In this document: positions 1-64,000 of the stretch, one piece after another | Layout: every line of letters starts with the position of its first letter | Position numbering within the stretch: the stretch's first letter is position 1 | DNA from: Candidatus Aminicenantota bacterium | Lineage (GTDB): Bacteria > Acidobacteriota > Aminicenantia > Aminicenantales > Aminicenantaceae | Direction of reading: 5' to 3' | Assembly (NCBI GenBank): GCA_020344415.1 | Contig: CP070825.1 | Span: 3,463,721-3,527,720 of the forward strand | DNA length: 64,000 bases | Translations under genes and position numbers: made by a program | Notes under the pieces: model-generated | Told to the model about the DNA's origin: nothing | Seen by the model: only the letters and a program-made list of their open reading frames with translations | Database searches by the model: none

Positions 1-358
1 CAGAGACATCCACCGCCTGCACATACCACACATACTCCCCTCCATTCATCAACCGCTCCTCCGCAGATGGAGTCCACGATAACGCAGGTCCTCGTATCTC
101 TTTACTCAGTACAGGAGATACCATTGCCCCCATCTCTTCATATGACAGAGCTTCGGTGCTTACAGCCTCAAAGACTGCCACCTTGTACCCTGCGGCCCAT
201 GAGACCGCTGTCCAGCTGAAGGTCGGACAGCTCTGGCCTACAACAGCTGCTCCCATATCACTCCCAGGAGAAACTGCAACAGGTCCTCTCTCATAGCCAT
301 TCATACCTGTAAAGCTAAACACCAGAAATATGGAAATAAGTATGATTCTTTCTTTCAT
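1..358 (-). CDS. Secreted protein of unknown function, 3' end outside window
   Basis: The reading frame is open from an ATG at 358 down to the window edge, giving about 119 residues of a longer protein. The start is supported by a strong ribosome binding site (GGAGGGG) a few bases upstream. The N-terminus is a typical signal peptide (MKERIILISIFLVFSFTG). The mature part reads like a beta-sandwich, fibronectin-III or jelly-roll style module, with motifs such as CPTFSWTAVSWAAGYKVAVF and GGEYVWYVQAVD that recall Fn3-like strands around Trp/Tyr. It is probably periplasmic or surface exposed. A structured leader at 391-472 precedes it. I cannot name the family; the Fn3-like assignment is inference from strand pattern only. 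Confidence 0.75.
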   Translation of the reverse strand, partial: MKERIILISIFLVFSFTGMNGYERGPVAVSPGSDMGAAVVGQSCPTFSWTAVSWAAGYKVAVFEAVSTEALSYEEMGAMVSPVLSKEIRGPALSWTPSAEERLMNGGEYVWYVQAVDVS

Positions 359-390
359 ATCTTCCCCTCCTTGTCTGAGATTTTCTTATA

Positions 391-472
391 ATCCTAACCA
401 TCTCCCCTATGAGGCGTCCATACGCTAACAAGCGGCTCTTATATCTTAGGGAGGCCAGGCTGCCTGGTCTCC
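391..472 (-). promoter_or_regulatory. Structured 5' leader, copy 1 of a duplicated element
   Basis: This segment lies just upstream of the secreted-protein gene starting at 358. Read on the minus strand it begins with a hairpin (450-472; GGAGACCAG pairing with CTGGCCTCC), continues through an AAGATATAAGA stretch and reaches a CGCCTCA motif before the ribosome binding site. The same order of blocks occurs at 991-1064 upstream of the next secreted-protein gene. There is no T-run after the hairpin, so it does not look like an intrinsic terminator. It could be a cis-regulatory RNA or a duplicated promoter/leader; no known riboswitch consensus is recognised. Nothing else is visible in 359-521. Confidence 0.5.
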
Positions 473-521
473 ACGGGGCTCATTCTTTCTGATTGATCTA
501 CTATAAAGGTAATAAGCTTTT

Positions 522-959
522 TTATTTCTTCATACATTTACAACGGATACGCCAGTGTATAGGGCTATTGAGAGGAGCTTTTTTTGGTTTTGACGCCATA
601 TCCAAACACAATTCATCTTCAGCACAGGTTTCCTCGGGGATACAGATTTCACCAAAATCTGGCCGAATTACATTTATAACTTTCCATGCATCTGGCGGTG
701 CGTCCTTCTTAGGACATGGAATTACTAAATTAAATGGTCCATTTGAAGCAAATACTCCCCATGATGTGCCAAGAATCTTTTTGCCCTTGAGTAATCCAGC
801 AATGACTATTACTTGGTCAGGAATTGCTACATCACAATCGATAGTCTGGATGTCAAGAGTCCAATTTACTTGGAAATTAACCCATTTTTTTTTGCAAGCG
901 GCAAACATTAACAGAAATACAATGCAGATAGATACAAGGACTAATAATTTTCTATTCAT
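522..959 (-). CDS. Putative lipoprotein, unknown function
   Basis: A 145-residue protein with an N-terminal signal sequence ending at a Cys (LLMFAAC), followed by a lysine-rich start of the mature chain, which suggests a lipoprotein. The mature part contains about eight further Cys (for example IDCDV, VIPCPKK, ICIPEETC, LCLD, RCKC), which may form disulfides in the periplasm. The ATG at 959 is preceded by GGGAGGG. The gene sits between two secreted-protein genes and has its own copy of the structured leader at 991-1064. A plus-strand frame across the same bases is judged a shadow, because it has no signal or family features. I do not recognise a family. Confidence 0.72.
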   Translation of the reverse strand: MNRKLLVLVSICIVFLLMFAACKKKWVNFQVNWTLDIQTIDCDVAIPDQVIVIAGLLKGKKILGTSWGVFASNGPFNLVIPCPKKDAPPDAWKVINVIRPDFGEICIPEETCAEDELCLDMASKPKKAPLNSPIHWRIRCKCMKK

Positions 960-990
960 TCTTCCCTCCCTTTCATGAGAATTTTATTTA

Positions 991-1064
991 TCTGAACCGT
1001 CTCTCTGAGGCGGTTATCGCTCAGCATCTTTTATCTTATCGGGAGGCCAGCCTGCCTGGTCTCC
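991..1064 (-). promoter_or_regulatory. Structured 5' leader, copy 2 of a duplicated element
   Basis: This is the second copy of the leader seen at 391-472, here ahead of the lipoprotein gene starting at 959. The hairpin at 1042-1064 has a 9-bp stem (GGAGACCAG/CTGGCCTCC, minus strand). It is followed by AAGATAAAAGA and a second hairpin whose outer arms are 995-999 and 1011-1015 (AACCG/CGGTT) with CTC/GAG inside. On the minus strand a competing CTGAG/CTCAG pairing overlaps this second stem, so two conformations are possible. The function is unknown. Confidence 0.5.
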
Positions 1065-1094
1065 GCTTGCCTCTTCACTTTTCTTTAAAAAGTT

Positions 1095-1463
1095 CTATTT
1101 TTTCTTAGCTATTTCTTTTCTTATTTTTTCTTTTAAATCTATCAATGGCTGTTGCCACTCTGATGATTTTCTTAATTCCCAATATTTATTATTTGTAAGG
1201 TCTAAAATTACATTTCTCACAAATTGATCTTGATGCAATTTTTTGCTTTCATCTTTATAAACTTTAATTTTAACTTCTTTTTCTATTTCACTAATATATT
1301 CTTTTGTAATTTCATATCCTCTTTTTAATGTTTCGAGAGTTTCTCCATATACCTCTAGTTCCTTTAGCAGTTGCTCTTTATCTTCTTCTGGTGATTTTTC
1401 TTTATTAGGAAAACAACTGTCCATAAAGCTTTGTAATGTATATAAATTCAAATCTTGCTTCAA
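1095..1463 (-). CDS. Hypothetical charged helical protein
   Basis: A 122-residue, highly charged, Lys/Glu-rich protein with long predicted helices (LKELEVYGETLETLKRGYEI and a C-terminal KEKIRKEIAKKK) and no signal peptide or membrane segment, so it is probably cytoplasmic. The first usable start is a TTG at 1463 with only a weak purine stretch upstream, and the frame stays open further upstream without an ATG, so the true N-terminus is uncertain. It lies between the secreted-protein genes and the 347-residue membrane protein, all on the minus strand. No family is recognised. Confidence 0.55.
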   Translation of the reverse strand: MKQDLNLYTLQSFMDSCFPNKEKSPEEDKEQLLKELEVYGETLETLKRGYEITKEYISEIEKEVKIKVYKDESKKLHQDQFVRNVILDLTNNKYWELRKSSEWQQPLIDLKEKIRKEIAKKK

Positions 1464-1518
1464 ATATACTTCATCTCTGACCTGCCCCCCATCAATGTGC
1501 CACCTGCAAAGTTAAATT

Positions 1519-2562
1519 TTATTCTATCAGTTTACCAAACTTGCTTTTAAACTCTGGAACGCTCCAGAGTCCTTCTTTTTGAATATCTGTTAGGAATCCC
1601 TTGGTTAAAATTTCCTGCAGGTATTTCTTAAAAATCTCTGCTTCTTCCCCTTTCTGTGCAACTTCGGAAGCAACAAGGAATTCGCTTGCAGCATTCTCAA
1701 ATTCATTCAATTTCGCGTAAGCAAATCCGATTACGTAAGCTGCTTGCCAAAAATTCATTTTTAAACCCTGCGCAAGTTCAAATGAATTCCTGGCGTAATC
1801 AATCACTTTCTTGAAATCTTTCTTTGTCGAATAGACTCTGCTTCTATTATATTCAATCTTCACTTTTTCCTCGGGCGTAGCAATCTTATACCAATTATCG
1901 AAACATAGGAGAGCGTGGTCTAGATCCGTAATTGAGTAATAAAGACCGCACAGACGGTAAATTTCAACTTCCTCAAGGCGGGTTAGGCTCTTGGATTTAA
2001 AGAGTTTCTCCAGCCTCTCAATACTAGAGCCCCATTTCTTAAGAAATTGCTCCTCTTTTCCAGATGCCCAGTATAATGAACGTATCATTTTCGTATTTTC
2101 AATTTGAATTGATAGATCATCGGTGTATCTTGCAATCGCATCATCTACTAATATATCAATTTTAGGAATAAGAGAAGTTGAAATTGGAACGAGATCAAAG
2201 GAATCTTTTGTAAGCCCCTTAAACAAAAATAGTGTTAATTCTTTGCTACCCAAGGGGCTGATTTCATCCTCAGACAAAAATGATTTAAGATCATTTAAAT
2301 CATCTTTCTTGAGGTTAATGATAATATAGTCTTTAAGGTGATCTCGAAACGATTCTTCTTCCATCTTTAATTCTTCCAATTTTAATCCTTTATCAACAAT
2401 GTCTTTTTCAAGTTGTGCTTTTTTTTCGATTAAAGGTCCAGTTTTAAAAGCAATAAAAATAATTGCCACGCAGGCAATAACTGCAATGATTATCTGTATT
2501 ATAACAAGACGTGAAATCTTAAAATGTCTTTTATAAAGTATAATTTCATTTTCGGAATTCAT
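1519..2562 (-). CDS. Membrane-anchored TPR-like protein
   Basis: A 347-residue protein with a short cytoplasmic N-terminus, one hydrophobic membrane helix at about residues 18-41 (LVIIQIIIAVIACVAIIF), a charged coiled-coil stretch at about 45-75, and a helical C-terminal half. That half has TPR-like repeats, for example YYSITDLDHALLCFDNWYKI and AYAKLNEFENAASEFLVASE. The ATG is preceded by GGAGGAG placed inside the end of the upstream 79-residue gene, one base after its stop, so the two are translationally coupled. It probably acts as a scaffold or assembly factor at the inner membrane; this is inferred from architecture and no specific family is recognised. Confidence 0.75.
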   Translation of the reverse strand: MNSENEIILYKRHFKISRLVIIQIIIAVIACVAIIFIAFKTGPLIEKKAQLEKDIVDKGLKLEELKMEEESFRDHLKDYIIINLKKDDLNDLKSFLSEDEISPLGSKELTLFLFKGLTKDSFDLVPISTSLIPKIDILVDDAIARYTDDLSIQIENTKMIRSLYWASGKEEQFLKKWGSSIERLEKLFKSKSLTRLEEVEIYRLCGLYYSITDLDHALLCFDNWYKIATPEEKVKIEYNRSRVYSTKKDFKKVIDYARNSFELAQGLKMNFWQAAYVIGFAYAKLNEFENAASEFLVASEVAQKGEEAEIFKKYLQEILTKGFLTDIQKEGLWSVPEFKSKFGKLIE

Positions 2563-2563
2563 T

Positions 2564-2803
2564 TTATTCTCCTCCTGAATGAAGGATCTTAAAAATCTTA
2601 ATAATAACGCGACAGAGAATATACATAACTCCTAGAAGGCCAAGGCAAATTCCTGGAAACCGGACATAGCCCAAATTCTTAGGATCAAGAATGCCAGTAA
2701 GAACGCCATAAGTTACGCACGCAACAATAGCTAATAAACACAAACTAACTGTAGCAGCTAACATAAACAGGATTAAATCTTTAGAAGTCCACCCGTTTGG
2801 CAT
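2564..2803 (-). CDS. Small two-helix membrane protein
   Basis: A 79-residue protein with two strongly hydrophobic segments (about residues 9-35 and 48-70) separated by a short loop (DPKNLGYVRFPG), so it is a small integral inner-membrane protein. Its 3' end contains the ribosome binding site of the following TPR-like gene, which argues for a two-gene operon and joint function. The family is not recognised. The 152 bases upstream (2804-2955) hold no further gene. Confidence 0.65.
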   Translation of the reverse strand: MPNGWTSKDLILFMLAATVSLCLLAIVACVTYGVLTGILDPKNLGYVRFPGICLGLLGVMYILCRVIIKIFKILHSGGE

Positions 2804-2955
2804 AAAATTGCCTTATAAAGAATTTATATCTAAATTAGGTTACTTGGTTTAACAACTTTTGCTCTTTTATAGGTCCCTGAAAAAAATCTATCATTGGAGA
2901 TATTTAAAGTCAAGGATAAATTGTGGAAAATAAGAGATAACCCCTCTTTTCTATT

Positions 2956-3234
2956 TCAAAAAATTTCCTTTATTTCATAACTCTGTTGTCCTATCTTTTT
3001 ACACCATATTTCTTTAATACACGAAGGCGACATAGGATAATCCTGGACTTTCTTAATATCTTCATCCGTTATTTTATCAATCACAATTCTTATGAACCTC
3101 GTTTCATTCTTTCTCATACCGATGATACAGAAAGAAGAATTATCGGAAGGGACGATTTTATAGCCAATACGTTTTAAATCTAATATAGCCCTTTCTTTTG
3201 CTCTAACTAAGCGCTTCTTTATTGCTTTTTCCAT
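2956..3234 (-). CDS. Small hypothetical protein, possible PD-(D/E)XK-like fold
   Basis: A 92-residue basic protein. The layout of an N-terminal helix (KERAILDLKRIGYKIV), a strand with SDNSSFCIIGM, and a strand RFIRIVID followed by a helix and a second hydrophobic strand (IKEIWCKK) resembles the core of small PD-(D/E)XK nuclease-like proteins. The catalytic E-x-K position, however, reads R-I-V. It may therefore be an inactive or misassigned member. The ATG at 3234 has no strong ribosome binding site. It stands alone, divergent from the DUF465 gene. Confidence 0.5.
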   Translation of the reverse strand: MEKAIKKRLVRAKERAILDLKRIGYKIVPSDNSSFCIIGMRKNETRFIRIVIDKITDEDIKKVQDYPMSPSCIKEIWCKKIGQQSYEIKEIF

Positions 3235-3355
3235 TATAGTATTTTCATTAAATCAGCCCTCCCCAAACCTTGAATCCAAAATGTTAATAAGCTTTCGGCT
3301 GCTTGAATTTTACGCCGAATAAAGTCAATTATGAAATTACATTTTTCTCTCTTCC

Positions 3356-3380
3356 AAAAAAGGGGACTGTCCCCTTTTTT
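3356..3380. repeat. Dispersed palindrome A5-6/GGGGACTGTCCCC/T6, copy 1
   Basis: This is a perfect inverted repeat centred on GGGGACTGTCCCC and flanked by A-run and T-run. The same sequence occurs at 30462, 38172, 44171 and 52326. In either direction it resembles a rho-independent terminator. Here it lies in the divergent region between 3234 and 3460, not behind a stop codon. Confidence 0.8.
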
Positions 3381-3403
3381 GTGGATTTGATAAATCAAAT
3401 CTC
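3381..3403 (-). repeat. Degenerate REP-like palindrome
   Basis: GTGGATTTGATAAATCAAAT matches, with substitutions, the reverse complement of the REP-like unit TGTAGGGGCTTGATTCATCA seen at 25547, 32339, 34821, 43299 and 50658. It directly abuts the GGGGACTGTCCCC palindrome. Confidence 0.45.
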
Positions 3404-3411
3404 TTCATAAA

Positions 3412-3440
3412 TTGAAATAGGAAATTCGTTGTGATATTCT
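3412..3440 (+). promoter_or_regulatory. Candidate sigma-70 promoter of the DUF465-priA operon
   Basis: TTGAAA (3412-3417) and TATTCT (3435-3440) are separated by 17 bases. Transcription would begin near 3447, leaving only a very short leader that contains the GGAGG at 3447-3451 before the ATG at 3460. Confidence 0.4.
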
Positions 3441-3459
3441 TTCCGTGGAGGAAAACTCA

Positions 3460-3681
3460 ATGGAGGAAAAAGAGTTAAAAGAGTTAATGCTCGAAAAAAA
3501 CGAGGAGTTCAGGAAGGTTTACAAGCAGCATCAAAAGTTTGAGAAGGACCTTGAGAAGTTTAAGGAAAAGAGTTTCCTGACCGAGGATGAAAAGCTGAAA
3601 GAGAAGGAGTTGAAGAAAAAGAAACTTGCTTTGAAGGACAGGATGTACTTTATGATGACAGAATTCAGAAAATCTCTTTAA
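3460..3681 (+). CDS. DUF465 (YdcH-like) family protein
   Basis: A 73-residue, highly charged, helical protein. The C-terminal block KKLALKDRMYFMM is the hallmark of the DUF465/YdcH family (typically LKKEKLRLKDEI), and the length fits. The frame could start 15 bases earlier at a GTG, but GGAGG at 3447-3451 is properly spaced for the ATG at 3460, which I prefer. The family consists of small cytoplasmic coiled-coil proteins of unsettled function. It is the first gene of a plus-strand operon leading to the ASADH-like protein, msbA and priA. Confidence 0.8.
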   Translation: MEEKELKELMLEKNEEFRKVYKQHQKFEKDLEKFKEKSFLTEDEKLKEKELKKKKLALKDRMYFMMTEFRKSL

Positions 3682-3700
3682 ATTGAAGCCCTAGAGAAAA

Positions 3701-4717
3701 ATGAGTGAGAAAAAAAAGCTGAAGCTTGCCCTGGTCGGAACAGACTCCATGCGAGGGAATGAGATAAAAAATGTTTTTGGCCGGGAAAAATTCCCTCTTA
3801 AAGATATAGATTTTTTTGACCCGGATGTTAAGGAAGAATACAGCAAGCTGACTAATTTTCGAGAAGAGCCCAGAGTGATTCATCACGTTGATGAGGACTC
3901 GCTCCTCAGCGCTGATTTGGTTTTTTTAGCAGCAGCGAAGGAGGTCAATCGAAAATTTGGGATTCTTGCGCATAGGAAAAAGAGATTTCAGGCAATCGAT
4001 TTGAGCGAGACATTTAACACAGAAGAGAACGTACCTTTGGTTGTAGCGGGAGTGAATGATGAGATTATTTCAAAGGAAAAGCCCTCCCTAATTGCCAACC
4101 CTCATCCGGTGACTGTCGTTCTTTCTCATCTCTTCCATATAATCCTTAGGAAGTTTGGAATTTTGAAGGCCATTTCCTTTGTTCTTCAGCCTGCTTCAGC
4201 TTATGATGAACCAGGGATCAAAGAGCTGGCTAACCAGAGCTTTTCCCTGTTAAGCAGTTCATCCATGCCAAAGAAAGTGTTTAAGGACCAGATTGCGTTT
4301 AATGTTCTCTCTCATACCGAACCGCCCGATAAGAGAGGTTTTTATTCGTTGGAAAAACAGATTACATCAGAGGTACAAAGAGTTCTGGATAAGCCCGATT
4401 TTCCTTTTTTCTTATCGCTTGTCCAGGCTCCTGTGTTCCATACCTATTCCATAATGACCTATATCGAATTAAAGAAGAAACCTGGCATCTCAGGATTGAA
4501 GAATCTCTTCAAAGAATCTACTTTCTTCAAGCTTTCTCCGTCATCTGTATCCTCTCCAGCTTCGGTGGCAGGAAAGGATGAAATATTCGTCGGGCAAATA
4601 AAAAGAGAAGAGTCGCTTCCTAACAGCTTTTGGATCTGGACAGTAGCAGATAATTTGACAAGGGGTTCGGCTCTGAATGCCTTTGAGATTGCCAGGAAAA
4701 TCCACTCCTGTGGATAG
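3701..4717 (+). CDS. Aspartate-semialdehyde dehydrogenase-like protein lacking the catalytic Cys (USG-1-like)
   Basis: The 338-residue protein follows the aspartate-semialdehyde dehydrogenase fold: an N-terminal dinucleotide-binding strand (LALVGTDSMRG), a dimerisation/catalytic domain with QPASAYDEPGIKEL and a RVPVF..H-like segment (LVQAPVFHTYSIMTYIELKK), and the terminal SFWIWTVADNLTRGSALNA motif. The active-site NP-x-C-T motif reads NPHPVT (residues 133-138), so the nucleophilic Cys is missing, and the GxxGxxG loop is altered. It is therefore unlikely to reduce aspartyl phosphate. It resembles the non-catalytic USG-1 subfamily. It lies 8 bases before msbA in the same operon. Function unknown. 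Confidence 0.75.
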   Translation: MSEKKKLKLALVGTDSMRGNEIKNVFGREKFPLKDIDFFDPDVKEEYSKLTNFREEPRVIHHVDEDSLLSADLVFLAAAKEVNRKFGILAHRKKRFQAIDLSETFNTEENVPLVVAGVNDEIISKEKPSLIANPHPVTVVLSHLFHIILRKFGILKAISFVLQPASAYDEPGIKELANQSFSLLSSSSMPKKVFKDQIAFNVLSHTEPPDKRGFYSLEKQITSEVQRVLDKPDFPFFLSLVQAPVFHTYSIMTYIELKKKPGISGLKNLFKESTFFKLSPSSVSSPASVAGKDEIFVGQIKREESLPNSFWIWTVADNLTRGSALNAFEIARKIHSCG

Positions 4718-4725
4718 ATCTAACA

Positions 4726-6528
4726 ATGAAAGAAGTATTCGAACTCTTCAAACTCACACTTAGAGAGAGGAAAAGGCTTATCCTTGCTTTTGTTTTCATG
4801 GTCTTTGTCGCATTTTTTACTTATATTTTTGTCAACCTTGTCCAGCCTATCGTTGATAAGATGTTCCAGCTCGGCCCTCAGGTAGCTCCTGAAAAACCAC
4901 GTGTCATGGACATTATTTTCAGGAATCTCCATGTCACCGAGGAACAGCTAGTTCGATTCATTCCCTTGCTTTTAGTGATCGTTATTTTTGGCAAAGGGCT
5001 ATTTACATTTCTCTCTTCTTTTTTCATGAAATCCATCGGATTTAAAGTAGTCAAAAAAATGAGGGATGATCTTTTCGGACACATTATTCACCAGTCCTCT
5101 GATTATTTTGACAACGTGGCTACAGGCGAGCTCATGTCCCGTCTGACCAATGATGTCGATAAAATCCAGGAGGCAGTCTCAGGCAGCATGGGAGATCTCA
5201 TCCGGGAAATCTTTGTCCTTTTGGCCCTACTGATAGGGATATTTATCATAGATTGGCATCTGGCTTTAGTATCCCTGGTCATAGCTCCCCTGGCAGTTAT
5301 TCCTCTGATAGCTTTTAGCCGCCAGCTCAAAAAAAGGAGCACATCGAACCAAATTAGAATGGCTGATATTTACAGGTTCCTCCACGAAGCAATCACAGGG
5401 AATAAAATAGTCAAAGCTTTCACCATGGAAAAGTTAGAGATAAAGAAGTTTTTCAGGACCACACTGAACTACCTCAAAACAAGCATCAAACTGGCCTGGG
5501 TTGGAAGCTTGGCATCCCCTTTCATGGAATTCATGGGGGGAGTCGTCGGTGCTTTTATCCTTTTTGTCGGGACAAGCAGGATTGCCGAAGGATTCATCAG
5601 TCCGGGCGATTTCGGCGCCTATATTATAACTCTTTTCATGATGTATACTCCCATCAAACGCCTGAGCAGAGCCAATAACGTTATTCAGCAGGGGGTAGCC
5701 TGTTATCAAAGAGTGCAGGAGATTCTGAGCAACAAACCCCATATAGTCGATCATCCTCGCGCTTATCCTCTTCCTCCAGTTAAAGGAAAAGTGAAATTCG
5801 AAAACATCTCATTCAGCTACGACGAGATGAGGCCGGTCCTTTCGAATGTTAATTTTGAAGTCATGCCTACAGAAACAGTTGCTCTTGTTGGATTGAGCGG
5901 CGCAGGAAAAACGACGATCATCAACCTCCTTTCTCGTTTTTATGATCCTTCTTCTGGGAGAATTGCTATCGATGGTATTGATATTCGCGAGGTTACTCTG
6001 GCATCGCTTCGCTCCCAAATCGGACTCGTTACTCAGGAGCTCATTCTTTTCAACGACACAGTTCGGAATAATATAGCCTATGGCCTTGAAGAGATATCTC
6101 TGGAGGAAATAGTCAAAGCCGCCAAAGCAGCGAAAGCGCACGATTTCATAACAAAGCTTCCTCATGAGTATGATGCCCAGATCGGAGAGAAGGGGGCCTT
6201 GCTTTCCAGCGGGCAAAGACAGAGGTTGGCGATTGCCAGGGCATTGCTCAAGAACCCCCCGATTCTCATTCTGGATGAGGCCACTTCAGCCTTAGATTCT
6301 GAATCAGAAAGATTGATCCAGATCGCTCTGGCAAACGTCATGAAAGATAGAACCACTTTTGTAATTGCTCATCGTCTATCGACAATAATGAAGGCTGATA
6401 ATATTTTAGTGATTGATAAGGGCCGGATTGTTGAAACGGGAAATCATAAAGAACTCTGCAGGAAAAACGGAATCTATAAGAAACTATATGATTTACAGTT
6501 TCCTGAAGACAGAGAGGTGAAATATTGA
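4726..6528 (+). CDS. msbA: MsbA-type lipid A/lipid exporter, ABC transmembrane plus ATPase
   Basis: A 600-residue half-transporter. Residues about 15-310 form the six-helix ABC transmembrane domain, and about 345-590 the ATPase. Walker A is GLSGAGKTT (389-397), the signature is LSSGQ (493-497), and Walker B is ILILDEATSALD with D517/E518; the H-loop IAHRLST follows. Length and architecture match MsbA, which flips lipid A-core or phospholipid across the inner membrane, although general multidrug exporters share the fold. The coding end overlaps the TTG start of yicC by four bases. No lpx gene is adjacent, so the MsbA assignment rests on sequence alone. Confidence 0.85.
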   Translation: MKEVFELFKLTLRERKRLILAFVFMVFVAFFTYIFVNLVQPIVDKMFQLGPQVAPEKPRVMDIIFRNLHVTEEQLVRFIPLLLVIVIFGKGLFTFLSSFFMKSIGFKVVKKMRDDLFGHIIHQSSDYFDNVATGELMSRLTNDVDKIQEAVSGSMGDLIREIFVLLALLIGIFIIDWHLALVSLVIAPLAVIPLIAFSRQLKKRSTSNQIRMADIYRFLHEAITGNKIVKAFTMEKLEIKKFFRTTLNYLKTSIKLAWVGSLASPFMEFMGGVVGAFILFVGTSRIAEGFISPGDFGAYIITLFMMYTPIKRLSRANNVIQQGVACYQRVQEILSNKPHIVDHPRAYPLPPVKGKVKFENISFSYDEMRPVLSNVNFEVMPTETVALVGLSGAGKTTIINLLSRFYDPSSGRIAIDGIDIREVTLASLRSQIGLVTQELILFNDTVRNNIAYGLEEISLEEIVKAAKAAKAHDFITKLPHEYDAQIGEKGALLSSGQRQRLAIARALLKNPPILILDEATSALDSESERLIQIALANVMKDRTTFVIAHRLSTIMKADNILVIDKGRIVETGNHKELCRKNGIYKKLYDLQFPEDREVKY

Positions 6529-7403
6529 TCAAGAGCATGACAGGATTTGCAGAGAAAAGGTTCGATTCGAGGACTATCACAGCTAAATTCATTATCAGAA
6601 CTTTAAACCATCGCTTTTTAGACTGGAGCTATAGAGGAGCCCAGATTGGCGAGGTGGAGAACAGACTCAGAGCCATTTGTAAGAAAAAGCTTTACCGCGG
6701 TAAGGTTGATGTTTTTCTCGAATTGAGTTTCTTGGACCCCAGAGGCTGGGAGCTCCGTATCAATGAAAACATTTTGCAGGAGATTTTTTCCTCTCTGGAA
6801 AAATTCTCATCTGAAGGGGGTAAGAGTATTAATTTTTCAGTTGATAATTTATTTAGCATTCCGCATGTAGTGGAGCTAAAGAGGAAAAACTTAGGCAAGG
6901 GAGAGGCGGTCTTCTTGGAGAGATGTTTTGAGAAAACATTAGATGAGGTTCTGAAGGCAAGAATGAAAGAAGGGAAGGAGATAGCAAGGGAGATTCAGAT
7001 CCATATCCAGAATATAAAGAGAGTTGTAACTCGGGTCGAAAAACTAGCTAAAAAGCAGCCGGCTCTCATTAAAGAGAAGCTTAAGAATCAATTAAAAGAG
7101 CTTGGTAATGAAGCTTTCCTTTCAGAAGAGAAAATAGCAGAAGAGGCGGCCTATTATGCACAGAGATATGATATGGCTGAAGAAGTAGCGCGGCTGAAGT
7201 GTCACTTGGGTTATGCAAAGGAGCTAGTTTCTTTAAAAGCAGAAGAACCAGTAGGGAAGAAGCTGGATTTTCTGGCCCAGGAGCTCTATCGCGAGGCCAA
7301 TACCATAAATTCTAAGTCTCAGGATATAGAAATAACGAAGGGAAGCATAGCCATAAAAGGGGCGATAGAAAGCATTCGACAGCAGGTTCAGAATTTGGAA
7401 TAG
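6525..7403 (+). CDS. yicC: YicC/YloC family endoribonuclease
   Basis: A 292-residue member of the YicC family. It has the canonical N-terminus IKSMTGFA, the TLNHRFLD motif and the KLYRGKVDV segment (YicC N domain), and the C-terminal DUF1732 region with GKKLDFLAQELYREANTINSKS near the end. The start is a TTG at 6525 inside the msbA stop region, preceded by GAGGTG; the conserved N-terminus fits this start. Family members are reported single-strand endoribonucleases. The yicC-gmk order seen here is common in many bacteria. Confidence 0.93.
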   Translation: MIKSMTGFAEKRFDSRTITAKFIIRTLNHRFLDWSYRGAQIGEVENRLRAICKKKLYRGKVDVFLELSFLDPRGWELRINENILQEIFSSLEKFSSEGGKSINFSVDNLFSIPHVVELKRKNLGKGEAVFLERCFEKTLDEVLKARMKEGKEIAREIQIHIQNIKRVVTRVEKLAKKQPALIKEKLKNQLKELGNEAFLSEEKIAEEAAYYAQRYDMAEEVARLKCHLGYAKELVSLKAEEPVGKKLDFLAQELYREANTINSKSQDIEITKGSIAIKGAIESIRQQVQNLE

Positions 7404-7413
7404 GGAAAAAAAT

Positions 7414-8019
7414 ATGATTTTTATTATAACCGGACCATCTGGATGCGGAAAGACAACTCTCGTGAAGCGTGTCCTTGCAGAGATTAAAGATGTCCAGTTT
7501 GCGGTCTCTCATACAACTCGAAAGAAGAGACGTTCAGAGGAAGAGGGTAAGGATTATTATTTTATTTCTAAGGCAGAATTTAAGCAGATGATCCAAGAGG
7601 AGAGGCTGGCGGAATGGGCAGTTGTCCACGGCAGCTATTATGGGACATCGAGGATAGAAATCGAGAAAAAAGGCATGCAGGGAGATCTCCTTCTAGATAT
7701 AGATGTGCAGGGAGCCCAGCAGATGATGGAAAGGTACAAGAAAGCTATATTCATCTTTGTTGTTCCTCCCTCATCCAAAGAGCTTGAGAGAAGACTTAAA
7801 AAAAGAGGGGATGAGAGTCCTGATTCAATCAAGGGAAGACTCGAGTCTGCACAGAAAGAGATCAGATGTTATCATCAGTTTGGCTATATCGTCATTAATG
7901 ACGAACTGGACCATGCGGCCTTGGAGCTCAAATCCATTATCTTAAGCACAAGATCTCGCTTTGAGTCTCGCAAAAAGGAGCTCGTTCCTATTCTCCGGGG
8001 TTTTTCTGAAGACCTATGA
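7414..8019 (+). CDS. gmk: Guanylate kinase
   Basis: A 201-residue protein with the P-loop TGPSGCGKTT at about residues 6-15. It also has the GMP-binding SHTTRKKRRSEEEGKDYYF block, DIDVQGAQQM, and the KKRGDES lid region. It phosphorylates GMP to GDP in the cytoplasm. It begins 10 bases after yicC and overlaps coaBC by four bases (ATGA). The rpoZ gene that often sits between gmk and coaBC is absent here. Confidence 0.97.
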   Translation: MIFIITGPSGCGKTTLVKRVLAEIKDVQFAVSHTTRKKRRSEEEGKDYYFISKAEFKQMIQEERLAEWAVVHGSYYGTSRIEIEKKGMQGDLLLDIDVQGAQQMMERYKKAIFIFVVPPSSKELERRLKKRGDESPDSIKGRLESAQKEIRCYHQFGYIVINDELDHAALELKSIILSTRSRFESRKKELVPILRGFSEDL

Positions 8020-9224
8020 GAAAAACTATGAAGGCAAAGATTGCGTTAGGCGTGTGCTCCTCTATCAGCATCTATAAAGCCTGTGAAATAATCCGTCTCT
8101 TCCAAAAGAAAAAGTACCAAGTTCAAGTCATCATGACCAAAAATGCCTCACGCCTCGTTTCTCCTCTGCTTTTCAGTTCTCTCTCGGGTCAAAATGTCCT
8201 TATAGATCCTTTTGAGGAGGAGCATTCTGAGAAAATCGCCCATGTAAACCTGTCCAGAGAAATATCTCTTCTCGTTGTTGCGCCGTGTACAGCGAACATG
8301 ATAGGAAAATTTGCTTCTGGTGTTGCTGACGATTTTTTGTCCACTTTTTATTTAACTGTCAAATGTCCTGTGATTGTAGCTCCGGCCATGAATGAGGCTA
8401 TGTATCTCCATCATCAGACTCAACTGAATATGAAGAAACTCCAAATCCTGGGAGTGAAATTTGTTGAGCCTGAAGAAGGATATCTGGCCTGCCAGGAAGA
8501 GGGATGGGGCAGGCTGGCAGCCCCAGAAAAAATTGTAGAGGCAGCATTGAGATTGATCCAAAGAAGCGAAAGTTTAAAGGGCAAAACCGTTTTAGTCACA
8601 GCCGGTCCTACCCGCGAATTCCTGGATCCGGTCCGTTTTCTTAGCAATCGTTCTTCAGGGAAAATGGGCTACGAGATTGCAGAGGAAGCTCTCAGGAGGG
8701 GAGCTCGGGTAATTCTCATCTCCGGGCCCACTCATATTTTCCCTCCTCAAAGAGTTGAATTCAGGCAGGTCCAGACAGCACAGGAAATGGAGAAGGAGGT
8801 CGTTAAGAACTACCCAAAGGCTGATATCGTTATCATGGCTGCCGCTGTTTCAAATTTCAAGTTTGCGCGGATGCTCCCCCAGAAAATCAAAAAACAAGAA
8901 TTCGAAGAAAAGGTAAAACTTGCGCCGACACAGGATATTTTGAAGAAGCTAGGCAAAAAGAAGGGTAAAAAAGTTCTTGTTGGCTTCGCTGCTGAGACAG
9001 AAAATGTTGTGGATAATGCAATCAGGAAGATCAAGGAGAAGAACCTTGACCTGATCGTAGCCAACGATGTCTCAGCAGAGGGAATTGGATTTGAATCGGA
9101 TTTGAATCAAGTGAGTATTGTTTTCCCAGATGGCAGAGTCGTTCCCACAGAGAAGAGAAGCAAACTGGAAATAAGTCAGAGAGTCCTGGATACAATAGAG
9201 GGTATCATTGGAAAAAAGAGCTGA
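8016..9224 (+). CDS. coaBC: Bifunctional phosphopantothenoylcysteine decarboxylase / phosphopantothenate-cysteine ligase
   Basis: A 402-residue fusion of the two coenzyme A steps. The N-terminal flavoprotein CoaC half contains the active His (H76 in AHVNLS), the PAMN motif (ending N126) and the Cys loop LACQEEGWGRL (C159). The C-terminal CoaB half starts near residue 188 with VTAGPTREFLDPVRFLSNRSSG and includes the ANDV motif. The product is 4'-phosphopantetheine, the substrate of CoaD, which is encoded on the opposite strand at 21207. It overlaps gmk by four and udg by 17 bases. All catalytic motifs are intact. Confidence 0.97.
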   Translation: MRKTMKAKIALGVCSSISIYKACEIIRLFQKKKYQVQVIMTKNASRLVSPLLFSSLSGQNVLIDPFEEEHSEKIAHVNLSREISLLVVAPCTANMIGKFASGVADDFLSTFYLTVKCPVIVAPAMNEAMYLHHQTQLNMKKLQILGVKFVEPEEGYLACQEEGWGRLAAPEKIVEAALRLIQRSESLKGKTVLVTAGPTREFLDPVRFLSNRSSGKMGYEIAEEALRRGARVILISGPTHIFPPQRVEFRQVQTAQEMEKEVVKNYPKADIVIMAAAVSNFKFARMLPQKIKKQEFEEKVKLAPTQDILKKLGKKKGKKVLVGFAAETENVVDNAIRKIKEKNLDLIVANDVSAEGIGFESDLNQVSIVFPDGRVVPTEKRSKLEISQRVLDTIEGIIGKKS

Positions 9225-9867
9225 AAAACTCATCGCAGGCCTGGAGGAGAGATTAAGGTTTTTTTCTCAGATTGGAATTGATTTCGTTTCCATGTCCAAT
9301 TCAAAAGATATCAGCTTCCATTCGCTTGAGGAGAGAGTCCTGAAATGTCAAGAATGTGAGCTTTCCCAGGGGAGGACAAATGCTGTTCCCGGAGAAGGAA
9401 GCCTAAAGACTGAGCTCATGTTTGTCGGGGAGGCGCCCGGCCGTGATGAAGACATTCAGGGCAGGCCTTTCGTGGGAAGAGCAGGTCAGCTTCTCACTAA
9501 AATCATCGGTGCTATGGAATTTGATAGAAAAGATGTTTATATCACTAATGTCGTCAAGTGCAGGCCTCCTGACAACAGGAATCCTCACAAAGAGGAAATC
9601 GAAACTTGCAAAAATTATCTCCTCGAACAGATAGATATGATAAAGCCCAGGGCCATTGTTGCTTTAGGCAAAGTGGCTGCGGATTTCTTCATTCACAGCA
9701 GTCAAGGAATGACAGCCTTAAGAGGCAATTTTCATAAGTTCCAAGATGTCCAGGTGATGCCGACTTTCCATCCATCTTACCTCATTAGAAACGAAGGTAA
9801 TAAAAGTATCAAGAAAATGGTCTGGGAAGACATGAAAAAAGTGATGGCCTTCCTGGGCAAAAAATGA
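9208..9867 (+). CDS. udg: Uracil-DNA glycosylase, family 4 (Fe-S)
   Basis: A 219-residue enzyme that removes uracil from DNA. The family 4/5 active-site motif GEAPGRDEDIQGRPFVGRAG and the HPSYL motif near the C-terminus are clear. Cys residues in KCQECEL, VVKCRPP and ETCKNYL match the 4Fe-4S ligands of this family. About 45 extra residues precede the catalytic domain. The TTG start at 9208 lies within the last codons of coaBC with AGAGGG upstream; a later start is possible. The stop overlaps the priA ATG. Confidence 0.93.
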   Translation: MEKRAEKLIAGLEERLRFFSQIGIDFVSMSNSKDISFHSLEERVLKCQECELSQGRTNAVPGEGSLKTELMFVGEAPGRDEDIQGRPFVGRAGQLLTKIIGAMEFDRKDVYITNVVKCRPPDNRNPHKEEIETCKNYLLEQIDMIKPRAIVALGKVAADFFIHSSQGMTALRGNFHKFQDVQVMPTFHPSYLIRNEGNKSIKKMVWEDMKKVMAFLGKK

Positions 9868-12014
9868 CTTTATACGCTGAAATAACCCTTCCCCTTCCAC
9901 TTGGCCAGACCTTTTCCTACCTGGTACCTGATTCGTATCGGGAAAATGTAAAAATTGGAACTAGAGTCCTTGTCCCTTTCCATAAGAGGCTGTTGACTGG
10001 CTTTATCGTTGACCTTAAAAAAAGAAGAAAAACTCGAGACCTTAAACTCAAGGAAATTCTTGAAATCCTGGATGAAAATCCTATTTTTTCTCCGTCTTTC
10101 CTTTCTTTCACCAAAAGCCTCAGCGATTATTATTACTCATCGTGGGGAGAGCTTCTTCAGTCATCAGTTCCTCCCTCCTTTATCATAAAAAGCAAAAAAA
10201 GGATCTCTATCTCTGAAAATGGAAAGAAAGCCATAAAGAACGAAGATACTCCAAAGGAGGAAAGAGAACTTTTAGGTCTTCTTCAGAAAAAATCCTACAG
10301 TGATCTTTTCCTGAAAAGGAAGTTCAAGAATAAGAACATCTCTTATCTTCTTTCTCGATTAGAGACAAAAAGATTGATACACATCCAGAGTGACATCAAG
10401 AAGGTAAAGAGAAGGAAGAGAGCCACATCCCCGCTGGCTCAGACCCAGCTTGAGATTGATTTCTCAATGGATACGCAATCTCTCCAGATCGCAAATAAGA
10501 TTATTGAGGAAATAGGGAAGCAGGCCTTTTCGCCATTTTTTCTGTATGGCTCCTCAAAGAAAAGAGAGTCGGTTTACTTTTATTTAATAAAAAGGATTTT
10601 GGCAGACGGAAAGAAAGTTCTGTTTTTGGTCCCGGAGATTGCCCTGACCCAGAGCCTGAGGGAAAAGTTTGAGAGAAAACTGGGGGAAAAAGTGGCGCTT
10701 TTTCACAGCCGCCTTTCCGAAAGCAGAAGGGAGCTTGAATGGCAAAGGATAAAAGAGGGAGAGGCGGATGTGGTGGTTGGTCCTCGCTCTGCTCTTTTCT
10801 CTCCGCTTGAGGATTTGGGATTGATCATAGTCGATGAGGAACAGGATGACTCATACTACCAGCAGGAAAGCCCTAGCTATGACGCCAGAAACGGCGCCAG
10901 GCTTAGAGCAAAGCAAGAAAAAGCTGTTTTGGTCTATGGTTCCTCTGTTCCTTCTGTTGAGGCTTTTTACAGGGCGAAAAAGAAAGGCTATCTATTGCAG
11001 TTAGAGGATGGAAAGAGAAAAAACATGATAGAAATTCTTGATGAGAGGCAAGAAAGAAGGTTGATCTCCCGAAGGCTCGAGGAAAGGATTCGAGGAAGAT
11101 TGAAAAAGAAAGAGCCGGTTTTAATCTTCTTCAACCGCAGGGGATTTGCTTCCTTTCTCCTCTGTTCAAGATGCAATTACATCCCCCGCTGCATTCGCTG
11201 CGATATCGCCCTAACTTATCACAAGAGAGAGGAGAAACTCATTTGTCATTACTGTGATTATTCAATTGCAAGAAGGGATGACTGTCCAGAATGCGGGAGC
11301 CGGATCGTCCAAAAGAGAGGAGTGGGAATCGAGGCTGTTGAGGAAGAATTGAGAAAGATTTTCCCTCTAGGCCGCATAGCCTGCTTTGATACAGACGTTG
11401 TTAAAGGCAGGGAAGTCGAGGAGAAAATTCTCGGCAGCTTCCAAAAGGGGGAAATCGATATATTGATCGGAACTCAGCTCTTGGCTCATCAATCGGATTT
11501 ACCTCAGGTCTCCTTAGTTGTCGTTCTCCATCCAGAGACAATTCTTGCTCTGTCGGATTATAGAGCCTCTCAAAGAACTTTCCAGACATTAAACCAGATG
11601 ATGAAGTCACTTCTGAATGACAAAAAAGCAGAGGCAGTTATCCAGACTGCACTCCCTAATCATTTCAGTATCCGCTGTGGTGTCCTCCAGGATTATCTCT
11701 CTTTTTATGGACAGGAAATCAAGTTCCGCCGCCTCATGAATTACCCGCCTTTTTCCCATATCGTTGAAATAGTTTTCCAGGGAGAGAATCTTAGAACTGT
11801 TGCCCGGGAATCAAGGGGATTTTCAGCTAGAATAAGGAAAGATGCTGGGGATGTCGAGATTCTAGGCCCGGCTTTGGCACCAGTGGCAAGGGTGAGAGCG
11901 AGGAGCCGGGTTCAAGTTATTTTAAAAGCGCGTAAAAGAAAAAAGCTGGATGTGATTCTGAAAGGCTCCCTCGGCTCGATCAAATTGAGGAAGTCAATCT
12001 TGGTTTACGATTGA
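9864..12014 (+). CDS. priA: PriA-like primosomal protein with degenerate helicase motifs
   Basis: A 716-residue protein collinear with PriA: N-terminal DNA-binding domain (AEITLPLPLGQTFSYLVP), helicase lobes, and two zinc-binding Cys clusters starting at C434 (CSRC, CIRC, CHYC, CPEC). The NRRGFASFLLC block is also conserved. The ATPase motifs are lost. Walker A reads YGSSKKRESVY near residue 228, DEEH is DEEQ (324-327), the SAT motif is SSV, the GTQM-KG-H motif reads GTQLLAHQSDL, and the AGRAGR arginine-finger motif is absent. It probably keeps a structural replication-restart role but not helicase activity. It ends the plus-strand operon 14-35 bases before a strong terminator. Confidence 0.88.
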   Translation: MTLYAEITLPLPLGQTFSYLVPDSYRENVKIGTRVLVPFHKRLLTGFIVDLKKRRKTRDLKLKEILEILDENPIFSPSFLSFTKSLSDYYYSSWGELLQSSVPPSFIIKSKKRISISENGKKAIKNEDTPKEERELLGLLQKKSYSDLFLKRKFKNKNISYLLSRLETKRLIHIQSDIKKVKRRKRATSPLAQTQLEIDFSMDTQSLQIANKIIEEIGKQAFSPFFLYGSSKKRESVYFYLIKRILADGKKVLFLVPEIALTQSLREKFERKLGEKVALFHSRLSESRRELEWQRIKEGEADVVVGPRSALFSPLEDLGLIIVDEEQDDSYYQQESPSYDARNGARLRAKQEKAVLVYGSSVPSVEAFYRAKKKGYLLQLEDGKRKNMIEILDERQERRLISRRLEERIRGRLKKKEPVLIFFNRRGFASFLLCSRCNYIPRCIRCDIALTYHKREEKLICHYCDYSIARRDDCPECGSRIVQKRGVGIEAVEEELRKIFPLGRIACFDTDVVKGREVEEKILGSFQKGEIDILIGTQLLAHQSDLPQVSLVVVLHPETILALSDYRASQRTFQTLNQMMKSLLNDKKAEAVIQTALPNHFSIRCGVLQDYLSFYGQEIKFRRLMNYPPFSHIVEIVFQGENLRTVARESRGFSARIRKDAGDVEILGPALAPVARVRARSRVQVILKARKRKKLDVILKGSLGSIKLRKSILVYD

Positions 12015-12055
12015 GAGGACCGGGCAAGCGGGCTGCTTGTCCGGTCCTCTTTCTA
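12015..12055. terminator. Bidirectional rho-independent terminator between priA and the Ig-repeat gene
   Basis: Arms 12015-12029 and 12035-12049 pair over 15 bp (one G-T) around a 5-base loop, starting immediately after the priA stop and followed by TTTCTATT. It separates two convergent operons. Confidence 0.88.
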
Positions 12056-12077
12056 TTCGCGTGGTATTTCAGCAACC

Positions 12078-14753
12078 TCAGGTTTTATTTATAATAATTG
12101 GAATCTTTGCGGTTACGGTAGTGCTGCCACCCACTGTTACTGTAGCTTGAATGTAGACAGTGGTATAGGAACCCGACGCTACATCATTCAGCTCTCCGGT
12201 AATGGGAGTGTAATAGATTGTCGTTGCAGTACCGGTTGCATCTGTCGTTTTGTATACTACTTGCTCGTTACTGTCGAAATAGCCTCTATAAATTTGTGTG
12301 CCCGCGGAATCGACGATCTCAAACTTGACTTGCCAGCCTGAGAGAGCCGTTCCATCTGTAGTCTTCAAAGAGGCTGTAATGGTTGATGTTTGGCGAGCTG
12401 CTGTGGCAGTAAACACAGTGGTGCTGGCAGCTATGTTGAGGTCTAATGCAGTGGCATCTCGGATAATGCTAATGGCTACTGTGTCAGTCGCAGTCGAGTC
12501 TCCTTGTAAGCCTGCGTTTGCCTTTATGTACACCGTAGTGTTTGCTGTTATTTCCTCAGCAGTAGGTCCGTTATAAGTAACCGTTGCTACCCCGGATGAG
12601 TTTGTATTTGTTGTTATTACTGTCACATTTCCTGTGAAATAGCCGATGTCAAGTCTTGCATCAGATGCGTCGACAACCTCAAACGTAACAGGCGTGTTGG
12701 CTTGGACGATTCCATCTACAGTCATTAATGTGGCCGATATCGTTGATGTGTCACGACTTGCTGTTCCAGCATCTAGAACATTTGGATTAGCGGATACGCT
12801 GATTGAATATTGAACGAGATCTCGAATAATGCTGATGGAACATATGTCGGTTACTGCGGCATCTTGTTCCACAGCAGCGCTTGCCTTAATGTAGGCAGTT
12901 GTGCTTGCAGCAATCTCATCAGCCAGAGGTCCGTAATAGGTGACCGTTACTTGGCCGTTTGCGTCTGTAGTTTTTGATGCGACTGACTCATTGCCCTCGA
13001 AATAGCCGATGTTGGCCTGGGTCGTTCCTGCAGAATCGCTGTAAATCCCGAAGATAACCGTCTTGTCAGCCAAGGGCGCTCCGCCTACTGTCGTTAAAGT
13101 GGCTGTGATTTCTGATGTTTCACGGCTGTCTCCGGCATATAATGTATTAGGATCAGCAGACACATTGAGAGTGGCACCAGTAATTTCTCGAATAATAGTG
13201 ATCAAAGCCATTGTTGCAGTGATAGATTCTGTTCCTTCACTGGAAACAGAGGCTTTAATATTGACTTTTGTGTTAGCCGTTATCTCTGTAGCAAGTGGCC
13301 CATGATATTTAACCTCTGCCATGCCGCGTTCATCGGTTTCTACCGATTTGATCAATTCGTTACCTTCGAAATAGCCCGTATTAACTTTAGTGGTCCCTGC
13401 TTCATCGTATATCTCAAAATAGATAACCCTGTTGATCAGAGGAGTGCCTTCTGCGGTCTTAAGGGTGGCTCTTATGAGTGATTCATCACGCTCATCACTG
13501 GCATATATGACGTCGGGAGTCGCAGATACATCAAGTGTAATGGATGTCACATCTCTGATGATGGAGATGGCAGCCGTATCAGAGAGAGCCGTATCTCCGT
13601 CGCTGAGAGTATGGGCTTTAATATAGACAGTTGTGTTTGCAGTTATCTCTTGATCAATGGGTCCATAATATGTGACCGTTGCAGTGCCGTTTGCGTCAGT
13701 TAATACTGACTTGACTGACTGCATATCGTCGAAATAGCCTAACTCGAGCTTGGCTCCGGTGTCGTCGGTAATCTCGAAGTGAATCGTCTTATTAGCCAGA
13801 GGAGTTCCCTCTATGGTTTTTAAAGTGGCTGTGATGGTTGATATCTCACGGTTTACTCCGGCAAACAGCGCATTGGGATTGGCGGACACGTCGAGTACTT
13901 GTTCGATGTAGCTGAGAAGGATGTGAATGGGAGTTTCATCATAGACAGAAGAGGCCTCCCAGTCGACGCTGGCACGAATATAGACAGTTGTGTTTTCAGT
14001 TATGCTTTGAGCCGCCAGGTCTGAGGCAAGAGGTCCATAATATTCGACTGTCGCATTGCCATTTGCGTCTGTGGATTTTGTTTTGAATAAATCGTTGCCC
14101 TCGAAGCCTCCTAGGTTAACTTTGGATCCAGTGTCATCGACAATCTCGAATAGAATGCTCTCATTGGCTAGAGCGGTTCCCGCGGCTGTCTGTAAAGTAG
14201 CTGTTATGGTTGCCTGTTCCCTGGTAGTTCCGGCATATACAGAGTTGGGTTGGGCGGATACTGCGATTTTCAAGTTTTTAACATCTCGAACGATGCTAAT
14301 AATCGCACTATCTGAGATAAATTGTTTTCCATCCCAGGCGACTTTGGCACGAATATAGACTGCGGTATCAGAGGTCAGGTCTGAGGCAAGAGGTCCGTAA
14401 TAGTTGACCGTTGCATTGCCGCTTGAATCGGTCGTTTTTGATTTAACCGATTCGTTACCTTCGAAATAGCCAAGGTTTAATTTGTATCCCAGACTGTCGG
14501 TAATCTCAAAATGAACGGTCTTATTAGCTAGAGGAACTCCATCGTATTTTTTCAAAGAGGCGGTTATGGTTGATGATTTATTGGTTGTTCCGGCATGCAA
14601 TACGTTGGGACTTGCGGTCAATTTCAAAACAACCGCAATAGAAGAAGGGCCGAAGGGAGAAGGTTCCTCTACGCCTTTTCTTTTGCAATATCCTAGAAGG
14701 ATCAGTGCAAATGCTAAGGAGAAAACGATTATAGAATTAATTTTCGTCTTCAT
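12078..14753 (-). CDS. Secreted protein with seven tandem Ig-like (Big_1/invasin-type) repeats
   Basis: About 891 residues. After an N-terminal signal sequence ending in a Cys (LILLGYC, an imperfect lipobox) come seven tandem repeats of roughly 115-120 residues. Each begins with a pattern like LxVSANPNxLYAG, continues with STITATLKT-x-GTPLANKT and GYFEGN, then TDANGxATVTYYGP, and closes with SIIRD. This matches bacterial Ig-like domains of invasin/intimin type, usually found in surface adhesins. I prefer the second ATG (14753), because AAGGA is well spaced for it, over the ATG at 14762, which abuts the upstream stop. It is the last gene of the pil operon. Confidence 0.85.
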   Translation of the reverse strand: MKTKINSIIVFSLAFALILLGYCKRKGVEEPSPFGPSSIAVVLKLTASPNVLHAGTTNKSSTITASLKKYDGVPLANKTVHFEITDSLGYKLNLGYFEGNESVKSKTTDSSGNATVNYYGPLASDLTSDTAVYIRAKVAWDGKQFISDSAIISIVRDVKNLKIAVSAQPNSVYAGTTREQATITATLQTAAGTALANESILFEIVDDTGSKVNLGGFEGNDLFKTKSTDANGNATVEYYGPLASDLAAQSITENTTVYIRASVDWEASSVYDETPIHILLSYIEQVLDVSANPNALFAGVNREISTITATLKTIEGTPLANKTIHFEITDDTGAKLELGYFDDMQSVKSVLTDANGTATVTYYGPIDQEITANTTVYIKAHTLSDGDTALSDTAAISIIRDVTSITLDVSATPDVIYASDERDESLIRATLKTAEGTPLINRVIYFEIYDEAGTTKVNTGYFEGNELIKSVETDERGMAEVKYHGPLATEITANTKVNIKASVSSEGTESITATMALITIIREITGATLNVSADPNTLYAGDSRETSEITATLTTVGGAPLADKTVIFGIYSDSAGTTQANIGYFEGNESVASKTTDANGQVTVTYYGPLADEIAASTTAYIKASAAVEQDAAVTDICSISIIRDLVQYSISVSANPNVLDAGTASRDTSTISATLMTVDGIVQANTPVTFEVVDASDARLDIGYFTGNVTVITTNTNSSGVATVTYNGPTAEEITANTTVYIKANAGLQGDSTATDTVAISIIRDATALDLNIAASTTVFTATAARQTSTITASLKTTDGTALSGWQVKFEIVDSAGTQIYRGYFDSNEQVVYKTTDATGTATTIYYTPITGELNDVASGSYTTVYIQATVTVGGSTTVTAKIPIIINKT

Positions 14754-14764
14754 TTTATTCATCC

Positions 14765-15370
14765 TTAATTATCGGTATAGTTGGCAAAGAAAATATTTAG
14801 ATAGCCCGTGGCTTTGACTTTATTGTTAGCCAAGTCCTGGCCGTAAAAATCCACTTTGGCTGTGACCTGTAAGACGCCTTCCTCTGTGCCGCTGACCAGG
14901 TTGATCAAAGGCGGTTCGATCTTGGCCACTTCTCTGACAATAATAAAAGCGATAGTGGCAGTTGAGCCAACGTCTATTAAAACGGAGAGAGAACCTTCAA
15001 ATGAATAGGGAATATCCACCCCAGGAGTATTATGACCATCAGACCTCGAGTAAGATACAACGTAGCGGTTGATGGTTATGCTGTTGTACTGCGACGCTTC
15101 AGCTATAGGGCTTGGGTCCAGCAATGATACTTTGAGGGCAGCTGAGGCTGAATCAGCTGTAATATAAGGTTGACCGGTCTGTTCGTCGAGTCTCTGCACA
15201 TCTGATTGGAGATAGTTCACAACATTGCCGTCAATATCCGTTCCGGTTATGTTTTGCACAACTAGAAGACTGTCAGACTCAGTTTCATTTTCCAGAGGAT
15301 TGCACGAGAAAAGAAGGAAAATGCATGAGAGAATGGCCGTTATTTTCAATGGATTTTTTGCTTTTTTCAT
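14765..15370 (-). CDS. Lipoprotein downstream of pilQ, unknown function
   Basis: A 201-residue protein with a good lipobox (FLLFSC at about residues 18-23) and an AGGA ribosome binding site. The mature chain is beta-rich, with alternating hydrophobic strands such as LSVLIDVGSTATIAFIIVRE and GVLQVTAKVDFYGQD, suggesting an Ig-like or other sandwich domain. It lies between pilQ (10 bases away) and the seven-repeat Ig-like protein (essentially abutting), so it may be a surface or periplasmic partner of that protein or of the pilus. The family is not recognised. Confidence 0.78.
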   Translation of the reverse strand: MKKAKNPLKITAILSCIFLLFSCNPLENETESDSLLVVQNITGTDIDGNVVNYLQSDVQRLDEQTGQPYITADSASAALKVSLLDPSPIAEASQYNSITINRYVVSYSRSDGHNTPGVDIPYSFEGSLSVLIDVGSTATIAFIIVREVAKIEPPLINLVSGTEEGVLQVTAKVDFYGQDLANNKVKATGYLNIFFANYTDN

Positions 15371-15380
15371 TTTTTACATC

Positions 15381-18300
15381 CTATAATCGAGTTATTCTGG
15401 GAGTTATGAAAATAAGCAATTCTCGATTTTGCCGTGTTCGAGCAAAATTTTTGAAAAGAGCCCCCAGAATAGGTATTTTATGCAGAAAAGGCACTTTTTC
15501 TCGAGTAATGGAATCTTCTGTTCTGTAGATTCCTCCGATAACTGTTGTCCCTCCATCTGCAACCATTACAGTCATAGAAGCGCTTTGGGTGATTAACGGA
15601 GGGATTCCATTGACGAGGTTGGCGAAGTCTGCAGCGTTGTTCCTGATATCGACGTCAATGATTATCGTCCCTTCAGCCGTTATTTGAGGCGTGGCCCTGA
15701 GTTCTAAGGCTGCATTCTGGTATCTAACAGTTGTCGTAAAATTGGCTACGGTCTGGACAGGGATTTGTCTTCCCTGGATGATTTCTGCTTCCTTGTTATT
15801 CTGGGTCGTTATCCTTGGACAGGAGATGATTCGGCCTTCACCTGAGCTTTCCAAGGCAGAGAGGGCCATATCCAGCCTGAACGTATCCAGCACATTGCCA
15901 AAGGAAATTCCTAATGCTGTATTAAATGATGGAGCAGGAAGGTTAATGGCATAGCCTCCCAGAGGACCGGATATCCCTCTAGTTACTGTTCCTTGAGGAA
16001 TGAGCGCTCCATCCGCCAATATCTTGTGCGGAAATTGAAGGGATGTCTGGTTTCCATAGAAGGGATCCGAAATCCCCCGGAATCCCCACTGGATACCGAG
16101 GTTTCGGACAAAGGTGGCCGTGGCCTCAACGATCCTGGCTTCGATGGTAACTTGGGGAGTTGGAGTATCAAACACGGATATGAGGCTTTCCATAAGTTCG
16201 ATCTTGGTTCTCACGTCAGTAATAATCAGGGTGTTTGTACGGGTGTCGGAGATTATTTCTCCGCGCTGAGAGATTCTTGTCCTGAGCAGATTTTGAACTT
16301 CACTGACTTTTGAATAGGAAAGCCTGAATGTCCTGACAATAAGAGGCTCTGCCAGCTCTTCGCTTTGCCTGAGTCTGTTCAGTTCCTCTCTTTCTCTAGT
16401 AATAGTTCCAACAGGGGCAATCCGAAGAACGTTCCCTTCAATGGTTTTTCCCATCTTGTTGATTTTAAGAATGAGATCCAGCGCCTGATCCCACGGGACA
16501 TCTTTGAGGTCACAGGTGACTGTTCCTCTTACTTCAGGATCGAAAACCGTGTTTAACCCTGCGATCTCTCCAATGGAAAGAATAACATCCCGCAGGTCCG
16601 CATCTTTAACCCTGAGATCCATGATGGTCCCTTCGAACTTTTGTTCTTCCTCAGCGATGGTTCTCGGTCTGAACTGTTGTTGTTGAGCTTGATTTGGGAC
16701 CGGAGGAGTGCTTTTTGATCTAGAGTCCTCGGTTTTTTCGGTCGTTTCTGGGGGTCTCTGCAGAGTTTTTGGAAGGACGATAGTTTCCTCCGGCTGTTTC
16801 TCCTTTTGTGCGCCCTTGATCGATTTCTGGGAGGGCTTTTCTTGAGCCTCTTTATCTTTTTTAGCTTTAACAGGTTGTTCGGTCTTAACCGCCTTTTGCG
16901 GTGCGGTTTCCTTTGCGAGTTTTGTTTCTTTTATTTCTTTTGTTTCTGCCTTCTTTACTGACTCTTTAGATTCTTCCGGTTCAATTTTAACCGGTTTTTG
17001 TAGAGTTGGTTTTGATCCTATTGTTTGTTTTAGCTCTGTCTTCTTTAAAGTTTCACTGAGTTCTTTATCCTTGTCTTTTTGTATGCTTTTAGAAGCTTCT
17101 TGCTGAGTCTTCGATGCTTCTTTGGCTGGTTTTTCTTCAGGCTTTACTGGAGTTTCTTTCGGTTCTTTAACCTTTGGTTCGCTTTTAACCGCTTCTTGAG
17201 ATATTTTTTCTATGACTTGTTTTGTCTCTGGCTTTATTGGCGTTCCTTTGAGCTCTTTATCCTTATCCTTCTGCACGCTTATCGCAGGTTTCTGTTTTGT
17301 TGTTTCTTCGACTTTTTTAACTTCCGGTTTTACTGAAGTTGATTTCTGTTCTTTTTCTTTTGGTTCACTTTTAACCGCTTTTTGAGAGATCTTTTCTATA
17401 ACCTGCTCTGTCTTTGGTTTAACCGGTACAGGCTTTTCTTTTATTTTTTTATCTTTTTGTTCGCCCTTACTCTTAACCGACGCTTTGGGCGTTGTTTCTT
17501 TGGTTTGCTTTGCTTCAGGCGTTTTTATTGCATCTTTTGGCTCTTTTTGTGTCCTTTTTTCAAACTCTTTCAGGATTTTTTCGATGGTCCGGGTTTTCGT
17601 TTGTTCAGATTCTGTCTTTTTTGGAGCAGGAGTTTGGGATTTAGGCAGGGCTAAAGATGCTTGGTCTTTAAAGAAAGAGATTGTTAGTTCACCTTTTGCT
17701 GAGTTTAAGGCGTAATGCTTGGCTTCCTTGAGGTCGAATACTATCCGAGTGATCGTGTTCGGGTTGGAATATTGAAATTGCGCCGCCCTTACTTTTTCAA
17801 CGCCTAGTTTTTTAATTGGGCGGACAAAGGTTGAATTGGAATATAAAGTATCGAAGAGATCCACGACTAATCGCAGAGGATTATCGAGAGCAAATACATT
17901 GGAAACAACATCGCTGCTTAATTTTGCGGTGATGTTAACTCTGTCTTTTGTTTCTGAGACATCTATTCTATCAAGAGAGATTTTCTCTTTTGGTTTCTTT
18001 TCAAGTTCTTTTTTGGTCTCAGAGTCAAAAACATAGTCTTTGAGAGCCCTTTGGATTTTGGTCAATTCAACTACGGTAGATTTATGGTTGGTGATGATTC
18101 GGTAGGGAACTGGTTCCTTCAAGTTTATTAGGAAGCGGATTTTATTGGCTCCCGTTTTTTCTATTTTCATGTCCGCAATAAGAGAAGATCCTTTTCGGGT
18201 AAATTGAGGCTTCTTGGCTATCTTTACATTATTCAGCTCGACAACAATTGTGGAGGGAGTATCTTTTGAGTAGTATGTTTTGGGTTCAGGAAGAGGTGAA

Positions 18301-18452
18301 TTTGTATTGAGGATAATTTTTGTGCTTAGCTTACCAGGCTGAACAAAAATATTATCTATGCCGACTGGAGATTCGATGTTATTGGCATATCCAATTAATA
18401 TGACAAGGAGGAATAAGAAGGGAGGTATAAGCAAATAATTTTTCCTTTTCAT
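15381..18452 (-). CDS. pilQ: Type IV pilus secretin PilQ with an extended charged linker
   Basis: A 1023-residue outer-membrane secretin. After a signal peptide come two AMIN-type beta domains (about 30-120 and 150-265). A Lys/Glu/Pro-rich low-complexity linker of about 330 residues (268-600) carries internally repeated blocks like VIEKISQKAVKSEPKEKE. Then follow an STN domain (VKDADLRDVILSIGEIAGLN, about 605-680), a secretin N1 domain, and the C-terminal secretin barrel ending in KIPILGALFKNF and LLIFITPRI. It forms the pilus exit pore with PilM-P. The usual family length is nearer 600-750; the linker explains the difference. A ribosome binding site (GAGGAG) precedes the ATG. Confidence 0.95.
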   Translation of the reverse strand: MKRKNYLLIPPFLFLLVILIGYANNIESPVGIDNIFVQPGKLSTKIILNTNSPLPEPKTYYSKDTPSTIVVELNNVKIAKKPQFTRKGSSLIADMKIEKTGANKIRFLINLKEPVPYRIITNHKSTVVELTKIQRALKDYVFDSETKKELEKKPKEKISLDRIDVSETKDRVNITAKLSSDVVSNVFALDNPLRLVVDLFDTLYSNSTFVRPIKKLGVEKVRAAQFQYSNPNTITRIVFDLKEAKHYALNSAKGELTISFFKDQASLALPKSQTPAPKKTESEQTKTRTIEKILKEFEKRTQKEPKDAIKTPEAKQTKETTPKASVKSKGEQKDKKIKEKPVPVKPKTEQVIEKISQKAVKSEPKEKEQKSTSVKPEVKKVEETTKQKPAISVQKDKDKELKGTPIKPETKQVIEKISQEAVKSEPKVKEPKETPVKPEEKPAKEASKTQQEASKSIQKDKDKELSETLKKTELKQTIGSKPTLQKPVKIEPEESKESVKKAETKEIKETKLAKETAPQKAVKTEQPVKAKKDKEAQEKPSQKSIKGAQKEKQPEETIVLPKTLQRPPETTEKTEDSRSKSTPPVPNQAQQQQFRPRTIAEEEQKFEGTIMDLRVKDADLRDVILSIGEIAGLNTVFDPEVRGTVTCDLKDVPWDQALDLILKINKMGKTIEGNVLRIAPVGTITREREELNRLRQSEELAEPLIVRTFRLSYSKVSEVQNLLRTRISQRGEIISDTRTNTLIITDVRTKIELMESLISVFDTPTPQVTIEARIVEATATFVRNLGIQWGFRGISDPFYGNQTSLQFPHKILADGALIPQGTVTRGISGPLGGYAINLPAPSFNTALGISFGNVLDTFRLDMALSALESSGEGRIISCPRITTQNNKEAEIIQGRQIPVQTVANFTTTVRYQNAALELRATPQITAEGTIIIDVDIRNNAADFANLVNGIPPLITQSASMTVMVADGGTTVIGGIYRTEDSITREKVPFLHKIPILGALFKNFARTRQNRELLIFITPRITRL

Positions 18453-18453
18453 A

Positions 18454-18942
18454 TTACCGCTCCTCTATTGTTATTTCTTTGACTATATCTTCTGGCTTTA
18501 TTAGAGTAATGCCCCGTTCTTTTGTTTTGCGAAAGACAACGCGCCTTTCTTCGATGGAAAGAACGAAGCCATCAGCCAATCTATCATTGACTCTGATGTT
18601 AAAGGGAAATCCTTTAGAACTATTTATTATGGCTATAAATTTCCCTTCAATCTTGACGATTCCAATGAGATTGATGTTATCAATAGACATCTGAGGCAAT
18701 CCCTCGGCAGCTTCTGTTTCTGCAATATCTCTTCCAGCTAGTAAATCTCTGAAGGGGTCTCTTCTACCCTCAGGATCGTAGGGAAGTCTGGGCTTTTTTG
18801 GGATTTCAGGAGGAGGTTCTTTCTTGACAGCAGTTTTTTCTTCCTTTTTGGCGGCTTTCTTTTTCTCCTGAGAAGAGAGGGGTTGTGTGCCCAGACAGAT
18901 TAATCCTGCTAAAAGAAAGAAAGCGATTGTTTTTTTTATCAT
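18454..18942 (-). CDS. pilP: Type IV pilus assembly protein PilP
   Basis: A 162-residue periplasmic protein with a signal peptide (about residues 1-24), a Lys/Glu/Pro-rich linker (25-55) and the family motif RRDPFRDLL. A compact beta domain follows (LIGIVKIEGKFIAIINSSKG, RVNDRLADGFVLSIEERRVVF). In other systems PilP links the PilN/PilO inner-membrane complex to PilQ. No clean lipobox is present, so it may be a soluble periplasmic form. Its start overlaps pilO by four bases and pilQ follows after one base. Confidence 0.9.
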   Translation of the reverse strand: MIKKTIAFFLLAGLICLGTQPLSSQEKKKAAKKEEKTAVKKEPPPEIPKKPRLPYDPEGRRDPFRDLLAGRDIAETEAAEGLPQMSIDNINLIGIVKIEGKFIAIINSSKGFPFNIRVNDRLADGFVLSIEERRVVFRKTKERGITLIKPEDIVKEITIEER

Positions 18943-19514
18943 CTTCTTCGAGTTGGCTTTTTCTTTTTTTTCGCCGGAACTTCCTCGCGAAAAATGTATG
19001 TTTTAGCCGTGAAATTTGCAGATATTGTCTGCGCTTCGGATTGGCTTCTCAAGGCTTTTATGCTGAAGCGTTCTACGTTGAAGAGCCGTTCGAAACGACT
19101 CAAGCGATCGAATAGCCTCCCCAAATTATGGAAACTTCCAGTTATCTGTATGGGAATTGGCCATTCTGCATAAAAGCCCATATCCACTTCTCCTTTTGGA
19201 GCAAAATTTCTGATGGCAAGACGAGAATCCAGGGCGAGCTGTTGGATTCTTCTTAGAATGTTGCTGATTTCTTTCTTCTGAGGGATGATGGCTTCAAGTT
19301 CATTTAAGGTTCCGGTTAAGCTTTTTATATCTTTTTCGATTTGATTCAGTTCCTTTCTTCTAAGTCGCAGTTTATTTACTTCCGCTTGGACGTTTGTTCT
19401 TTCAACCTTCATCCTATTTAATTGAGCTCCTTTAGGTTTGAAGTAGACCATATAGATGAGGCCAAAAATAATCGCAGCCAGGACTATATGGCCATACCAG
19501 GGCCAATCTTTCAT
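18939..19514 (-). CDS. pilO: Type IV pilus assembly protein PilO
   Basis: A 191-residue bitopic inner-membrane protein. One N-terminal membrane helix (about 8-27, YGHIVLAAIIFGLIYMVYF) is followed by a coiled coil (about 35-80) and a ferredoxin-like domain with QLALDSRLAIRNFAPKGE and PIQITGSFHNLGRLFDRLSR, typical of PilO. The C-terminus is basic. It forms heterodimers with PilN. It overlaps pilN and pilP by four bases each. Confidence 0.9.
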   Translation of the reverse strand: MKDWPWYGHIVLAAIIFGLIYMVYFKPKGAQLNRMKVERTNVQAEVNKLRLRRKELNQIEKDIKSLTGTLNELEAIIPQKKEISNILRRIQQLALDSRLAIRNFAPKGEVDMGFYAEWPIPIQITGSFHNLGRLFDRLSRFERLFNVERFSIKALRSQSEAQTISANFTAKTYIFREEVPAKKKKKPTRRR

Positions 19515-20131
19515 TTTTTCACCTTTTTTGTTGTCTTTTCGGGCGTTGAAGCAGGGGGTTTTGGGAGAATAAAATTAGCCGTTAAGGAATATTCCATGAA
19601 TTGGTTACTCCTAGTCGCTTTTTGGGAGGAAGAGATGAGATTGACATTTTCAAAATGAGGACTTGCTTCCAGATTAGCAATATAATCTGCAATTAGGTTA
19701 TTAGAAAGGGCTCTTCCCTTTAATTGAACTCTTTTGGAGCGATAGGTTATTTCTGTTAACCATACCCATTCAGGAAGACTTTTGCTTAGCTCGTCCATTA
19801 TATTAACAGCAGCTGATTGGTGATCCCTTAGCTCGTTGATCAGGTTGATTTTCCTCTCAAAGGTCTCTTTTTGCTTTCTTAATTTTTTTAGTTTTGCTGA
19901 GACATTTTGAAGCTTGCTTTTTTCCTCCTTCGCAATCCTCAGGAGGTTGCTTTCTTTTTTGAGGGCATTTCTTTGAGTAATGAAATAGAGCGCAAGGATA
20001 ACGATTAGGCCGAGAATGGCAAGTTGCTGAATAGAGAGCTGTTTTTTTGCCTTTTTAACTTCCTCGACTGGGACAGCTGAGACTTCTTTTAGCTCTTTTT
20101 TTTCTGGTTTTAATAGATTTATCCTAATCAT
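19511..20131 (-). CDS. pilN: Type IV pilus assembly protein PilN
   Basis: A 206-residue bitopic inner-membrane protein that begins with the signature MIRINLLKPEKKE (PilN typically MIRINLLP), which binds PilM in the cytoplasm. A membrane helix at about residues 33-50, a coiled coil (60-95) and a periplasmic ferredoxin-like domain (LPEWVWLTEITYRSKRVQLKG) follow. It lies three bases after pilM and overlaps pilO. Confidence 0.93.
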   Translation of the reverse strand: MIRINLLKPEKKELKEVSAVPVEEVKKAKKQLSIQQLAILGLIVILALYFITQRNALKKESNLLRIAKEEKSKLQNVSAKLKKLRKQKETFERKINLINELRDHQSAAVNIMDELSKSLPEWVWLTEITYRSKRVQLKGRALSNNLIADYIANLEASPHFENVNLISSSQKATRSNQFMEYSLTANFILPKPPASTPEKTTKKVKK

Positions 20132-20134
20132 GAC

Positions 20135-21205
20135 CTATTTCTCCGCCTTTCTGGTTGCAAGACCTGTTGCAACTCCAAAAGAAGAAGCCATTTCTTGAAA
20201 ATAAATGGAATCTAATTTTTTTTCGTTAAAAGAAATACTATTGAATGGATTAAATAATTCTGTCTTTATCTTGAACCTTTGTTCAAAGAAAAGCGGCAGG
20301 TCCTTCAGGCTTGAAAGTCCTCCGCTCAGGAAAATTTGGTCAATTTTTGACTCTTTTTGCTCTCCTGCTCTGAAGAAAGAGAAGGTTTTTTCAATTTCAC
20401 TAAGGAGGTTTTCTACACTTGTTGTGAGGACAGCTTGTATTTGTTCGGGAGCGGTATCTTGGGCGGGGAGCCCTTTGAGTGTTTTTTCCGCATCATCGAA
20501 GCTGATTCCCAGTTCCTTCCTCATGTTTTCAATAAAGAGGAATCCCCCGAGGGATAAATCACGGAATAACTGAGGAGTTCCCTTTTCTATGATGATGAGA
20601 TTGGTAATATTTGCCCCCAGATTTACTATAGCCGCCGTTTTTTCCTGCGCAATCTCAGGATAGTTGACCTCCATGGCGTTTTGAAGGGCAAAAACATCCA
20701 CCTCTATTGCTCTGAGGCTTTTCCGAGCCTGGTCTACGACGCTACTGTAATTGGCAATCTTGTCTTTTTTCGCTGCTACAAGGAGAATATCCAGATTTTT
20801 CTCCGCTGAATCTGCAGGTGGCTTCATGATTGTATAATCGACATTTGTTTCCTCATACGGATAAGGAATGTTGTGCTTTGCTTCCCAAATAATAGATTCG
20901 GCTAGCTCCTCCGATTCCATGGCAGGGAGTGATATTTTTTTTATGATGACGGATGTTCCAGATATTGAGATTGAAACGCTTTTGTTTGAGATCTTGTTTT
21001 CATCAAAGATCATTTTTATTGTTCCGGCCACAGCTTCTGAATCCATTATAGTTCCCTCCACTATCGCGTCCCTGGGGAGAAGTTCGTAACCGATGCTTTC
21101 CACTTCAAACTCGTTTTTTTTCTTAGCTGTGAGCTCGACAGCCTTGATTGCGTAGGATCCAATGTCAAGCCCTACTATTCCTTTTTCTCGTTTTAAACTA
21201 ATCAT
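20135..21205 (-). CDS. pilM: Type IV pilus assembly ATPase-like protein PilM
   Basis: A 356-residue actin-like (FtsA-type) cytoplasmic protein. It has the phosphate-binding strand GLDIGSYAIKAVEL, the second nucleotide motif VNLGANITNLIIIEKG, and the C-terminal LSGGLSSLKDLPLFFEQRF. It binds the N-terminus of PilN and completes the PilMNOPQ alignment complex. It starts one base after coaD, so the pil genes appear to be co-transcribed with coaD. Confidence 0.95.
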   Translation of the reverse strand: MISLKREKGIVGLDIGSYAIKAVELTAKKKNEFEVESIGYELLPRDAIVEGTIMDSEAVAGTIKMIFDENKISNKSVSISISGTSVIIKKISLPAMESEELAESIIWEAKHNIPYPYEETNVDYTIMKPPADSAEKNLDILLVAAKKDKIANYSSVVDQARKSLRAIEVDVFALQNAMEVNYPEIAQEKTAAIVNLGANITNLIIIEKGTPQLFRDLSLGGFLFIENMRKELGISFDDAEKTLKGLPAQDTAPEQIQAVLTTSVENLLSEIEKTFSFFRAGEQKESKIDQIFLSGGLSSLKDLPLFFEQRFKIKTELFNPFNSISFNEKKLDSIYFQEMASSFGVATGLATRKAEK

Positions 21206-21206
21206 T

Positions 21207-21719
21207 TTAATTCTCTTTTAATGATTTAACAGGGGGATCTTTTTTGAATTTTTCTCTTAGCTTGTTTTCCACTTGCTCGGGAACAAGATCCTTAAGGCAG
21301 CCGCCCAGCATGAAAACCTCTTTCACCAGGTTTGAGCTGAGAAAAGAGTATTTGACATTGGGCATCATAAAGAAAGTCTCGATATCTGGATTGAGCTTCC
21401 GATTCATCAAAGCCATTTGAAATTCATACTCAAAATCTGAGATGGCTCTAAGGCCTCTTATTACGATTTTGGCGTTGTTTTTCTTTGCGAATTCAACAAG
21501 AAGGCCATGGAAAGCCTTTACTTCAACATCTTCCCTGTCAGCGAAAATTTCCTTAATCATGTCCATTCTCTCTTTAGTCGTGAAAAGAGATTTTTTTTGG
21601 GGATTTTCCAGAACAGCGATAAGGATCTTGTCGAAAATTTCCAATGCTCTCTTGATAATATCCACATGGCCGTTTGTTATTGGATCGAAAGATCCAGGAT
21701 AAATGGCTATTTTTTCCAT
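21207..21719 (-). CDS. coaD: Phosphopantetheine adenylyltransferase
   Basis: A 170-residue nucleotidyltransferase of the coenzyme A pathway, converting 4'-phosphopantetheine to dephospho-CoA. The T/HxGH motif (YPGSFDPITNGH), VIRGLRAISDFEYEFQMALMNR and the SSxxVKE motif (SSNLVKEVFMLGG) are all present, and the length is normal. AAGGAA precedes the ATG. It heads the pil operon, a coupling I take as operon convenience rather than function. Confidence 0.96.
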   Translation of the reverse strand: MEKIAIYPGSFDPITNGHVDIIKRALEIFDKILIAVLENPQKKSLFTTKERMDMIKEIFADREDVEVKAFHGLLVEFAKKNNAKIVIRGLRAISDFEYEFQMALMNRKLNPDIETFFMMPNVKYSFLSSNLVKEVFMLGGCLKDLVPEQVENKLREKFKKDPPVKSLKEN

Positions 21720-21877
21720 TTGTGATTAGGTTCCTTTTTTGAAGTAAGTTATTAGTATCAGAATAATTAGGGATTGTTGATTTGTGGTTACCCAGGAAAA
21801 AATCACTTGAATTAATCCCTATCTCAACAGCATGTGAAATAATAATCTTTGTCATTTTGGTCATTGAAGTGAACACG

Positions 21878-21906
21878 TTGACAAGGACGGTCTTCATATA
21901 TAGATT
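21878..21906 (+). promoter_or_regulatory. Candidate sigma-70 promoter of the PCMT gene
   Basis: A perfect TTGACA (21878-21883) is separated by 17 bases from TAGATT (21901-21906). Transcription from about 21913 would give a leader of roughly 245 bases that carries the hairpin at 22006-22063. The rest of the 438-base gap (21720-22157) shows no gene. Confidence 0.5.
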
Positions 21907-22005
21907 TTCTCTCATTTTCAAATAAACGCTTATAAAAAGCGCGTATATCTGGGTATCACGGTTCAATATCATTACAAAGTTCGTTTATCCAGTCAATCAC
22001 CAGAA

Positions 22006-22063
22006 GGGAGGATTTTAAAGGTGAACTTCCCTCACCTTTAAAGGCTAGAAGCTTTATCCTCCC
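22006..22063 (+). promoter_or_regulatory. Nested stem-loop in the long leader of the PCMT gene
   Basis: Outer arms GGGAGGAT (22006-22013) and ATCCTCCC (22056-22063) pair perfectly. Inside, TTTAAAGGTGA (22014-22024) pairs with TCACCTTTAAA (22032-22042) around a 7-base loop, leaving a short asymmetric stretch. A run of eight T follows at about 22081-22089. It could act as an attenuator, a regulatory RNA structure or a terminator of upstream transcription; no known family is recognised. Confidence 0.5.
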
Positions 22064-22157
22064 AGGGGGGAATTTTTGCCTTTTTTTTATCAGATAAGAG
22101 GATTAAAATAAGTATTGAAAGAGATTAGAATTAAAAAAAGCAATTTTGGAGGAAGAT

Positions 22158-22925
22158 ATGAGGGAGCATAACAGTCTAAAATTCAGATTAATAATTTTTT
22201 TAATATTACTAGTGCCCTTTTCAATTTCCTTTCTTCCTTTCAGCGATAAAGATGAGGAGGTTTATGCCAGGCGAAGGAAAGAAATGGTCAGAAGACAGCT
22301 TAAGATGCGGGATATAGCCGATGAAAAAGTCCTGAAGGCCATGGAGACGGTTCCTCGCCATCTTTTCGTCAGCTCTCGCTATCAAAGGTCGGCTTATGAG
22401 GATTATCCTCTGCCCATCGATGAGGGCCAAACAATCTCCCAGCCCTATATTGTGGCGTTGATGACTCAATACCTGGATCTTAAGAGAGGGGAGAAGGTCT
22501 TGGAAATCGGTACAGGTTCTGGCTACCAGGCGGCTGTGCTTGCGCACCTAACGGATAACGTCTATTCGATCGAAATAAGGGAGAATCTGGCCAAGAACGC
22601 GGCGGAGACACTGAAAAATGTCACCGAAATTAAGGAAACGCTCGATTACAATCTGGTCCGTATCAAATGGGGCGATGGTTATTTCGGGTGGGAAGAGCAC
22701 GCTCCTTTTGACGCCATTATCGTCACCTGCGCTGCCAATCATGTTCCGCCTCCTCTTTTAGATCAACTTAAAGAAGGGGGGAGGCTCATAATCCCTGTAG
22801 GAAGCACCCTTTATTTTCAGACCCTTACCCTGATTAAAAAGAAAAATGGCAAATTAGAAACCAGACATGTCTTAGGTGTCCGTTTTGTTCCCATGACCGG
22901 CGAAGCCCAGAAAAAGAAGCGCTAA
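22158..22925 (+). CDS. pcm: Protein-L-isoaspartate O-methyltransferase, exported form
   Basis: A 255-residue protein. The catalytic part is classical [41 protein letters not shown], and the SAM motif [16 protein letters not shown]. It methylates isoaspartyl residues for repair. An N-terminal hydrophobic stretch ([18 protein letters not shown], about residues 10-28) looks like a signal peptide or anchor, suggesting periplasmic repair, unlike the usual cytosolic enzyme. I chose the ATG at 22158, behind GGAGGAAG, over the in-frame TTG at 22146. Its 3' end overlaps the convergent downstream gene by 54 bases. Confidence 0.93.
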
Positions 22926-25325
22926 GAGGTATCCTCCGGTCGCCAAGATTAAAACAAGATTATATCCTCCCCAGAAGGCGATCATTAACGCAGAAATTGA
23001 ATTAATAACAGAGGAGAAGGCGTTTGTAGCCCAGGCCCAGGGGATGAGCATTTTCTCATGAGATTCCAATAACCGGATACCTGAAGGAAAGGGAAAGCCC
23101 ATAAGAAAACCCAGGGGAAAGATAATAAAAAACGCCAGGATAATTTTAAAAAGAAGGGTCAGGCCGATGAGCCATCCTTGAAGAATGGGAAGAAGAAAAA
23201 GATACAGAGCGATGAGGCCTGCACAAAGAAGGAGGCATCCTTTGAGGTTTTTTCTTAGGTCCTGCCCGAGAATCTTTTTGGAAAAGTAGCTTCCCAGCCC
23301 GGATGAGAAAAGTAAGGAAAATATGATAATGGATATCGAGTAGAGGGGGTGGCCCAGGAAAAGGATGAATTTTTGGATGAGCGTTATTTCCACAAACATA
23401 AAGGCCATCCCAATCAAGCTGAAATAGAAGAAGACTTTTAGAAAAACTCCTCTCCCTCTATTGCGTGTTTTTCGAAAAACAATAAGGGGTAAGAATATCA
23501 GGACAAAGGCAATTATGAAGGATTGCATGAGAAGAAGGAGGATCAGGAACTCCCCCTGAAGAAGAGGCAGCCATTTCTTGCCGAGGGAGTTATATGTTGT
23601 CTTTATTTTATCGAGCTTGAAGAAGTTAAAGAAAAAAGGTCGGTCGTCTGTTACCGGGCTTATCTGAAAAAGGTAATTTTTGTAGAGTTCTTTTCTTTTT
23701 AGGGAAGAAAGAAGCTGGAGGGTGTAGTTATGATAGAGAGGCTCATCGAAACGGTTATGAATATTGACTTCTTCAGTTTTAATTCCAGGGTAATAGACGA
23801 GATCAAAAAGGCGTTCCTCAGCAAAGTTTTTCAGTCTTTGGATGTCTTCCTGTGAGAATGGACTTTTTTTTATGAAATAGCTGATAGTACCCCAGCTTCT
23901 GATGGCCAATAGACTTGATGAAGGGTCTATTTTGCTCTGTTCCAGCGCCTCTATCCAGGTTGCTAATAGTCTCAATTCCTGCCGGGGAGGAGGCAACAAA
24001 TACATGGTCATGCTCACGAGTCCTGCGGGGGACATTCGATCTAAAATATCTGCGAATGAGTCGACAGTATACAGATAATTTTCGCCAAACCCGTACATTC
24101 CTGTTCCAGAAGCACCGAAAACATCTGTCAGTGAAAAGATGATTAGATCATATGTGTCCTTCTCCTGTTTCAGGGCTGCGCGATTGTGAGAGAGGCCAAA
24201 CTGAATATTTTCCTTAAAGTAGAGAGAGCCGCTGAACGAGCGGAGTTCGTTGCGAAGAATCTTAACGATAAGAGGATTACTTTCTATGACTTTAATCTTG
24301 CTGGCGCCGAAAGCATAAGCCGCAAGAACATCTAAACCTCCTTTAGGCTCGATGATAAGCGTCCGAGGATGCTTGACAAGTGAGTAGGCCAGGGAAGAGG
24401 GGAGAGATCGAAGAAAACCTAACGCTGGCTCCTGGAGATTCTTGAAATGTGTGATTGCCGTGAGTTCTCCTCCATCTATCGAGAGGCCAAGCTGGAGGGG
24501 GAGGCTTTCTCGGTACATAAGGCTTAGTCCCGGTGCATATCTGACAGCAGGAGATTCAAGGATATCTATCCTGGATATGGCATTCCATCTTGTGAAGCGA
24601 TGATCGGCTCCTGGGTATTTCATGGCCACAGGAAGGGCTTTGAAGGGAGATATTCTAAAGCCTAGCCACGAAGGAGAGGTAATAAATACGCTCGCTTCTA
24701 TTACTAAAAGACTGGCCAATAAGATTTTAAAAGAAATGGAACGCCGGATGCTAAAGAAGAAAGAAGAAAAAAGAGCCAGGAAGGATATAGAAATGATGAC
24801 TCCTCTATCTCCTTTAAGCAAGAAGACACAAGCGGCAATTAGAGTGCCGCTTCCTGCTCCCAATAGGTCGAAGAAATAAATTTTATTCACAAGTTTTGAG
24901 GCTTTAGTGATAGCAAAGGATATGGTCAGACCAGCGAAAAAGAAAGGCAAGCAGAGGAGGACGTAATAGAGAAAGATGAAGAAAATCTGATTCTTATCCC
25001 AGGAAATCCTTATGAAATCAAACGGGATAGAGTTACAAAGAAGGAAGCAAATGGGGATAGTCAGAGAAAAAAGAAAGGAACTGGAGGATAGGAATTTGTC
25101 CAGATCATAGGAGGCAAGTTTTTTGAAAAGGGATAATAACGATCCGCTGGCTCCATAACCGAGAAAAGCTATGCTGACTACCAAAAAGGCAAAATGGTAC
25201 TCTTGGGAAATTGAGAAGTATCGGGTTAAGGATATCTCTAAACAAAGGGTTGCCGAGGATATCAGGAATATTCCCACAAGCAAACTATTAGGAAAGGAGT
25301 TGCGAGAGGAGTTGCGTCTCAACAT
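22872..25325 (-). CDS. Membrane-embedded spermidine synthase-like protein
   Basis: An 817-residue protein with an N-terminal multi-helix membrane region (about residues 10-215). A soluble middle domain of spermidine synthase/SAM-methyltransferase fold follows (about 260-540; [44 protein letters not shown]), then six or so further membrane helices (about 590-810). Such fusions are widespread and poorly characterised; aminopropyl transfer is not proven. The ATG at 25325 lacks a clear ribosome binding site, and a TATACT box lies close upstream, so initiation may be nearly leaderless. It overlaps the PCMT gene tail to tail by 54 bases. Confidence 0.82.
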
Positions 25326-25408
25326 TTGACATATATAGTATATATAAAATTATGGGGACACAATACCGATTTGTGATCAGTGATAGAAAGCCGCGCTCCA
25401 CAATTAAT

Positions 25409-25473
25409 CTGAATTATTCAAGATATCATTTGAGAATAAGTAAAAGTATCGGCATTTTTTATGAATAATTCAG
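25409..25473. repeat. 12-bp inverted repeat pair with 41-base spacer
   Basis: CTGAATTATTCA at 25409-25420 is inverted perfectly at 25462-25473. It lies in the 469-base gene-free stretch 25326-25794, next to the larger TGTCATTGCG-bounded repeat. It may be a small non-autonomous element or a protein-binding site. Confidence 0.55.
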
Positions 25474-25507
25474 GTTGAGTATTATATCCCCCAGTTATGT
25501 TGCGGGA

Positions 25508-25651
25508 TGTCATTGCGGGCAGAGCGTGGCAATCTCAGCCTGTTTATGTAGGGGCTTGATTCATCAAGCCCACATTGTCTTTGCGGGGAATGATCTGAGG
25601 AAGCAATCACGTAAGAAGGGCAGAGGCTGCTTCGCCTCGCCCGCAATGACA
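25508..25651. repeat. Dispersed repeat with TGTCATTGCG termini, carrying a nested REP
   Basis: The ends TGTCATTGCGGGC and GCCCGCAATGACA are 13-bp perfect inverted repeats. Inside are GCAATCTC- and GAAGCAATCA-type internal motifs, as in the copy at 37652-37759, plus an inserted REP-like unit (25547-25573). This repeat type is known from many unrelated genomes. The 86-codon frame through it is not a gene. Confidence 0.75.
25547..25573 (+). repeat. REP-like palindrome nested in a larger repeat
   Basis: TGTAGGGGCTTGATTCATCA followed by AGCCCAC; the core GGGCTTGAT/ATCAAGCCC is a 9-bp perfect palindrome with a 2-base centre. It is the best preserved single copy of the family in the window. Confidence 0.75.
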
Positions 25652-25794
25652 GATAGAATGTTATTTACAGGCGAGAGTAAAGCCTTGGCAACCTCAATAT
25701 ACTTGCAAAACTTGAATATTTATGTAAGATTATAAAAGAGTTAGACCTTTAAGGAAGAAAAAGATAAAAATTCTAGTTTTTAAAGCCTTGCCCC

Positions 25795-27195
25795 ATGATT
25801 AAATTCGGAACATCCGGCTGGCGAGCCGTGATGGGAGAAGAGTTTACATTCCAGAACGTAAGGATAGTTGTCCAAGCAATTGCCAATCATTTAAAGAGGA
25901 AATTTCCGAGGGGCCAGATATCGGTCATCGTTAATTACGATACGCGGTTTCTTTCAGAAAGATACGCGTTCGAAGCGGCAAAAATTCTTTCCAACGACAA
26001 AATTCATGTCTATTTGTCAGATAGGGATGCGCCCTCTCAGGCTCAAGCCTTCCAATTGATAAAAAGAGGTGCTAAAGGGGGAATTAATTTCACTGCCTCT
26101 TTCAATCCTCCAGAATACAACGGACTCAAATTTAACACAGAGACAGGCGCCCCAGCCCTCCCAGAAGAGACGGATAGAATAGAAGAGGAAATAAACTCAC
26201 TTTCCCGGGCATATTCATTCACTCCCCTTTATCCCAAAACTGATTTTATCGAAAAGATTGACCTTCAGAAGGATTATCTGTCTTTTCTCCAGCAAAAAAT
26301 TGATTGGGGGCTTATCCGGAAATCAAAGATAAAAATTGCAGTGGATCTTCTGTATGGAACAAGCCGTGAATATCTAGATGAGATCCTGGAAGAGAATCAT
26401 ATCCCTGTTGAAGAGATTCACGGCTATATCGATCCCTATTTTGGTGGTTTTACGCCATCCTGTACAGAAGACAGCCTTAGAGAATTGAAAAGGCTTGTTA
26501 AAGAGAAAAATTGTCACATGGGAATCGCTACTGATGCAGATGGCGACCGTTTCGGAATTGTCGATGAGAAAGGGAATTTTGTTATTCAAAATTTAATTCT
26601 CTCTCTGCTGTTGGAATACCTTGTCTCGAAGAAAAATTGGAGGGGAGGAGTAGCACGCTCTGTAGCCACAACTCATCTGATTGACCGGATTGCGAGAGAA
26701 TATGAGCTCCCTCTCTTTAAGACGCCCGTGGGATTCAAGTATTTGGCTGACCTTTTCCTGAAGGGAAAAATCATCTTTGGAGGGGAAGAAAGCGCATGCA
26801 TAGCCATCAAAGGTCATCTTCCAGAGAAAGACGGTATTTTTGCCGGTCTGCTGGTAGCCGAGATGATGGCTGCCCTTGGGAAGAGTCTTTCGGAGCAACT
26901 AAAAGATCTGTTTCGAAAATATGGAAAAAAAGTGGGAAAACAGGCCAATATTCCTTTGACTCCTGCCAGGAAAAAGAGGCTGAAAAAAATGACTAAGAGC
27001 CCTCCTTCTAAACTCAATAGCAAAAAGGTTCTCCAGATCGAAACTATTGACGGGATAAAACTGGATTTTTCTGATGACGACTGGATTCTCTTCCGACATT
27101 CAGGGACAGAACCCATAATTCGTTGTTATGCTGAAGCCAGCACAAAGAAAGAGGTAGAGAGGCTTATGAATTTTGGGCTGGAGAAGATTTTTTAA
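25795..27195 (+). CDS. Phosphoglucomutase/phosphomannomutase family protein
   Basis: A 466-residue alpha-D-phosphohexomutase. The four family regions are present: the phosphoserine loop TASFNPPEYNG (S102), the metal loop DADGDR (D247, D249, D251), the sugar loop GGEESA, and the phosphate loop RHSGTEPIIRCY. The usual TASHNP His is Phe here (F103), which is seen in some members but is noteworthy. It interconverts hexose 1- and 6-phosphates, probably for envelope sugars. Its stop codon shares one base with the ftsB start (TAATG). Confidence 0.93.
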   Translation: MIKFGTSGWRAVMGEEFTFQNVRIVVQAIANHLKRKFPRGQISVIVNYDTRFLSERYAFEAAKILSNDKIHVYLSDRDAPSQAQAFQLIKRGAKGGINFTASFNPPEYNGLKFNTETGAPALPEETDRIEEEINSLSRAYSFTPLYPKTDFIEKIDLQKDYLSFLQQKIDWGLIRKSKIKIAVDLLYGTSREYLDEILEENHIPVEEIHGYIDPYFGGFTPSCTEDSLRELKRLVKEKNCHMGIATDADGDRFGIVDEKGNFVIQNLILSLLLEYLVSKKNWRGGVARSVATTHLIDRIAREYELPLFKTPVGFKYLADLFLKGKIIFGGEESACIAIKGHLPEKDGIFAGLLVAEMMAALGKSLSEQLKDLFRKYGKKVGKQANIPLTPARKKRLKKMTKSPPSKLNSKKVLQIETIDGIKLDFSDDDWILFRHSGTEPIIRCYAEASTKKEVERLMNFGLEKIF

Positions 27196-27512
27196 TGAAA
27201 AAGAAAAAGAAGAAAAAAGTCTCTATTCGGAGAAGGATTTTAGTGGCAGGCTTGGGCTTCATCCTTGTGGTCCTGTTGATCACTTCTTTTTTTGGTAAGA
27301 AGGGAATAATTGAGATTTTCCGCGCTCAAGAAAAACATGAGGAATTATCCAAGGATGTGGAACGCCTTAAACAGAAGAAGAAGAGGTTAGCGAGAGAAAT
27401 CGAGGAGCTGGAGAAGAACCCAAAGGCGGTCGAGAAAAAAGCAAGAGAAAAGCTCTGGCTGATGAAGCCAGATGAATTAGTAATAATTAAAGAAAAAAAG
27501 GGAAAAAAATAA
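27195..27512 (+). CDS. ftsB: FtsB/DivIC-type septum formation initiator
   Basis: A 105-residue bitopic protein. A Lys-rich cytoplasmic start is followed by one membrane helix (about 15-35, LVAGLGFILVVLLITSFF) and a coiled coil (HEELSKDVERLKQKKKRLAREIEELEKN). The family C-terminal motif follows, PKAVEKKAREKLWLMKPDELV, close to the consensus ...IE..AR..LGM..PGE. It belongs to the divisome with FtsL/FtsQ. It is translationally coupled to the phosphohexomutase gene. Confidence 0.88.
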   Translation: MKKKKKKKVSIRRRILVAGLGFILVVLLITSFFGKKGIIEIFRAQEKHEELSKDVERLKQKKKRLAREIEELEKNPKAVEKKAREKLWLMKPDELVIIKEKKGKK

Positions 27513-27548
27513 CTCCTTTTTTTTCATTTCATTCAAGGAAAGTCCCTG

Positions 27549-30461
27549 TTGCATCCTCAAGAAGACCTGCACCACTTATTGAAAGAACTGAACTCTGACC
27601 AGAGAGACGCTGTCCAACATGGGGAAGGTCCTCTCCTTATAATTGCTGGAGCAGGAACAGGAAAAACCAAGGTTATCACGCATCGTATCGCCTATCTCAT
27701 CGCTTCTAAATCAGCTAAGCCAGAAGAAATCCTGGCCGTGACCTTTACCGAAAAGGCAGCCAATGAGATGGAGGAGAGGGTTGATCTTTTGATTCCCTAC
27801 AGTTACTCCTTTGTTGAAATAAGCACCTTTAATTCCTTTGGCGAAAGGGTACTGAGGAACTACGGTCTTGAGCTTGGTTATAATCCGGATTTCAAGCTTC
27901 TGGATGAGGTAGAACAGGCTATTTTTTTCAGGGAACATCTATTTCGCTTTCCGTTGAAATATTACCGCCCGCTGAGTTCTCCGACAAAGCACATCCAGGA
28001 GCTTTTGGATAACATCAAGAGGCTAAAACAAGAAGACATAAAGCCTGATGAGTATCTGGAATATTCAAAGAAGAAAATCCGAGAAGCTTCGGATGATGTG
28101 GAAAAAGAATCTGCTAAGAAACATCTTGAAGTGGCTGAAGTCTATGAAAAATACCAGGAGTTTTTAAAAAAAGAAGGCAAGATTGATTTTGAAGACCAGG
28201 TGGCTTTGGTTTTAGAGCTTTTTCGTAATAGGCCATCCATTCTTAATGAGTTTCAGGAAAAATACAAATACATTCTCGTTGATGAATTTCAGGATACAAA
28301 CTACATTCAATTTGAACTGCTTAAACTTCTGGTTATGAAACGTAAGAACTTGACAGTGTGCGGAGATGATGACCAGAGTATTTTTCGCTTCAGGGGAGCG
28401 TCTTTAAGCAATATCCTCAACTTTCAGGAATTTTACCCGGACGCGAAGAAAAGTGTCTTGACCCAAAACTACCGCTCAACTCAAGCCATACTCGATTCCT
28501 CTTACAAGCTTATCCAGCATAACAATCCCAATCGCTTGGAATCTCGGTTAAATATCAATAAAACACTTGAATCCTCTATAGAGAGTAAGGGCAAAAGTAT
28601 TCATTTGCTCCAATTTGACACTCTCTCCCATGAGGCAGATAAAGTGGCTGAGACTATCCTGGAAAAGGTTAAACAGGCGGATAGTTATGGTGATATAGCT
28701 ATTCTTGTCAGACGAAATGCAGATGCCGATCCTTTTCTCAGGGCCTTAAACATGAAGGAGATTCCCTTCCGGTTCTCCGGAAGCCGCGGGCTTTACTCTC
28801 AGGATGAGGTAAAAACCCTCATTTCCTTTATAAAGTCTTTAACTGATTTTGAGGATAGCCGCAGCCTCTTTTACCTTGCCCTTTCTGAGGTTTATAAAGC
28901 AGACCTTTATGATTTAACAGTTATTTCCAATTATGCTCATAAAAAAAATCTTCCTCTGCATAAGGTTTGCAAGAAAATCTTTGAAGGCCAGAGTCCAGTT
29001 AAAATTTCTGAGGCCACAGAAGCAAAAATCAAGAAAATCTTCGAAGATTTACTCTATTTTGTCGAACTTTCGAGCTCAAAGAATGCAGGTTTTGTTATCT
29101 ATTCCTTCATCGAAAAAACAGGCTATTTAAAAGCACTTATTGAAGAAAGGAGCCTCCAAGCTGAGCTGAAGATTAAGAATATCCGCATTTTCTTTGATAA
29201 GGTGAAAAATTTCTCCGAGCTAACTGAGGATGACTCTATTTATTCTTTTGCCCAGCACCTGGACCTTCTCCAGCAAGTCGGGGATAATCCTGCCGCAGCT
29301 GAGGCGGAGCTGGAGGAAGATGCGGTCAATGTGCTGACTGTCCACAAGGCAAAAGGACTTGAGTTTCCAGTAGTTTTCATAGTTAGCTTGATTTCCGATA
29401 GATTTCCCGGGCGTGAAAGGCGAGAGAAGATTCCTATTCCGGATGAGATTTTGAAGGAGCCGCTTCCTAAAGGAGAGAGTTATTCCCAGGAGGAAAGAAG
29501 GCTCTTTTATGTGGGAATGACAAGAGCAAAGCAATCTCTCTATTTAACTTTTGCCAGGGATTATGGCCTTAAAAGGCTGAAGAAAGTCAGCCCATTTGTT
29601 CTGGAAGCCTTGGACCTTCCTAGCGTACCCGATGAAGTCATGAGGACCACTGCTCTTGAGGAGATTAAAAGGTATGCTCCTCCGGCAGAGCAACCTGCTG
29701 TTTCGCCAAAGGTAAAGGAAGAAGGTCTCTTGACTCTGAGCTATTTCCGAGTGAGTGACTACCTCACCTGCCCGCTTAAGTATAAATTCAGGCATATCAT
29801 GCAGATTCCTGTCCTTCCTCATCATGCTCTCGTTTTTGGCCGAGTGCTTCACGATACGATCCATGCCTTCCTGAGAAACAAACTGGCAGGAAAGGAGATG
29901 ACAGAGAAAGCGCTTATTAGAGAGTACGAGAACCGCTGGATTAACGAAGGGTTTCTCAGCCGGGAACATGAGGAAATGAGAAAGAAAGCAGGAGAGAAAG
30001 CTCTATGTCTTTTTTACAGGCGGGAGGACGCCTCGCAACAATTGCCTCAGTTTCTCGAAAAAAGTTTCAAGTGGCAGTCAGATGGCATCAAGTTCACCGG
30101 CCGATGGGACCGGATTGATTCTACCGAACAGGGAGCTGTTATTATAGATTTCAAAGCGACCGAGGTCAAAGGTCAAAAAGAAGCGGATAAGAAGACTAAG
30201 GACAGCCTACAGATGGATTTGTACGCCCTCTCCTTTCTCAGGACTCAGAAAGAACCGCTTATAGAGACACAGCTCCATTTTCTCGAATCAGATATTATTG
30301 GGCACGCCCAAAAAAAGCAAAAAGAGCTTGATAAAGCCATGGAGAAGATAAAAGAAGCAGAAGAGGGGATACGTAGCCAGGATTACAGCGCCAGGCCAGA
30401 TTGGCATAACTGTAGTTTTTGTGAATTCAGGTCAATCTGCCCCTCATCCTACGCCTATTAG
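27549..30461 (+). CDS. UvrD/Rep-type helicase fused to a RecB-like Fe-S nuclease
   Basis: A 970-residue protein. Residues 1-680 form a superfamily 1A helicase: Walker A AGAGTGKT (K39), DEFQDT (245-250), CGDDDQSIFRFRGAS, QNYRST, and the motif region VNVLTVHKAKGLEFPVVF and RRLFYVGMTRAK. Residues about 735-970 are a PD-(D/E)XK nuclease with GRVLHDTIH, GRWDRID, IIDFKAT (D867, K869) and LQMDLYAL. Cys741, 955, 958 and 964 fit the iron-sulfur ligands of AddB/AdnB-type nucleases. It probably processes DNA ends, alone or with a partner not in this window. The start is TTG behind AAGGAAAG. Confidence 0.92.
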   Translation: MHPQEDLHHLLKELNSDQRDAVQHGEGPLLIIAGAGTGKTKVITHRIAYLIASKSAKPEEILAVTFTEKAANEMEERVDLLIPYSYSFVEISTFNSFGERVLRNYGLELGYNPDFKLLDEVEQAIFFREHLFRFPLKYYRPLSSPTKHIQELLDNIKRLKQEDIKPDEYLEYSKKKIREASDDVEKESAKKHLEVAEVYEKYQEFLKKEGKIDFEDQVALVLELFRNRPSILNEFQEKYKYILVDEFQDTNYIQFELLKLLVMKRKNLTVCGDDDQSIFRFRGASLSNILNFQEFYPDAKKSVLTQNYRSTQAILDSSYKLIQHNNPNRLESRLNINKTLESSIESKGKSIHLLQFDTLSHEADKVAETILEKVKQADSYGDIAILVRRNADADPFLRALNMKEIPFRFSGSRGLYSQDEVKTLISFIKSLTDFEDSRSLFYLALSEVYKADLYDLTVISNYAHKKNLPLHKVCKKIFEGQSPVKISEATEAKIKKIFEDLLYFVELSSSKNAGFVIYSFIEKTGYLKALIEERSLQAELKIKNIRIFFDKVKNFSELTEDDSIYSFAQHLDLLQQVGDNPAAAEAELEEDAVNVLTVHKAKGLEFPVVFIVSLISDRFPGRERREKIPIPDEILKEPLPKGESYSQEERRLFYVGMTRAKQSLYLTFARDYGLKRLKKVSPFVLEALDLPSVPDEVMRTTALEEIKRYAPPAEQPAVSPKVKEEGLLTLSYFRVSDYLTCPLKYKFRHIMQIPVLPHHALVFGRVLHDTIHAFLRNKLAGKEMTEKALIREYENRWINEGFLSREHEEMRKKAGEKALCLFYRREDASQQLPQFLEKSFKWQSDGIKFTGRWDRIDSTEQGAVIIDFKATEVKGQKEADKKTKDSLQMDLYALSFLRTQKEPLIETQLHFLESDIIGHAQKKQKELDKAMEKIKEAEEGIRSQDYSARPDWHNCSFCEFRSICPSSYAY

Positions 30462-30483
30462 AAAAGGGGACTGTCCCTTTTTT
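30462..30483. terminator. Dispersed GGGGACTGTCCC palindrome, copy 2, between convergent genes
   Basis: The palindrome begins right after the helicase stop (30461), and its T-run merges into the stop codon of sppA (30482). It thus sits exactly where a bidirectional terminator is expected for both genes. One C has been lost relative to the other copies. Confidence 0.75.
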
Positions 30484-32191
30484 ATTTTGGTGTGAGCCAG
30501 AGAGGCATGACCGCTAATGCTCTTTCTTGTTCCATGAACTCGAGAGTAGAGAGGATTTTTTGGAGATCTGGTTTGAAGTTGAGCTTTGACCGGGCCTGCC
30601 CTCTTCCGAAAAGAGCGCTTAGAAATGAAACTCTCTTTGGCCAGATAACGAGTTTCACACTTCTTTCAGCTGGAATGTCTGCCATTTCCTTTGCTAACTC
30701 GAGTGCGCGCGATAGACCTCCGATTTCATCTACCAGGCCCTGCTTTTTAGCTTGAATGCCTGTCCACACCCGGCCTTTTCCGATTTCATCAACCTCTTCC
30801 TTGGACATATTCCTTCCTTCAGCGACTTTAGCCAGGAATTGGTCATAAATCCACAAGATTTCGTTTTTGATCTCGCGTCTCTCTTCAGGCGTGAAGCTTC
30901 TGAAAGTCGAAAAAAAATCAGCTCTTTTTCCATATGTGAGTTTTTCTGCAGTGATTCCCAGTTTTTCATAGAGATTGGACATATTGAATTTGCCTGAGAT
31001 AACCCCTATAGAGCCTGTGAGAGTCTGAGGCTGAGCTATGATTTTGTGGGCGGCCATAGAGACCCAGTATCCGCCAGAACCGGCTACGTCTGACATGGAT
31101 ACGACAATCGGTTTTTCCTTCTGGGTTAAAAATACTTCCCTCCAGATAACATCCGAAGCTACAGCAGAACCTCCGGGGCTGTCCACTCGGAAGACTACAG
31201 CTGCAATGGATTTATCTTTGCGGGCCATTCTAATCCAGCGAGATACGGTGGCGCCTCCCATTGTTTGAGAGAGACTTTCACCGCTGTGAATGAGTCCCTG
31301 GCCGTAAATAAGTGCGACCTTTTTTCCTCTATTCAGCCCTGATGAGGAAATCCTGATCTTTTTGTACCGCTCATGGGTGATTCGGTAAAGTTTTTTCCCT
31401 TCCTCATTGATAAGCTGTTCAAGTTCGTCCTGGAAAAGGAGATCATCCACAAGCCCTGCCTTTAAGGCACTTTCTCCATGGTAGAAGCCTTGGTCAATCA
31501 GCTCCTTTATTTCCTCTTCGGTTTTTCCCCGGGCTTCCGCTACCCTTTTTACATACTGAGAGAAGAGACTGCCATAAATGGATTCCATCATTCTCTTGTG
31601 AGCCGGTGTGAATTTTTCTTCTGTGAACATGTTGTAGGCCGTCTTATACTCTTCCACATGCTCGAATTCTGCCTTGATGCCTAATTTATCCAAGGTATTC
31701 TTGAAGAACGGAACGTAACCTCCGATGCCGTTAATACCCAGCCAGCCCAGAGGGTGGAGGATTATCTTGTCGCAGGCAGTCGCAAGGAAGTACTCCTTGT
31801 CAAAATCAGGGGCTTCATCTATATACGCGTAAGTTTTCTTTTCTGATTTTCTGAAATCTAAGATGGCCTCTCGTATTTCTTCTATTTTTCCCCAATCACA
31901 TCCAAGATGGCCAAGTCGCAAAACAATGCATTGGATGCGCTTATCCACTTTCGCTTTTCGGATGTTCATCCATATATCATGCATGGATAAGGGCTCTCCC
32001 ATGAAAAAATCCATTGGAAAACTGGGCATGTGTCTCTCTTGTAATTCGCCCGAGAGTTTGATTTCCAGATAGGAATGAGCCTTCACAGTGGGAGGTCTTC
32101 CTATCTGGTAATAAACAAAGGAGACTATGGTTGCCACAAGCAGAAAGAAAAAAACTATAAATATGATCAGAACATATGTTCCTTTTTTCAT
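30482..32191 (-). CDS. sppA: Signal peptide peptidase SppA, long form
   Basis: A 569-residue membrane serine protease with one N-terminal membrane helix (about 6-28) and the tandem-domain architecture of the 67K type. The catalytic dyad is visible: Lys183 in the EEYKTAYNMF segment of the first domain, and Ser372 in VAGSGGYW of the second, followed by PQTLTGSIGVI. It degrades residual signal peptides in the inner membrane. GGTGAAAAA precedes the ATG. It is convergent with the helicase gene. Confidence 0.95.
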   Translation of the reverse strand: MKKGTYVLIIFIVFFFLLVATIVSFVYYQIGRPPTVKAHSYLEIKLSGELQERHMPSFPMDFFMGEPLSMHDIWMNIRKAKVDKRIQCIVLRLGHLGCDWGKIEEIREAILDFRKSEKKTYAYIDEAPDFDKEYFLATACDKIILHPLGWLGINGIGGYVPFFKNTLDKLGIKAEFEHVEEYKTAYNMFTEEKFTPAHKRMMESIYGSLFSQYVKRVAEARGKTEEEIKELIDQGFYHGESALKAGLVDDLLFQDELEQLINEEGKKLYRITHERYKKIRISSSGLNRGKKVALIYGQGLIHSGESLSQTMGGATVSRWIRMARKDKSIAAVVFRVDSPGGSAVASDVIWREVFLTQKEKPIVVSMSDVAGSGGYWVSMAAHKIIAQPQTLTGSIGVISGKFNMSNLYEKLGITAEKLTYGKRADFFSTFRSFTPEERREIKNEILWIYDQFLAKVAEGRNMSKEEVDEIGKGRVWTGIQAKKQGLVDEIGGLSRALELAKEMADIPAERSVKLVIWPKRVSFLSALFGRGQARSKLNFKPDLQKILSTLEFMEQERALAVMPLWLTPK

Positions 32192-32338
32192 TTTTTCACC
32201 TTTTTCTATTTAATAGATACTTTTTTATTTTTTGATAAGAATATAACAGAAAGCGAAGGAAAATTTAAGTATAGAATTTTCTTTTTGTATTGAGTATATT
32301 AAAAACTCATGAAAAAGGGGATAGGCTACTTTTTTCAT

Positions 32339-32447
32339 TGTAGGAGTTTGATTCATCAAACCCACCGGTTTAATTTGATGTATGGGCCTGGATTCATTAA
32401 ATCCACCAGTTTAATTTGATGTAGAGGCTTGATTCATCAAGCCCACC
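32339..32447 (+). repeat. Three-unit tandem array of REP-like palindromes
   Basis: Units start at 32339, 32379 and 32420 and are about 40-41 bases long. Each begins TGTA, carries a palindromic core (TTGATTCATCAA in units 1 and 3, diverged in unit 2), and the first two are followed by a conserved GTTTAATTTGA spacer. The array fills much of the 341-base divergent gap between sppA and the ABC transporter genes; no other gene is visible there (32192-32532). It is too few and too diverged to be a CRISPR. Confidence 0.7.
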
Positions 32448-32532
32448 TGAAAAAAAATTAGCCTGTCGCCATTTGGCAGAAATACCTACGCTTTGTAAAC
32501 AATGACAGATAATATTTTGAAAGGATCGAAAA

Positions 32533-33453
32533 ATGAATGCTCTAGAGATTGAAGATATTTCTAAAAAGTTTGGCGATTTTTACGCTGTGAGAAAACTTTC
32601 TTTCAAGATTCCACAGGGAAGTATTTATGGTCTTCTGGGCCCAAACGGCGCGGGGAAAACCACAACGATCCGCATGGCAATGAACATCATCATCCCCGAT
32701 GAAGGTTCTATCCGGATTCTCAATCAGAAGATGGATGAGGCAATGAAAGAAAGGATAGGTTATCTCCCAGAAGACAGAGGACTCTATCCTAAAATGAAAG
32801 TCGGGGAACTTCTTCTTTTCCTTGCCGAAATAAAAGGGCTCAAAGGAACAAAGGCTCGAGGGGAGATTGATTTCTGGCTGAAGAGGTTTGACCTTTCGGA
32901 ATGGAAAAACAAAAAAGTTGAGGAGCTCTCACGGGGTATGCAGCAGAAGCTCCAGTTCATCGTCACCGTCATCCATAAACCCGAGCTCATTATACTCGAT
33001 GAGCCGTTTGGAGGCTTGGATCCTGTAAACACGAAACTCCTGAAGGATATCATGCTGGAGATGAAGGATATGGGAGGAACCATCATATTTTCCACGCACC
33101 GCATGGAGCAAGTCGAGATGATCTGCGACAATATCTGCCTCATCAATAAAGCAGAAAGGGTATTGGAGGGTAACTTAAGCCAGATCAAAAAGCAGTACGG
33201 AAAGAATACGGTTGTTTTGGATTACGAGGGAGATGCAGATTTTATCCAGGACTTTCCCGAAGTAGAAAAAATCGATGACTATGGTAAGTTCATGGAGATT
33301 AGACTGAAAGAACTGACTGATCCCAAGGCACTGCTCCCCAAACTTGTAGGAAAGGTCGGCATCAATAAATTTGAAATCAGAGAGCCGACGTTAAATGCCA
33401 TTTTCATCGATAAAGTAGGAGTAAAAAATGAGAAAGATACTGTCAGTCATTAA
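32533..33453 (+). CDS. natA: ABC transporter ATP-binding protein, NatA-like
   Basis: A 306-residue ATPase. Walker A is GPNGAGKTT (about residues 37-45), the signature is LSRGMQQKL, and Walker B is LIILDEPFGGLDP, with an H-loop FSTHRM. The C-terminal DUF4162-like extension is typical of sodium/drug exporters of the NatA type. It pairs with the downstream permease, whose start overlaps by 26 bases. The substrate cannot be told from sequence. Confidence 0.9.
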   Translation: MNALEIEDISKKFGDFYAVRKLSFKIPQGSIYGLLGPNGAGKTTTIRMAMNIIIPDEGSIRILNQKMDEAMKERIGYLPEDRGLYPKMKVGELLLFLAEIKGLKGTKARGEIDFWLKRFDLSEWKNKKVEELSRGMQQKLQFIVTVIHKPELIILDEPFGGLDPVNTKLLKDIMLEMKDMGGTIIFSTHRMEQVEMICDNICLINKAERVLEGNLSQIKKQYGKNTVVLDYEGDADFIQDFPEVEKIDDYGKFMEIRLKELTDPKALLPKLVGKVGINKFEIREPTLNAIFIDKVGVKNEKDTVSH

Positions 33454-34741
33454 AAGGGAATATCTTCAGATAGTAAGAACCAAAGGGTTTATCATTGGTA
33501 CTATCATAGGCCCGATCCTTATGGCTGCCCTGATAGGAGTTCCCATTGTCGTTCAACTGATTTCTGTGGCAAAGCAGGAAACAGTCGGGGTGATTGATGC
33601 AAGCCGGGAAATATTTGAAGATCTGAATAAGAAGCTGGACCAAGAGAACTATAAGCTTAAAGATGGAAGACGCCATTACATCCTTGAAAAATACGAGCCT
33701 TCTGCTTATGTTGCCAATGTCGAGGAGTTGAGGAGTCAGTTGAGCAAAAAAGTGCTGAATAAGGAGCTTTCTGCCTATCTATTTATCCCCGCGGATATTT
33801 TAAAGACTGAAGAGACTGAATCGAAACGTAGAGCAGTCGAATATGTCTCCCAACACACAACCGATTTTGAGGAATTAAGAGATCTCAATGGAGCATTAAA
33901 CAATGTTGTCATCGGAAAGAGGTTGAAAAAAGAAGGTTTGGATCCTTTGAAAATTACCCAGTACATCATGCCTGTGGGTCTAAAGCCTATTAAAGTGACC
34001 AAAAGGGGAGAAGAAGAAGATACGATGGGGACTTTTTTCATTTCTTATTTTTTGGCTCTGGTCCTCTATATGGCCCTTTTCATCTATGGGGCTATGATTA
34101 TGAGAGGAGTCATCGAGGAAAAAACTTCTAGAGTTGTGGAGGTTATCCTTTCTTCCTTAAGGCCTTTTCAGCTTATGGTCGGGAAAATTTTGGGCATTGG
34201 TGCTGTGGGTTTGACTCAGTTTTCTATTTGGGCTCTATTCGGATTTGTTGCTACTCGGTACAGTAAATCATTGGCCTCCGGGCTTTTCCCGACAGGAGAG
34301 GCGCCCCCCTTGCCAAGCTTTCCACCTTATATCTTCATTTATTTTGTGATTTTCTTCATCCTTGGCTATTTTCTATATGGAACTTTGTACGCGACCATTG
34401 GGTCCATGGTTAATTCAGAAAAGGAAGCCCAGCAGCTCCTTTTTCCAATTACCATGTTTTTGATTATTCCCATATTGCTCATGATACTTATCATAAGGAC
34501 CCCTGACAGTTCCATATCTGTAGCTTTATCCTTGGTGCCGTTTTTTACTCCGATTTTGATGCTCCTGCGCGTCTGTGTTCTCCTTCCACCCTTTGTGCAA
34601 GTGGGAGGTTCAATACTGCTCCTCGCCTTGACGGTTTTGTTTATGATCTGGCTTGCGTCAAAGATTTATCGGGTAGGAATTTTAATGTACGGAAAACCTC
34701 CGAACCTGGCTGAAATCGTCCGATGGATACGGTATAAATAA
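33428..34741 (+). CDS. natB: ABC-2 type permease, NatB-like
   Basis: A 437-residue membrane protein. It has an N-terminal membrane helix (about 15-45), a periplasmic domain of about 170 residues, and five or six C-terminal helices with the ABC-2 signature region EEKTSRVVEVILSSLRPFQLM. This is the NatB/ABC2_membrane_3 architecture. A ribosome binding site (AGGAG) lies inside the end of natA. It exports an unknown substrate (in NatAB, sodium). Confidence 0.88.
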   Translation: MRKILSVIKREYLQIVRTKGFIIGTIIGPILMAALIGVPIVVQLISVAKQETVGVIDASREIFEDLNKKLDQENYKLKDGRRHYILEKYEPSAYVANVEELRSQLSKKVLNKELSAYLFIPADILKTEETESKRRAVEYVSQHTTDFEELRDLNGALNNVVIGKRLKKEGLDPLKITQYIMPVGLKPIKVTKRGEEEDTMGTFFISYFLALVLYMALFIYGAMIMRGVIEEKTSRVVEVILSSLRPFQLMVGKILGIGAVGLTQFSIWALFGFVATRYSKSLASGLFPTGEAPPLPSFPPYIFIYFVIFFILGYFLYGTLYATIGSMVNSEKEAQQLLFPITMFLIIPILLMILIIRTPDSSISVALSLVPFFTPILMLLRVCVLLPPFVQVGGSILLLALTVLFMIWLASKIYRVGILMYGKPPNLAEIVRWIRYK

Positions 34742-34820
34742 ACTGGGTCAGGTCATGCTTTTTCGTTAGGTGGGGGATAAAAGTCTAATTGAGGAAGAAA
34801 GAGACACAATACTTATTTCT

Positions 34821-34848
34821 TGTAGGTGCTTGATTTATCAAACCCACC
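34821..34848 (+). repeat. REP-like palindrome
   Basis: TGTAGGTGCTTGATTTATCA followed by AACCCACC is a member of the family at 25547 and 32339. It lies in the 200-base gap after the ABC permease; nothing else is seen there except an AT-rich stretch before the lipoprotein gene. Confidence 0.65.
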
Positions 34849-34941
34849 TTTAAAAACCAAGGAATTTTTTATTTTTTTGGGGGTAAACCTTTTTTAAAAA
34901 GCTTCCGTTATACACTTCGGAGATTCAATCGCGAGGCTAAA

Positions 34942-35367
34942 ATGAGAATTTTTAAGAGAAAGACCCAGATTGTTGCGATTGTCTTTCTTGTTCTGTTTCT
35001 GAGCGCCTGTTTCAACGTTCGAATCATAGAAAATGTCAAGAGCCCGGACCGCTATTTTAAGAAGGCTTACGGGCAGATTGAAGAAATTCATAGGAGATAT
35101 CCTGACCGAGAGCGAAGGCCCGATACCATACAAATATTGATTTATGAGGAAAAAGAGAACAAAATAGTAAAGGTTTCTACCCCTATATGGCTGGCTAACG
35201 GCTGCCTTGATTTGGGTATGTGGGCAGCTGAAAAGGAAGGCGAGATCAATTTTGAGGGTCGATACGATTTCGATTGGAGTGATATCCGAGACCTTAGTCG
35301 AATCGGTTCAGGACTCCTGGTCGAAATTGAGGACGAAAAAAACAAAGTATTAATTTGGCTCAAGTGA
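34942..35367 (+). CDS. Lipoprotein with the shared C-terminal domain (member 1)
   Basis: A 141-residue lipoprotein with a good lipobox (LFLSAC, Cys at about residue 23). The mature part has a helical region (SPDRYFKKAYGQIEEIHRRY) and a C-terminal domain of about 75 residues with strand TIQILIYEE, then VSTPIWLANGCLDLG, YDFDWSDIRDL, and the terminal strands GLLVEIEDEKNKVLIWLK. The same pattern ends the proteins at 36804 and 37785. It is probably outer-membrane or periplasmic. It lies just upstream of an ECF sigma factor gene. Function unknown. Confidence 0.8.
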   Translation: MRIFKRKTQIVAIVFLVLFLSACFNVRIIENVKSPDRYFKKAYGQIEEIHRRYPDRERRPDTIQILIYEEKENKIVKVSTPIWLANGCLDLGMWAAEKEGEINFEGRYDFDWSDIRDLSRIGSGLLVEIEDEKNKVLIWLK

Positions 35368-35417
35368 GGGAACGAGACCAGGCAATTTTCTCGGAGAACT
35401 TCCAGAAAGAATAAAGA

Positions 35418-35999
35418 ATGGAACAAGAAAGACTCAGGGAAGAAGAAGATATTTATTCCCTTGTAGAGAAAATCAAGGAAGGCGATAGAGAGGCTTTCAT
35501 GACTGTTACTCGGCTTTACCAGAGGAAGGTTTTCTTGCTGGCTTATTCTTTTTTTCAAAACAAAGAAGATGCTTTGGACATTGTTCAGGAGACATTTTTA
35601 AGGTTTTACCAGAAGGCAAACCTGTTTCAGAAAGGGAAGAATTTTCAGAGCTGGCTTCTTCAGATCGCCAAAAACCTCTGTATAGATTATTACCGGAAAC
35701 ATCACAGTAAAAATAATAAATACGATAGGGAGGTTCCCATAGAGGAGATGAATCTGCCAGAAAAAAATTCACATGGCTGTTATCTTTCGTCTGATTTGAA
35801 GGAGATTTTCTCCTCCTGTCTTAATAAGCTAGCCGAAAGACAGAGGATGATTTTTGTCATGAAGCATTATAATCAGCATAAATACAGCGAAATTGCCCAG
35901 ATTTTAAATATATCTCTGGGAACGGTAAAATCCCTCCATTTTAAAGCTGTTCATAATTTAAGGGGCTTGATGAACCCTTATTTTGGGAGAGAAGGATGA
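35418..35999 (+). CDS. ECF-type RNA polymerase sigma factor
   Basis: A 193-residue sigma-70 family protein of the extracytoplasmic-function type. Region 2 spans about residues 20-95 (REAFMTVTRLYQRKVFLLAY, DALDIVQETFLRFY, FQSWLLQIAKNLCIDYYRKH). Region 4 spans about 130-185 (LNKLAERQRMIFVMKHYN, YSEIAQILNISLGTVKSLHF). Its stop codon overlaps the ATG of the anti-sigma gene. It likely drives a small regulon that may include the three domain-sharing secreted proteins around it; autoregulation is inference. Confidence 0.93.
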   Translation: MEQERLREEEDIYSLVEKIKEGDREAFMTVTRLYQRKVFLLAYSFFQNKEDALDIVQETFLRFYQKANLFQKGKNFQSWLLQIAKNLCIDYYRKHHSKNNKYDREVPIEEMNLPEKNSHGCYLSSDLKEIFSSCLNKLAERQRMIFVMKHYNQHKYSEIAQILNISLGTVKSLHFKAVHNLRGLMNPYFGREG

Positions 36000-36802
36000 T
36001 GGAATGTAAAAAAATTAGAAAAGACTTGGTGGCTTTCCTGTATGGGGAGCTCGAAGGAAAAGAAAAAATTCGTTTTACATCGCACCTGGATTCGTGTCCC
36101 CAATGCAAGAGTGAGCTGGAACAATTAAGGGTAGCCTTGAACGGAGCTAATTCTTTAAAACCTAATATCGAGGAGACGATGGCCTCTGTTGACTGGGAGG
36201 CTCTTCCTTCAAGGATTACTGACTATGTCTTCAAAGAGGAGGTTCGTTTCCCTCAGGAGTCATGGTTCACGCGGCTCACAACGTTCCTCATCCAGCCCAA
36301 ATTGAGGCCTGTCCTTGCAGGGATTCTCTTGGGCGTTCTGATAGGTTCATTTACTACATATATGATTTTTAAGATCCCTCAACCTGGAGAGACGCAGACA
36401 GCAGAGCTTTTCGCACCTCAAGATTTCTTGGAAAGGGTAGAGCTTCAGATGGCCAGAAAAGAGACTATAAACTATCTAGAGGAGAGCCAATACTTGCTCT
36501 TGGACTTTGCTGAATTTCCTTCTAAGAAAAAGGCAGAGTTCTGGCGGAGCGAATTTACTTCCCAGAGAGCAAGGAAACTTCTTGCAAAGAAAAAATACAT
36601 CAATCCCCAACTGAGTAAATTCAAAATGGCCAAGGCTAAGGCGATATGCGACCAGATAGAACTCCTGTTCTACGAGCTAAGTCAGATAAGCGTAGAGCTT
36701 TCAATAGAGCAAGTCGAGGAAATCCAGAGGCTGATCGATGAAAAACAGCTTCTATTGAAAATAAAATTATTGAAGAAAGAATTGGAAGAAAGTGAGGTAT
36801 AA
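35996..36802 (+). CDS. Zinc-type anti-sigma factor (ZAS/zf-HC2) with membrane helix
   Basis: A 268-residue protein. The N-terminal ZAS domain has Cys4 and the HxxxCxxC motif (H30, C34, C37 in HLDSCPQC). One membrane helix lies at about residues 102-124 (PVLAGILLGVLIGSFTTYMIF). The C-terminal 140 residues are periplasmic and helical. It should bind the preceding sigma factor in the cytoplasm and release it on an envelope or redox signal; this follows from the family. Its 3' end nearly touches the next gene. Confidence 0.88.
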   Translation: MMECKKIRKDLVAFLYGELEGKEKIRFTSHLDSCPQCKSELEQLRVALNGANSLKPNIEETMASVDWEALPSRITDYVFKEEVRFPQESWFTRLTTFLIQPKLRPVLAGILLGVLIGSFTTYMIFKIPQPGETQTAELFAPQDFLERVELQMARKETINYLEESQYLLLDFAEFPSKKKAEFWRSEFTSQRARKLLAKKKYINPQLSKFKMAKAKAICDQIELLFYELSQISVELSIEQVEEIQRLIDEKQLLLKIKLLKKELEESEV

Positions 36803-36803
36803 A

Positions 36804-37646
36804 GTGAGAAAAATAAATATAAGTTTAGCAATCCTTCTCCTCTCCACCTCTCTCCTTCAGGCATATACACAAACACAGCCAGATGAGAAGCTCTTTCAGG
36901 AGGCGAAGATTCTCATCTTCGATAAGAAATGGGAAAAGGCACAGGAGAAACTGGAAACCCTTATAGATAGATATCCGGATAGCACCTGGTTCTCGCAAGC
37001 TGTCTTCTACAAAGCCAAGTGTCTGGAAGGGCAGAGGGGGAAAGAGGTGGAAGCCTTGGAAGTCTATAAAAGCTTTATACAGCTTGAAGAACGGAGTAAG
37101 AGCTTAGCCGAGGAAGCTGAGGTATCCATCATCGATTTAGCTTATGATCTCTATGAGGACGGGGAAAGGTCATATCTGAGAGAAATAGAAAGAAGGCTTT
37201 TCAATTCCAATAGAGTCGTCAAATATTATGCGGCTTTTAAACTCAGTTATGTGAAGGATAAGAAGATTGCTGCTAGAGCTGTCCCTGTTTTGAAAAGTAT
37301 TGCCAGAGAGGGAGAAGACGATGAAATCAGAGATAGAGCTAAAATAGCATTGCTCCGTGTTGATCCGAGCGCTTTGAAAGATTTTGAAGAGGAAAGATCT
37401 GAGAGCCGAATAAGAGTTTTGCACCTCAGGGTCAATAGGGTTGGTAAAAGAGAGCCGGTGTTTTCCATGGATATCCCCTGGGCTCTAGCCGATCTTGTTT
37501 TTGGAGCTATCCCTGAAAATGAAAAGGAAGTGATGCGAAAAGAAGGCTATGATATAGATAGAGTTGCTGACGAACTCACTCGATTTAGGGGGAAAATCAT
37601 AGAAATAAGAGGTAACGGAACAATCATTAAGATATGGGTTGATTAG
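36804..37646 (+). CDS. Secreted TPR/HEAT-like protein with the shared C-terminal domain (member 2)
   Basis: A 280-residue protein with a signal peptide (about 1-22, ISLAILLLSTSLLQAY). TPR-like helices follow (FQEAKILIFDKKWEKAQEKL, DRYPDSTWFSQAVFYKAKCL), as in YbgF/BamD-type repeats, and then a HEAT-like stretch. The C-terminal domain (IRVLHLRVNRV, FSMDIPWALADLVFGAI, YDIDRVADELTRF, KIIEIRGNGTIIKIWVD) aligns with those of its neighbours. I use GTG at 36804, well spaced behind GAGG, rather than the GTG at 36792. It is the third gene of the sigma operon. Confidence 0.82.
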   Translation: MRKINISLAILLLSTSLLQAYTQTQPDEKLFQEAKILIFDKKWEKAQEKLETLIDRYPDSTWFSQAVFYKAKCLEGQRGKEVEALEVYKSFIQLEERSKSLAEEAEVSIIDLAYDLYEDGERSYLREIERRLFNSNRVVKYYAAFKLSYVKDKKIAARAVPVLKSIAREGEDDEIRDRAKIALLRVDPSALKDFEEERSESRIRVLHLRVNRVGKREPVFSMDIPWALADLVFGAIPENEKEVMRKEGYDIDRVADELTRFRGKIIEIRGNGTIIKIWVD

Positions 37647-37651
37647 TAATA

Positions 37652-37759
37652 TGTCATTGCGAGGAGCGGAAGAGATTCCTTACTTCGCTCGGAACAGGCT
37701 GTGCAATCTCCTGAAAAAAGCATGAGATTGCTTCAACCCTTAAGGTTTCGCAATGACAG
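37652..37759. repeat. Dispersed repeat with TGTCATTGCGA termini
   Basis: TGTCATTGCGA at 37652 and TCGCAATGACA ending at 37759 form an 11-bp perfect inverted repeat. Internal inverted GCAATCTC / GAGATTGC motifs are also present. It is the same class as the element at 25508-25651 and separates members 2 and 3 of the domain-sharing secreted proteins. Confidence 0.75.
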
Positions 37760-37784
37760 CTAAAATATCATCAGGAGGAAAGAA

Positions 37785-38171
37785 ATGAAAAAACTGGCGA
37801 TTATCGTGTTAATCGTTTTTGTCTTCACACTTCTTTTAGCCAATCTAACGAATGCAAAAAATGAGGATGACCTTCAGGCCATCAAGAAGGCCGTTAAGAA
37901 AAATCCAAAGTATGAAGCAGACAAGGAAGTGAAATGGTTCAAGGTTCTTGTCACGGATAACCGGACAAAAAAAGACAAGGTTAAGATTACGGTTCCCATT
38001 TCTTTGATTGAATTTTTTATCAAGTGCTCGCACGATAAACATCTAAAGGTTCACAGGGATGAATGCGATGTTGATTTGAAAGAACTGTTCAAAGAGCTGA
38101 AGAAACTCGGCCCGGCTGTTTTCATCGAGGTTGTCGAAGAGGATGCTACAGTAAAAGTCTGGTTTGAATAG
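37785..38171 (+). CDS. Small secreted protein consisting of the shared domain (member 3)
   Basis: A 128-residue protein with a signal peptide (about 1-25, LAIIVLIVFVFTLLLANLTNA). The single domain matches the C-termini of the proteins at 34942 and 36804: FKVLVTDNRTKKDKVKITVP, ISLIEFFIKC, CDVDLKELFKELKKLG, VFIEVVEEDATVKVWFE. A strong ribosome binding site (AGGAGG) precedes the ATG. The stop codon is followed at once by a GGGGACTGTCCCC terminator-like palindrome. Function unknown; likely periplasmic. Confidence 0.8.
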   Translation: MKKLAIIVLIVFVFTLLLANLTNAKNEDDLQAIKKAVKKNPKYEADKEVKWFKVLVTDNRTKKDKVKITVPISLIEFFIKCSHDKHLKVHRDECDVDLKELFKELKKLGPAVFIEVVEEDATVKVWFE

Positions 38172-38198
38172 AAAAAAGGGGACTGTCCCCTTTTTTTT
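38172..38198. terminator. Dispersed GGGGACTGTCCCC palindrome, copy 3, acting as terminator
   Basis: A6-GGGGACTGTCCCC-T8 begins immediately after the stop codon of the 128-residue secreted protein and faces the 3' end of the histidine kinase gene, so it can terminate in both directions. Confidence 0.78.
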
Positions 38199-38245
38199 AC
38201 TTTTTTTATTTCGCTCATCTTCCACAACTAGGATCTGTTTTTTCT

Positions 38246-41032
38246 TCATCGCCCAGCTCTCAACCTTATTTGAAACTTAGTTCCTCCTTTTCGATCCAGT
38301 TTGATTGTGCCCTTGAGCTGGTCTTCAGCCAGGATGGTGACAAGATGAAGCCCGAGGGATTCTGTTTTCCTGAAGTCCACATCTTCTGGCAAGCCAATGC
38401 CGTTATCGCTGACAGTGAGCTGGATCTCTTCTTCATTCAAGGGACGCATTGTGATATTGATTTGTCCTTTTTGACTGTCTGGGAAGGCGTGCTTCAAAGA
38501 ATTTGTAATGAGCTCATTGATGATTAAGCCGCAGGGAATGGCTGTATTAATATCTAACAGAATATCCTTGATGTTTATTTTAAATTTAATCTCACTATCG
38601 GTAGTTCCATAAGAATAGAAAAGATGACTTGTTAGATTTCGAATGTATTCTTCAAAGTTAATCTTGGCAAACTGCTTGGACTCGTATAGAAATTCATGAA
38701 TAAGTGCCATAGACCTGACTCGGTTTTGAGTGCTTTTGAATGTCTCCCGAGTCTGCTCTTCCTTAACATTTCTGGACTGGAGACTGAGAAGGCTGGATAT
38801 TATTTGCATGTTATTCTTGACACGATGGTGAATCTCCTTGAGTAAGACTTCCTTCTCCCTTAGCGAAGCTCTGATTTTTATGTCTGCATTCGTTTGCTCG
38901 ACCCGAAGAGATACAATATTCACGACTTCTGAGAGGATTAATTTCTCAAGCTCGCTCCATTTTTTGTCTTTTTTTTGTTCAGAAAAAGTGAAAAGCCCTT
39001 TTGGATTATTCATGTCTCCATAAGGGAGAACTAAATAAGATTTTATGTGATGTTTCTTTAGCTTGGATGAAATATAAAGTTTTACGGTTTGTCTTAAGCC
39101 TGGGATTTTTATAATCTTATTGATATCTTTGGGTATCTCAATATAATTCCTGCCAAAAAAAAGTTTGGCTATGTCAAACGATATATCTTCTCCAAGGCTA
39201 GATCCTAGTTCCTTTTTACGCCACTGCAGTTCAGTAACATAAGCATTTCTTTCAGGAGCGAATCTTAGGTAACTTGCCCTGCTCACATCCAGGACAGGTC
39301 CGACAGTACCCAGAAGGTTCTGAATCAAATCTATTTCTTCTATTAGTGATGGATCAGAAGCTTTTTTCCAGATTTCTGCTCTGAGTTCATTGTATTGACT
39401 TTGGGTGATTTGTGCTTCTTCAGCCTGCTTGCGCTCGGTAATGTCTAAGATGGCTGCCTGAATGGCTGGTTTTCCTTTGTAGTTGATTTGGTTGGCATAC
39501 ATCTCAAGCCAACCAACTGACCCGTCTTTCCGGATCCCGCGATATTCGTAGTGTTGAGCAAGAGATTTTCCTGCCATGCGGTCCAAGAAGCGCCCCCAAA
39601 TAAGCGCGTGATCTTCAGAATGAACCATTGCCTTCACTTTTTCAGGCTGAAGAGCCAAGAGTTCCTCAACGGTGAATCCGCTTATCCTAGCAAAGGCATT
39701 GTTGGCGAATACGATGCGAAAGTCTTGGACAATAATTATTGCCTGAAGTGATTGCTCAATCAGAGTTCTATATTTCTCCTCGTTTTCCTTTAATGATTCC
39801 TCCGCCTGCTTTCGCTCTGTGATGTCCGTCAGAACTCCATGTGCACCAATTATCTGATTTCCCTTAAAGGTGGGCCTGTTAGAGGTTCTTACCCAGCGAA
39901 TTTCGCCGGACTTGGTCACAATCCTGTATTCCCCTGTTGTATTTTGCCCTTCAAGGACTTTCTGAAAAGCCTTGGTGCTACCCGGCAGGTCCTCTTTGTA
40001 AATATACTTAGCGAAAGGCCGGCCGATGATATCCGAGGGGCTATATTCGAAAAGCAATTTCACGACAGGACTGGCATAAGTCACTACTCCATTCTTGTCG
40101 ACCGCATAAATAACATCGCTTATATTCTCTATCAAGTCACGATATTTTTCTTCGCTTTCTCTCAGTGCATCCTCTGCATGCGTCCGCTCAGTGATGTCTC
40201 TTAAGATTCCTATTACCTTCACTTCTCCTTTTTTGCCGATACCGACTGTTGCTGCTTCAACTGTTTTTATATTTCTATCTTTGGCTATAATCCTGAATTC
40301 ATATCTGCTGGGCACTTCCTTTCCTGTTCTTCTTGTTGCCTCTCTTCCTTTTATTAATTTTATGTCATCGGGGTGAATAATATCCCAGAAGTTGAATCCT
40401 TTGCTGCAAACTTCTTTTGATGTATAGCCAGTTAATTTTTCGAATGCAGGATTTACAAATTTAAAGCCTTCAGACGTAATAATATAGATCGCATCATTTG
40501 CATTTTGCACTAGGCCGCGATATTTTTTCTCACTTTCCATTAGTTTGTCTTCTGCCTCTTTGCGCTCTTCTATCTCTTTTTTTAGTTTCTTGTTTGTTTT
40601 AAGCAGCGCAGCTGTGCGCTCCTTGACGCGCCGTTCCAGTTCAGCATGAGCTTTTTGTAATTCGTTCTCCATCCTTTTCCTTCGGCTAATGTTTCTAGCG
40701 ACACCAAAAGCACCGATAACATTTCTCTGGGAATCAAATATTGGAGAGGCGTTATTTAAAATGTGGATGTAAGAGCCTTTTTTGGTTTTATATCGGTATT
40801 CCATGTTGTCGACAGCTGTGCCCTCTAACAGCATGGAAAACTGCTTTATTACCCTTGCCAGATCCGCTGGATGGACTAGTTTAAAACCGTTTATTTTATT
40901 TATTTCTTCTTTTGAATATCCCAAATTTTTCTTGAACGCCTTATTCACAAATAAAAAATTTCCCTTTAGATCCACTGTAAAAATCATATCCGTGGAGGTT
41001 TCGACCAATAATTGATATTTTTCCTGACTCAT
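38246..41032 (-). CDS. Multi-PAS sensor histidine kinase (HisKA_2 type)
   Basis: A 928-residue soluble kinase. Four PAS domains (about 1-120, 168-285, 290-410, 415-540) each start with a motif like EEKYRTLIEQS and end with an ITERKQAEE linker. A coiled coil follows PAS1, and a GAF-like region lies at about 545-720. The dimerisation domain has EIHHRVKNNMQIISSLLSLQ with the phospho-acceptor His735. The HATPase region contains INELITNSLKHAF and DNGIGLPE. There is no membrane segment, so it senses a cytoplasmic cue. No response regulator is adjacent. No ribosome binding site is evident before the ATG at 41032. Confidence 0.92.
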   Translation of the reverse strand: MSQEKYQLLVETSTDMIFTVDLKGNFLFVNKAFKKNLGYSKEEINKINGFKLVHPADLARVIKQFSMLLEGTAVDNMEYRYKTKKGSYIHILNNASPIFDSQRNVIGAFGVARNISRRKRMENELQKAHAELERRVKERTAALLKTNKKLKKEIEERKEAEDKLMESEKKYRGLVQNANDAIYIITSEGFKFVNPAFEKLTGYTSKEVCSKGFNFWDIIHPDDIKLIKGREATRRTGKEVPSRYEFRIIAKDRNIKTVEAATVGIGKKGEVKVIGILRDITERTHAEDALRESEEKYRDLIENISDVIYAVDKNGVVTYASPVVKLLFEYSPSDIIGRPFAKYIYKEDLPGSTKAFQKVLEGQNTTGEYRIVTKSGEIRWVRTSNRPTFKGNQIIGAHGVLTDITERKQAEESLKENEEKYRTLIEQSLQAIIIVQDFRIVFANNAFARISGFTVEELLALQPEKVKAMVHSEDHALIWGRFLDRMAGKSLAQHYEYRGIRKDGSVGWLEMYANQINYKGKPAIQAAILDITERKQAEEAQITQSQYNELRAEIWKKASDPSLIEEIDLIQNLLGTVGPVLDVSRASYLRFAPERNAYVTELQWRKKELGSSLGEDISFDIAKLFFGRNYIEIPKDINKIIKIPGLRQTVKLYISSKLKKHHIKSYLVLPYGDMNNPKGLFTFSEQKKDKKWSELEKLILSEVVNIVSLRVEQTNADIKIRASLREKEVLLKEIHHRVKNNMQIISSLLSLQSRNVKEEQTRETFKSTQNRVRSMALIHEFLYESKQFAKINFEEYIRNLTSHLFYSYGTTDSEIKFKINIKDILLDINTAIPCGLIINELITNSLKHAFPDSQKGQINITMRPLNEEEIQLTVSDNGIGLPEDVDFRKTESLGLHLVTILAEDQLKGTIKLDRKGGTKFQIRLRAGR

Positions 41033-41293
41033 TGTCTAATTAAATTTGAACTTTTTCTTGGTAAATAATTTTAGGCAAGAATCCACTACCTTGGCATCAT
41101 AAATAGTTCCTTTATACTTTTCAATCTCTTCCTTTTATAAATTTTGTCAGAATCGTGAAAATTATTCAATACCCTTTTGGGGCTGAATCGGGGGGTGATT
41201 TAATCACATCTTCTAAGGTGATTCTTCCGAGCTTAAACAGCCGACCAGAAGGTGGATGTGGTGAATCAAGCTCCTATAACAATCTCTTAGTCG

Positions 41294-41322
41294 TTGACAA
41301 ATTTTTTTACTGCTTGAATAAT
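41294..41322 (+). promoter_or_regulatory. Strong sigma-70 promoter of tsaB-rimI
   Basis: TTGACA (41294-41299), 17 bases, then AATAAT (41317-41322). The transcript would have a leader of about 80 bases. The rest of the 376-base gap 41033-41408 holds no gene; only a weak REP-like remnant (GTGAATCAAGCTCCTATA near 41261) is seen. Confidence 0.65.
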
Positions 41323-41408
41323 ACTAAGTTAGAAAGGAGAAAGTTATAGAGCTTTTCAGGCGCCAGAGTAAGGGCTCAGCCAGGAGTAATTTCCAGAGGT
41401 GAAAAAAA

Positions 41409-42089
41409 ATGATTATTCTTGCGGTAGATACCACAACCTTTGCCGGGTCGGTTGCCCTCTTAGAAAATACAAGACTTCTGGCAGAGGTAGATATTAACTC
41501 CGCTAAGACTTATTCTGAAAGGCTTCTTCCTGCTGTAGATTTTGTTTTAAATACTAATGGATTGGATATCAAGGATGTGGATGGTTTTGCACTGGCTGCA
41601 GGCCCTGGTTCTTTCACTGGAATAAGAATTGGATTGAGTACAGTGAAATCTTTCTCCTATGCTTCAGGAAAACCGATAGCAGCGGTATCGACTCTGAAAG
41701 CGCTGGCATGGAAACTGAGACATCCACAGACGCATCTCCTCTGTCCCCTCTTGGATGCAAAGAAAGGGGAAATCTTTGCTGCTCTTTTTGAATCAAAAGG
41801 AGGCAAATTAAAGGAAATTGTCCCAGAGGGTGCTTACCTGCCAGACCGTTTTTTTTCTCTTCTCCCCTCCCATAGGATTATTTTTTTTATCGGGAATGGC
41901 GTGGATACGTATAGGGATAAAATTTTTGAGTATTTCAAGGATAAAGCCAGATATCCCTCCCGGTCACAGTTTATAGCCTATGAAGTAGGATATCTTGGCT
42001 ATGACCTTTTGAAAAAGGGAAAGGGATTGAACTCCCAGGAAGTGAAGCCTCTCTATTTTCGAAAATCTCAAGCGGAGGAGAAAAATTAG
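41409..42089 (+). CDS. tsaB: tRNA threonylcarbamoyladenosine biosynthesis protein TsaB
   Basis: A 226-residue ASKHA-fold protein. It has the N-terminal LAVDTTTFAGSVALLE, the YSERLLPAVDFVL motif (normally H-S-E-x-L-x-P) and the GPGSFTGIRIGLSTVK hallmark. It supports TsaD in making the universal t6A tRNA modification. GAGGTG precedes the ATG. rimI follows directly, the usual tsaB-rimI pairing. Confidence 0.96.
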   Translation: MIILAVDTTTFAGSVALLENTRLLAEVDINSAKTYSERLLPAVDFVLNTNGLDIKDVDGFALAAGPGSFTGIRIGLSTVKSFSYASGKPIAAVSTLKALAWKLRHPQTHLLCPLLDAKKGEIFAALFESKGGKLKEIVPEGAYLPDRFFSLLPSHRIIFFIGNGVDTYRDKIFEYFKDKARYPSRSQFIAYEVGYLGYDLLKKGKGLNSQEVKPLYFRKSQAEEKN

Positions 42090-42129
42090 CACAGACACGG
42101 TTCCTCAAAATATTTTTTATCTGAGAAAA

Positions 42130-42561
42130 ATGAAGGAAGATGACCTTCCCTATGTTTTAGAAATAGAGAGAGAATCTTTTCCCAATCCGTGGCAAGAGGC
42201 GACCTTTAGGGGAGAAATTTATAATCAACCCATATCTTTTTCCTTTGTTATCGTTAACAGACTCCTGAATAGAATCGCGGGCTATCTTGTTTTCTGGCGT
42301 ATAGAGAATGAGGTTCAGGTAAACAATATTGCTGTCCACCCTGATTTTAGACGAATGGGTGTTGCAGAGGCTGTTTTAAAGCAGGTGTTGTATCAACTCG
42401 CAGAGGAGGGAGCGAGGTTTGTTACCCTGGAGGTCAGACCCTCCAATTTCGCTGCACGGTCATTATACCGCAAGCTCGGGTTTGAGTTCTTAGGGATAAG
42501 GAAAAACTATTATCATACCCCCCGCGAACATGCCTTTGTTATGGGCAAACCGTTGGATTAG
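42130..42561 (+). CDS. rimI: Ribosomal protein alanine N-acetyltransferase-like GNAT protein
   Basis: A 143-residue (from this ATG) GNAT acetyltransferase. Motifs include SFPNPWQEATF, VNNIAVHPDFRRMGVAEAVL (acetyl-CoA binding), LEVRPSNFAARSLYRKLGF and RKNYYHTPREHAFVMGK, all typical of RimI. The conserved first beta strand (YLRK before MKEDDLP) lies upstream of this ATG in the same open frame. The real start may therefore be an ATT at 42085 behind GGAGGAG. The 3' end overlaps truA by four bases, convergently. Confidence 0.9.
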   Translation: MKEDDLPYVLEIERESFPNPWQEATFRGEIYNQPISFSFVIVNRLLNRIAGYLVFWRIENEVQVNNIAVHPDFRRMGVAEAVLKQVLYQLAEEGARFVTLEVRPSNFAARSLYRKLGFEFLGIRKNYYHTPREHAFVMGKPLD

Positions 42562-43289
42562 TAATTCACTTTAATCAAACAAAGCCCCTTAGCCGGTGCA
42601 GTGGGGCTTGCCAAAGAGCGCTTTTTTTTCCTGAAGATTTCTTCAATCTCTTCTGGTGGGATCTTGCCTCTGCCGACTTCGATAAGAGTGCCCACGATTG
42701 TCCGTACCATGTATCTCAGGAAGCCGTTAGCCTCAACCGTGTAGATGATTTCATCGCCTTTTTTTTCTATTCGGGATAGCCGGATTTTCCTCACTGGGTT
42801 GAGCAGCCTGTTTGAGGAGAAAGAAGTAAAGTCGGCTTCTCTTTTAAAGAGGGGTGCGGCCTTTTTCATTAGACTCACGTTGAGCGGAGATGACCACTGG
42901 AGGACATACCTGTGGAGAAAAGGACTGATGTTTGGAGAGTTAAATATCCTGTACTGATATATCTTTGATTGGGCCATATTTCTTGCGTGAAAATCTATGT
43001 TGACTTTTTCTATAGATATTATTCTGACATCCTGAGGAAGAGGGGAGTTTAAAGCATGTATGAGTTCTTCCCTCTTTATATTGAGGGAGGCCTTGAAATT
43101 AGCTGCCTGTTCTTTGGCATGCACACCCGCGTCTGTTCGTCCTGCTCCGATAACATGTATTTTCTTTTGTGTGATTTTGGTCAGAGAGTCTTCGATGAGT
43201 CCTTGAATCGTTTTTTTGTCGGGTTGACGCTGCCAGCCGTGATAGTCGGTTCCATCATAGCTAATGAGAATCTTGTAGTTTTGCATCAT
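42558..43289 (-). CDS. truA: tRNA pseudouridine(38-40) synthase
   Basis: A 243-residue enzyme with the catalytic Asp in GAGRTDAGVHA (D53). It also has the N-terminal LISYDGTDYHGWQRQP and the C-terminal GFLRYMVRTIVGTLIEVGRG and APAKGLCLIKV blocks. Length is normal. The ATG lacks a clear ribosome binding site; a REP-like palindrome lies only 10 bases upstream (43299). Confidence 0.96.
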   Translation of the reverse strand: MMQNYKILISYDGTDYHGWQRQPDKKTIQGLIEDSLTKITQKKIHVIGAGRTDAGVHAKEQAANFKASLNIKREELIHALNSPLPQDVRIISIEKVNIDFHARNMAQSKIYQYRIFNSPNISPFLHRYVLQWSSPLNVSLMKKAAPLFKREADFTSFSSNRLLNPVRKIRLSRIEKKGDEIIYTVEANGFLRYMVRTIVGTLIEVGRGKIPPEEIEEIFRKKKRSLASPTAPAKGLCLIKVNY

Positions 43290-43298
43290 TTTATTTCT

Positions 43299-43357
43299 GT
43301 AGGGGCTTGATTCATAAAGCCCAGATTATAAAAGAGGATTTGATAAATCATGCCCCA
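43299..43357. repeat. Pair of REP-like palindromes upstream of truA
   Basis: TGTAGGGGCTTGATTCATAA starts at 43299, and a second, inverted unit (GATTTGATAAATCATGCCCC) lies at 43336-43355. Together they occupy the 5' leader of truA. The remainder of 43290-43432 holds nothing recognisable. Confidence 0.6.
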
Positions 43358-43432
43358 ACAAATTAGTATTTATTCCTTTTTCCTTCTTTCATAGCTAAAT
43401 CCTATGAAGTTAATGGATAAAAAAAAATGAGA

Positions 43433-43912
43433 TTATGGGAATAGGGATTCATCAATCAGATTTTTACATGCCTGCTCTACTGCCTCTTCTGCAGTTTCAG
43501 TCTTAACCACGCCTTCAATATCCCATGTTCCGATGCCAATAATTTTTTTTCCGTATATGCAGCCGTAAGCTATCTCTGTCAGCGTTCCGTATTGACCATC
43601 GATGGCTATTAGAACATCTGCATTCATAGCGACGAGCGAATTTCGACCGTATCCCATACCTGTTGCTATGGCGATATCTATGTAGGGATTCGCGTCCTGG
43701 GGAGAATTTCCGGGAAGGATGCCTATTGTCATGCCTTCGGCTTGTTTGGCACCCTTAGCCGCAGCTTCCATAATTCCACTGAGCCCTCCGCAGACAAGTA
43801 TCGCGCCTTTCTCTCCGATTAGTTGCCCGACTTTAAAAGCGATTTCGAGCGATTCTGAGTCAGGATTTGCGCCTCCAATAACTCCAATTCTAGCTCTTTT
43901 TTTAAGTTCCAT
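43433..43912 (-). CDS. TIGR00725 / LOG-like Rossmann protein
   Basis: A 159-residue protein with GVIGGANPDSE at the start, then VCGGLSGIMEAAAKGAK and GMGYGRNSLVAMNADVLIAI. The PGGxGTxxE motif of lysine-decarboxylase-like (LOG) proteins appears as DGQYGTLTEIA. This matches the TIGR00725/LDcluster4 family, whose members bind nucleotides and may act on nucleoside monophosphates. Catalysis here is uncertain because the PGG is changed to DGQ. It is monocistronic, with AAGGAA upstream of the ATG. Confidence 0.85.
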   Translation of the reverse strand: MELKKRARIGVIGGANPDSESLEIAFKVGQLIGEKGAILVCGGLSGIMEAAAKGAKQAEGMTIGILPGNSPQDANPYIDIAIATGMGYGRNSLVAMNADVLIAIDGQYGTLTEIAYGCIYGKKIIGIGTWDIEGVVKTETAEEAVEQACKNLIDESLFP

Positions 43913-43998
43913 TATGATTATTCCTTCGTTATTAAAATAGAGAACTATAACTTAATTAGCACAGAGAGATTATGTTTTCAAACAAAATTAAGAGCCAC

Positions 43999-44106
43999 GG
44001 GGTCAGGCTTTCATAACTTTTATTATTTTAATATATATTGCTGTCAGCGAGATAAGAAATTGCACTTAATAGAAGTAAGTTATGAAAGTTATGAAAGCCT
44101 GACCCC
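43999..44106. mobile_element. Miniature inverted-repeat element (MITE-like), left of the glycan island
   Basis: Perfect 21-bp terminal inverted repeats start GGGGTCAGGCTTTC (43999-44019) and end GAAAGCCTGACCCC (44086-44106). The 108-base element has no coding capacity. The right end carries a doubled GTTATGAAA motif. A second copy is at 49611-49782, and the two bracket the glycosyltransferase genes. The rest of the 302-base gap contains a promoter (44119) and a palindrome (44171). Confidence 0.8.
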
Positions 44107-44118
44107 CATGATTCGCGG

Positions 44119-44147
44119 TTGAATATGTGGGGAAAATTCATTAAAAT
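44119..44147 (+). promoter_or_regulatory. Candidate sigma-70 promoter of the glycan island
   Basis: TTGAAT (44119-44124), 17 bases, TAAAAT (44142-44147). It lies 12 bases beyond the right end of the MITE and would start a transcript near 44154, upstream of the palindrome at 44171. Confidence 0.5.
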
Positions 44148-44170
44148 GCCTTAATCAGAATGAAAAAAAT

Positions 44171-44195
44171 AAAAAAGGGGACTGTCCCCTTTTTT
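44171..44195 (+). repeat. Dispersed GGGGACTGTCCCC palindrome, copy 4, in a leader
   Basis: A6-GGGGACTGTCCCC-T6 sits between the promoter at 44119 and the first gene of the island (44215). It is therefore positioned as an attenuator-like hairpin in the leader rather than behind a stop codon. Confidence 0.75.
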
Positions 44196-44214
44196 ATTCA
44201 AATAGGAGAGAGAT

Positions 44215-44442
44215 ATGAGTGATTTCTTAGAAATAAAATGCCTTGAAAAGAAAGAGCAGGATAAGATTCTAAAAGAGGTCGATAAAAGAATTTCTGAGAA
44301 AAAGAAAGAAGGTCTCCTCACAGAGAAGGAAATCCAGGAAATCGAAGAGATGAAGCTTCAGCCTTTGCCAGACATACTGGATGTCCAGAGCGTTTATAAG
44401 GATATCCTGTTCAAGAAAAAGGTCAAAGGAAAGAAAAAATAA
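44215..44442 (+). CDS. Small charged protein of the glycan island
   Basis: A 75-residue, highly charged, helical cytoplasmic protein (EKKEQDKILKEVDKRISEKK, LTEKEIQEIEEMKLQPLPDI, basic C-terminus). AGGAGAGAG precedes the ATG. It lies 35 bases before the coiled-coil gene and shares its charged character. The family is not recognised; it is probably an accessory factor. Confidence 0.65.
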   Translation: MSDFLEIKCLEKKEQDKILKEVDKRISEKKKEGLLTEKEIQEIEEMKLQPLPDILDVQSVYKDILFKKKVKGKKK

Positions 44443-44477
44443 GGAGATAAGCATATCTCCGGGAGAGGAGCATTCCA

Positions 44478-45140
44478 ATGACTGCAAGAGAAAAAGAAAA
44501 GAGAAGTAAGAAGGAAGAAGAGGATATCAAGATTGATTATGACCGCATAGACGTTGCCGATATCATGAACCAGATAAAGAGAAAAATTGCCAAAGAGCCA
44601 AAACATGTCCCAAGCGAGGATATTCAGATGAGAGAATCCTATCCGGTTCCTCCTGTCCAATATTCCCCCGAACCAGGGGTGGAAGAACCTGCGCCTGGCT
44701 TTAAAGGGAAGATGAAAAGAGTTCTCCTTAAGATTATGAAACCTGTTTCTCCTCTAATCAAGCTTCTGGTTCTGCCTGTACACGAACAGATAGTGCAGAC
44801 AGAGCGAAAGCTTCACCAGACGAATATGCGGTTGGATTATTTGGACGCGAAATTAACTCAGGAACTCGATAAACTGAATGCAGCTTTAAATAATATAGAA
44901 GCGAGATTAGATGAGGTTAATAACGCAACTAACCAGAGAGTGGACCAAGTGAATAAGACTCTTAACAAAATAATGGAATACACAAAGCTTCTCCACAGTC
45001 TATCTCATAATCTTGTTGTAGAACTCAGCAAGTTGAAGATCGAAGAGGAAAATTTAAGGAGTAAAACTCGAATCATGGAAAAAGATTTCGAGTTTTTGGG
45101 CAAGAGAGAAAAAGCTTTGGAGAAAGAAGTCTTTAAATGA
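44478..45140 (+). CDS. Coiled-coil protein linked to glycosyltransferases
   Basis: A 220-residue cytoplasmic protein. A charged N-terminus (1-65) and a proline-rich stretch (PVPPVQYSPEPGVEEPAPGF) are followed by a long coiled coil (about 100-215) with heptad patterns such as LDYLDAKLTQELDKLNAALN and RVDQVNKTLNKIMEY. Similar coiled-coil proteins in polysaccharide loci act as scaffolds or chain-length rulers; that role here is inference. GAGAGGAG precedes the ATG. Its stop overlaps the first glycosyltransferase start by four bases. Confidence 0.75.
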   Translation: MTAREKEKRSKKEEEDIKIDYDRIDVADIMNQIKRKIAKEPKHVPSEDIQMRESYPVPPVQYSPEPGVEEPAPGFKGKMKRVLLKIMKPVSPLIKLLVLPVHEQIVQTERKLHQTNMRLDYLDAKLTQELDKLNAALNNIEARLDEVNNATNQRVDQVNKTLNKIMEYTKLLHSLSHNLVVELSKLKIEEENLRSKTRIMEKDFEFLGKREKALEKEVFK

Positions 45141-46312
45141 AGATAGCCTTTGTGGTTCAGAGATACGGTTTGGAGATAAGTGGAGGTGCAGAGCTGCACT
45201 GTCGATGGGTTGTAGAGCATATGAAGAAGTATTTTGAGGTGGATGTATTAACCACAAGAGCTCTTGACTATATCACCTGGAAAAACCATTACCCAAAGGG
45301 GAAAGAGACAGTTAATGACATTCCTGTAAAAAGGTTTTCTGTAAGAAGAACAAGAGATCCGAAGAAATTTGGCCGCATCCAAAATTATATTTTGGAAAAC
45401 GAGCATAAAGAAGAAGATGAATTGAAATGGCTGGAAGAGGAAGGGCCATTATCCCCATCTCTCATTGAGTATATAAAGGAACACGAGGATGATTATGATT
45501 ACTTTATTTTTTTCAGCTATCGTTATTACCATTCTTACTGGGGAATAAGCGCCGCTCCCCATAAGAGCATTCTGGTTCCGACCGCTGAACATGATCCTGT
45601 CATTCATCTAAAAATATTCAAGGACTTATTCAGGAAGCCGCAAGCTTTTATCTACAACTCTGTTGAAGAGAGGAATATGATCAACTCTCTCTCTCAAAAT
45701 GAAGATATTTTGGGCGATGTTATTGGGGTAGGAACTGAGATTCCCTCGAGTTTTTCTTCTGAGGAATTCCGTCAGAAACATGGAATCGAAGGAGACTATA
45801 TCATATATATCGGAAGGATTGACGAGAATAAAGGATGTCATGAGCTATTCGATTATTTTCTCAGGTTTAAGAAAGAAGCTTCTCTTGATATTAAATTGAT
45901 TTTGGTGGGAAGCACGATTTTAAAAATCCCTTCTCATCCAGATATTTCCTATCTTGGCTTTTTATCAGAATATGATAAGTTTTCTGCCCTTGATGGAGCT
46001 TTGCTTCTGCTGATGCCATCTTTTTATGAAAGTCTTTCTATGGTAACCCTTGAAGCCTGGGCATTAGGGAATCCTGTCTTGGCCAATGCCCGATGCGAAG
46101 TATTAAAGGGACAGTGCCTGAGGAGCAACGGCGGGCTATTCTATGAAAGCTACAGTGAATTCAAGGAAGCCTTGAAACTTCTCCTCTCTTTGCCGAAGCT
46201 TCGTAAAGCAATGGGAAGGAATGGACAGGAGTATTTCAATCAGAATTACACCTGGGAAGTCATAGAGAATAAATATCGTTCCATCCTCGATCAACTTGAA
46301 AAGGGGAAATAG
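45137..46312 (+). CDS. GT4 family glycosyltransferase, type A
   Basis: A 391-residue GT-B glycosyltransferase. The N-terminus IAFVVQRYGLEISGGAELHC carries the acceptor-side Gly loop. The C-terminal half has IIYIGRIDENKGCHELFDYF and the E-x7-E motif ESLSMVTLEAW characteristic of GT4. The donor is a nucleotide sugar, unspecified. It is a close paralogue of the gene at 48450. It is coupled upstream to the coiled-coil gene and downstream (one-base overlap) to the next transferase. Confidence 0.9.
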   Translation: MKIAFVVQRYGLEISGGAELHCRWVVEHMKKYFEVDVLTTRALDYITWKNHYPKGKETVNDIPVKRFSVRRTRDPKKFGRIQNYILENEHKEEDELKWLEEEGPLSPSLIEYIKEHEDDYDYFIFFSYRYYHSYWGISAAPHKSILVPTAEHDPVIHLKIFKDLFRKPQAFIYNSVEERNMINSLSQNEDILGDVIGVGTEIPSSFSSEEFRQKHGIEGDYIIYIGRIDENKGCHELFDYFLRFKKEASLDIKLILVGSTILKIPSHPDISYLGFLSEYDKFSALDGALLLLMPSFYESLSMVTLEAWALGNPVLANARCEVLKGQCLRSNGGLFYESYSEFKEALKLLLSLPKLRKAMGRNGQEYFNQNYTWEVIENKYRSILDQLEKGK

Positions 46313-47379
46313 TGGAAATCCATCAGTTTGCCACCTCTTTGACCTATGGCGATGCCATATCCGATGAAATGATGGAGATCCAAAAAATCCTCAGAGAGAA
46401 AGGGTATGCCTCTGAGATATTCACTAAGTTTTATGAGCCGCGAATGGCCCAGTTCGCAAGGGATTACAGGGAGTACAAGAAAATCAGCTCACCTCAGAAT
46501 GTTGTCATATTTCATTTTTCCATCGGTTCACCTGTATCCAAGATGTTCTTCCGGATTCCTGACAGAAAGATCATGATTTATCACAACATCACTCCTCATG
46601 ATTTTTTTGTGGATTATCAGCGGATCTTGAGTAGGGAATGTTACAAGGGAAGGCTGGAAATCAAACTTTTTGTAGATAAGGTGGACCTAGGGCTTGGAGA
46701 TTCGGAGTTTAATCGAAGAGCACTAGAAGAGGTGGGATTCTCTAATACAGGCGTTTTGCCTCTTCTTTTAAATTTTTCAAAGTTTGATGAAGAAGGGGAT
46801 CCTGTTACACACCGTGTCTTTTGCAACGGAAAAGCGACAATACTTTTTGTCGGACGTGTCATCCCCAACAAGAAGTTTGAGGATGTCATCAAGGTTTTTT
46901 ATTTCTACAAAAAATATTTCAATCCGAACTCTCAGCTCCTCCTTGTAGGAGATTATAGAGGGATGGAGCGGTACCTTGATGTTTTGGAGAGTCTAATAGG
47001 AAGGCTCAAACTGACCGATGTCTATTTCACAGGGCATGTTGAATTTTCAGAACTTGTCTCGTTCTACAGGCTGGCTCATATCTATTTGAGCATGAGTGAA
47101 CACGAAGGATTTGGTGTTCCTCTTCTGGAATCTTTTTATATGCGAGTGCCAGTGGTTGCCTATGCGGCTGGCGCAGTTAAGGAGACTATGAATAGGGGAG
47201 GCGTGGTTCTTTCAGAGAAGGATTTTTCGAGGATAGCCGCTCTCATGGATATGATTAACAGAGACAGCCAATTAAAGGAAAAGATTATTGCCTCTCAACT
47301 CGAGGCTTTAAAGAAATATAGGAAGGAGAGAGTGAGTCAGATTTTATTGAGTCATATCGAGAGGGTAATCTCAGGATGA
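46312..47379 (+). CDS. GT4 family glycosyltransferase, type B
   Basis: A 355-residue GT-B enzyme with HQFATSLTYGDAISDEM at the start, MIYHNITPHDFF, ILFVGRVIPNKKFEDVIKVF, and the E-x7-E motif EGFGVPLLES. It is a paralogue of the next gene. The GTG start sits on the stop of the previous gene, preceded by AAGGGG. The product probably adds a sugar to a lipid-linked or surface glycan. Confidence 0.9.
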   Translation: MEIHQFATSLTYGDAISDEMMEIQKILREKGYASEIFTKFYEPRMAQFARDYREYKKISSPQNVVIFHFSIGSPVSKMFFRIPDRKIMIYHNITPHDFFVDYQRILSRECYKGRLEIKLFVDKVDLGLGDSEFNRRALEEVGFSNTGVLPLLLNFSKFDEEGDPVTHRVFCNGKATILFVGRVIPNKKFEDVIKVFYFYKKYFNPNSQLLLVGDYRGMERYLDVLESLIGRLKLTDVYFTGHVEFSELVSFYRLAHIYLSMSEHEGFGVPLLESFYMRVPVVAYAAGAVKETMNRGGVVLSEKDFSRIAALMDMINRDSQLKEKIIASQLEALKKYRKERVSQILLSHIERVISG

Positions 47380-48437
47380 GGGTTGATCAGCTGGTTCCTG
47401 CCTTTCATCGGGGAGATGCTATAGGCGACACAGCTTTTCATATGAAGAAGTTTTTTCTATCACAAGGATTGTCTTCACAGATTTACTGTTTAGAATCTGA
47501 CAAGGGGCTGGAAGGAGATTCTGCGCCTTTTGCCTCTTTTCGAAAACCTGCTTCTTCAGATATAACCATCCTTCATTTTGCTCTGCCTTCTCCTTTGAGC
47601 CAGAAATTTTTGAGCCTCAGAAGCAAGAAAGTCATCATCTATCACAACATCACTCCTCCGGAATTCTTCGCTGATTTCAGCCCGGAAATGGAGCGCATTT
47701 CCCGACTTGGTCGGGAAGAACTTGAGTCACTGGTCCCTCATGTCAATCTGGCTTTGGCAGATTCTGAGTATAATCGTCAGGAGCTTCTTGAGTTGGGTTT
47801 TAAGAATGCTGATGTTTTTCCTCTTTTTGTGGACCTTGAGAAATATGAGAAGCCTTTAAGTAATTTTACTTACAGTCTTTTTAATGACGAAAGGATAAAT
47901 ATTCTTTTTGTGGGCCGGATTGTACCGAATAAAAAAATTGAAGACCTTATAAAGGTCGTATTCTATTATAAAAAGTATATCTCTCCGTTAGTGAGGCTGA
48001 TTGTTGTCGGCAAAACTTCTTCCCTGCCAAAGTATTATCAGAGCCTGGTTCGCCTTGCTGATGAGTTCTACCTGATGCCGGAAGAGATATTTTTTGCCGG
48101 GCATATTCCGGATGAAGAGTTGTTTGCCCTGTATAAAGCCTCTGATTTGTTTCTCTCGCTGAGCGAACATGAAGGATTTGGCCTGCCTTTTATAGAGAGC
48201 ATGATTTTTGACCTTCCCATAGTCGCCTATGATTGCACAGCGGTTCCATATACGCTGGGCGGAGCAGGAGTGCTCATTAGAGATAAGAGTGTGGATCTCC
48301 TCGGAGAACTGGTGAACGTTGTGGCTCACAATAAGAAACTGAAAGAAAATATAATCAAAGGGCAGCGCCAGCGGCTGGAAGAATTTAAAAAAGCGGAGAG
48401 GGAAAAGTTCCTTCTTCAGGTTTTAAAAACGTTGTAG
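47376..48437 (+). CDS. GT4 family glycosyltransferase, type B'
   Basis: A 353-residue GT-B enzyme paralogous to the preceding one: VDQLVPAFHRGDAIGDTAFH, IIYHNITPPEFF, ILFVGRIVPNKKIEDLIKVV, EGFGLPFIES. The ATG overlaps the previous stop by four bases. Twelve bases separate it from the last transferase of the island. Confidence 0.9.
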   Translation: MRVDQLVPAFHRGDAIGDTAFHMKKFFLSQGLSSQIYCLESDKGLEGDSAPFASFRKPASSDITILHFALPSPLSQKFLSLRSKKVIIYHNITPPEFFADFSPEMERISRLGREELESLVPHVNLALADSEYNRQELLELGFKNADVFPLFVDLEKYEKPLSNFTYSLFNDERINILFVGRIVPNKKIEDLIKVVFYYKKYISPLVRLIVVGKTSSLPKYYQSLVRLADEFYLMPEEIFFAGHIPDEELFALYKASDLFLSLSEHEGFGLPFIESMIFDLPIVAYDCTAVPYTLGGAGVLIRDKSVDLLGELVNVVAHNKKLKENIIKGQRQRLEEFKKAEREKFLLQVLKTL

Positions 48438-48449
48438 AGCGAATTTAAG

Positions 48450-49628
48450 ATGAGGATTGCCTTTATCGTCCAGAGATACGGAAAAGAAGTCACCGGAGGG
48501 TCTGAGCTGCACTGCCGCCAGATCGCCGAGAGGCTCGCAGACACTGGCTATGACTGCACAGTGTATACCACAACAGCTAAGGATTATATAACCTGGAAAA
48601 ATGAATATTCCCCTGGGGAGACGCTTTTTAACGGTGTTCGGATCAAACGTTTCGATGTCGAAAAAGAGAGGGACATTGAATCGTTCAATAAATATTCTGA
48701 ATGGATATTTTTTAATGAACACACCCAGGAAGATGAGATTCAATGGATAGAGAGACAAGGACCTTGCTGCCCGCGTCTTATTGAAGCACTGGAGAAGGAA
48801 GAGAAGGATCATGATATTTTTATTTTTTTCACTTACCTGTACTATAATACTTACTGGGGCCTGAAAAAGGTTAAAGAGAGAAAGACACTCGTCCCGACTG
48901 CGCATGATGAGCCCGCCTTGCGCCTTGATATCATGAAAGAAGTCTTCTCGTCTCCTCAGGCCTTTATGTTCAACACAGAATCAGAGAAGAAGATGCTGGA
49001 GGAGCTCTTTTCTTTTGAAAATAAGTTTCATGAAATTGTGGGAGTGGGCGTAGATGTGCCTCCAATCGTCGAGAGTTCGCATTTTGGACAGAAACACGGA
49101 GTCTATCCTCCATTTATCCTTTATGCGGGCCGTATAGAAGCAGGCAAAGGATGTCAGGAACTTGTTGAATATTTCCTCAGGTATAGCCCCAAATATCCTG
49201 ACCTAACGCTGGTTCTCATTGGAAAGCTTTTGATGGATATCCCTTCACACCCACAGATCAAATATCTCGGGTTTCTTTCTCCCGAAGAAAAAGATGAAGC
49301 GATGGCTTCTTCTCTAGCGACGGTTCATCCTTCCTATTTTGAGAGCTTATGCATGGCGGCTCTGGAATCCATGGCAGTCCAGACGCCTCTTTTAGTACAG
49401 GAGAGAACCGAGCCTCTTAGACAGCATTGTCTAAAAGGAGGGAGTGGATTATTCTATTCCAACTATGAAGAGTTTGGAGCAGCGCTCGATATCATCTTGA
49501 AAGATTCAAAATTGAGAAAAATCCTGGGGACCAATGGTCTTAATTATGTTCGCAATAATTATTCCTGGCCCAAGGTGATTGAGAAATATGCCAAGCTCCT
49601 CAATCACGTCGGGGTCAGGCTTTCATAA
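48450..49628 (+). CDS. GT4 family glycosyltransferase, type A', C-terminus formed by a MITE
   Basis: A 392-residue paralogue of the enzyme at 45137: [47 protein letters not shown], and [10 protein letters not shown] as the E-x7-E motif. The last five codons (GVRLS) and the stop codon lie inside the terminal inverted repeat of the element at 49611. The natural C-terminus has therefore been replaced by insertion, although the final length stays close to that of its paralogue ([14 protein letters not shown] against KYRSILDQLEKGK). The catalytic domains are intact, so it is probably functional. Confidence 0.9.
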
Positions 49629-49782
49629 CTTTTTTGTATTGTATTATTACAGTCAATGGTGCCAGGGCTTGCGATGCAAAAGAGAAACCCATATGCCTTT
49701 GACGGTTAGTGCTTCCTCAGGATAAGATCTAGCCTCGATGTGCGTGAAATGTAAGTTATGAAACTTATGAAAGCCTGACCCC
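49611..49782. mobile_element. Miniature inverted-repeat element (MITE-like), right of the glycan island
   Basis: 172 bases with 21-bp terminal inverted repeats (one mismatch) of the same sequence as the element at 43999. There is no coding capacity. It begins inside the last glycosyltransferase gene and ends one base before the -35 box of the MglA-like gene. The interior differs from copy 1, so the ends are the conserved, presumably transposase-recognised, part. Confidence 0.8.
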
Positions 49783-49783
49783 A

Positions 49784-49812
49784 TTGACAGTTTGGCTGTT
49801 TATGCTTAAAAT
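49784..49812 (+). promoter_or_regulatory. Strong sigma-70 promoter of the MglA-like GTPase gene
   Basis: TTGACA (49784-49789), 17 bases, TAAAAT (49807-49812). The -35 box lies immediately outside the right end of the MITE. Confidence 0.65.
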
Positions 49813-49844
49813 TAAGTGTAAGGAAGCAGGAGGCTTAAAGAAAT

Positions 49845-50621
49845 ATGGCTTTTATAAACCACGCGGCTAAGAATTTAGCCATTAAGATCGTATATTATGG
49901 GCCAGGCCTAAGCGGAAAAACAACCAACCTCCGCTATCTTTATTTTAAGTTAGATCCCTCTTCACGTGGAGATTTGATTTGTTTGGAGACTGATACAGAA
50001 AGAACATATTTCTTCGATTTGCTTCCCATAAAAGCTGGACTAATAGGGGACTTCTCAATTCGTATCCAACTTTTCACTGTTCCTGGTCAGGTTTTTTATG
50101 AGGCTTCAAGAAAAAGTGTGCTCAAAAGGGCAGATGGGCTTGTCTTTATCGCCGATTCCCAGATTCCTCTCCTTGACGCAAATTTGGAAAGTTTTGATGG
50201 AATGAGAAAAAACCTGTTGGATCATGATATGGACTTAAATCTCATGCCATTGGTTTTCCAATATAATAAACGGGATTTAGACAGCCTTATTCCAGTGGAG
50301 ACTTTCAACAATCTTCTCAATCCCAATGGACTCCCCTATATTGAGGCTTCCGCTATAAATGGGACAGGGGTTATAGAAACATTGAAAGAGATTGTCAAAT
50401 TAACGATTCCCCCCGTAAGTAAGAAAGTTTTTGAGAAAGAAGAAGAGAAAAAAGAGGAAGTTGAAAAAGAGGAGCCTAAGAAGAAGAAAGAAGTTGAATT
50501 TGCTTTTTCAGGGAAAGTTACTCCTGTAACTTTGAAAAAGATAAAAATTGAATCTCAAGATGACATTAATAATGAGATAGATAAGTTAACCAAGGAATTT
50601 ACAGAAGAGTCCGAAGAATAA
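49845..50621 (+). CDS. MglA-like small Ras-family GTPase with charged C-terminal tail
   Basis: A 258-residue protein. Residues 1-195 are an MglA-type GTPase: P-loop GPGLSGKTT (19-27), the switch region FTVPGQVFYEASRKSVL, the base-recognition motif YNKRD, and IEASAINGTGVIETL. MglA sets cell polarity in motile bacteria and often controls type IV pili, which this genome has at 12078-21719. A tail of about 60 residues (KEEEKKEEVEKEEPKKKKE onward) is added beyond the usual end. No MglB/roadblock partner is adjacent. Confidence 0.9.
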   Translation: MAFINHAAKNLAIKIVYYGPGLSGKTTNLRYLYFKLDPSSRGDLICLETDTERTYFFDLLPIKAGLIGDFSIRIQLFTVPGQVFYEASRKSVLKRADGLVFIADSQIPLLDANLESFDGMRKNLLDHDMDLNLMPLVFQYNKRDLDSLIPVETFNNLLNPNGLPYIEASAINGTGVIETLKEIVKLTIPPVSKKVFEKEEEKKEEVEKEEPKKKKEVEFAFSGKVTPVTLKKIKIESQDDINNEIDKLTKEFTEESEE

Positions 50622-50657
50622 TTACTTTTTAATCCTTATCTTATTTTTCCCACATAA

Positions 50658-50685
50658 TGTAGGCTTGATTTATCAAGCCCCTACG
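50658..50685 (-). repeat. REP-like palindrome
   Basis: TGTAGGCTTGATTTATCAAG followed by CCCCTACG, the family unit best read on the minus strand. It lies 37 bases after the MglA-like gene. Confidence 0.65.
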
Positions 50686-50799
50686 CTAGATGAACAAGCT
50701 CCTAAACGAGATGAATTAAATTTAGGATAAACTTTCTTTTTTTAATAGCGGTTTTGATATATTCTCTCCCATTTTCTCGTCCTTATCTGTTGAAGAGAG

Positions 50800-52320
50800 A
50801 TGCTGTTTAAAATTGCTAGTGCCTCTTTAATAGGAATCGATGCCTATATAGTGGATGTGGAAGTCGATATTTCTTTGGGAATTCCAGGTTTTATCACTGT
50901 GGGTTTACCTGACACATCAGTGAGGGAAAGTCAGGTAAGGGTGAGAGCAGCGTTGAAGAATTGTGGCTATGAGTTTCCTTCACGAAAGATAACCATAAAT
51001 CTCGCTCCGGCAGACAGGAGAAAGGAAGGGTCAGCTTTTGATCTCCCCATTTCTTTGGGCATTCTTGCATATCTGAACATTTTTCCTCAGGAGAGATTGA
51101 AGGATTATCTGTTTCTTGGGGAACTGGCTTTGGATGGAAGATTAAAGCCTGGAAAGGGAATCCTCTCTTCTACTGTTCTGGCCAAAAAGAAAGGCTTGAA
51201 GGGAATAGTCATTCCAATGGAGAACGAGAAGGAAGCCGCTTTGGTTGAAGGAATAAATATTCATGGCCTGGAAGATTTAGTCCGGGTTGTCAAGCTTTTG
51301 AAACATCCTGAGAATGCAGTGCCATGCAAGTATTCTTTGCAGGAGCTCTTGCTTCAAGGCGACTGGGACGTAGATTTTAAGGAAGTAAAAGGTCAACAGC
51401 ATGTCAAGCGTGCGTTGGAGGTCGCTGCTGCAGGTGCTCACAACGTTCTTTTAATCGGACCTCCGGGATCGGGAAAGACCATGCTGGCCAGAAGATTGCC
51501 GTCTATAATGCCCCTGATGACTTTTAATGAAATGATAGAGGTCACACAGGTTTACAGCGCAGCGGGTCTCCTGAAAGACAAAGGAACCATTGGTGCAAGA
51601 CCGTTTCGGGCTCCTCATCATACCATTTCGGATGCCGGTCTTATCGGAGGCGGAGTCATACCCAAACCAGGAGAGGTCAGCCTTGCTCACCGTGGTGTTT
51701 TGTTTCTGGATGAACTGCCTGAATTCAAAAGGCGCGTTCTTGAGGATTTGAGGCAGCCCGTTGAAGATGGAATTGTAATGGTTTCCCGTGCTTCGATGTC
51801 TGTGGCTTTTCCTTCTTCTTTTATGCTTGTCGCTGCGATGAATCCATGTGAAGATGCTTATCACGGCTTTTCCTCGTCGGATAGGAGCTGTACAGAAAGC
51901 GAGAGGAGTCGTTATTATTCCAAGATTTCAGGACCTCTTTTAGATCGGATCGATATCCACGTTGAAGTTCCCAGATTAAAGTTTAAAGAGATTATCTCCC
52001 GAGATGAAGGGGAAAGCTCAGGGGAAATAAGAGAGAGGGTAGCAAAAGCAAGGGAGAGGCAGCTCCAGAGATTCGATGGAGATAAGATATTCTGTAATGC
52101 TCAGATGGGAACAAAAGAAGTGAAAAGATATTGCCATGTTGATGATGAAGGCAAGGAACTTCTGGAAATTGCTGTTAATCGTCTGGGGTTTTCTGCGAGA
52201 GCTTACACTCGAGTGTTAAAGGTAGCTCGAACGATTGCCGACTTAAACGAGGAAGAAAGAGTGAGTCCTGTGCATATTTCCGAGGCAATCCAGTACCGTA
52301 TCATGGATAAGTATTTTTAA
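50800..52320 (+). CDS. comM: ComM/YifB-type Mg-chelatase-like AAA+ ATPase
   Basis: A 506-residue protein. The N-terminal ChlI-like domain (KIASASLIGIDAYIVDVEVD, GLPDTSVRESQVRVRAALKN) is followed by an AAA+ core with Walker A GPPGSGKT (220-227), Walker B VLFLDELPEF and the SGPLLDRIDIHVEVP block. ComM promotes branch migration during natural transformation in known cases. The usual Cys-rich zinc loop (NPCPCG...C.C) is reduced to NPCEDAYHG with C350 and C364 only. It is followed after five bases by a terminator-like palindrome. Confidence 0.93.
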   Translation: MLFKIASASLIGIDAYIVDVEVDISLGIPGFITVGLPDTSVRESQVRVRAALKNCGYEFPSRKITINLAPADRRKEGSAFDLPISLGILAYLNIFPQERLKDYLFLGELALDGRLKPGKGILSSTVLAKKKGLKGIVIPMENEKEAALVEGINIHGLEDLVRVVKLLKHPENAVPCKYSLQELLLQGDWDVDFKEVKGQQHVKRALEVAAAGAHNVLLIGPPGSGKTMLARRLPSIMPLMTFNEMIEVTQVYSAAGLLKDKGTIGARPFRAPHHTISDAGLIGGGVIPKPGEVSLAHRGVLFLDELPEFKRRVLEDLRQPVEDGIVMVSRASMSVAFPSSFMLVAAMNPCEDAYHGFSSSDRSCTESERSRYYSKISGPLLDRIDIHVEVPRLKFKEIISRDEGESSGEIRERVAKARERQLQRFDGDKIFCNAQMGTKEVKRYCHVDDEGKELLEIAVNRLGFSARAYTRVLKVARTIADLNEEERVSPVHISEAIQYRIMDKYF

Positions 52321-52325
52321 AAAGG

Positions 52326-52350
52326 AAAAAAGGGGACTGTCCCCTTTTTT
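52326..52350 (+). terminator. Dispersed GGGGACTGTCCCC palindrome, copy 5, acting as terminator
   Basis: The palindrome with A-run and T6 starts five bases after the ComM/YifB stop codon. A TATAAT box at 52365-52370 right after it may be the -10 of the next gene, although no good -35 is seen. Confidence 0.75.
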
Positions 52351-52416
52351 CACATTTTACATACTATAATAAAAAATAAGATAATATACAATGGACCTGT
52401 TAATTTAGGAGGAACG

Positions 52417-52995
52417 ATGAAGAGTTCGGATTGTCTTCATTTGGGTAGGAGAGAATTTATTAGCCTAATCCCGGGTGCAATCTTAGGGAGCCGTGTTTCC
52501 CATCGCTCTCTTTTTTCGCCATATTCAAGCCAAACCAACCAGAACCTCAGAGAAGAACTTACGCCCGGTGAGCTTAAACGCGTAGAAAAATCAGTTTTGG
52601 CTCAGGATATTAAGAACTATTTCAGAGAGGGATATAGCTGCGCCGAGTCTCTATTGAAGGTTTCCTTAAAATTTCTTAGAAAACCGGAAGATCTGGTCTG
52701 GGCAGCCTGCGGCTTTGGGGGAGGGATGTATCAAAAGGACCTCTGTGGATTTCTCACTTCTGGGATTATGGTTATTGGCCTTTCAGCGGGCATGTTAAAA
52801 AAAGAAAGAAAAGAGAGTAAAGAAATCTGCATCCAATTTGTCGAGCAATACTGGAAGTGGTGGGCTTCACAGGCGCCTCTCCACTGCTCAGAAATAAGAA
52901 AGCCGACCACAAATCCGAAAGTATGCAGCCGCCTTAGTCTGTTAGCCTCTGCAAAAATAGAAGAGCTGATCACATCTATAAAGAGCACAGTTTAG
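52417..52995 (+). CDS. Tat-exported C_GCAxxG_C_C family redox protein
   Basis: A 192-residue protein. The N-terminus has a twin-arginine-like signal (GRREFISLIPGAILGS). The body carries the conserved Cys pattern of the C_GCAxxG_C_C family: GYSCAESLL, AACGFGGGMYQKDLCGFLTSG, PLHCSEI and KVCSRL. Members are thought to be redox-active or metal-binding, often near electron-transfer genes; none is nearby here. AGGAGG precedes the ATG. A hairpin at 53043 probably ends the transcript. Confidence 0.85.
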   Translation: MKSSDCLHLGRREFISLIPGAILGSRVSHRSLFSPYSSQTNQNLREELTPGELKRVEKSVLAQDIKNYFREGYSCAESLLKVSLKFLRKPEDLVWAACGFGGGMYQKDLCGFLTSGIMVIGLSAGMLKKERKESKEICIQFVEQYWKWWASQAPLHCSEIRKPTTNPKVCSRLSLLASAKIEELITSIKSTV

Positions 52996-53042
52996 TTGTT
53001 GCTCATCTTTTATGTGCTAGAAAATAATAAGGTTAATAGACT

Positions 53043-53082
53043 AAAGAGCGGCACCTTGGGAACCTCCTCTCTTGCTCTTTTT
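53043..53082 (+). terminator. Putative rho-independent terminator
   Basis: AAAGAGC (53043-53049) pairs with GCTCTTT (53074-53080), followed by TT and a T-rich stretch, after the redox protein gene. The loop is long (24 bases, with GG/CC potential inside), so strength is uncertain. Confidence 0.45.
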
Positions 53083-53087
53083 GTGCT

Positions 53088-53116
53088 TTTAGCTATTTTT
53101 TATGATAAAATATGAT
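53088..53116 (+). promoter_or_regulatory. Weak candidate promoter of the receiver/HD-GYP pair
   Basis: TTTAGC, 17 bases, TATGAT (53111-53116) in an AT-rich stretch, about 30 bases before the receiver gene. The -35 is poor. Confidence 0.3.
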
Positions 53117-53146
53117 TAAATATAGCAAAGTAGGAAGAAAAAAGAG

Positions 53147-53527
53147 ATGATTTTCAAGAAGAAATACAGGGTATTAGTGGTAGATGATGATGAGGATATG
53201 CTTCTTTTAATTGAGAAAATTTTATCGGGCGCTAAATATAAAATTTTTAAGGCTAGTAATGGAAATAAGGGGATTGAAGAGGCAAAAAATATTCTTCCAG
53301 ATATCATTGTCATGGACATTATGATGCCAGAGCTGGACGGTATCGCAGCTGTTTTAAAGTTGAAGAGTATCAATGAGACGAGGTCTATCCCGGTAATCAT
53401 GTGTACTGCGGTGAAAGCGGAAGAGGATGAGATTGTGGCGCGGAACTTAGGAGTTGCGGATTATATTAGGAAAACTCCACATATGGAAGGTTTGCTAGAA
53501 AAAATAAAAAAGGTTTTAAGTGAATGA
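53147..53527 (+). CDS. Single-domain response regulator (CheY-like)
   Basis: A 126-residue receiver domain: acidic pocket VVDDDEDM (about residues 11-18), phospho-acceptor Asp57 in IIVMDIMMPELDG, and the switch Thr in VIMCTAV. The Lys-Pro near the end is altered to RKTPH. No output domain is present. Its stop overlaps the start of the degenerate HD-GYP gene by four bases, so the two proteins probably work together as a split response regulator. The signalling kinase is not adjacent. Confidence 0.92.
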   Translation: MIFKKKYRVLVVDDDEDMLLLIEKILSGAKYKIFKASNGNKGIEEAKNILPDIIVMDIMMPELDGIAAVLKLKSINETRSIPVIMCTAVKAEEDEIVARNLGVADYIRKTPHMEGLLEKIKKVLSE

Positions 53528-54333
53528 CTCCAAAGGCGCGTTCCAAGATACGCTTGTCAGAAAGCGAAGCCCAGAATATAGAGGGCGTCTATGATGGATT
53601 TCTGGAGGAGGTGAAGAAGCTTTCAGACTCGGGCGACGTAAAAAAATTAAGGCAAAAAATTAATGATCTGATTGATATAATATTTAAAAGATTGTCTTCT
53701 GAGGGAGAATCCATTTTACTTTATACCAGTAAATTTTTTGAAAAAGATTATATTTTTGCTCACGCTTTGAATGTTAGCCTTTTATCTATGAGGATTGGGC
53801 AAAGATTAGGGATTGACAGAGAGGGCCTCAGGACCTTGGGTTTTTTGGCTCTGACCCATGCTTGGGAAGATATGGGGCTTCCGGAAGAACTTGTAGAGGG
53901 GATAAAACAAGACAAAGATATGGATGAGATCATGAGATTGGCGAATGTCTACGACTCGTTGACCAATCCTCCTGCCTATAGGCATGCCCTGACTCCCTGT
54001 GAGACGATGGAATCGATTGTTAAAAGCAATGAGTTTTTTGAGCACCGATTGGTAAGGATTTTAGTAGACGAACTCAGTTTTTATCCCCCAGGTTGTTGGG
54101 TTCAACTTTCTGATAAAGCGATGGGCAGAGTGATTAAGGCCAATCTAGGCCAGCCCCTTCGTCCCGTAGTAAAAATTTTTATTGATTGGGAAGGCAATTA
54201 TCTAAGAGAAGGCCAACTTATAGACCTTTCCCAGAGGCATTCAATTCATATTTCTAGACCTTTAACTGAGGAAGAGATAAAAAAAATAAAAGATAACCCT
54301 GATTTTCCAAATCGAGCTTTGGAAAATCTATAA
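53524..54333 (+). CDS. Degenerate HD-GYP-like protein
   Basis: A 269-residue protein with the helical HD-GYP scaffold: IFAHALNVSLLSMRIGQRLG, LRTLGFLALTHAWEDMGLPEE, and ANVYDSLTNPPAYRHALTPCE, with a C-terminal VVKIFIDWEGNYLREGQLIDL beta part. The HD pair is H112-A113 (Asp lost), and the segment that normally carries HHE and GYP between the first metal site and the IVDVYDALT-like motif is deleted. Cyclic di-GMP hydrolysis is therefore unlikely. It may be a non-catalytic output partner of the receiver encoded just upstream. Confidence 0.82.
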   Translation: MTPKARSKIRLSESEAQNIEGVYDGFLEEVKKLSDSGDVKKLRQKINDLIDIIFKRLSSEGESILLYTSKFFEKDYIFAHALNVSLLSMRIGQRLGIDREGLRTLGFLALTHAWEDMGLPEELVEGIKQDKDMDEIMRLANVYDSLTNPPAYRHALTPCETMESIVKSNEFFEHRLVRILVDELSFYPPGCWVQLSDKAMGRVIKANLGQPLRPVVKIFIDWEGNYLREGQLIDLSQRHSIHISRPLTEEEIKKIKDNPDFPNRALENL

Positions 54334-54488
54334 TCCTGGGAATCTGGAATATTTTCATTCTTTTTTTTATCTTCAGGGTATGATTGGCGGGGCTTTCCTT
54401 TTTCTTGACTTAATCTCGAAATTCTGTAAATATTTGATTAACCCTATGTCAGTGGAACGAAAATCAGGGCATAATTGGAGGCTTCATA

Positions 54489-54689
54489 ATGAATGAAGAG
54501 AAAAAGAGGCCCAGGGGGTACAAGGGACAGGAGCGCAGACATGATTCGAATCGGCGGAGCAGGGGTGAACGCCGAAGCGGATTTGACCGGCGCAGCGGGT
54601 TTGATCGACGGAGCGGAAGAGATAGACGCGGTGAAAGCGATCAACGGAGTAACGAGGATCGGCGCAGAGAGGAAAGACGAAAAGATTAA
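54489..54689 (+). CDS. Arg-rich repeat protein
   Basis: A 66-residue, extremely basic protein built of RRSGFDRRSGRDRR-type repeats. It is disordered by composition and has no signal peptide. GGAGG (54477-54481) is well spaced for the ATG at 54489. A frame shifted by one from 54493 is also open, but its start is farther from the ribosome binding site. It may bind nucleic acid or acidic partners, which is inference from charge. The 155 bases upstream hold a TTGACT at 54405 but no convincing -10. Confidence 0.55.
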   Translation: MNEEKKRPRGYKGQERRHDSNRRSRGERRSGFDRRSGFDRRSGRDRRGESDQRSNEDRRREERRKD

Positions 54690-54740
54690 AAAATCGCCGC
54701 TCTTAGAGCAAGATTAAACATTCATTTCCCATAGAGTTTC

Positions 54741-56018
54741 CTAGTTTGCAACAATTTCCCCATCCTTGACCACGATCTTTCCGTTTTTTATGACATGTTT
54801 TATGGGGTTAATGCCCAAGTGGTAAACAAGGGAAGGGTAATTCGGAACATCACAGAGGATGAGGTCCATTTTCTTTCCCACTTCCAGACTGCCAACTCCT
54901 TCATGCATGTCCAATGCATAGGCGGCGTTTGAAGTAGAAGCATTTATGGCCTCTTCGATGCTCATCTTCATAGTGAAGACAGCAAGCTGAAGCACAAAGA
55001 GCATGGATTCAGTCATGGAGCTTCCAGGATTAAAATCGGTGGCGAGCGCAACGATGGCTCCGCCTTCAATGAGTTTGCGAGCGGGCGCTTTCCTTTCCTG
55101 CATAAGGAAAAATGGTACTGCAGGCAGTAGCGTTGCCACTGTTGAGCTCTCTGAGAGTTTGTTGATTCCCTCTTCTGTGATTGCAATGAGATGGTCAGCA
55201 GAGCTTGCTCCCTCATCTGCCGCAAGCTGTGCCCCTCCGAGAGGGGAAAATTCATCGGCGTGGATTTTAATTTTAAATCCAGCTTCTTTCGCGGCTCTGA
55301 CTAATTCTCTTGTCTCTTCTAAAGAAAAAACACCCTCTTCGCAAAACACGTCAAAGAATTCTGCCAAGTTCTTTTCTCTAACGAGAGGAAGCATTTCATG
55401 AATAAGAAGCCCGATATAGTCTTTCTTCCGGGACTTGTATTCAGCTGGAATCTCATGGGCTCCCATGAATGTGGGCACGATATCAATCGGATGTATTTTA
55501 TCCAGTTCCTGGAGCGTTTCAAGCTGCTTCACCTCATCTACAAGGCTTAATCCATAACCACTCTTGGCTTCGATAGTGGTAGTGCCGAGAAGAAGCATCT
55601 GGTCAAGCCGGCGAAGACAAAGCGTGCACAGCTCTTCCTGAGAGGCTTTACGCGTTGCCGTGACTGTGGTCTGAATCCCCATTCCTTTTTCTGCCAATTG
55701 TTGGTAAGTGTATCCTTTAAGTCGGAGGACAAACTCTTCCTCCCTCGTGCCAGCAAAAGGGAGGTGGGTGTGGGAGTCAACAAATCCTGGGAGCCCGACA
55801 AGTCCGTTCCCGTCAATAACTACGGCATTTTCGTTTAATCGAACTTCTTCCTTAAATCTGCTTTCATCCCCAACAAAAACAATTTTTCCGCCTAGAGAAG
55901 CGATACGTCCCTTCTCCAGAAGTCCTACATCCTGGAGATTATTCTTTCTTTTAGGGATTTCTCCACGGCAGGTGAGAAGATGTTCACAATCGGTGACAAC
56001 GAGATCAGCTGATTTCAC
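54741..56018 (-). CDS. hutI: Imidazolonepropionase
   Basis: A 425-residue amidohydrolase of histidine degradation that converts 4-imidazolone-5-propionate to N-formimino-glutamate. Motifs: [12 protein letters not shown] (metal His pair), [41 protein letters not shown] and ATDFNPGSS. The GTG start at 56018 lies inside ftsZ (14-base overlap) and fits the family N-terminus. No hutH, hutU or ftcD is in the window, so a complete pathway must lie elsewhere, if present. Its place behind ftsZ is unusual. Confidence 0.95.
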
Positions 56019-57216
56019 TGGGCGTTTTTCTTAAGGGCGTCTGTTTGTTTTTTCGGATGAAAGAGGGTGTTTCATACGGTTCCCACTGCTTTTCCCAGGC
56101 GGGTCTGTTCCAGAGAATTTCGCTTCCTTTTGGCTCGAATAGATAGGGAGGTGTCTCATTCTGAACCTCGAAGGGAGGAGGAGTTTCCCTTCGGGCAGGA
56201 GAGATATCTTCGGGTGTGACCATTTCTTTTTGTTGTAACTGTTCGAACCCCGTGGCGATCACAGTGACCTTCACCATCTCTTTCAAGTTCTCATCAATCA
56301 CCGTGCCAAAGATGATGTTGGCTTCTGAATGGGCCATGCTGTGAATGAGCTGAGAGGATTTGGATACTTCAAGGAGAGTGATATCTTTACCGCCTGTGAT
56401 ATTTATAAGGACACCTTGAGCTCCTTCGATCGAAGTGTCAACCAAAAGAGGACTCGATATAGCTTTTTGAGCAGCATCGACAGCCCTGTTTTCTCCAGAG
56501 GCTATGCCTGTTCCCATGAACGCCATTCCCATGCCTTTCATGATGGATTTGACATCAGCAAAATCCAGATTGATCAGTCCGGGCCTTGTAATAAGATCGG
56601 AAATTCCTTGGACGGCCTGGCGCAAAATGTCATCAGCCATTTTGAAGGCATCTTGTATAGAAGTATCCAGGTTCACTGTCTGGAGCAGCCTTTCATTAGG
56701 AATGGATATTACGGTGTCAACCCCTGATTTCAGCTCGGTCAAGCCTTCTATTGCTTGTTTGGCTCTCACTTTTCCTTCGAATTCAAAAGGAAGAGTCACT
56801 ATGGCGATGGTTAGAATATCCATTTCTGAGGCAAGGTTAGCCAGGATTGGAGTCGCCCCTGTTCCTGTACCTCCCCCCAGGCCCGCGGTTAGAAAGACCA
56901 TGTCTGTGTCCTGAAGGAGTTCGATCAATTTTTCAGTGTCCTCCACCGCGGCTTCTTTGCCGATATCTGGTCTTCCTCCTGAGCCCAAACCTTTCGTAAG
57001 CTTTTCTCCTATTTGGATTTTTTTCTTGGCTTTGTTACTGTCAAGGTTTTGAAGGTCTGTGTTGACAGCGATAAATTGTACTCCTTCGATTCCTGTTTCG
57101 ATCATCCTGTTGACGGCGTTTCCGCCTCCGCCGCCGATCCCTATGACTTTAATTTTTGCGCCAAAGCGCTCTTCAACAAGGTGAAATTTTAATTTACTTC
57201 TTACATCATTATCCAT
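56005..57216 (-). CDS. ftsZ: Cell division protein FtsZ
   Basis: A 403-residue tubulin-like GTPase that forms the division ring. The GTP-binding loop GGGTGTGA is at 114-121, and the [13 protein letters not shown] start and the [12 protein letters not shown]7 region are present. The C-terminal conserved peptide appears as [12 protein letters not shown], followed by about 12 more residues. GGAGGAG lies between the ftsA stop and the ATG. Translation of hutI starts inside its last codons. Confidence 0.98.
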
Positions 57217-57225
57217 TTTCTCCTC

Positions 57226-58449
57226 CTATGCTTCTTTGAGCCAATCTTTAAATTTAGCCCAAAGACCTTTTTTCCTGTCTTTTGATAAGCCTTTTTCTTG
57301 CCACTGGCCGTAGCCATAAAGGATAAGGCCGACCGAAGTGGCATAGTCAGGAGTGTTGACCCTGTCTACAAGGCCTCCTATGCCTGTAGGATCGCCTCGC
57401 CTGACAGGTAAATCAAAGATCTCCTCAGCAACCTCTTCTAAGCCTTCCAGCAGAGCGGTTCCTCCAGTCAAGACTATTCCGGAATTGAGAGATTTCTCAT
57501 AGCCTATTCTCTTGATATCGCTGTCGACTAATCGAAAGATCTCCTCTGCCCTGGGTTGAATGATGTCGGCCAAAAGCTGTCTGGAGAGGACTCGGGGTTT
57601 TTTGCCCCGTCCGACAGCCGGGACTTCTATGGTTTCCTGTTCATCTAAAAGAGGACTGGATACGCAGCCGAATTTTTTCTTTATCCTTTCAGCTTCTGGA
57701 ATGGGCGTCCGGAGGCCAACGGCAATATCATTGGTGAAATTATCTCCTCCGATGGGGATTATGGAGGTGTACCACAGGCTCCCTCGTTCAAAAATAGCGA
57801 CCTCAGTTGTTCCTCCTCCGATATCCACTATTCCTACCCCAAGCTCCATTTCATCGTGGGTGAGTGTAGACGTGCTTGTGGCAATCTGATTGAGGACGAT
57901 CTGTTCGATTTCAATATCGGCTCGTCCTATGCAGGTTCTCAGGTTTTGGATAGAGGTAGTAGCACTGGTGACAATATGAACATTGACTTCGAGTTTTATG
58001 CCGCTCATGCCAAGAGGGTCCTTGATCCCGTCTTGTTCGTCCACCACAAATTCCTGCGGTATGATATGGATTATTTCTCTATCTGGAGGTATGGACAGGG
58101 CTTTTGATTGGTCGATAACGCGCTTGACATCTTCTCGTGAGATTTCTCTGTTTCTACCAGATACGGCAATAACTCCTCTGCTATTGAAACTCTTTATGTG
58201 TGCCCCAGAGAGTCCAATGAAGGCTGAATCTATTTCTACTCCTGCCATTAGCTCTGCTTCTTCTTGAGCTTTCTTTATGGAATTGACGGTAGAATCTAAG
58301 TTGACAACGACTCCTTTCCTTAAGCCTTTTGAGTCTGCTGTTCCTATGCCTATAATCTCAATTTTTTTATCTTCAGTGATTTCGGCGATGATGGCGGCGA
58401 TTTTTTTTGTTCCAATATCCAATCCGACAATATAGCTATTTTTAGGCAT
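57226..58449 (-). CDS. ftsA: Cell division protein FtsA
   Basis: A 407-residue actin-like protein that tethers FtsZ to the membrane. Nucleotide motifs: GLDIGTKKIAAIIAE, VDIGGGTTEVAIFERG and IVLTGGTALLEGLEEVAEE. The 1C domain is present (RGVIAVSGRNREISREDVKR). The C-terminal amphipathic helix GLWAKFKDWLKEA is the membrane anchor. Its start shares a base with the ftsQ stop. Confidence 0.97.
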   Translation of the reverse strand: MPKNSYIVGLDIGTKKIAAIIAEITEDKKIEIIGIGTADSKGLRKGVVVNLDSTVNSIKKAQEEAELMAGVEIDSAFIGLSGAHIKSFNSRGVIAVSGRNREISREDVKRVIDQSKALSIPPDREIIHIIPQEFVVDEQDGIKDPLGMSGIKLEVNVHIVTSATTSIQNLRTCIGRADIEIEQIVLNQIATSTSTLTHDEMELGVGIVDIGGGTTEVAIFERGSLWYTSIIPIGGDNFTNDIAVGLRTPIPEAERIKKKFGCVSSPLLDEQETIEVPAVGRGKKPRVLSRQLLADIIQPRAEEIFRLVDSDIKRIGYEKSLNSGIVLTGGTALLEGLEEVAEEIFDLPVRRGDPTGIGGLVDRVNTPDYATSVGLILYGYGQWQEKGLSKDRKKGLWAKFKDWLKEA

Positions 58450-59312
58450 TAGTTGACCTCCTTTTCAGGAATATTCTTGTTATTTTTTTTCGGTTTGAAG
58501 AAGAGGCGATCATGGATACGGAGATCGACATATTCCAGAGCTCCATATGGTTCTAGTCGGTCGCTGAAGCTTTGGAAGTGTTTGAACTTTTGACTGAATC
58601 GGTCTGAGCCAAGGATGAGTTTCGTCTGAGTTTCTTTAAGTTGAACGGTGACGTTTCCATAATCAGTAAGGTCTAAAGCTTCAATCTGTTCTTTTTCCGA
58701 TGGAGGGAGGCTCCCAAGACATTCCCAAGCCATTTCCAGTTTTTCATTGTAATCCTTCTCAAAATTGTTTGAGTCTATGAGAAGAGGAAGGTGTGCATAT
58801 TCAGCCGAATCGATTTTTTCAAGCTCTACTCCTTCCTTATCGATGAGATACAGGTTCTCCTCTTCTTTTTTCAATACGGCAGCGGGATGTCTCTCTTTTA
58901 TCTTGATTTTTAGGGAAGAGGGAAAAACCTTCCTTATCTGAACGTCTTTGACCCAGTTGATATCTGTCAATGCTTCCTGAAGTTGACCGATGTCAAGAAG
59001 AAGAATATTCCCGAGTTTTTTTCCATCAAAAAATTGCTGGATCTCTCCTTTTCCCTCTGGCTTACTGCAGAGAACCTCTGTCCTTTTCACATTCAGGTGG
59101 TCCCAAGAGATTAAAAATAGATAGGATCGCTGGATGAGATAAAATATTCCACCCAGTAAAAGGAAAAAGAAAAAGATGTGTTTGAATTTCAACCTGATTT
59201 TTCTTTGAATCTTCTTTGTCTTGACTTTCCCTTTTCCGCGCTGAAACTGCATAGGCTGAGAAGGCAGAGGAGTTGTTCTGTAATCGAACGGCAGATTAAT
59301 ATGTCTAGCCAT
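58449..59312 (-). CDS. ftsQ: Cell division protein FtsQ/DivIB
   Basis: A 287-residue bitopic membrane protein. It has a basic cytoplasmic N-terminus (1-48), a membrane helix (about 48-68, HIFFFFLLLGGIFYLI), and a POTRA domain (about 75-145) with LLLDIGQLQEALTDINWVKD and VFPSSLKIKIKERHPAAVL. A beta domain follows. It connects FtsA-side and FtsB/FtsL components; ftsB is at 27195. It sits between murC and ftsA; murB and ddl, often found at this position, are absent. Confidence 0.93.
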   Translation of the reverse strand: MARHINLPFDYRTTPLPSQPMQFQRGKGKVKTKKIQRKIRLKFKHIFFFFLLLGGIFYLIQRSYLFLISWDHLNVKRTEVLCSKPEGKGEIQQFFDGKKLGNILLLDIGQLQEALTDINWVKDVQIRKVFPSSLKIKIKERHPAAVLKKEEENLYLIDKEGVELEKIDSAEYAHLPLLIDSNNFEKDYNEKLEMAWECLGSLPPSEKEQIEALDLTDYGNVTVQLKETQTKLILGSDRFSQKFKHFQSFSDRLEPYGALEYVDLRIHDRLFFKPKKNNKNIPEKEVN

Positions 59313-59314
59313 AT

Positions 59315-60703
59315 CTATTCTTTTCCTTCCAATGTCTTAATAATATCTGGGATTATTTGATAAATGCTTCCTGCACCCATGATGAAAATCATGTCTTTGG
59401 GCTGAGCGATTTTTCCGATAAGGGGGGGAATTTTTTCTATTTTGGGCTCAAAATAGACATTTTTGTGTCCGGATCGTCCGATTTCCTCGAAAAGAGCTTT
59501 TCCTGTAACATTGGGAACGGGTTTTTCTCCCGCTGAATAGATTTCCGTTGTTATGAGAACATCCGCTTGATTAAAAGAAGTAGCGAAGCTCTTCATGAGT
59601 TGCGAGAGGCGGGTATAGCGATGAGGCTGGAAAATAGCCACTGTTCTTCTGGTCCACCCTTTTTTGGCAGCTTCTAAGGTGGCCATGATTTCGGTTGGAT
59701 GATGAGCATAGTCTTCGATAACCATAATATCGTTTATTTCTTTCTTCAACTCGAAGCGCCGACCAATACCTGAGTAATTTTCCAGAGCTTCAAGAATTGT
59801 AGGAAGTGAGATATCCAGGTCCAGCCCTACTCCCACAGCGGCCATAGCGTTGTAAATGTTATGAGTGCCTGGGACATTGAGTTTCATTTTCCCAATCTTC
59901 TTGCCCTTCCAGTAAAGAGTGGAAACACTTTGGAAATTTTCGAATTTCTGCTCTCTTGCAAAAATATCTGCTTGAGGGGAGAACCCGTAGGTGATTATTC
60001 TTCGCTCGAGCGAAGGCATCAGACTCTGAAGGTTGTGATCATCCAGACATAGAACAACAGGGCAGTAAAATGGAACCTTGTTGGCAAAATTGATGAATGT
60101 ATTTTTAATCTCATTCAATGTCTCATACTGGTCTAAATGTTCCTTATCCACGTTGGTAAGCACAGCGATGAAAGGGGATAGATAGAGAAACGTCCGGTCG
60201 CTCTCATCAGCTTCGGCAACGATAAATTCCCCTTCTCCCAGTTTTGCATGAGCACCCAGTGTGTTTAAGCGGCCTCCAACGATGATGGTCGGGTCAAGGC
60301 CGGCGAATTCGAGGACTTGGGCAATCATTGAGGTGGTAGAAGATTTGCCATGGGAGCCAGCAACAGCAATCCCATATTTCATGCGCATTAACTCTGCCAG
60401 CATCTCTGCTCGAGGGATAATCGGTATTTTGAGACGCTTTGCTTCCTGCACCTCGACGTTATCATCCTGGATGGCAGAAGAGATGACGACAACATCCGCT
60501 CCTTTCACTTTTTCTGCTTTGTGGCCGATTGAAATTTCTGCCCCGAGGCGGGCCAATCGCTCGGTCGCTTCGTTTGGCATGATATCTGTTCCTGAAATTT
60601 TATATCCGAGATTCAAGAGAACTTCTGCAATACCGTTCATGCCTGTGCCGCCGATACCAACCATGTGGATATTCTTGAGTTTCCTGTAAGTCGGTTTTAC
60701 CAA
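59315..60703 (-). CDS. murC: UDP-N-acetylmuramate-L-alanine ligase
   Basis: A 462-residue Mur ligase. N-terminal HMVGIGGTGMNGIAEVL binds UDP; the ATP loop is AGSHGKSSTTSM (G116-S122). EADESDRTFL, NVDKEHLDQY and EDYAHHPTEI are typical of MurC. It adds L-Ala to UDP-MurNAc in the cytoplasm. Spacing is 2 bases to ftsQ and 11 bases from murG. Confidence 0.97.
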   Translation of the reverse strand: MVKPTYRKLKNIHMVGIGGTGMNGIAEVLLNLGYKISGTDIMPNEATERLARLGAEISIGHKAEKVKGADVVVISSAIQDDNVEVQEAKRLKIPIIPRAEMLAELMRMKYGIAVAGSHGKSSTTSMIAQVLEFAGLDPTIIVGGRLNTLGAHAKLGEGEFIVAEADESDRTFLYLSPFIAVLTNVDKEHLDQYETLNEIKNTFINFANKVPFYCPVVLCLDDHNLQSLMPSLERRIITYGFSPQADIFAREQKFENFQSVSTLYWKGKKIGKMKLNVPGTHNIYNAMAAVGVGLDLDISLPTILEALENYSGIGRRFELKKEINDIMVIEDYAHHPTEIMATLEAAKKGWTRRTVAIFQPHRYTRLSQLMKSFATSFNQADVLITTEIYSAGEKPVPNVTGKALFEEIGRSGHKNVYFEPKIEKIPPLIGKIAQPKDMIFIMGAGSIYQIIPDIIKTLEGKE

Positions 60704-60714
60704 ATTCTTTTCTC

Positions 60715-61797
60715 CTACTGTGTCCCCATGAGCTCAAAGCATAGGTTCGATATTTTTTCTGCCACGTTTTCCGTTCCCATCAGAACCAGGTTTTTTTCCA
60801 TTTGGTTTATTTTTTCTTTGTTATTCAGAAAATAGAGAATTTTTTGAGCTAAGATTTCTGGTGTGAACTCTTCTTCAAGGATAATTTCAGCCGCTCCTAT
60901 TTTTTCCAGTTCTCTTGCATTTAAGACCTGATGATTGTCTGATGCTTGAGAGAAGGGGATTAAAAGAGCAGCCCTTCGGGAAGAAATGAGTTCGGCTATT
61001 GTTGTTGCGCCAGCACGGCTTATGATTAAATCTGCCTTTTGGAAATAGCTGGCCATATCAAGAAAGAAAGGCGCGACAGTTATATCCTTGAATCCATTTT
61101 GGATATAAGCTGTTTTTACCCAATCGAGGTCCTTTTCTCCGGTCTGATGGAAAATTCTCAGATTTCCCCTTTCTTTACTTATTAGAGGAAGAGTGAGTTT
61201 TATTGCTTGGTTTAAGAAATGAGATCCCTGGCTACCCCCAAAGATAAGGAGGGAAAGCCTGCTGTTCCTCTGTTTGGGAGAAAGATTGTAGAATTTTTCT
61301 CTTACAGGGTTGCCGATAAATATGCCCTTGCCTTTAAAAGAGGGCAGTGAGTTTTTAAAGGAGACGACTGCCCTTTTTACCCAGGGGAGGAGGAGTCTGT
61401 TAGTAAACCCGGGATGGATGTTTTGCTCAAGAATGATAGTTGGGATTTTCATCCATGAGGCAAGAAGCACTATGGGGCCTGAGCTATATCCGCCAACGCC
61501 CACGACAAGATTTGGCTTTATGCGAATAAGGATAGCCAGGGATTTAAAGAAAGAAGGTGGCAGGAGGATTATAGATTTTAAGACTTTCAAGCCTTTTCCT
61601 TTTATTCCTTCGATTCTCAGTGGGATAAAATTCGCATGATATTGATTCATTATGTTTTTCTCCAGGCTTCGGCTGCTTCCGACAAAAGTAAGGTGGAGTT
61701 CTGGATTCTGCTCTTTCATCTTTTGGCCTACGGCTAAGGCTGGGTAGAGATGGCCTGCTGTGCCTCCACCGCTTATAATGACTTCTCTTCGGGTCAT
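60715..61797 (-). CDS. murG: UDP-N-acetylglucosamine-lipid I GlcNAc transferase
   Basis: A 360-residue GT-B (GT28) enzyme that makes lipid II. It has IISGGGTAGHLYPALAV near the start, VGVGGYSSGPIVLLA, ILEQNIHPGFTNRLL, LLIFGGSQGSHFLNQAI and the UDP-GlcNAc site region SRAGATTIAELI with FSQASDNHQ. It is peripheral on the inner-membrane face. It overlaps ftsW by four bases. Confidence 0.97.
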   Translation of the reverse strand: MTRREVIISGGGTAGHLYPALAVGQKMKEQNPELHLTFVGSSRSLEKNIMNQYHANFIPLRIEGIKGKGLKVLKSIILLPPSFFKSLAILIRIKPNLVVGVGGYSSGPIVLLASWMKIPTIILEQNIHPGFTNRLLLPWVKRAVVSFKNSLPSFKGKGIFIGNPVREKFYNLSPKQRNSRLSLLIFGGSQGSHFLNQAIKLTLPLISKERGNLRIFHQTGEKDLDWVKTAYIQNGFKDITVAPFFLDMASYFQKADLIISRAGATTIAELISSRRAALLIPFSQASDNHQVLNARELEKIGAAEIILEEEFTPEILAQKILYFLNNKEKINQMEKNLVLMGTENVAEKISNLCFELMGTQ

Positions 61798-62906
61798 TTT
61801 TTCCTTCTGGATGTACTCTTCCTCTGTGAAATATGAAGCAAAATTCCAATTCCGAAAAGAGTAGAGATGAGCGAAGACCTCCCAAAACTGATAAAGGGAA
61901 GCGGAAAACCAGTGGGAGGGCCTAAGCCCAACACTACGCTTATATTAAGCAAAGCCTGAGAAAATATGGCTAACGTTATCCCTGCAGCAGCAACCTGACT
62001 GAATAGGTTGGTTGCTCTTCTGGAGATGACCAGGCCTCTCCAGAGAAAGATGAAGAAGATAATTAATATAATTAGGGCGCCGACAAGACCGAGCTCTTCT
62101 CCTACAATGGCATAGATATAATCGGTATGAACACAGGGCAGAAAGAAAAGTTTTTGAGTGCTTTCTCCAAGGCTGACACCGAGAAGACCTCCTGAACCGA
62201 CAGCCAATTTAGACTGGATGATCTGAAACCCTGCGCCCAAAGAGTCTTTTGATGGAGATAAAAAGGCAAAGATTCTATCCAATCTGTAGCTCGCCTTGAA
62301 AAGATAGAAAGTAAAGATTGCTATCGATAGTATTCCTGTATAAAGAAAGTACTTGAGGCTTACTCCACCTATGAAAAGTATTACGGCACATATGAGGAAA
62401 ACGAGTAAAGCTGTGCCATAATCAGGCTGTCTTATGATCATGAAAATCGCAAGGAAGAGAATACCCAGAGGAAAGAGGAGTGTCTTGATCTCATTCAGCC
62501 GGTCTTTATTTTGTTGGATATAAAAGGAGAAAAATAGAACCAAACTTATTTTTGCTAGTTCTGCTGGCTGGAAGCGAAGGCTTAAGAATTGGACCGAGCG
62601 ATTGATTTTTCCGAATGCTGGCATAATGATGCATAACGCTAAGAGAACAAATGTGATGATGAGGAGCACGTAGATGAAATATGCATTTTCGTAAAAAGGC
62701 TTCCTTATCGGCAGGATGAAGAAAATAAGGGCAATGCCCATTCCTGCTGCGATGAGCTGGTTTATCATAAAATGAAAGGGCTGGTTATATTTTTCATTGG
62801 ATAGAATGGCTGAGGAACTGAAGACCATGATTAAGCCAATGGCGATCAAAGCGAGGGTAGTGAAGAAAAGAGTTCTATCAAAGCCGTATGGTCTAAATAC
62901 TTCCAT
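61794..62906 (-). CDS. ftsW: SEDS-family peptidoglycan glycosyltransferase FtsW
   Basis: A 370-residue protein with ten membrane helices. SEDS motifs include GLIMVFSSSAILS near the N-terminus, RFQPAELAKISLVLFFS, QPDYGTALLVFLIC, the catalytic-side GSGGLLGVSLGESTQKLFFLPCVHTDYIYAIVGEELG loop, and the C-terminal GLGPPTGFPLPFISFGRSS. The short basic tail KSTSRRKK follows. It polymerises glycan strands at the septum with a partner transpeptidase. It lies five bases after murD. Confidence 0.96.
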   Translation of the reverse strand: MEVFRPYGFDRTLFFTTLALIAIGLIMVFSSSAILSNEKYNQPFHFMINQLIAAGMGIALIFFILPIRKPFYENAYFIYVLLIITFVLLALCIIMPAFGKINRSVQFLSLRFQPAELAKISLVLFFSFYIQQNKDRLNEIKTLLFPLGILFLAIFMIIRQPDYGTALLVFLICAVILFIGGVSLKYFLYTGILSIAIFTFYLFKASYRLDRIFAFLSPSKDSLGAGFQIIQSKLAVGSGGLLGVSLGESTQKLFFLPCVHTDYIYAIVGEELGLVGALIILIIFFIFLWRGLVISRRATNLFSQVAAAGITLAIFSQALLNISVVLGLGPPTGFPLPFISFGRSSLISTLFGIGILLHISQRKSTSRRKK

Positions 62907-62911
62907 GATTT

Positions 62912-64000
62912 CTACCTCGTCTCTTCCTCGAGACTTCGCTCCAGTGCAAAAACCTCTTGCTTGAAGACCCTACCCCTTTCTTCGAAATTGAGAAACATAT
63001 CAAAGCTTGTGCAGGCAGGCGCAAGGAGGATAATTTCTCCTGGTCTGGCCTCAGAATAGCCGACTCTCACTGCTTCTTTCAGTGAAGCGACGCTTGCTAA
63101 AGGAGAAGCATTGTTCAAGGCTTTTTCTATTCTTTCTTTGGCTTCCCCGATGAGAATTATCTTTTTGACTTTTTCCCGAATCGCTTTCTTGAGTTTATGA
63201 AAATCGCCTCCCTTGTCTCTTCCGCCCAGGATAAGAATGATCTTTTTCTCAAAGCTCTGGATAGATTTTAAGGTGGCATCGATGTTCGTCGCTTTTGAAT
63301 CATTATAGAAATCAACACCTTTTATGGTTAAGACTTTTTCCAGCCGATGCTCAAGACCTTTAAAACTTTTGATGGAATCTTTTATCCTGGAGAGAGGGAG
63401 GCCATAAATATGGCCTACAATGGAGCTGGCTAATATATTTTCCTGGTTGTGAATTCCTATAAGCGGGATTTCAGTACTCTTCATCAGCCGTTCTTCTTTT
63501 TTATCCTTATCATGAAGCATAACCCAATCTCCCTCGATATGACTTCCAAGGGAAACCTTGCTCTTTCGGCTGAAAGCGTAGACTTGGTCTGGCCCTTCAC
63601 TATGTAAAGACCAAACCTGAGGATCATCTCTGTTCAGTATGGCTATGTCGTTTTCTCTTTGCGATGTAAGGAGTTTCTTTTTTGCCTCAAAATAATCGTT
63701 GAAAGAGGTGTGCCAATCCAGATGATCTGGAGAAATGTTGAGAAAAATTGAAACAGCGACCCTGAATGCTTCTGCGTACTCAAGCTGGAAGCTTGAGATT
63801 TCTGTGACATAGATATGTTCATCTTTACTGTTTTCGACAAAGCTTATCAACGGCATTCCGATGTTGCCAGCGAGGAAAGCTTCAAATCCGCCTTCTTTAA
63901 GGATCTTGTGAATGAGTGTGGCTGTTGTGGATTTTCCATTGGAACCGGTTATGCCCACAATTTTACCCTTCAAGAAGCTATAGGCGAGTTCTATTTCAGA
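62912..64000 (-). CDS. murD: UDP-N-acetylmuramoyl-L-alanine-D-glutamate ligase, 5' end outside window
   Basis: The frame is open from the stop at 62912 to the window edge, giving about 363 residues; roughly the first 100 residues of MurD are missing. The first visible residues (SEIELAYSFLKGKIVGITG) match the segment just before the ATP loop ITGSNGKSTT, so the TTG at 63973 is not a start. LAGNIGMPL, EISSFQLEY, NISPDHLDWH, YNDSKATN and LGGRDKGGDF are typical of MurD. It is the most upstream visible gene of the dcw cluster. Confidence 0.96.
   Translation of the reverse strand, partial: SEIELAYSFLKGKIVGITGSNGKSTTATLIHKILKEGGFEAFLAGNIGMPLISFVENSKDEHIYVTEISSFQLEYAEAFRVAVSIFLNISPDHLDWHTSFNDYFEAKKKLLTSQRENDIAILNRDDPQVWSLHSEGPDQVYAFSRKSKVSLGSHIEGDWVMLHDKDKKEERLMKSTEIPLIGIHNQENILASSIVGHIYGLPLSRIKDSIKSFKGLEHRLEKVLTIKGVDFYNDSKATNIDATLKSIQSFEKKIILILGGRDKGGDFHKLKKAIREKVKKIILIGEAKERIEKALNNASPLASVASLKEAVRVGYSEARPGEIILLAPACTSFDMFLNFEERGRVFKQEVFALERSLEEETR

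Follow-up and report, generated by a model that had tools for sequence, protein, structure and literature searches.

The window analysed here, a stretch of 64,000 nucleotides from the genome of a Candidatus Aminicenantes bacterium (Acidobacteriota; 4.43 Mb in one contig), contains a group of five genes, all on the + strand, which encode in this order a lipoprotein, an ECF sigma factor, an anti-sigma factor, a TPR protein and a small protein. These genes are closely packed: the sigma and anti-sigma genes overlap by 4 bases and a single base separates the anti-sigma gene from the TPR gene. A putative ECF-type operon promoter, GTAAACC-N16-CGTT (34883-34909, + strand), matches the pattern GTRAACC-N16-CGTW exactly. 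Two kinds of context genes lie further upstream. Those encoding the ATPase and permease of an ABC transporter (32533-34741, + strand; Pfam) are found at the majority of loci within the same family and are missing from most other families. The divergent neighbour encodes an SppA-like S49 peptidase (30482-32191, - strand; Peptidase_S49, E 1.1e-75); it was rejected as a fixed partner, being found at 16 of 21 Aminicenantia loci yet absent at the loci of other classes.

The sigma factor (35418-35999, + strand) contains regions 2 and 4 only (Pfam Sigma70_r2, E 4.7e-18, and Sigma70_r4_2, E 5.3e-17), which fits the ECF class. The adjoining gene (35996-36802, + strand) encodes a zf-HC2 protein (Pfam, E 1.7e-8) with an H-x3-C-x2-C motif (HLDSCPQC), fitting the class I (ZAS) anti-sigma factors, and with a single hydrophobic segment predicted from hydropathy as a membrane helix (residues 106-124). 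Pfam, motif and hydropathy agree with the preliminary description of this region, which had recognized an ECF sigma factor and a ZAS anti-sigma factor with a membrane helix from the letters alone. The C-terminal domain of the anti-sigma factor (36413-36799, + strand), delimited by an alignment over 22 loci and by a profile, is conserved, helical and predicted to be periplasmic.

The three other proteins carry export signals and end in the same domain, described below. The lipoprotein (34942-35367, + strand) was recognized from its ORF, its lipobox (LSAC) and the domain profile. The secreted TPR/HEAT protein (36804-37646, + strand; Pfam TPR_6, E 1.9e-6) resembles BamD/YfiO in its N-terminal TPR part (OM_YfiO, E 6.5e-8; Foldseek match to BamD, E 5.4e-4). 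It differs from BamD (TIGR03302) in scoring 32.4 bits against a cut-off of 81.4, in lacking a lipobox and in its other C-terminus. The small secreted protein (37785-38171, + strand) consists of a signal peptide and the shared domain; its ORF has relatives at 20 of 21 Aminicenantia loci, usually behind the TPR gene.

A shared C-terminal domain and its relatives

The C-termini of the lipoprotein (35119-35364), the TPR protein (37404-37643) and the small protein (37932-38168), all on the + strand, align over about 78 columns and define a domain of about 77 residues in which P, L, D-x-D, E and W are invariant. Identity between the three copies is 19-29%. Pairwise shuffle tests gave z-scores of 2.6-5.8 for local and 4.2-6.2 for global alignments, and in the global test of each pair at most one of 2000 shuffles scored as well; the lipoprotein and the small protein form the best-supported pair. 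The lipoprotein domain was also recovered in a search of its own genome (E 2.9e-34, with a profile built from an alignment that includes it). Since a single profile retrieves all three protein types in dozens of other genomes, we regard the question as settled: the three C-termini are a homologous domain. Alignment, shuffle tests and family profile thus bear out the shared module that the preliminary description had reported in all three proteins. Its suggestion that their folds be compared was followed for two of the three domain-bearing proteins. In AlphaFold2 models of the small protein (b-b-a-a-b-b) and the TPR protein, strands and helices of the domain succeed one another alike, b-b-a-(a)-a-b-b, at the low confidence of models made from very thin alignments (pLDDT about 50-80 in the domain).

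No sequence in Pfam, NCBIfam or the PDB credibly matched the domain when 43 of its members were scanned, and Foldseek returned no match for the model of the small protein. A single SHOCT-like DUF2089-associated protein of the host genome passes the cut-off, and its C-terminus resembles the shared domain. A profile of SHOCT-like C-termini built from 12 sequences aligned with the domain profile at an hhalign probability of 93% (E 2.4e-7), and hmmsearch with a wider domain profile matched SHOCT-like C-termini with E-values down to 1.9e-8, the best of 1400 shuffles reaching 0.036. By these profile comparisons, the shared domain is remotely homologous to the domain that ends SHOCT-like (DUF2089-associated) proteins, and at this level of homology the kinship loosely suspected in the preliminary description proves right. 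The SHOCT-like C-terminus likewise drew no Pfam match above the cut-off.

The N-terminal helices of the SHOCT-like family (PF22746) have no match in the proteins of the window, and for this reason we do not assign the latter to that family. The two groups have the homologous C-terminal domain in common and differ in that SHOCT-like proteins appear to be cytoplasmic, whereas the window proteins have export signals and no SHOCT-like helices. In the host, the SHOCT-like operon stands divergent to another ECF sigma/zf-HC2 pair, and the operons of SHOCT-like relatives have been proposed to work in membrane stress (PMC11237479). A search with a SHOCT-like query matched an actinobacterial plasmid of Embleya (48% identity over the whole length); the plasmid search with the TPR protein gave no match. 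Toastrack membership was considered and rejected: Toastrack has been described as a right-handed beta-helix (PMC11237479), in contrast with the small b-b-a-(a)-a-b-b unit predicted for the shared domain.

Distribution of the operon and its putative promoter

Profile searches for the domain covered the Acidobacteriota. The host genome contains three copies only, all at the operon, and the domain is present in 90 of 99 relatives of the host and in 107 of the 297 genomes of a phylum-wide draw (which includes some Aminicenantia). The order sigma factor, anti-sigma factor, TPR protein is kept at all 21 fetched Aminicenantia loci, 10 of which also have the lipoprotein in front of the sigma gene. In other classes of Acidobacteriota, the core formed by the sigma factor, the anti-sigma factor and a TPR/HEAT protein with the domain was found in 10 fetched loci, accompanied by the small protein in six and by the lipoprotein in three. 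The profile built from the C-termini, as the preliminary description had proposed, thus co-occurs with one sigma/anti-sigma pair across the phylum, and the conserved gene order upholds the tie between the domain proteins and that pair. Neither of the outcomes named there as contrary to the proposal, unrelated folds or profile matches lacking a link to sigma genes, occurred. Beyond Aminicenantia, proteins of about 190 aa carry the domain twice, and no sigma pair adjoins their genes in the stretches that were inspected. A tree of 76 domains, based on few columns and with many open forks, groups them by gene (lipoprotein clade, 100/99); because of this clustering, the triplication of the domain probably predates the sampled classes.

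Side-by-side reading of the regions upstream of the operons revealed a common motif, GTRAACC-N16-CGT(A/T). With gene starts as called, it precedes 18 of 22 Aminicenantia operons with at most one mismatch; this search gave no hit in shuffled sequences, and the spacer of 16 stands far above every other spacer. In the four others it appears after correction for misplaced gene starts (22/22). The 99 genomes contain 81 exact matches to GTRAACC-N16-CGTW and 6 to its reversed form; the site lies on a domain-bearing contig in 48 genomes, and several of the remaining sites are operon starts on short contigs. A shorter form, AACC-N16-CGT, occurs with the same spacer before 8 of 10 operons of other Acidobacteriota (shuffle mean 0.14). 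Published ECF boxes are AAC at -35 and CGT at -10, and positive autoregulation is usual among ECF sigma factors (PMC8103513). The presence of a conserved promoter with ECF boxes before the operon therefore suggests that it is probably autoregulated.

Promoters of the AAC-N16-CGT type are general among ECF sigma factors, and with 17 zf-HC2 matches in the host genome, another sigma factor could use the motif. In the host genome, the promoter pattern yields no regulon above the control at one mismatch. Among the exact sites not belonging to the operon, some pointed to a 66-aa membrane protein that is present in 73 of the 99 genomes. Of 29 loci of this protein, 17 have the motif with at most two mismatches, in most cases some 58 or 107 bases upstream of the coding match; the copy of the host itself has a weak site only, at 107. 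From these sites, the 66-aa membrane protein is a likely second target of the sigma factor. Isolated motif sites upstream of a PspC gene and of two small secreted proteins related to each other may be due to chance.

A putative envelope-monitoring system

The C-terminal domain of the anti-sigma factor has one further copy in the host genome (E 7e-9). This copy belongs to the zf-HC2 anti-sigma factor of a paralogous operon, which also encodes a homologous sigma factor, a TPR/HEAT protein of 531 aa and a HEAT protein of 390 aa. The paralogous operon differs from that of the window in its long HEAT arrays and in the absence of the shared domain and of any small protein or lipoprotein bearing it. 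That this operon keeps a TPR/HEAT protein and lacks the domain makes the TPR/HEAT protein the likely core partner; the comparison suggests that sigma factor, anti-sigma factor and TPR/HEAT protein form an older functional core to which the shared domain was added later.

The window operon resembles the RpoE-RseA-RseB system of E. coli (MucA/MucB in Pseudomonas) in combining an ECF sigma factor, a membrane anti-sigma factor and an exported protein behind a promoter that is probably autoregulated. In the window and at the fetched loci, the exported protein is encoded behind the anti-sigma factor, in the manner of RseB/MucB. The differences lie in the zinc type of the anti-sigma factor, in the third protein, which is a TPR/HEAT protein with a new C-terminal domain (no window protein matches the RseB/MucB family in Pfam or NCBIfam), and in the addition of a small protein and a lipoprotein that carry the C-terminal domain of the TPR protein.

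We lean, with modest confidence, towards reading the operon as an autoregulated ECF sigma/membrane anti-sigma system that monitors the cell envelope by means of exported partners sharing an adaptor domain. Gene order, export signals and the promoter motif are read directly from the sequence; the binding, sensing and feedback of the following scheme are what we infer. The sigma factor would be held at the inner membrane by the anti-sigma factor, whose periplasmic helical C-terminal domain may be touched by the TPR/HEAT protein in a role analogous to that of RseB; in all complete operons inspected, the TPR/HEAT gene comes after that of the anti-sigma factor. The shared domain could serve as a protein-protein adaptor for the TPR protein, the free small protein and the lipoprotein, through which the three exported proteins would bind one another or compete for one site. 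Envelope damage would alter the occupancy of this site and lead to inactivation of the anti-sigma factor. The freed sigma factor would then switch on the operon that encodes it, together with a small number of envelope genes, the best candidate being the gene of the 66-aa membrane protein, and the newly made partner proteins would bring inhibition back.

Alternatively, the three domain proteins could be outputs only, that is, a sigma-dependent envelope repair machinery or scaffold exerting no control on the anti-sigma factor. Their position downstream of the promoter of the sigma factor itself, the likeness of the TPR part to BamD in sequence and fold, and the absence of the lipoprotein or the small protein from some loci all point in this direction. 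However, a TPR/HEAT protein follows the anti-sigma factor in all complete operons and in the paralogous operon, which is more like a regulator than one output among many, and we regard an outputs-only role as possible and rather less likely than a sensing one.

A frozen duplication, in which the three proteins inherited the domain from one ancestor and have different roles without joint function, appears improbable to us. It would agree with the age and divergence of the copies, at the low identities given above and in separate clusters of the tree, and with the tandem-domain proteins found away from sigma genes; on the other hand, the copies have been kept in one operon across the phylum rather than dispersed, and the same residues are conserved in all three proteins. 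That the three C-termini are unrelated and alike by chance is hardly credible: low pairwise identity and two weak local shuffle tests (z 2.6 and 2.9) would allow it, whereas a single profile recovers every type, at strong E-values and in many genomes, and the two modelled domains have equal strand and helix order.

Within the envelope-monitoring reading, a bolder version can be imagined, which we put forward as an unlikely, speculative extension. The undescribed domain would join the parts of a single relay in which a lipoprotein anchored in the membrane, a TPR scaffold in the periplasm and a diffusing small protein compete for the periplasmic domain of the anti-sigma factor, so that the sigma factor would read the state of the envelope or its spacing; on the cytoplasmic side, SHOCT-like complexes would make use of this domain as well.

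The operon type is real, widely conserved and apparently undescribed; it belongs to the ECF sigma/anti-sigma kind and includes an uncatalogued domain. Our literature search found no paper on this operon type, and the ECF classification may already list such a gene context. To our knowledge, the exported partners of zinc-type membrane anti-sigma factors have been little studied. From its recurrence across the Acidobacteriota, the operon looks like an old, unstudied envelope-monitoring system. Much of this little-cultured phylum thus has a recognizable sigma system, for which the promoter and a handful of targets can be predicted, and its uncatalogued domain ties exported proteins to the DUF2089/SHOCT-like proteins of membrane stress. 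Partners, domain and promoter are now named for assay, and culturable Acidobacteriota with the operon would make the mechanism testable.

Surroundings and internal variation of the operon

Upstream, the operon adjoins a gene encoding an SppA-like peptidase (window 30482-32191, minus strand), an arrangement on opposite strands that recurs in 16 of the 21 Aminicenantia loci; in the Aminicenantia loci that do not have the ABC transporter, the peptidase gene is directly divergent from the operon. No SppA-like peptidase was found next to the operon in the loci of other classes. The 3′ end of the operon faces a convergent gene for a large multi-PAS histidine kinase of the HisKA_2 type (window 38246-41032, minus strand), which is a neighbour of the operon, but inconstantly.

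Within the operon, a gap of 138 bp (window 37647-37784) separates the TPR gene from the one for the small protein; in most relatives, the spacing of these two genes is 0-30 bases, or they overlap. The gap contains an inverted-repeat element (GTCATTGCGAGGAGCG ... CGCAATGACA) that looks like an inserted repeat; no other copy of it was found within the window. In some relatives whose operons lack the lipoprotein gene (loci L044 and L043), a short remnant of this gene is retained between the promoter and the sigma gene. In L044, the remnant is an ORF, MRPGMQRLKRIDEENKILIWLE, that has kept nothing of the gene but its start and its final codons, as though a deletion had removed the central part.

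Related proteins and promoter matches outside the operon

Exported proteins of about 185 aa with two copies of the shared C-terminal domain are encoded in other Acidobacteriota (loci L088, L090, L091, L092 and L102). In four of these five loci, they stand alone or adjoin a second related protein, with no sigma pair within the stretch fetched; the two proteins scanned against Pfam gave no match.

The putative promoter pattern of the operon (GTRAACC-N16-CGTW) is matched exactly upstream of genes for related small secreted proteins (..NLHVKNIVGDPIKVGEITVIPIIMIDIGYGGG..) at loci L181 and L190. These proteins, which recall GerW/YtfJ-type proteins, have no match in Pfam. In a single case (L187), an exact match lies about 70 bases upstream of a gene encoding a PspC domain (E 4.6e-24).

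Other sigma loci of the host genome

The host genome contains a paralogous operon (L232, G000:C1:2691000-2703000) encoding a sigma factor, a zf-HC2 anti-sigma, a TPR/HEAT protein of 531 aa and a HEAT protein of 390 aa. The C-terminal domain of its anti-sigma is common to that of the window operon. At another locus (L233, G000:C1:3098500-3108000), DUF2089-like and SHOCT-like genes are divergent to three others, which code for an ECF sigma, for a zf-HC2 anti-sigma and for a protein of 319 aa; judged by eye, the last looks like a DUF4097/Toastrack protein. The SHOCT-like gene product carries a domain related to the shared domain of the operon. An additional frame on the DUF2089 side, RILIVQKGKNKIRLWFPFILVWL..TM..LYIQTQDQDSKVYITIK, scores weakly with the profile and looks like the shared domain interrupted by a membrane segment.
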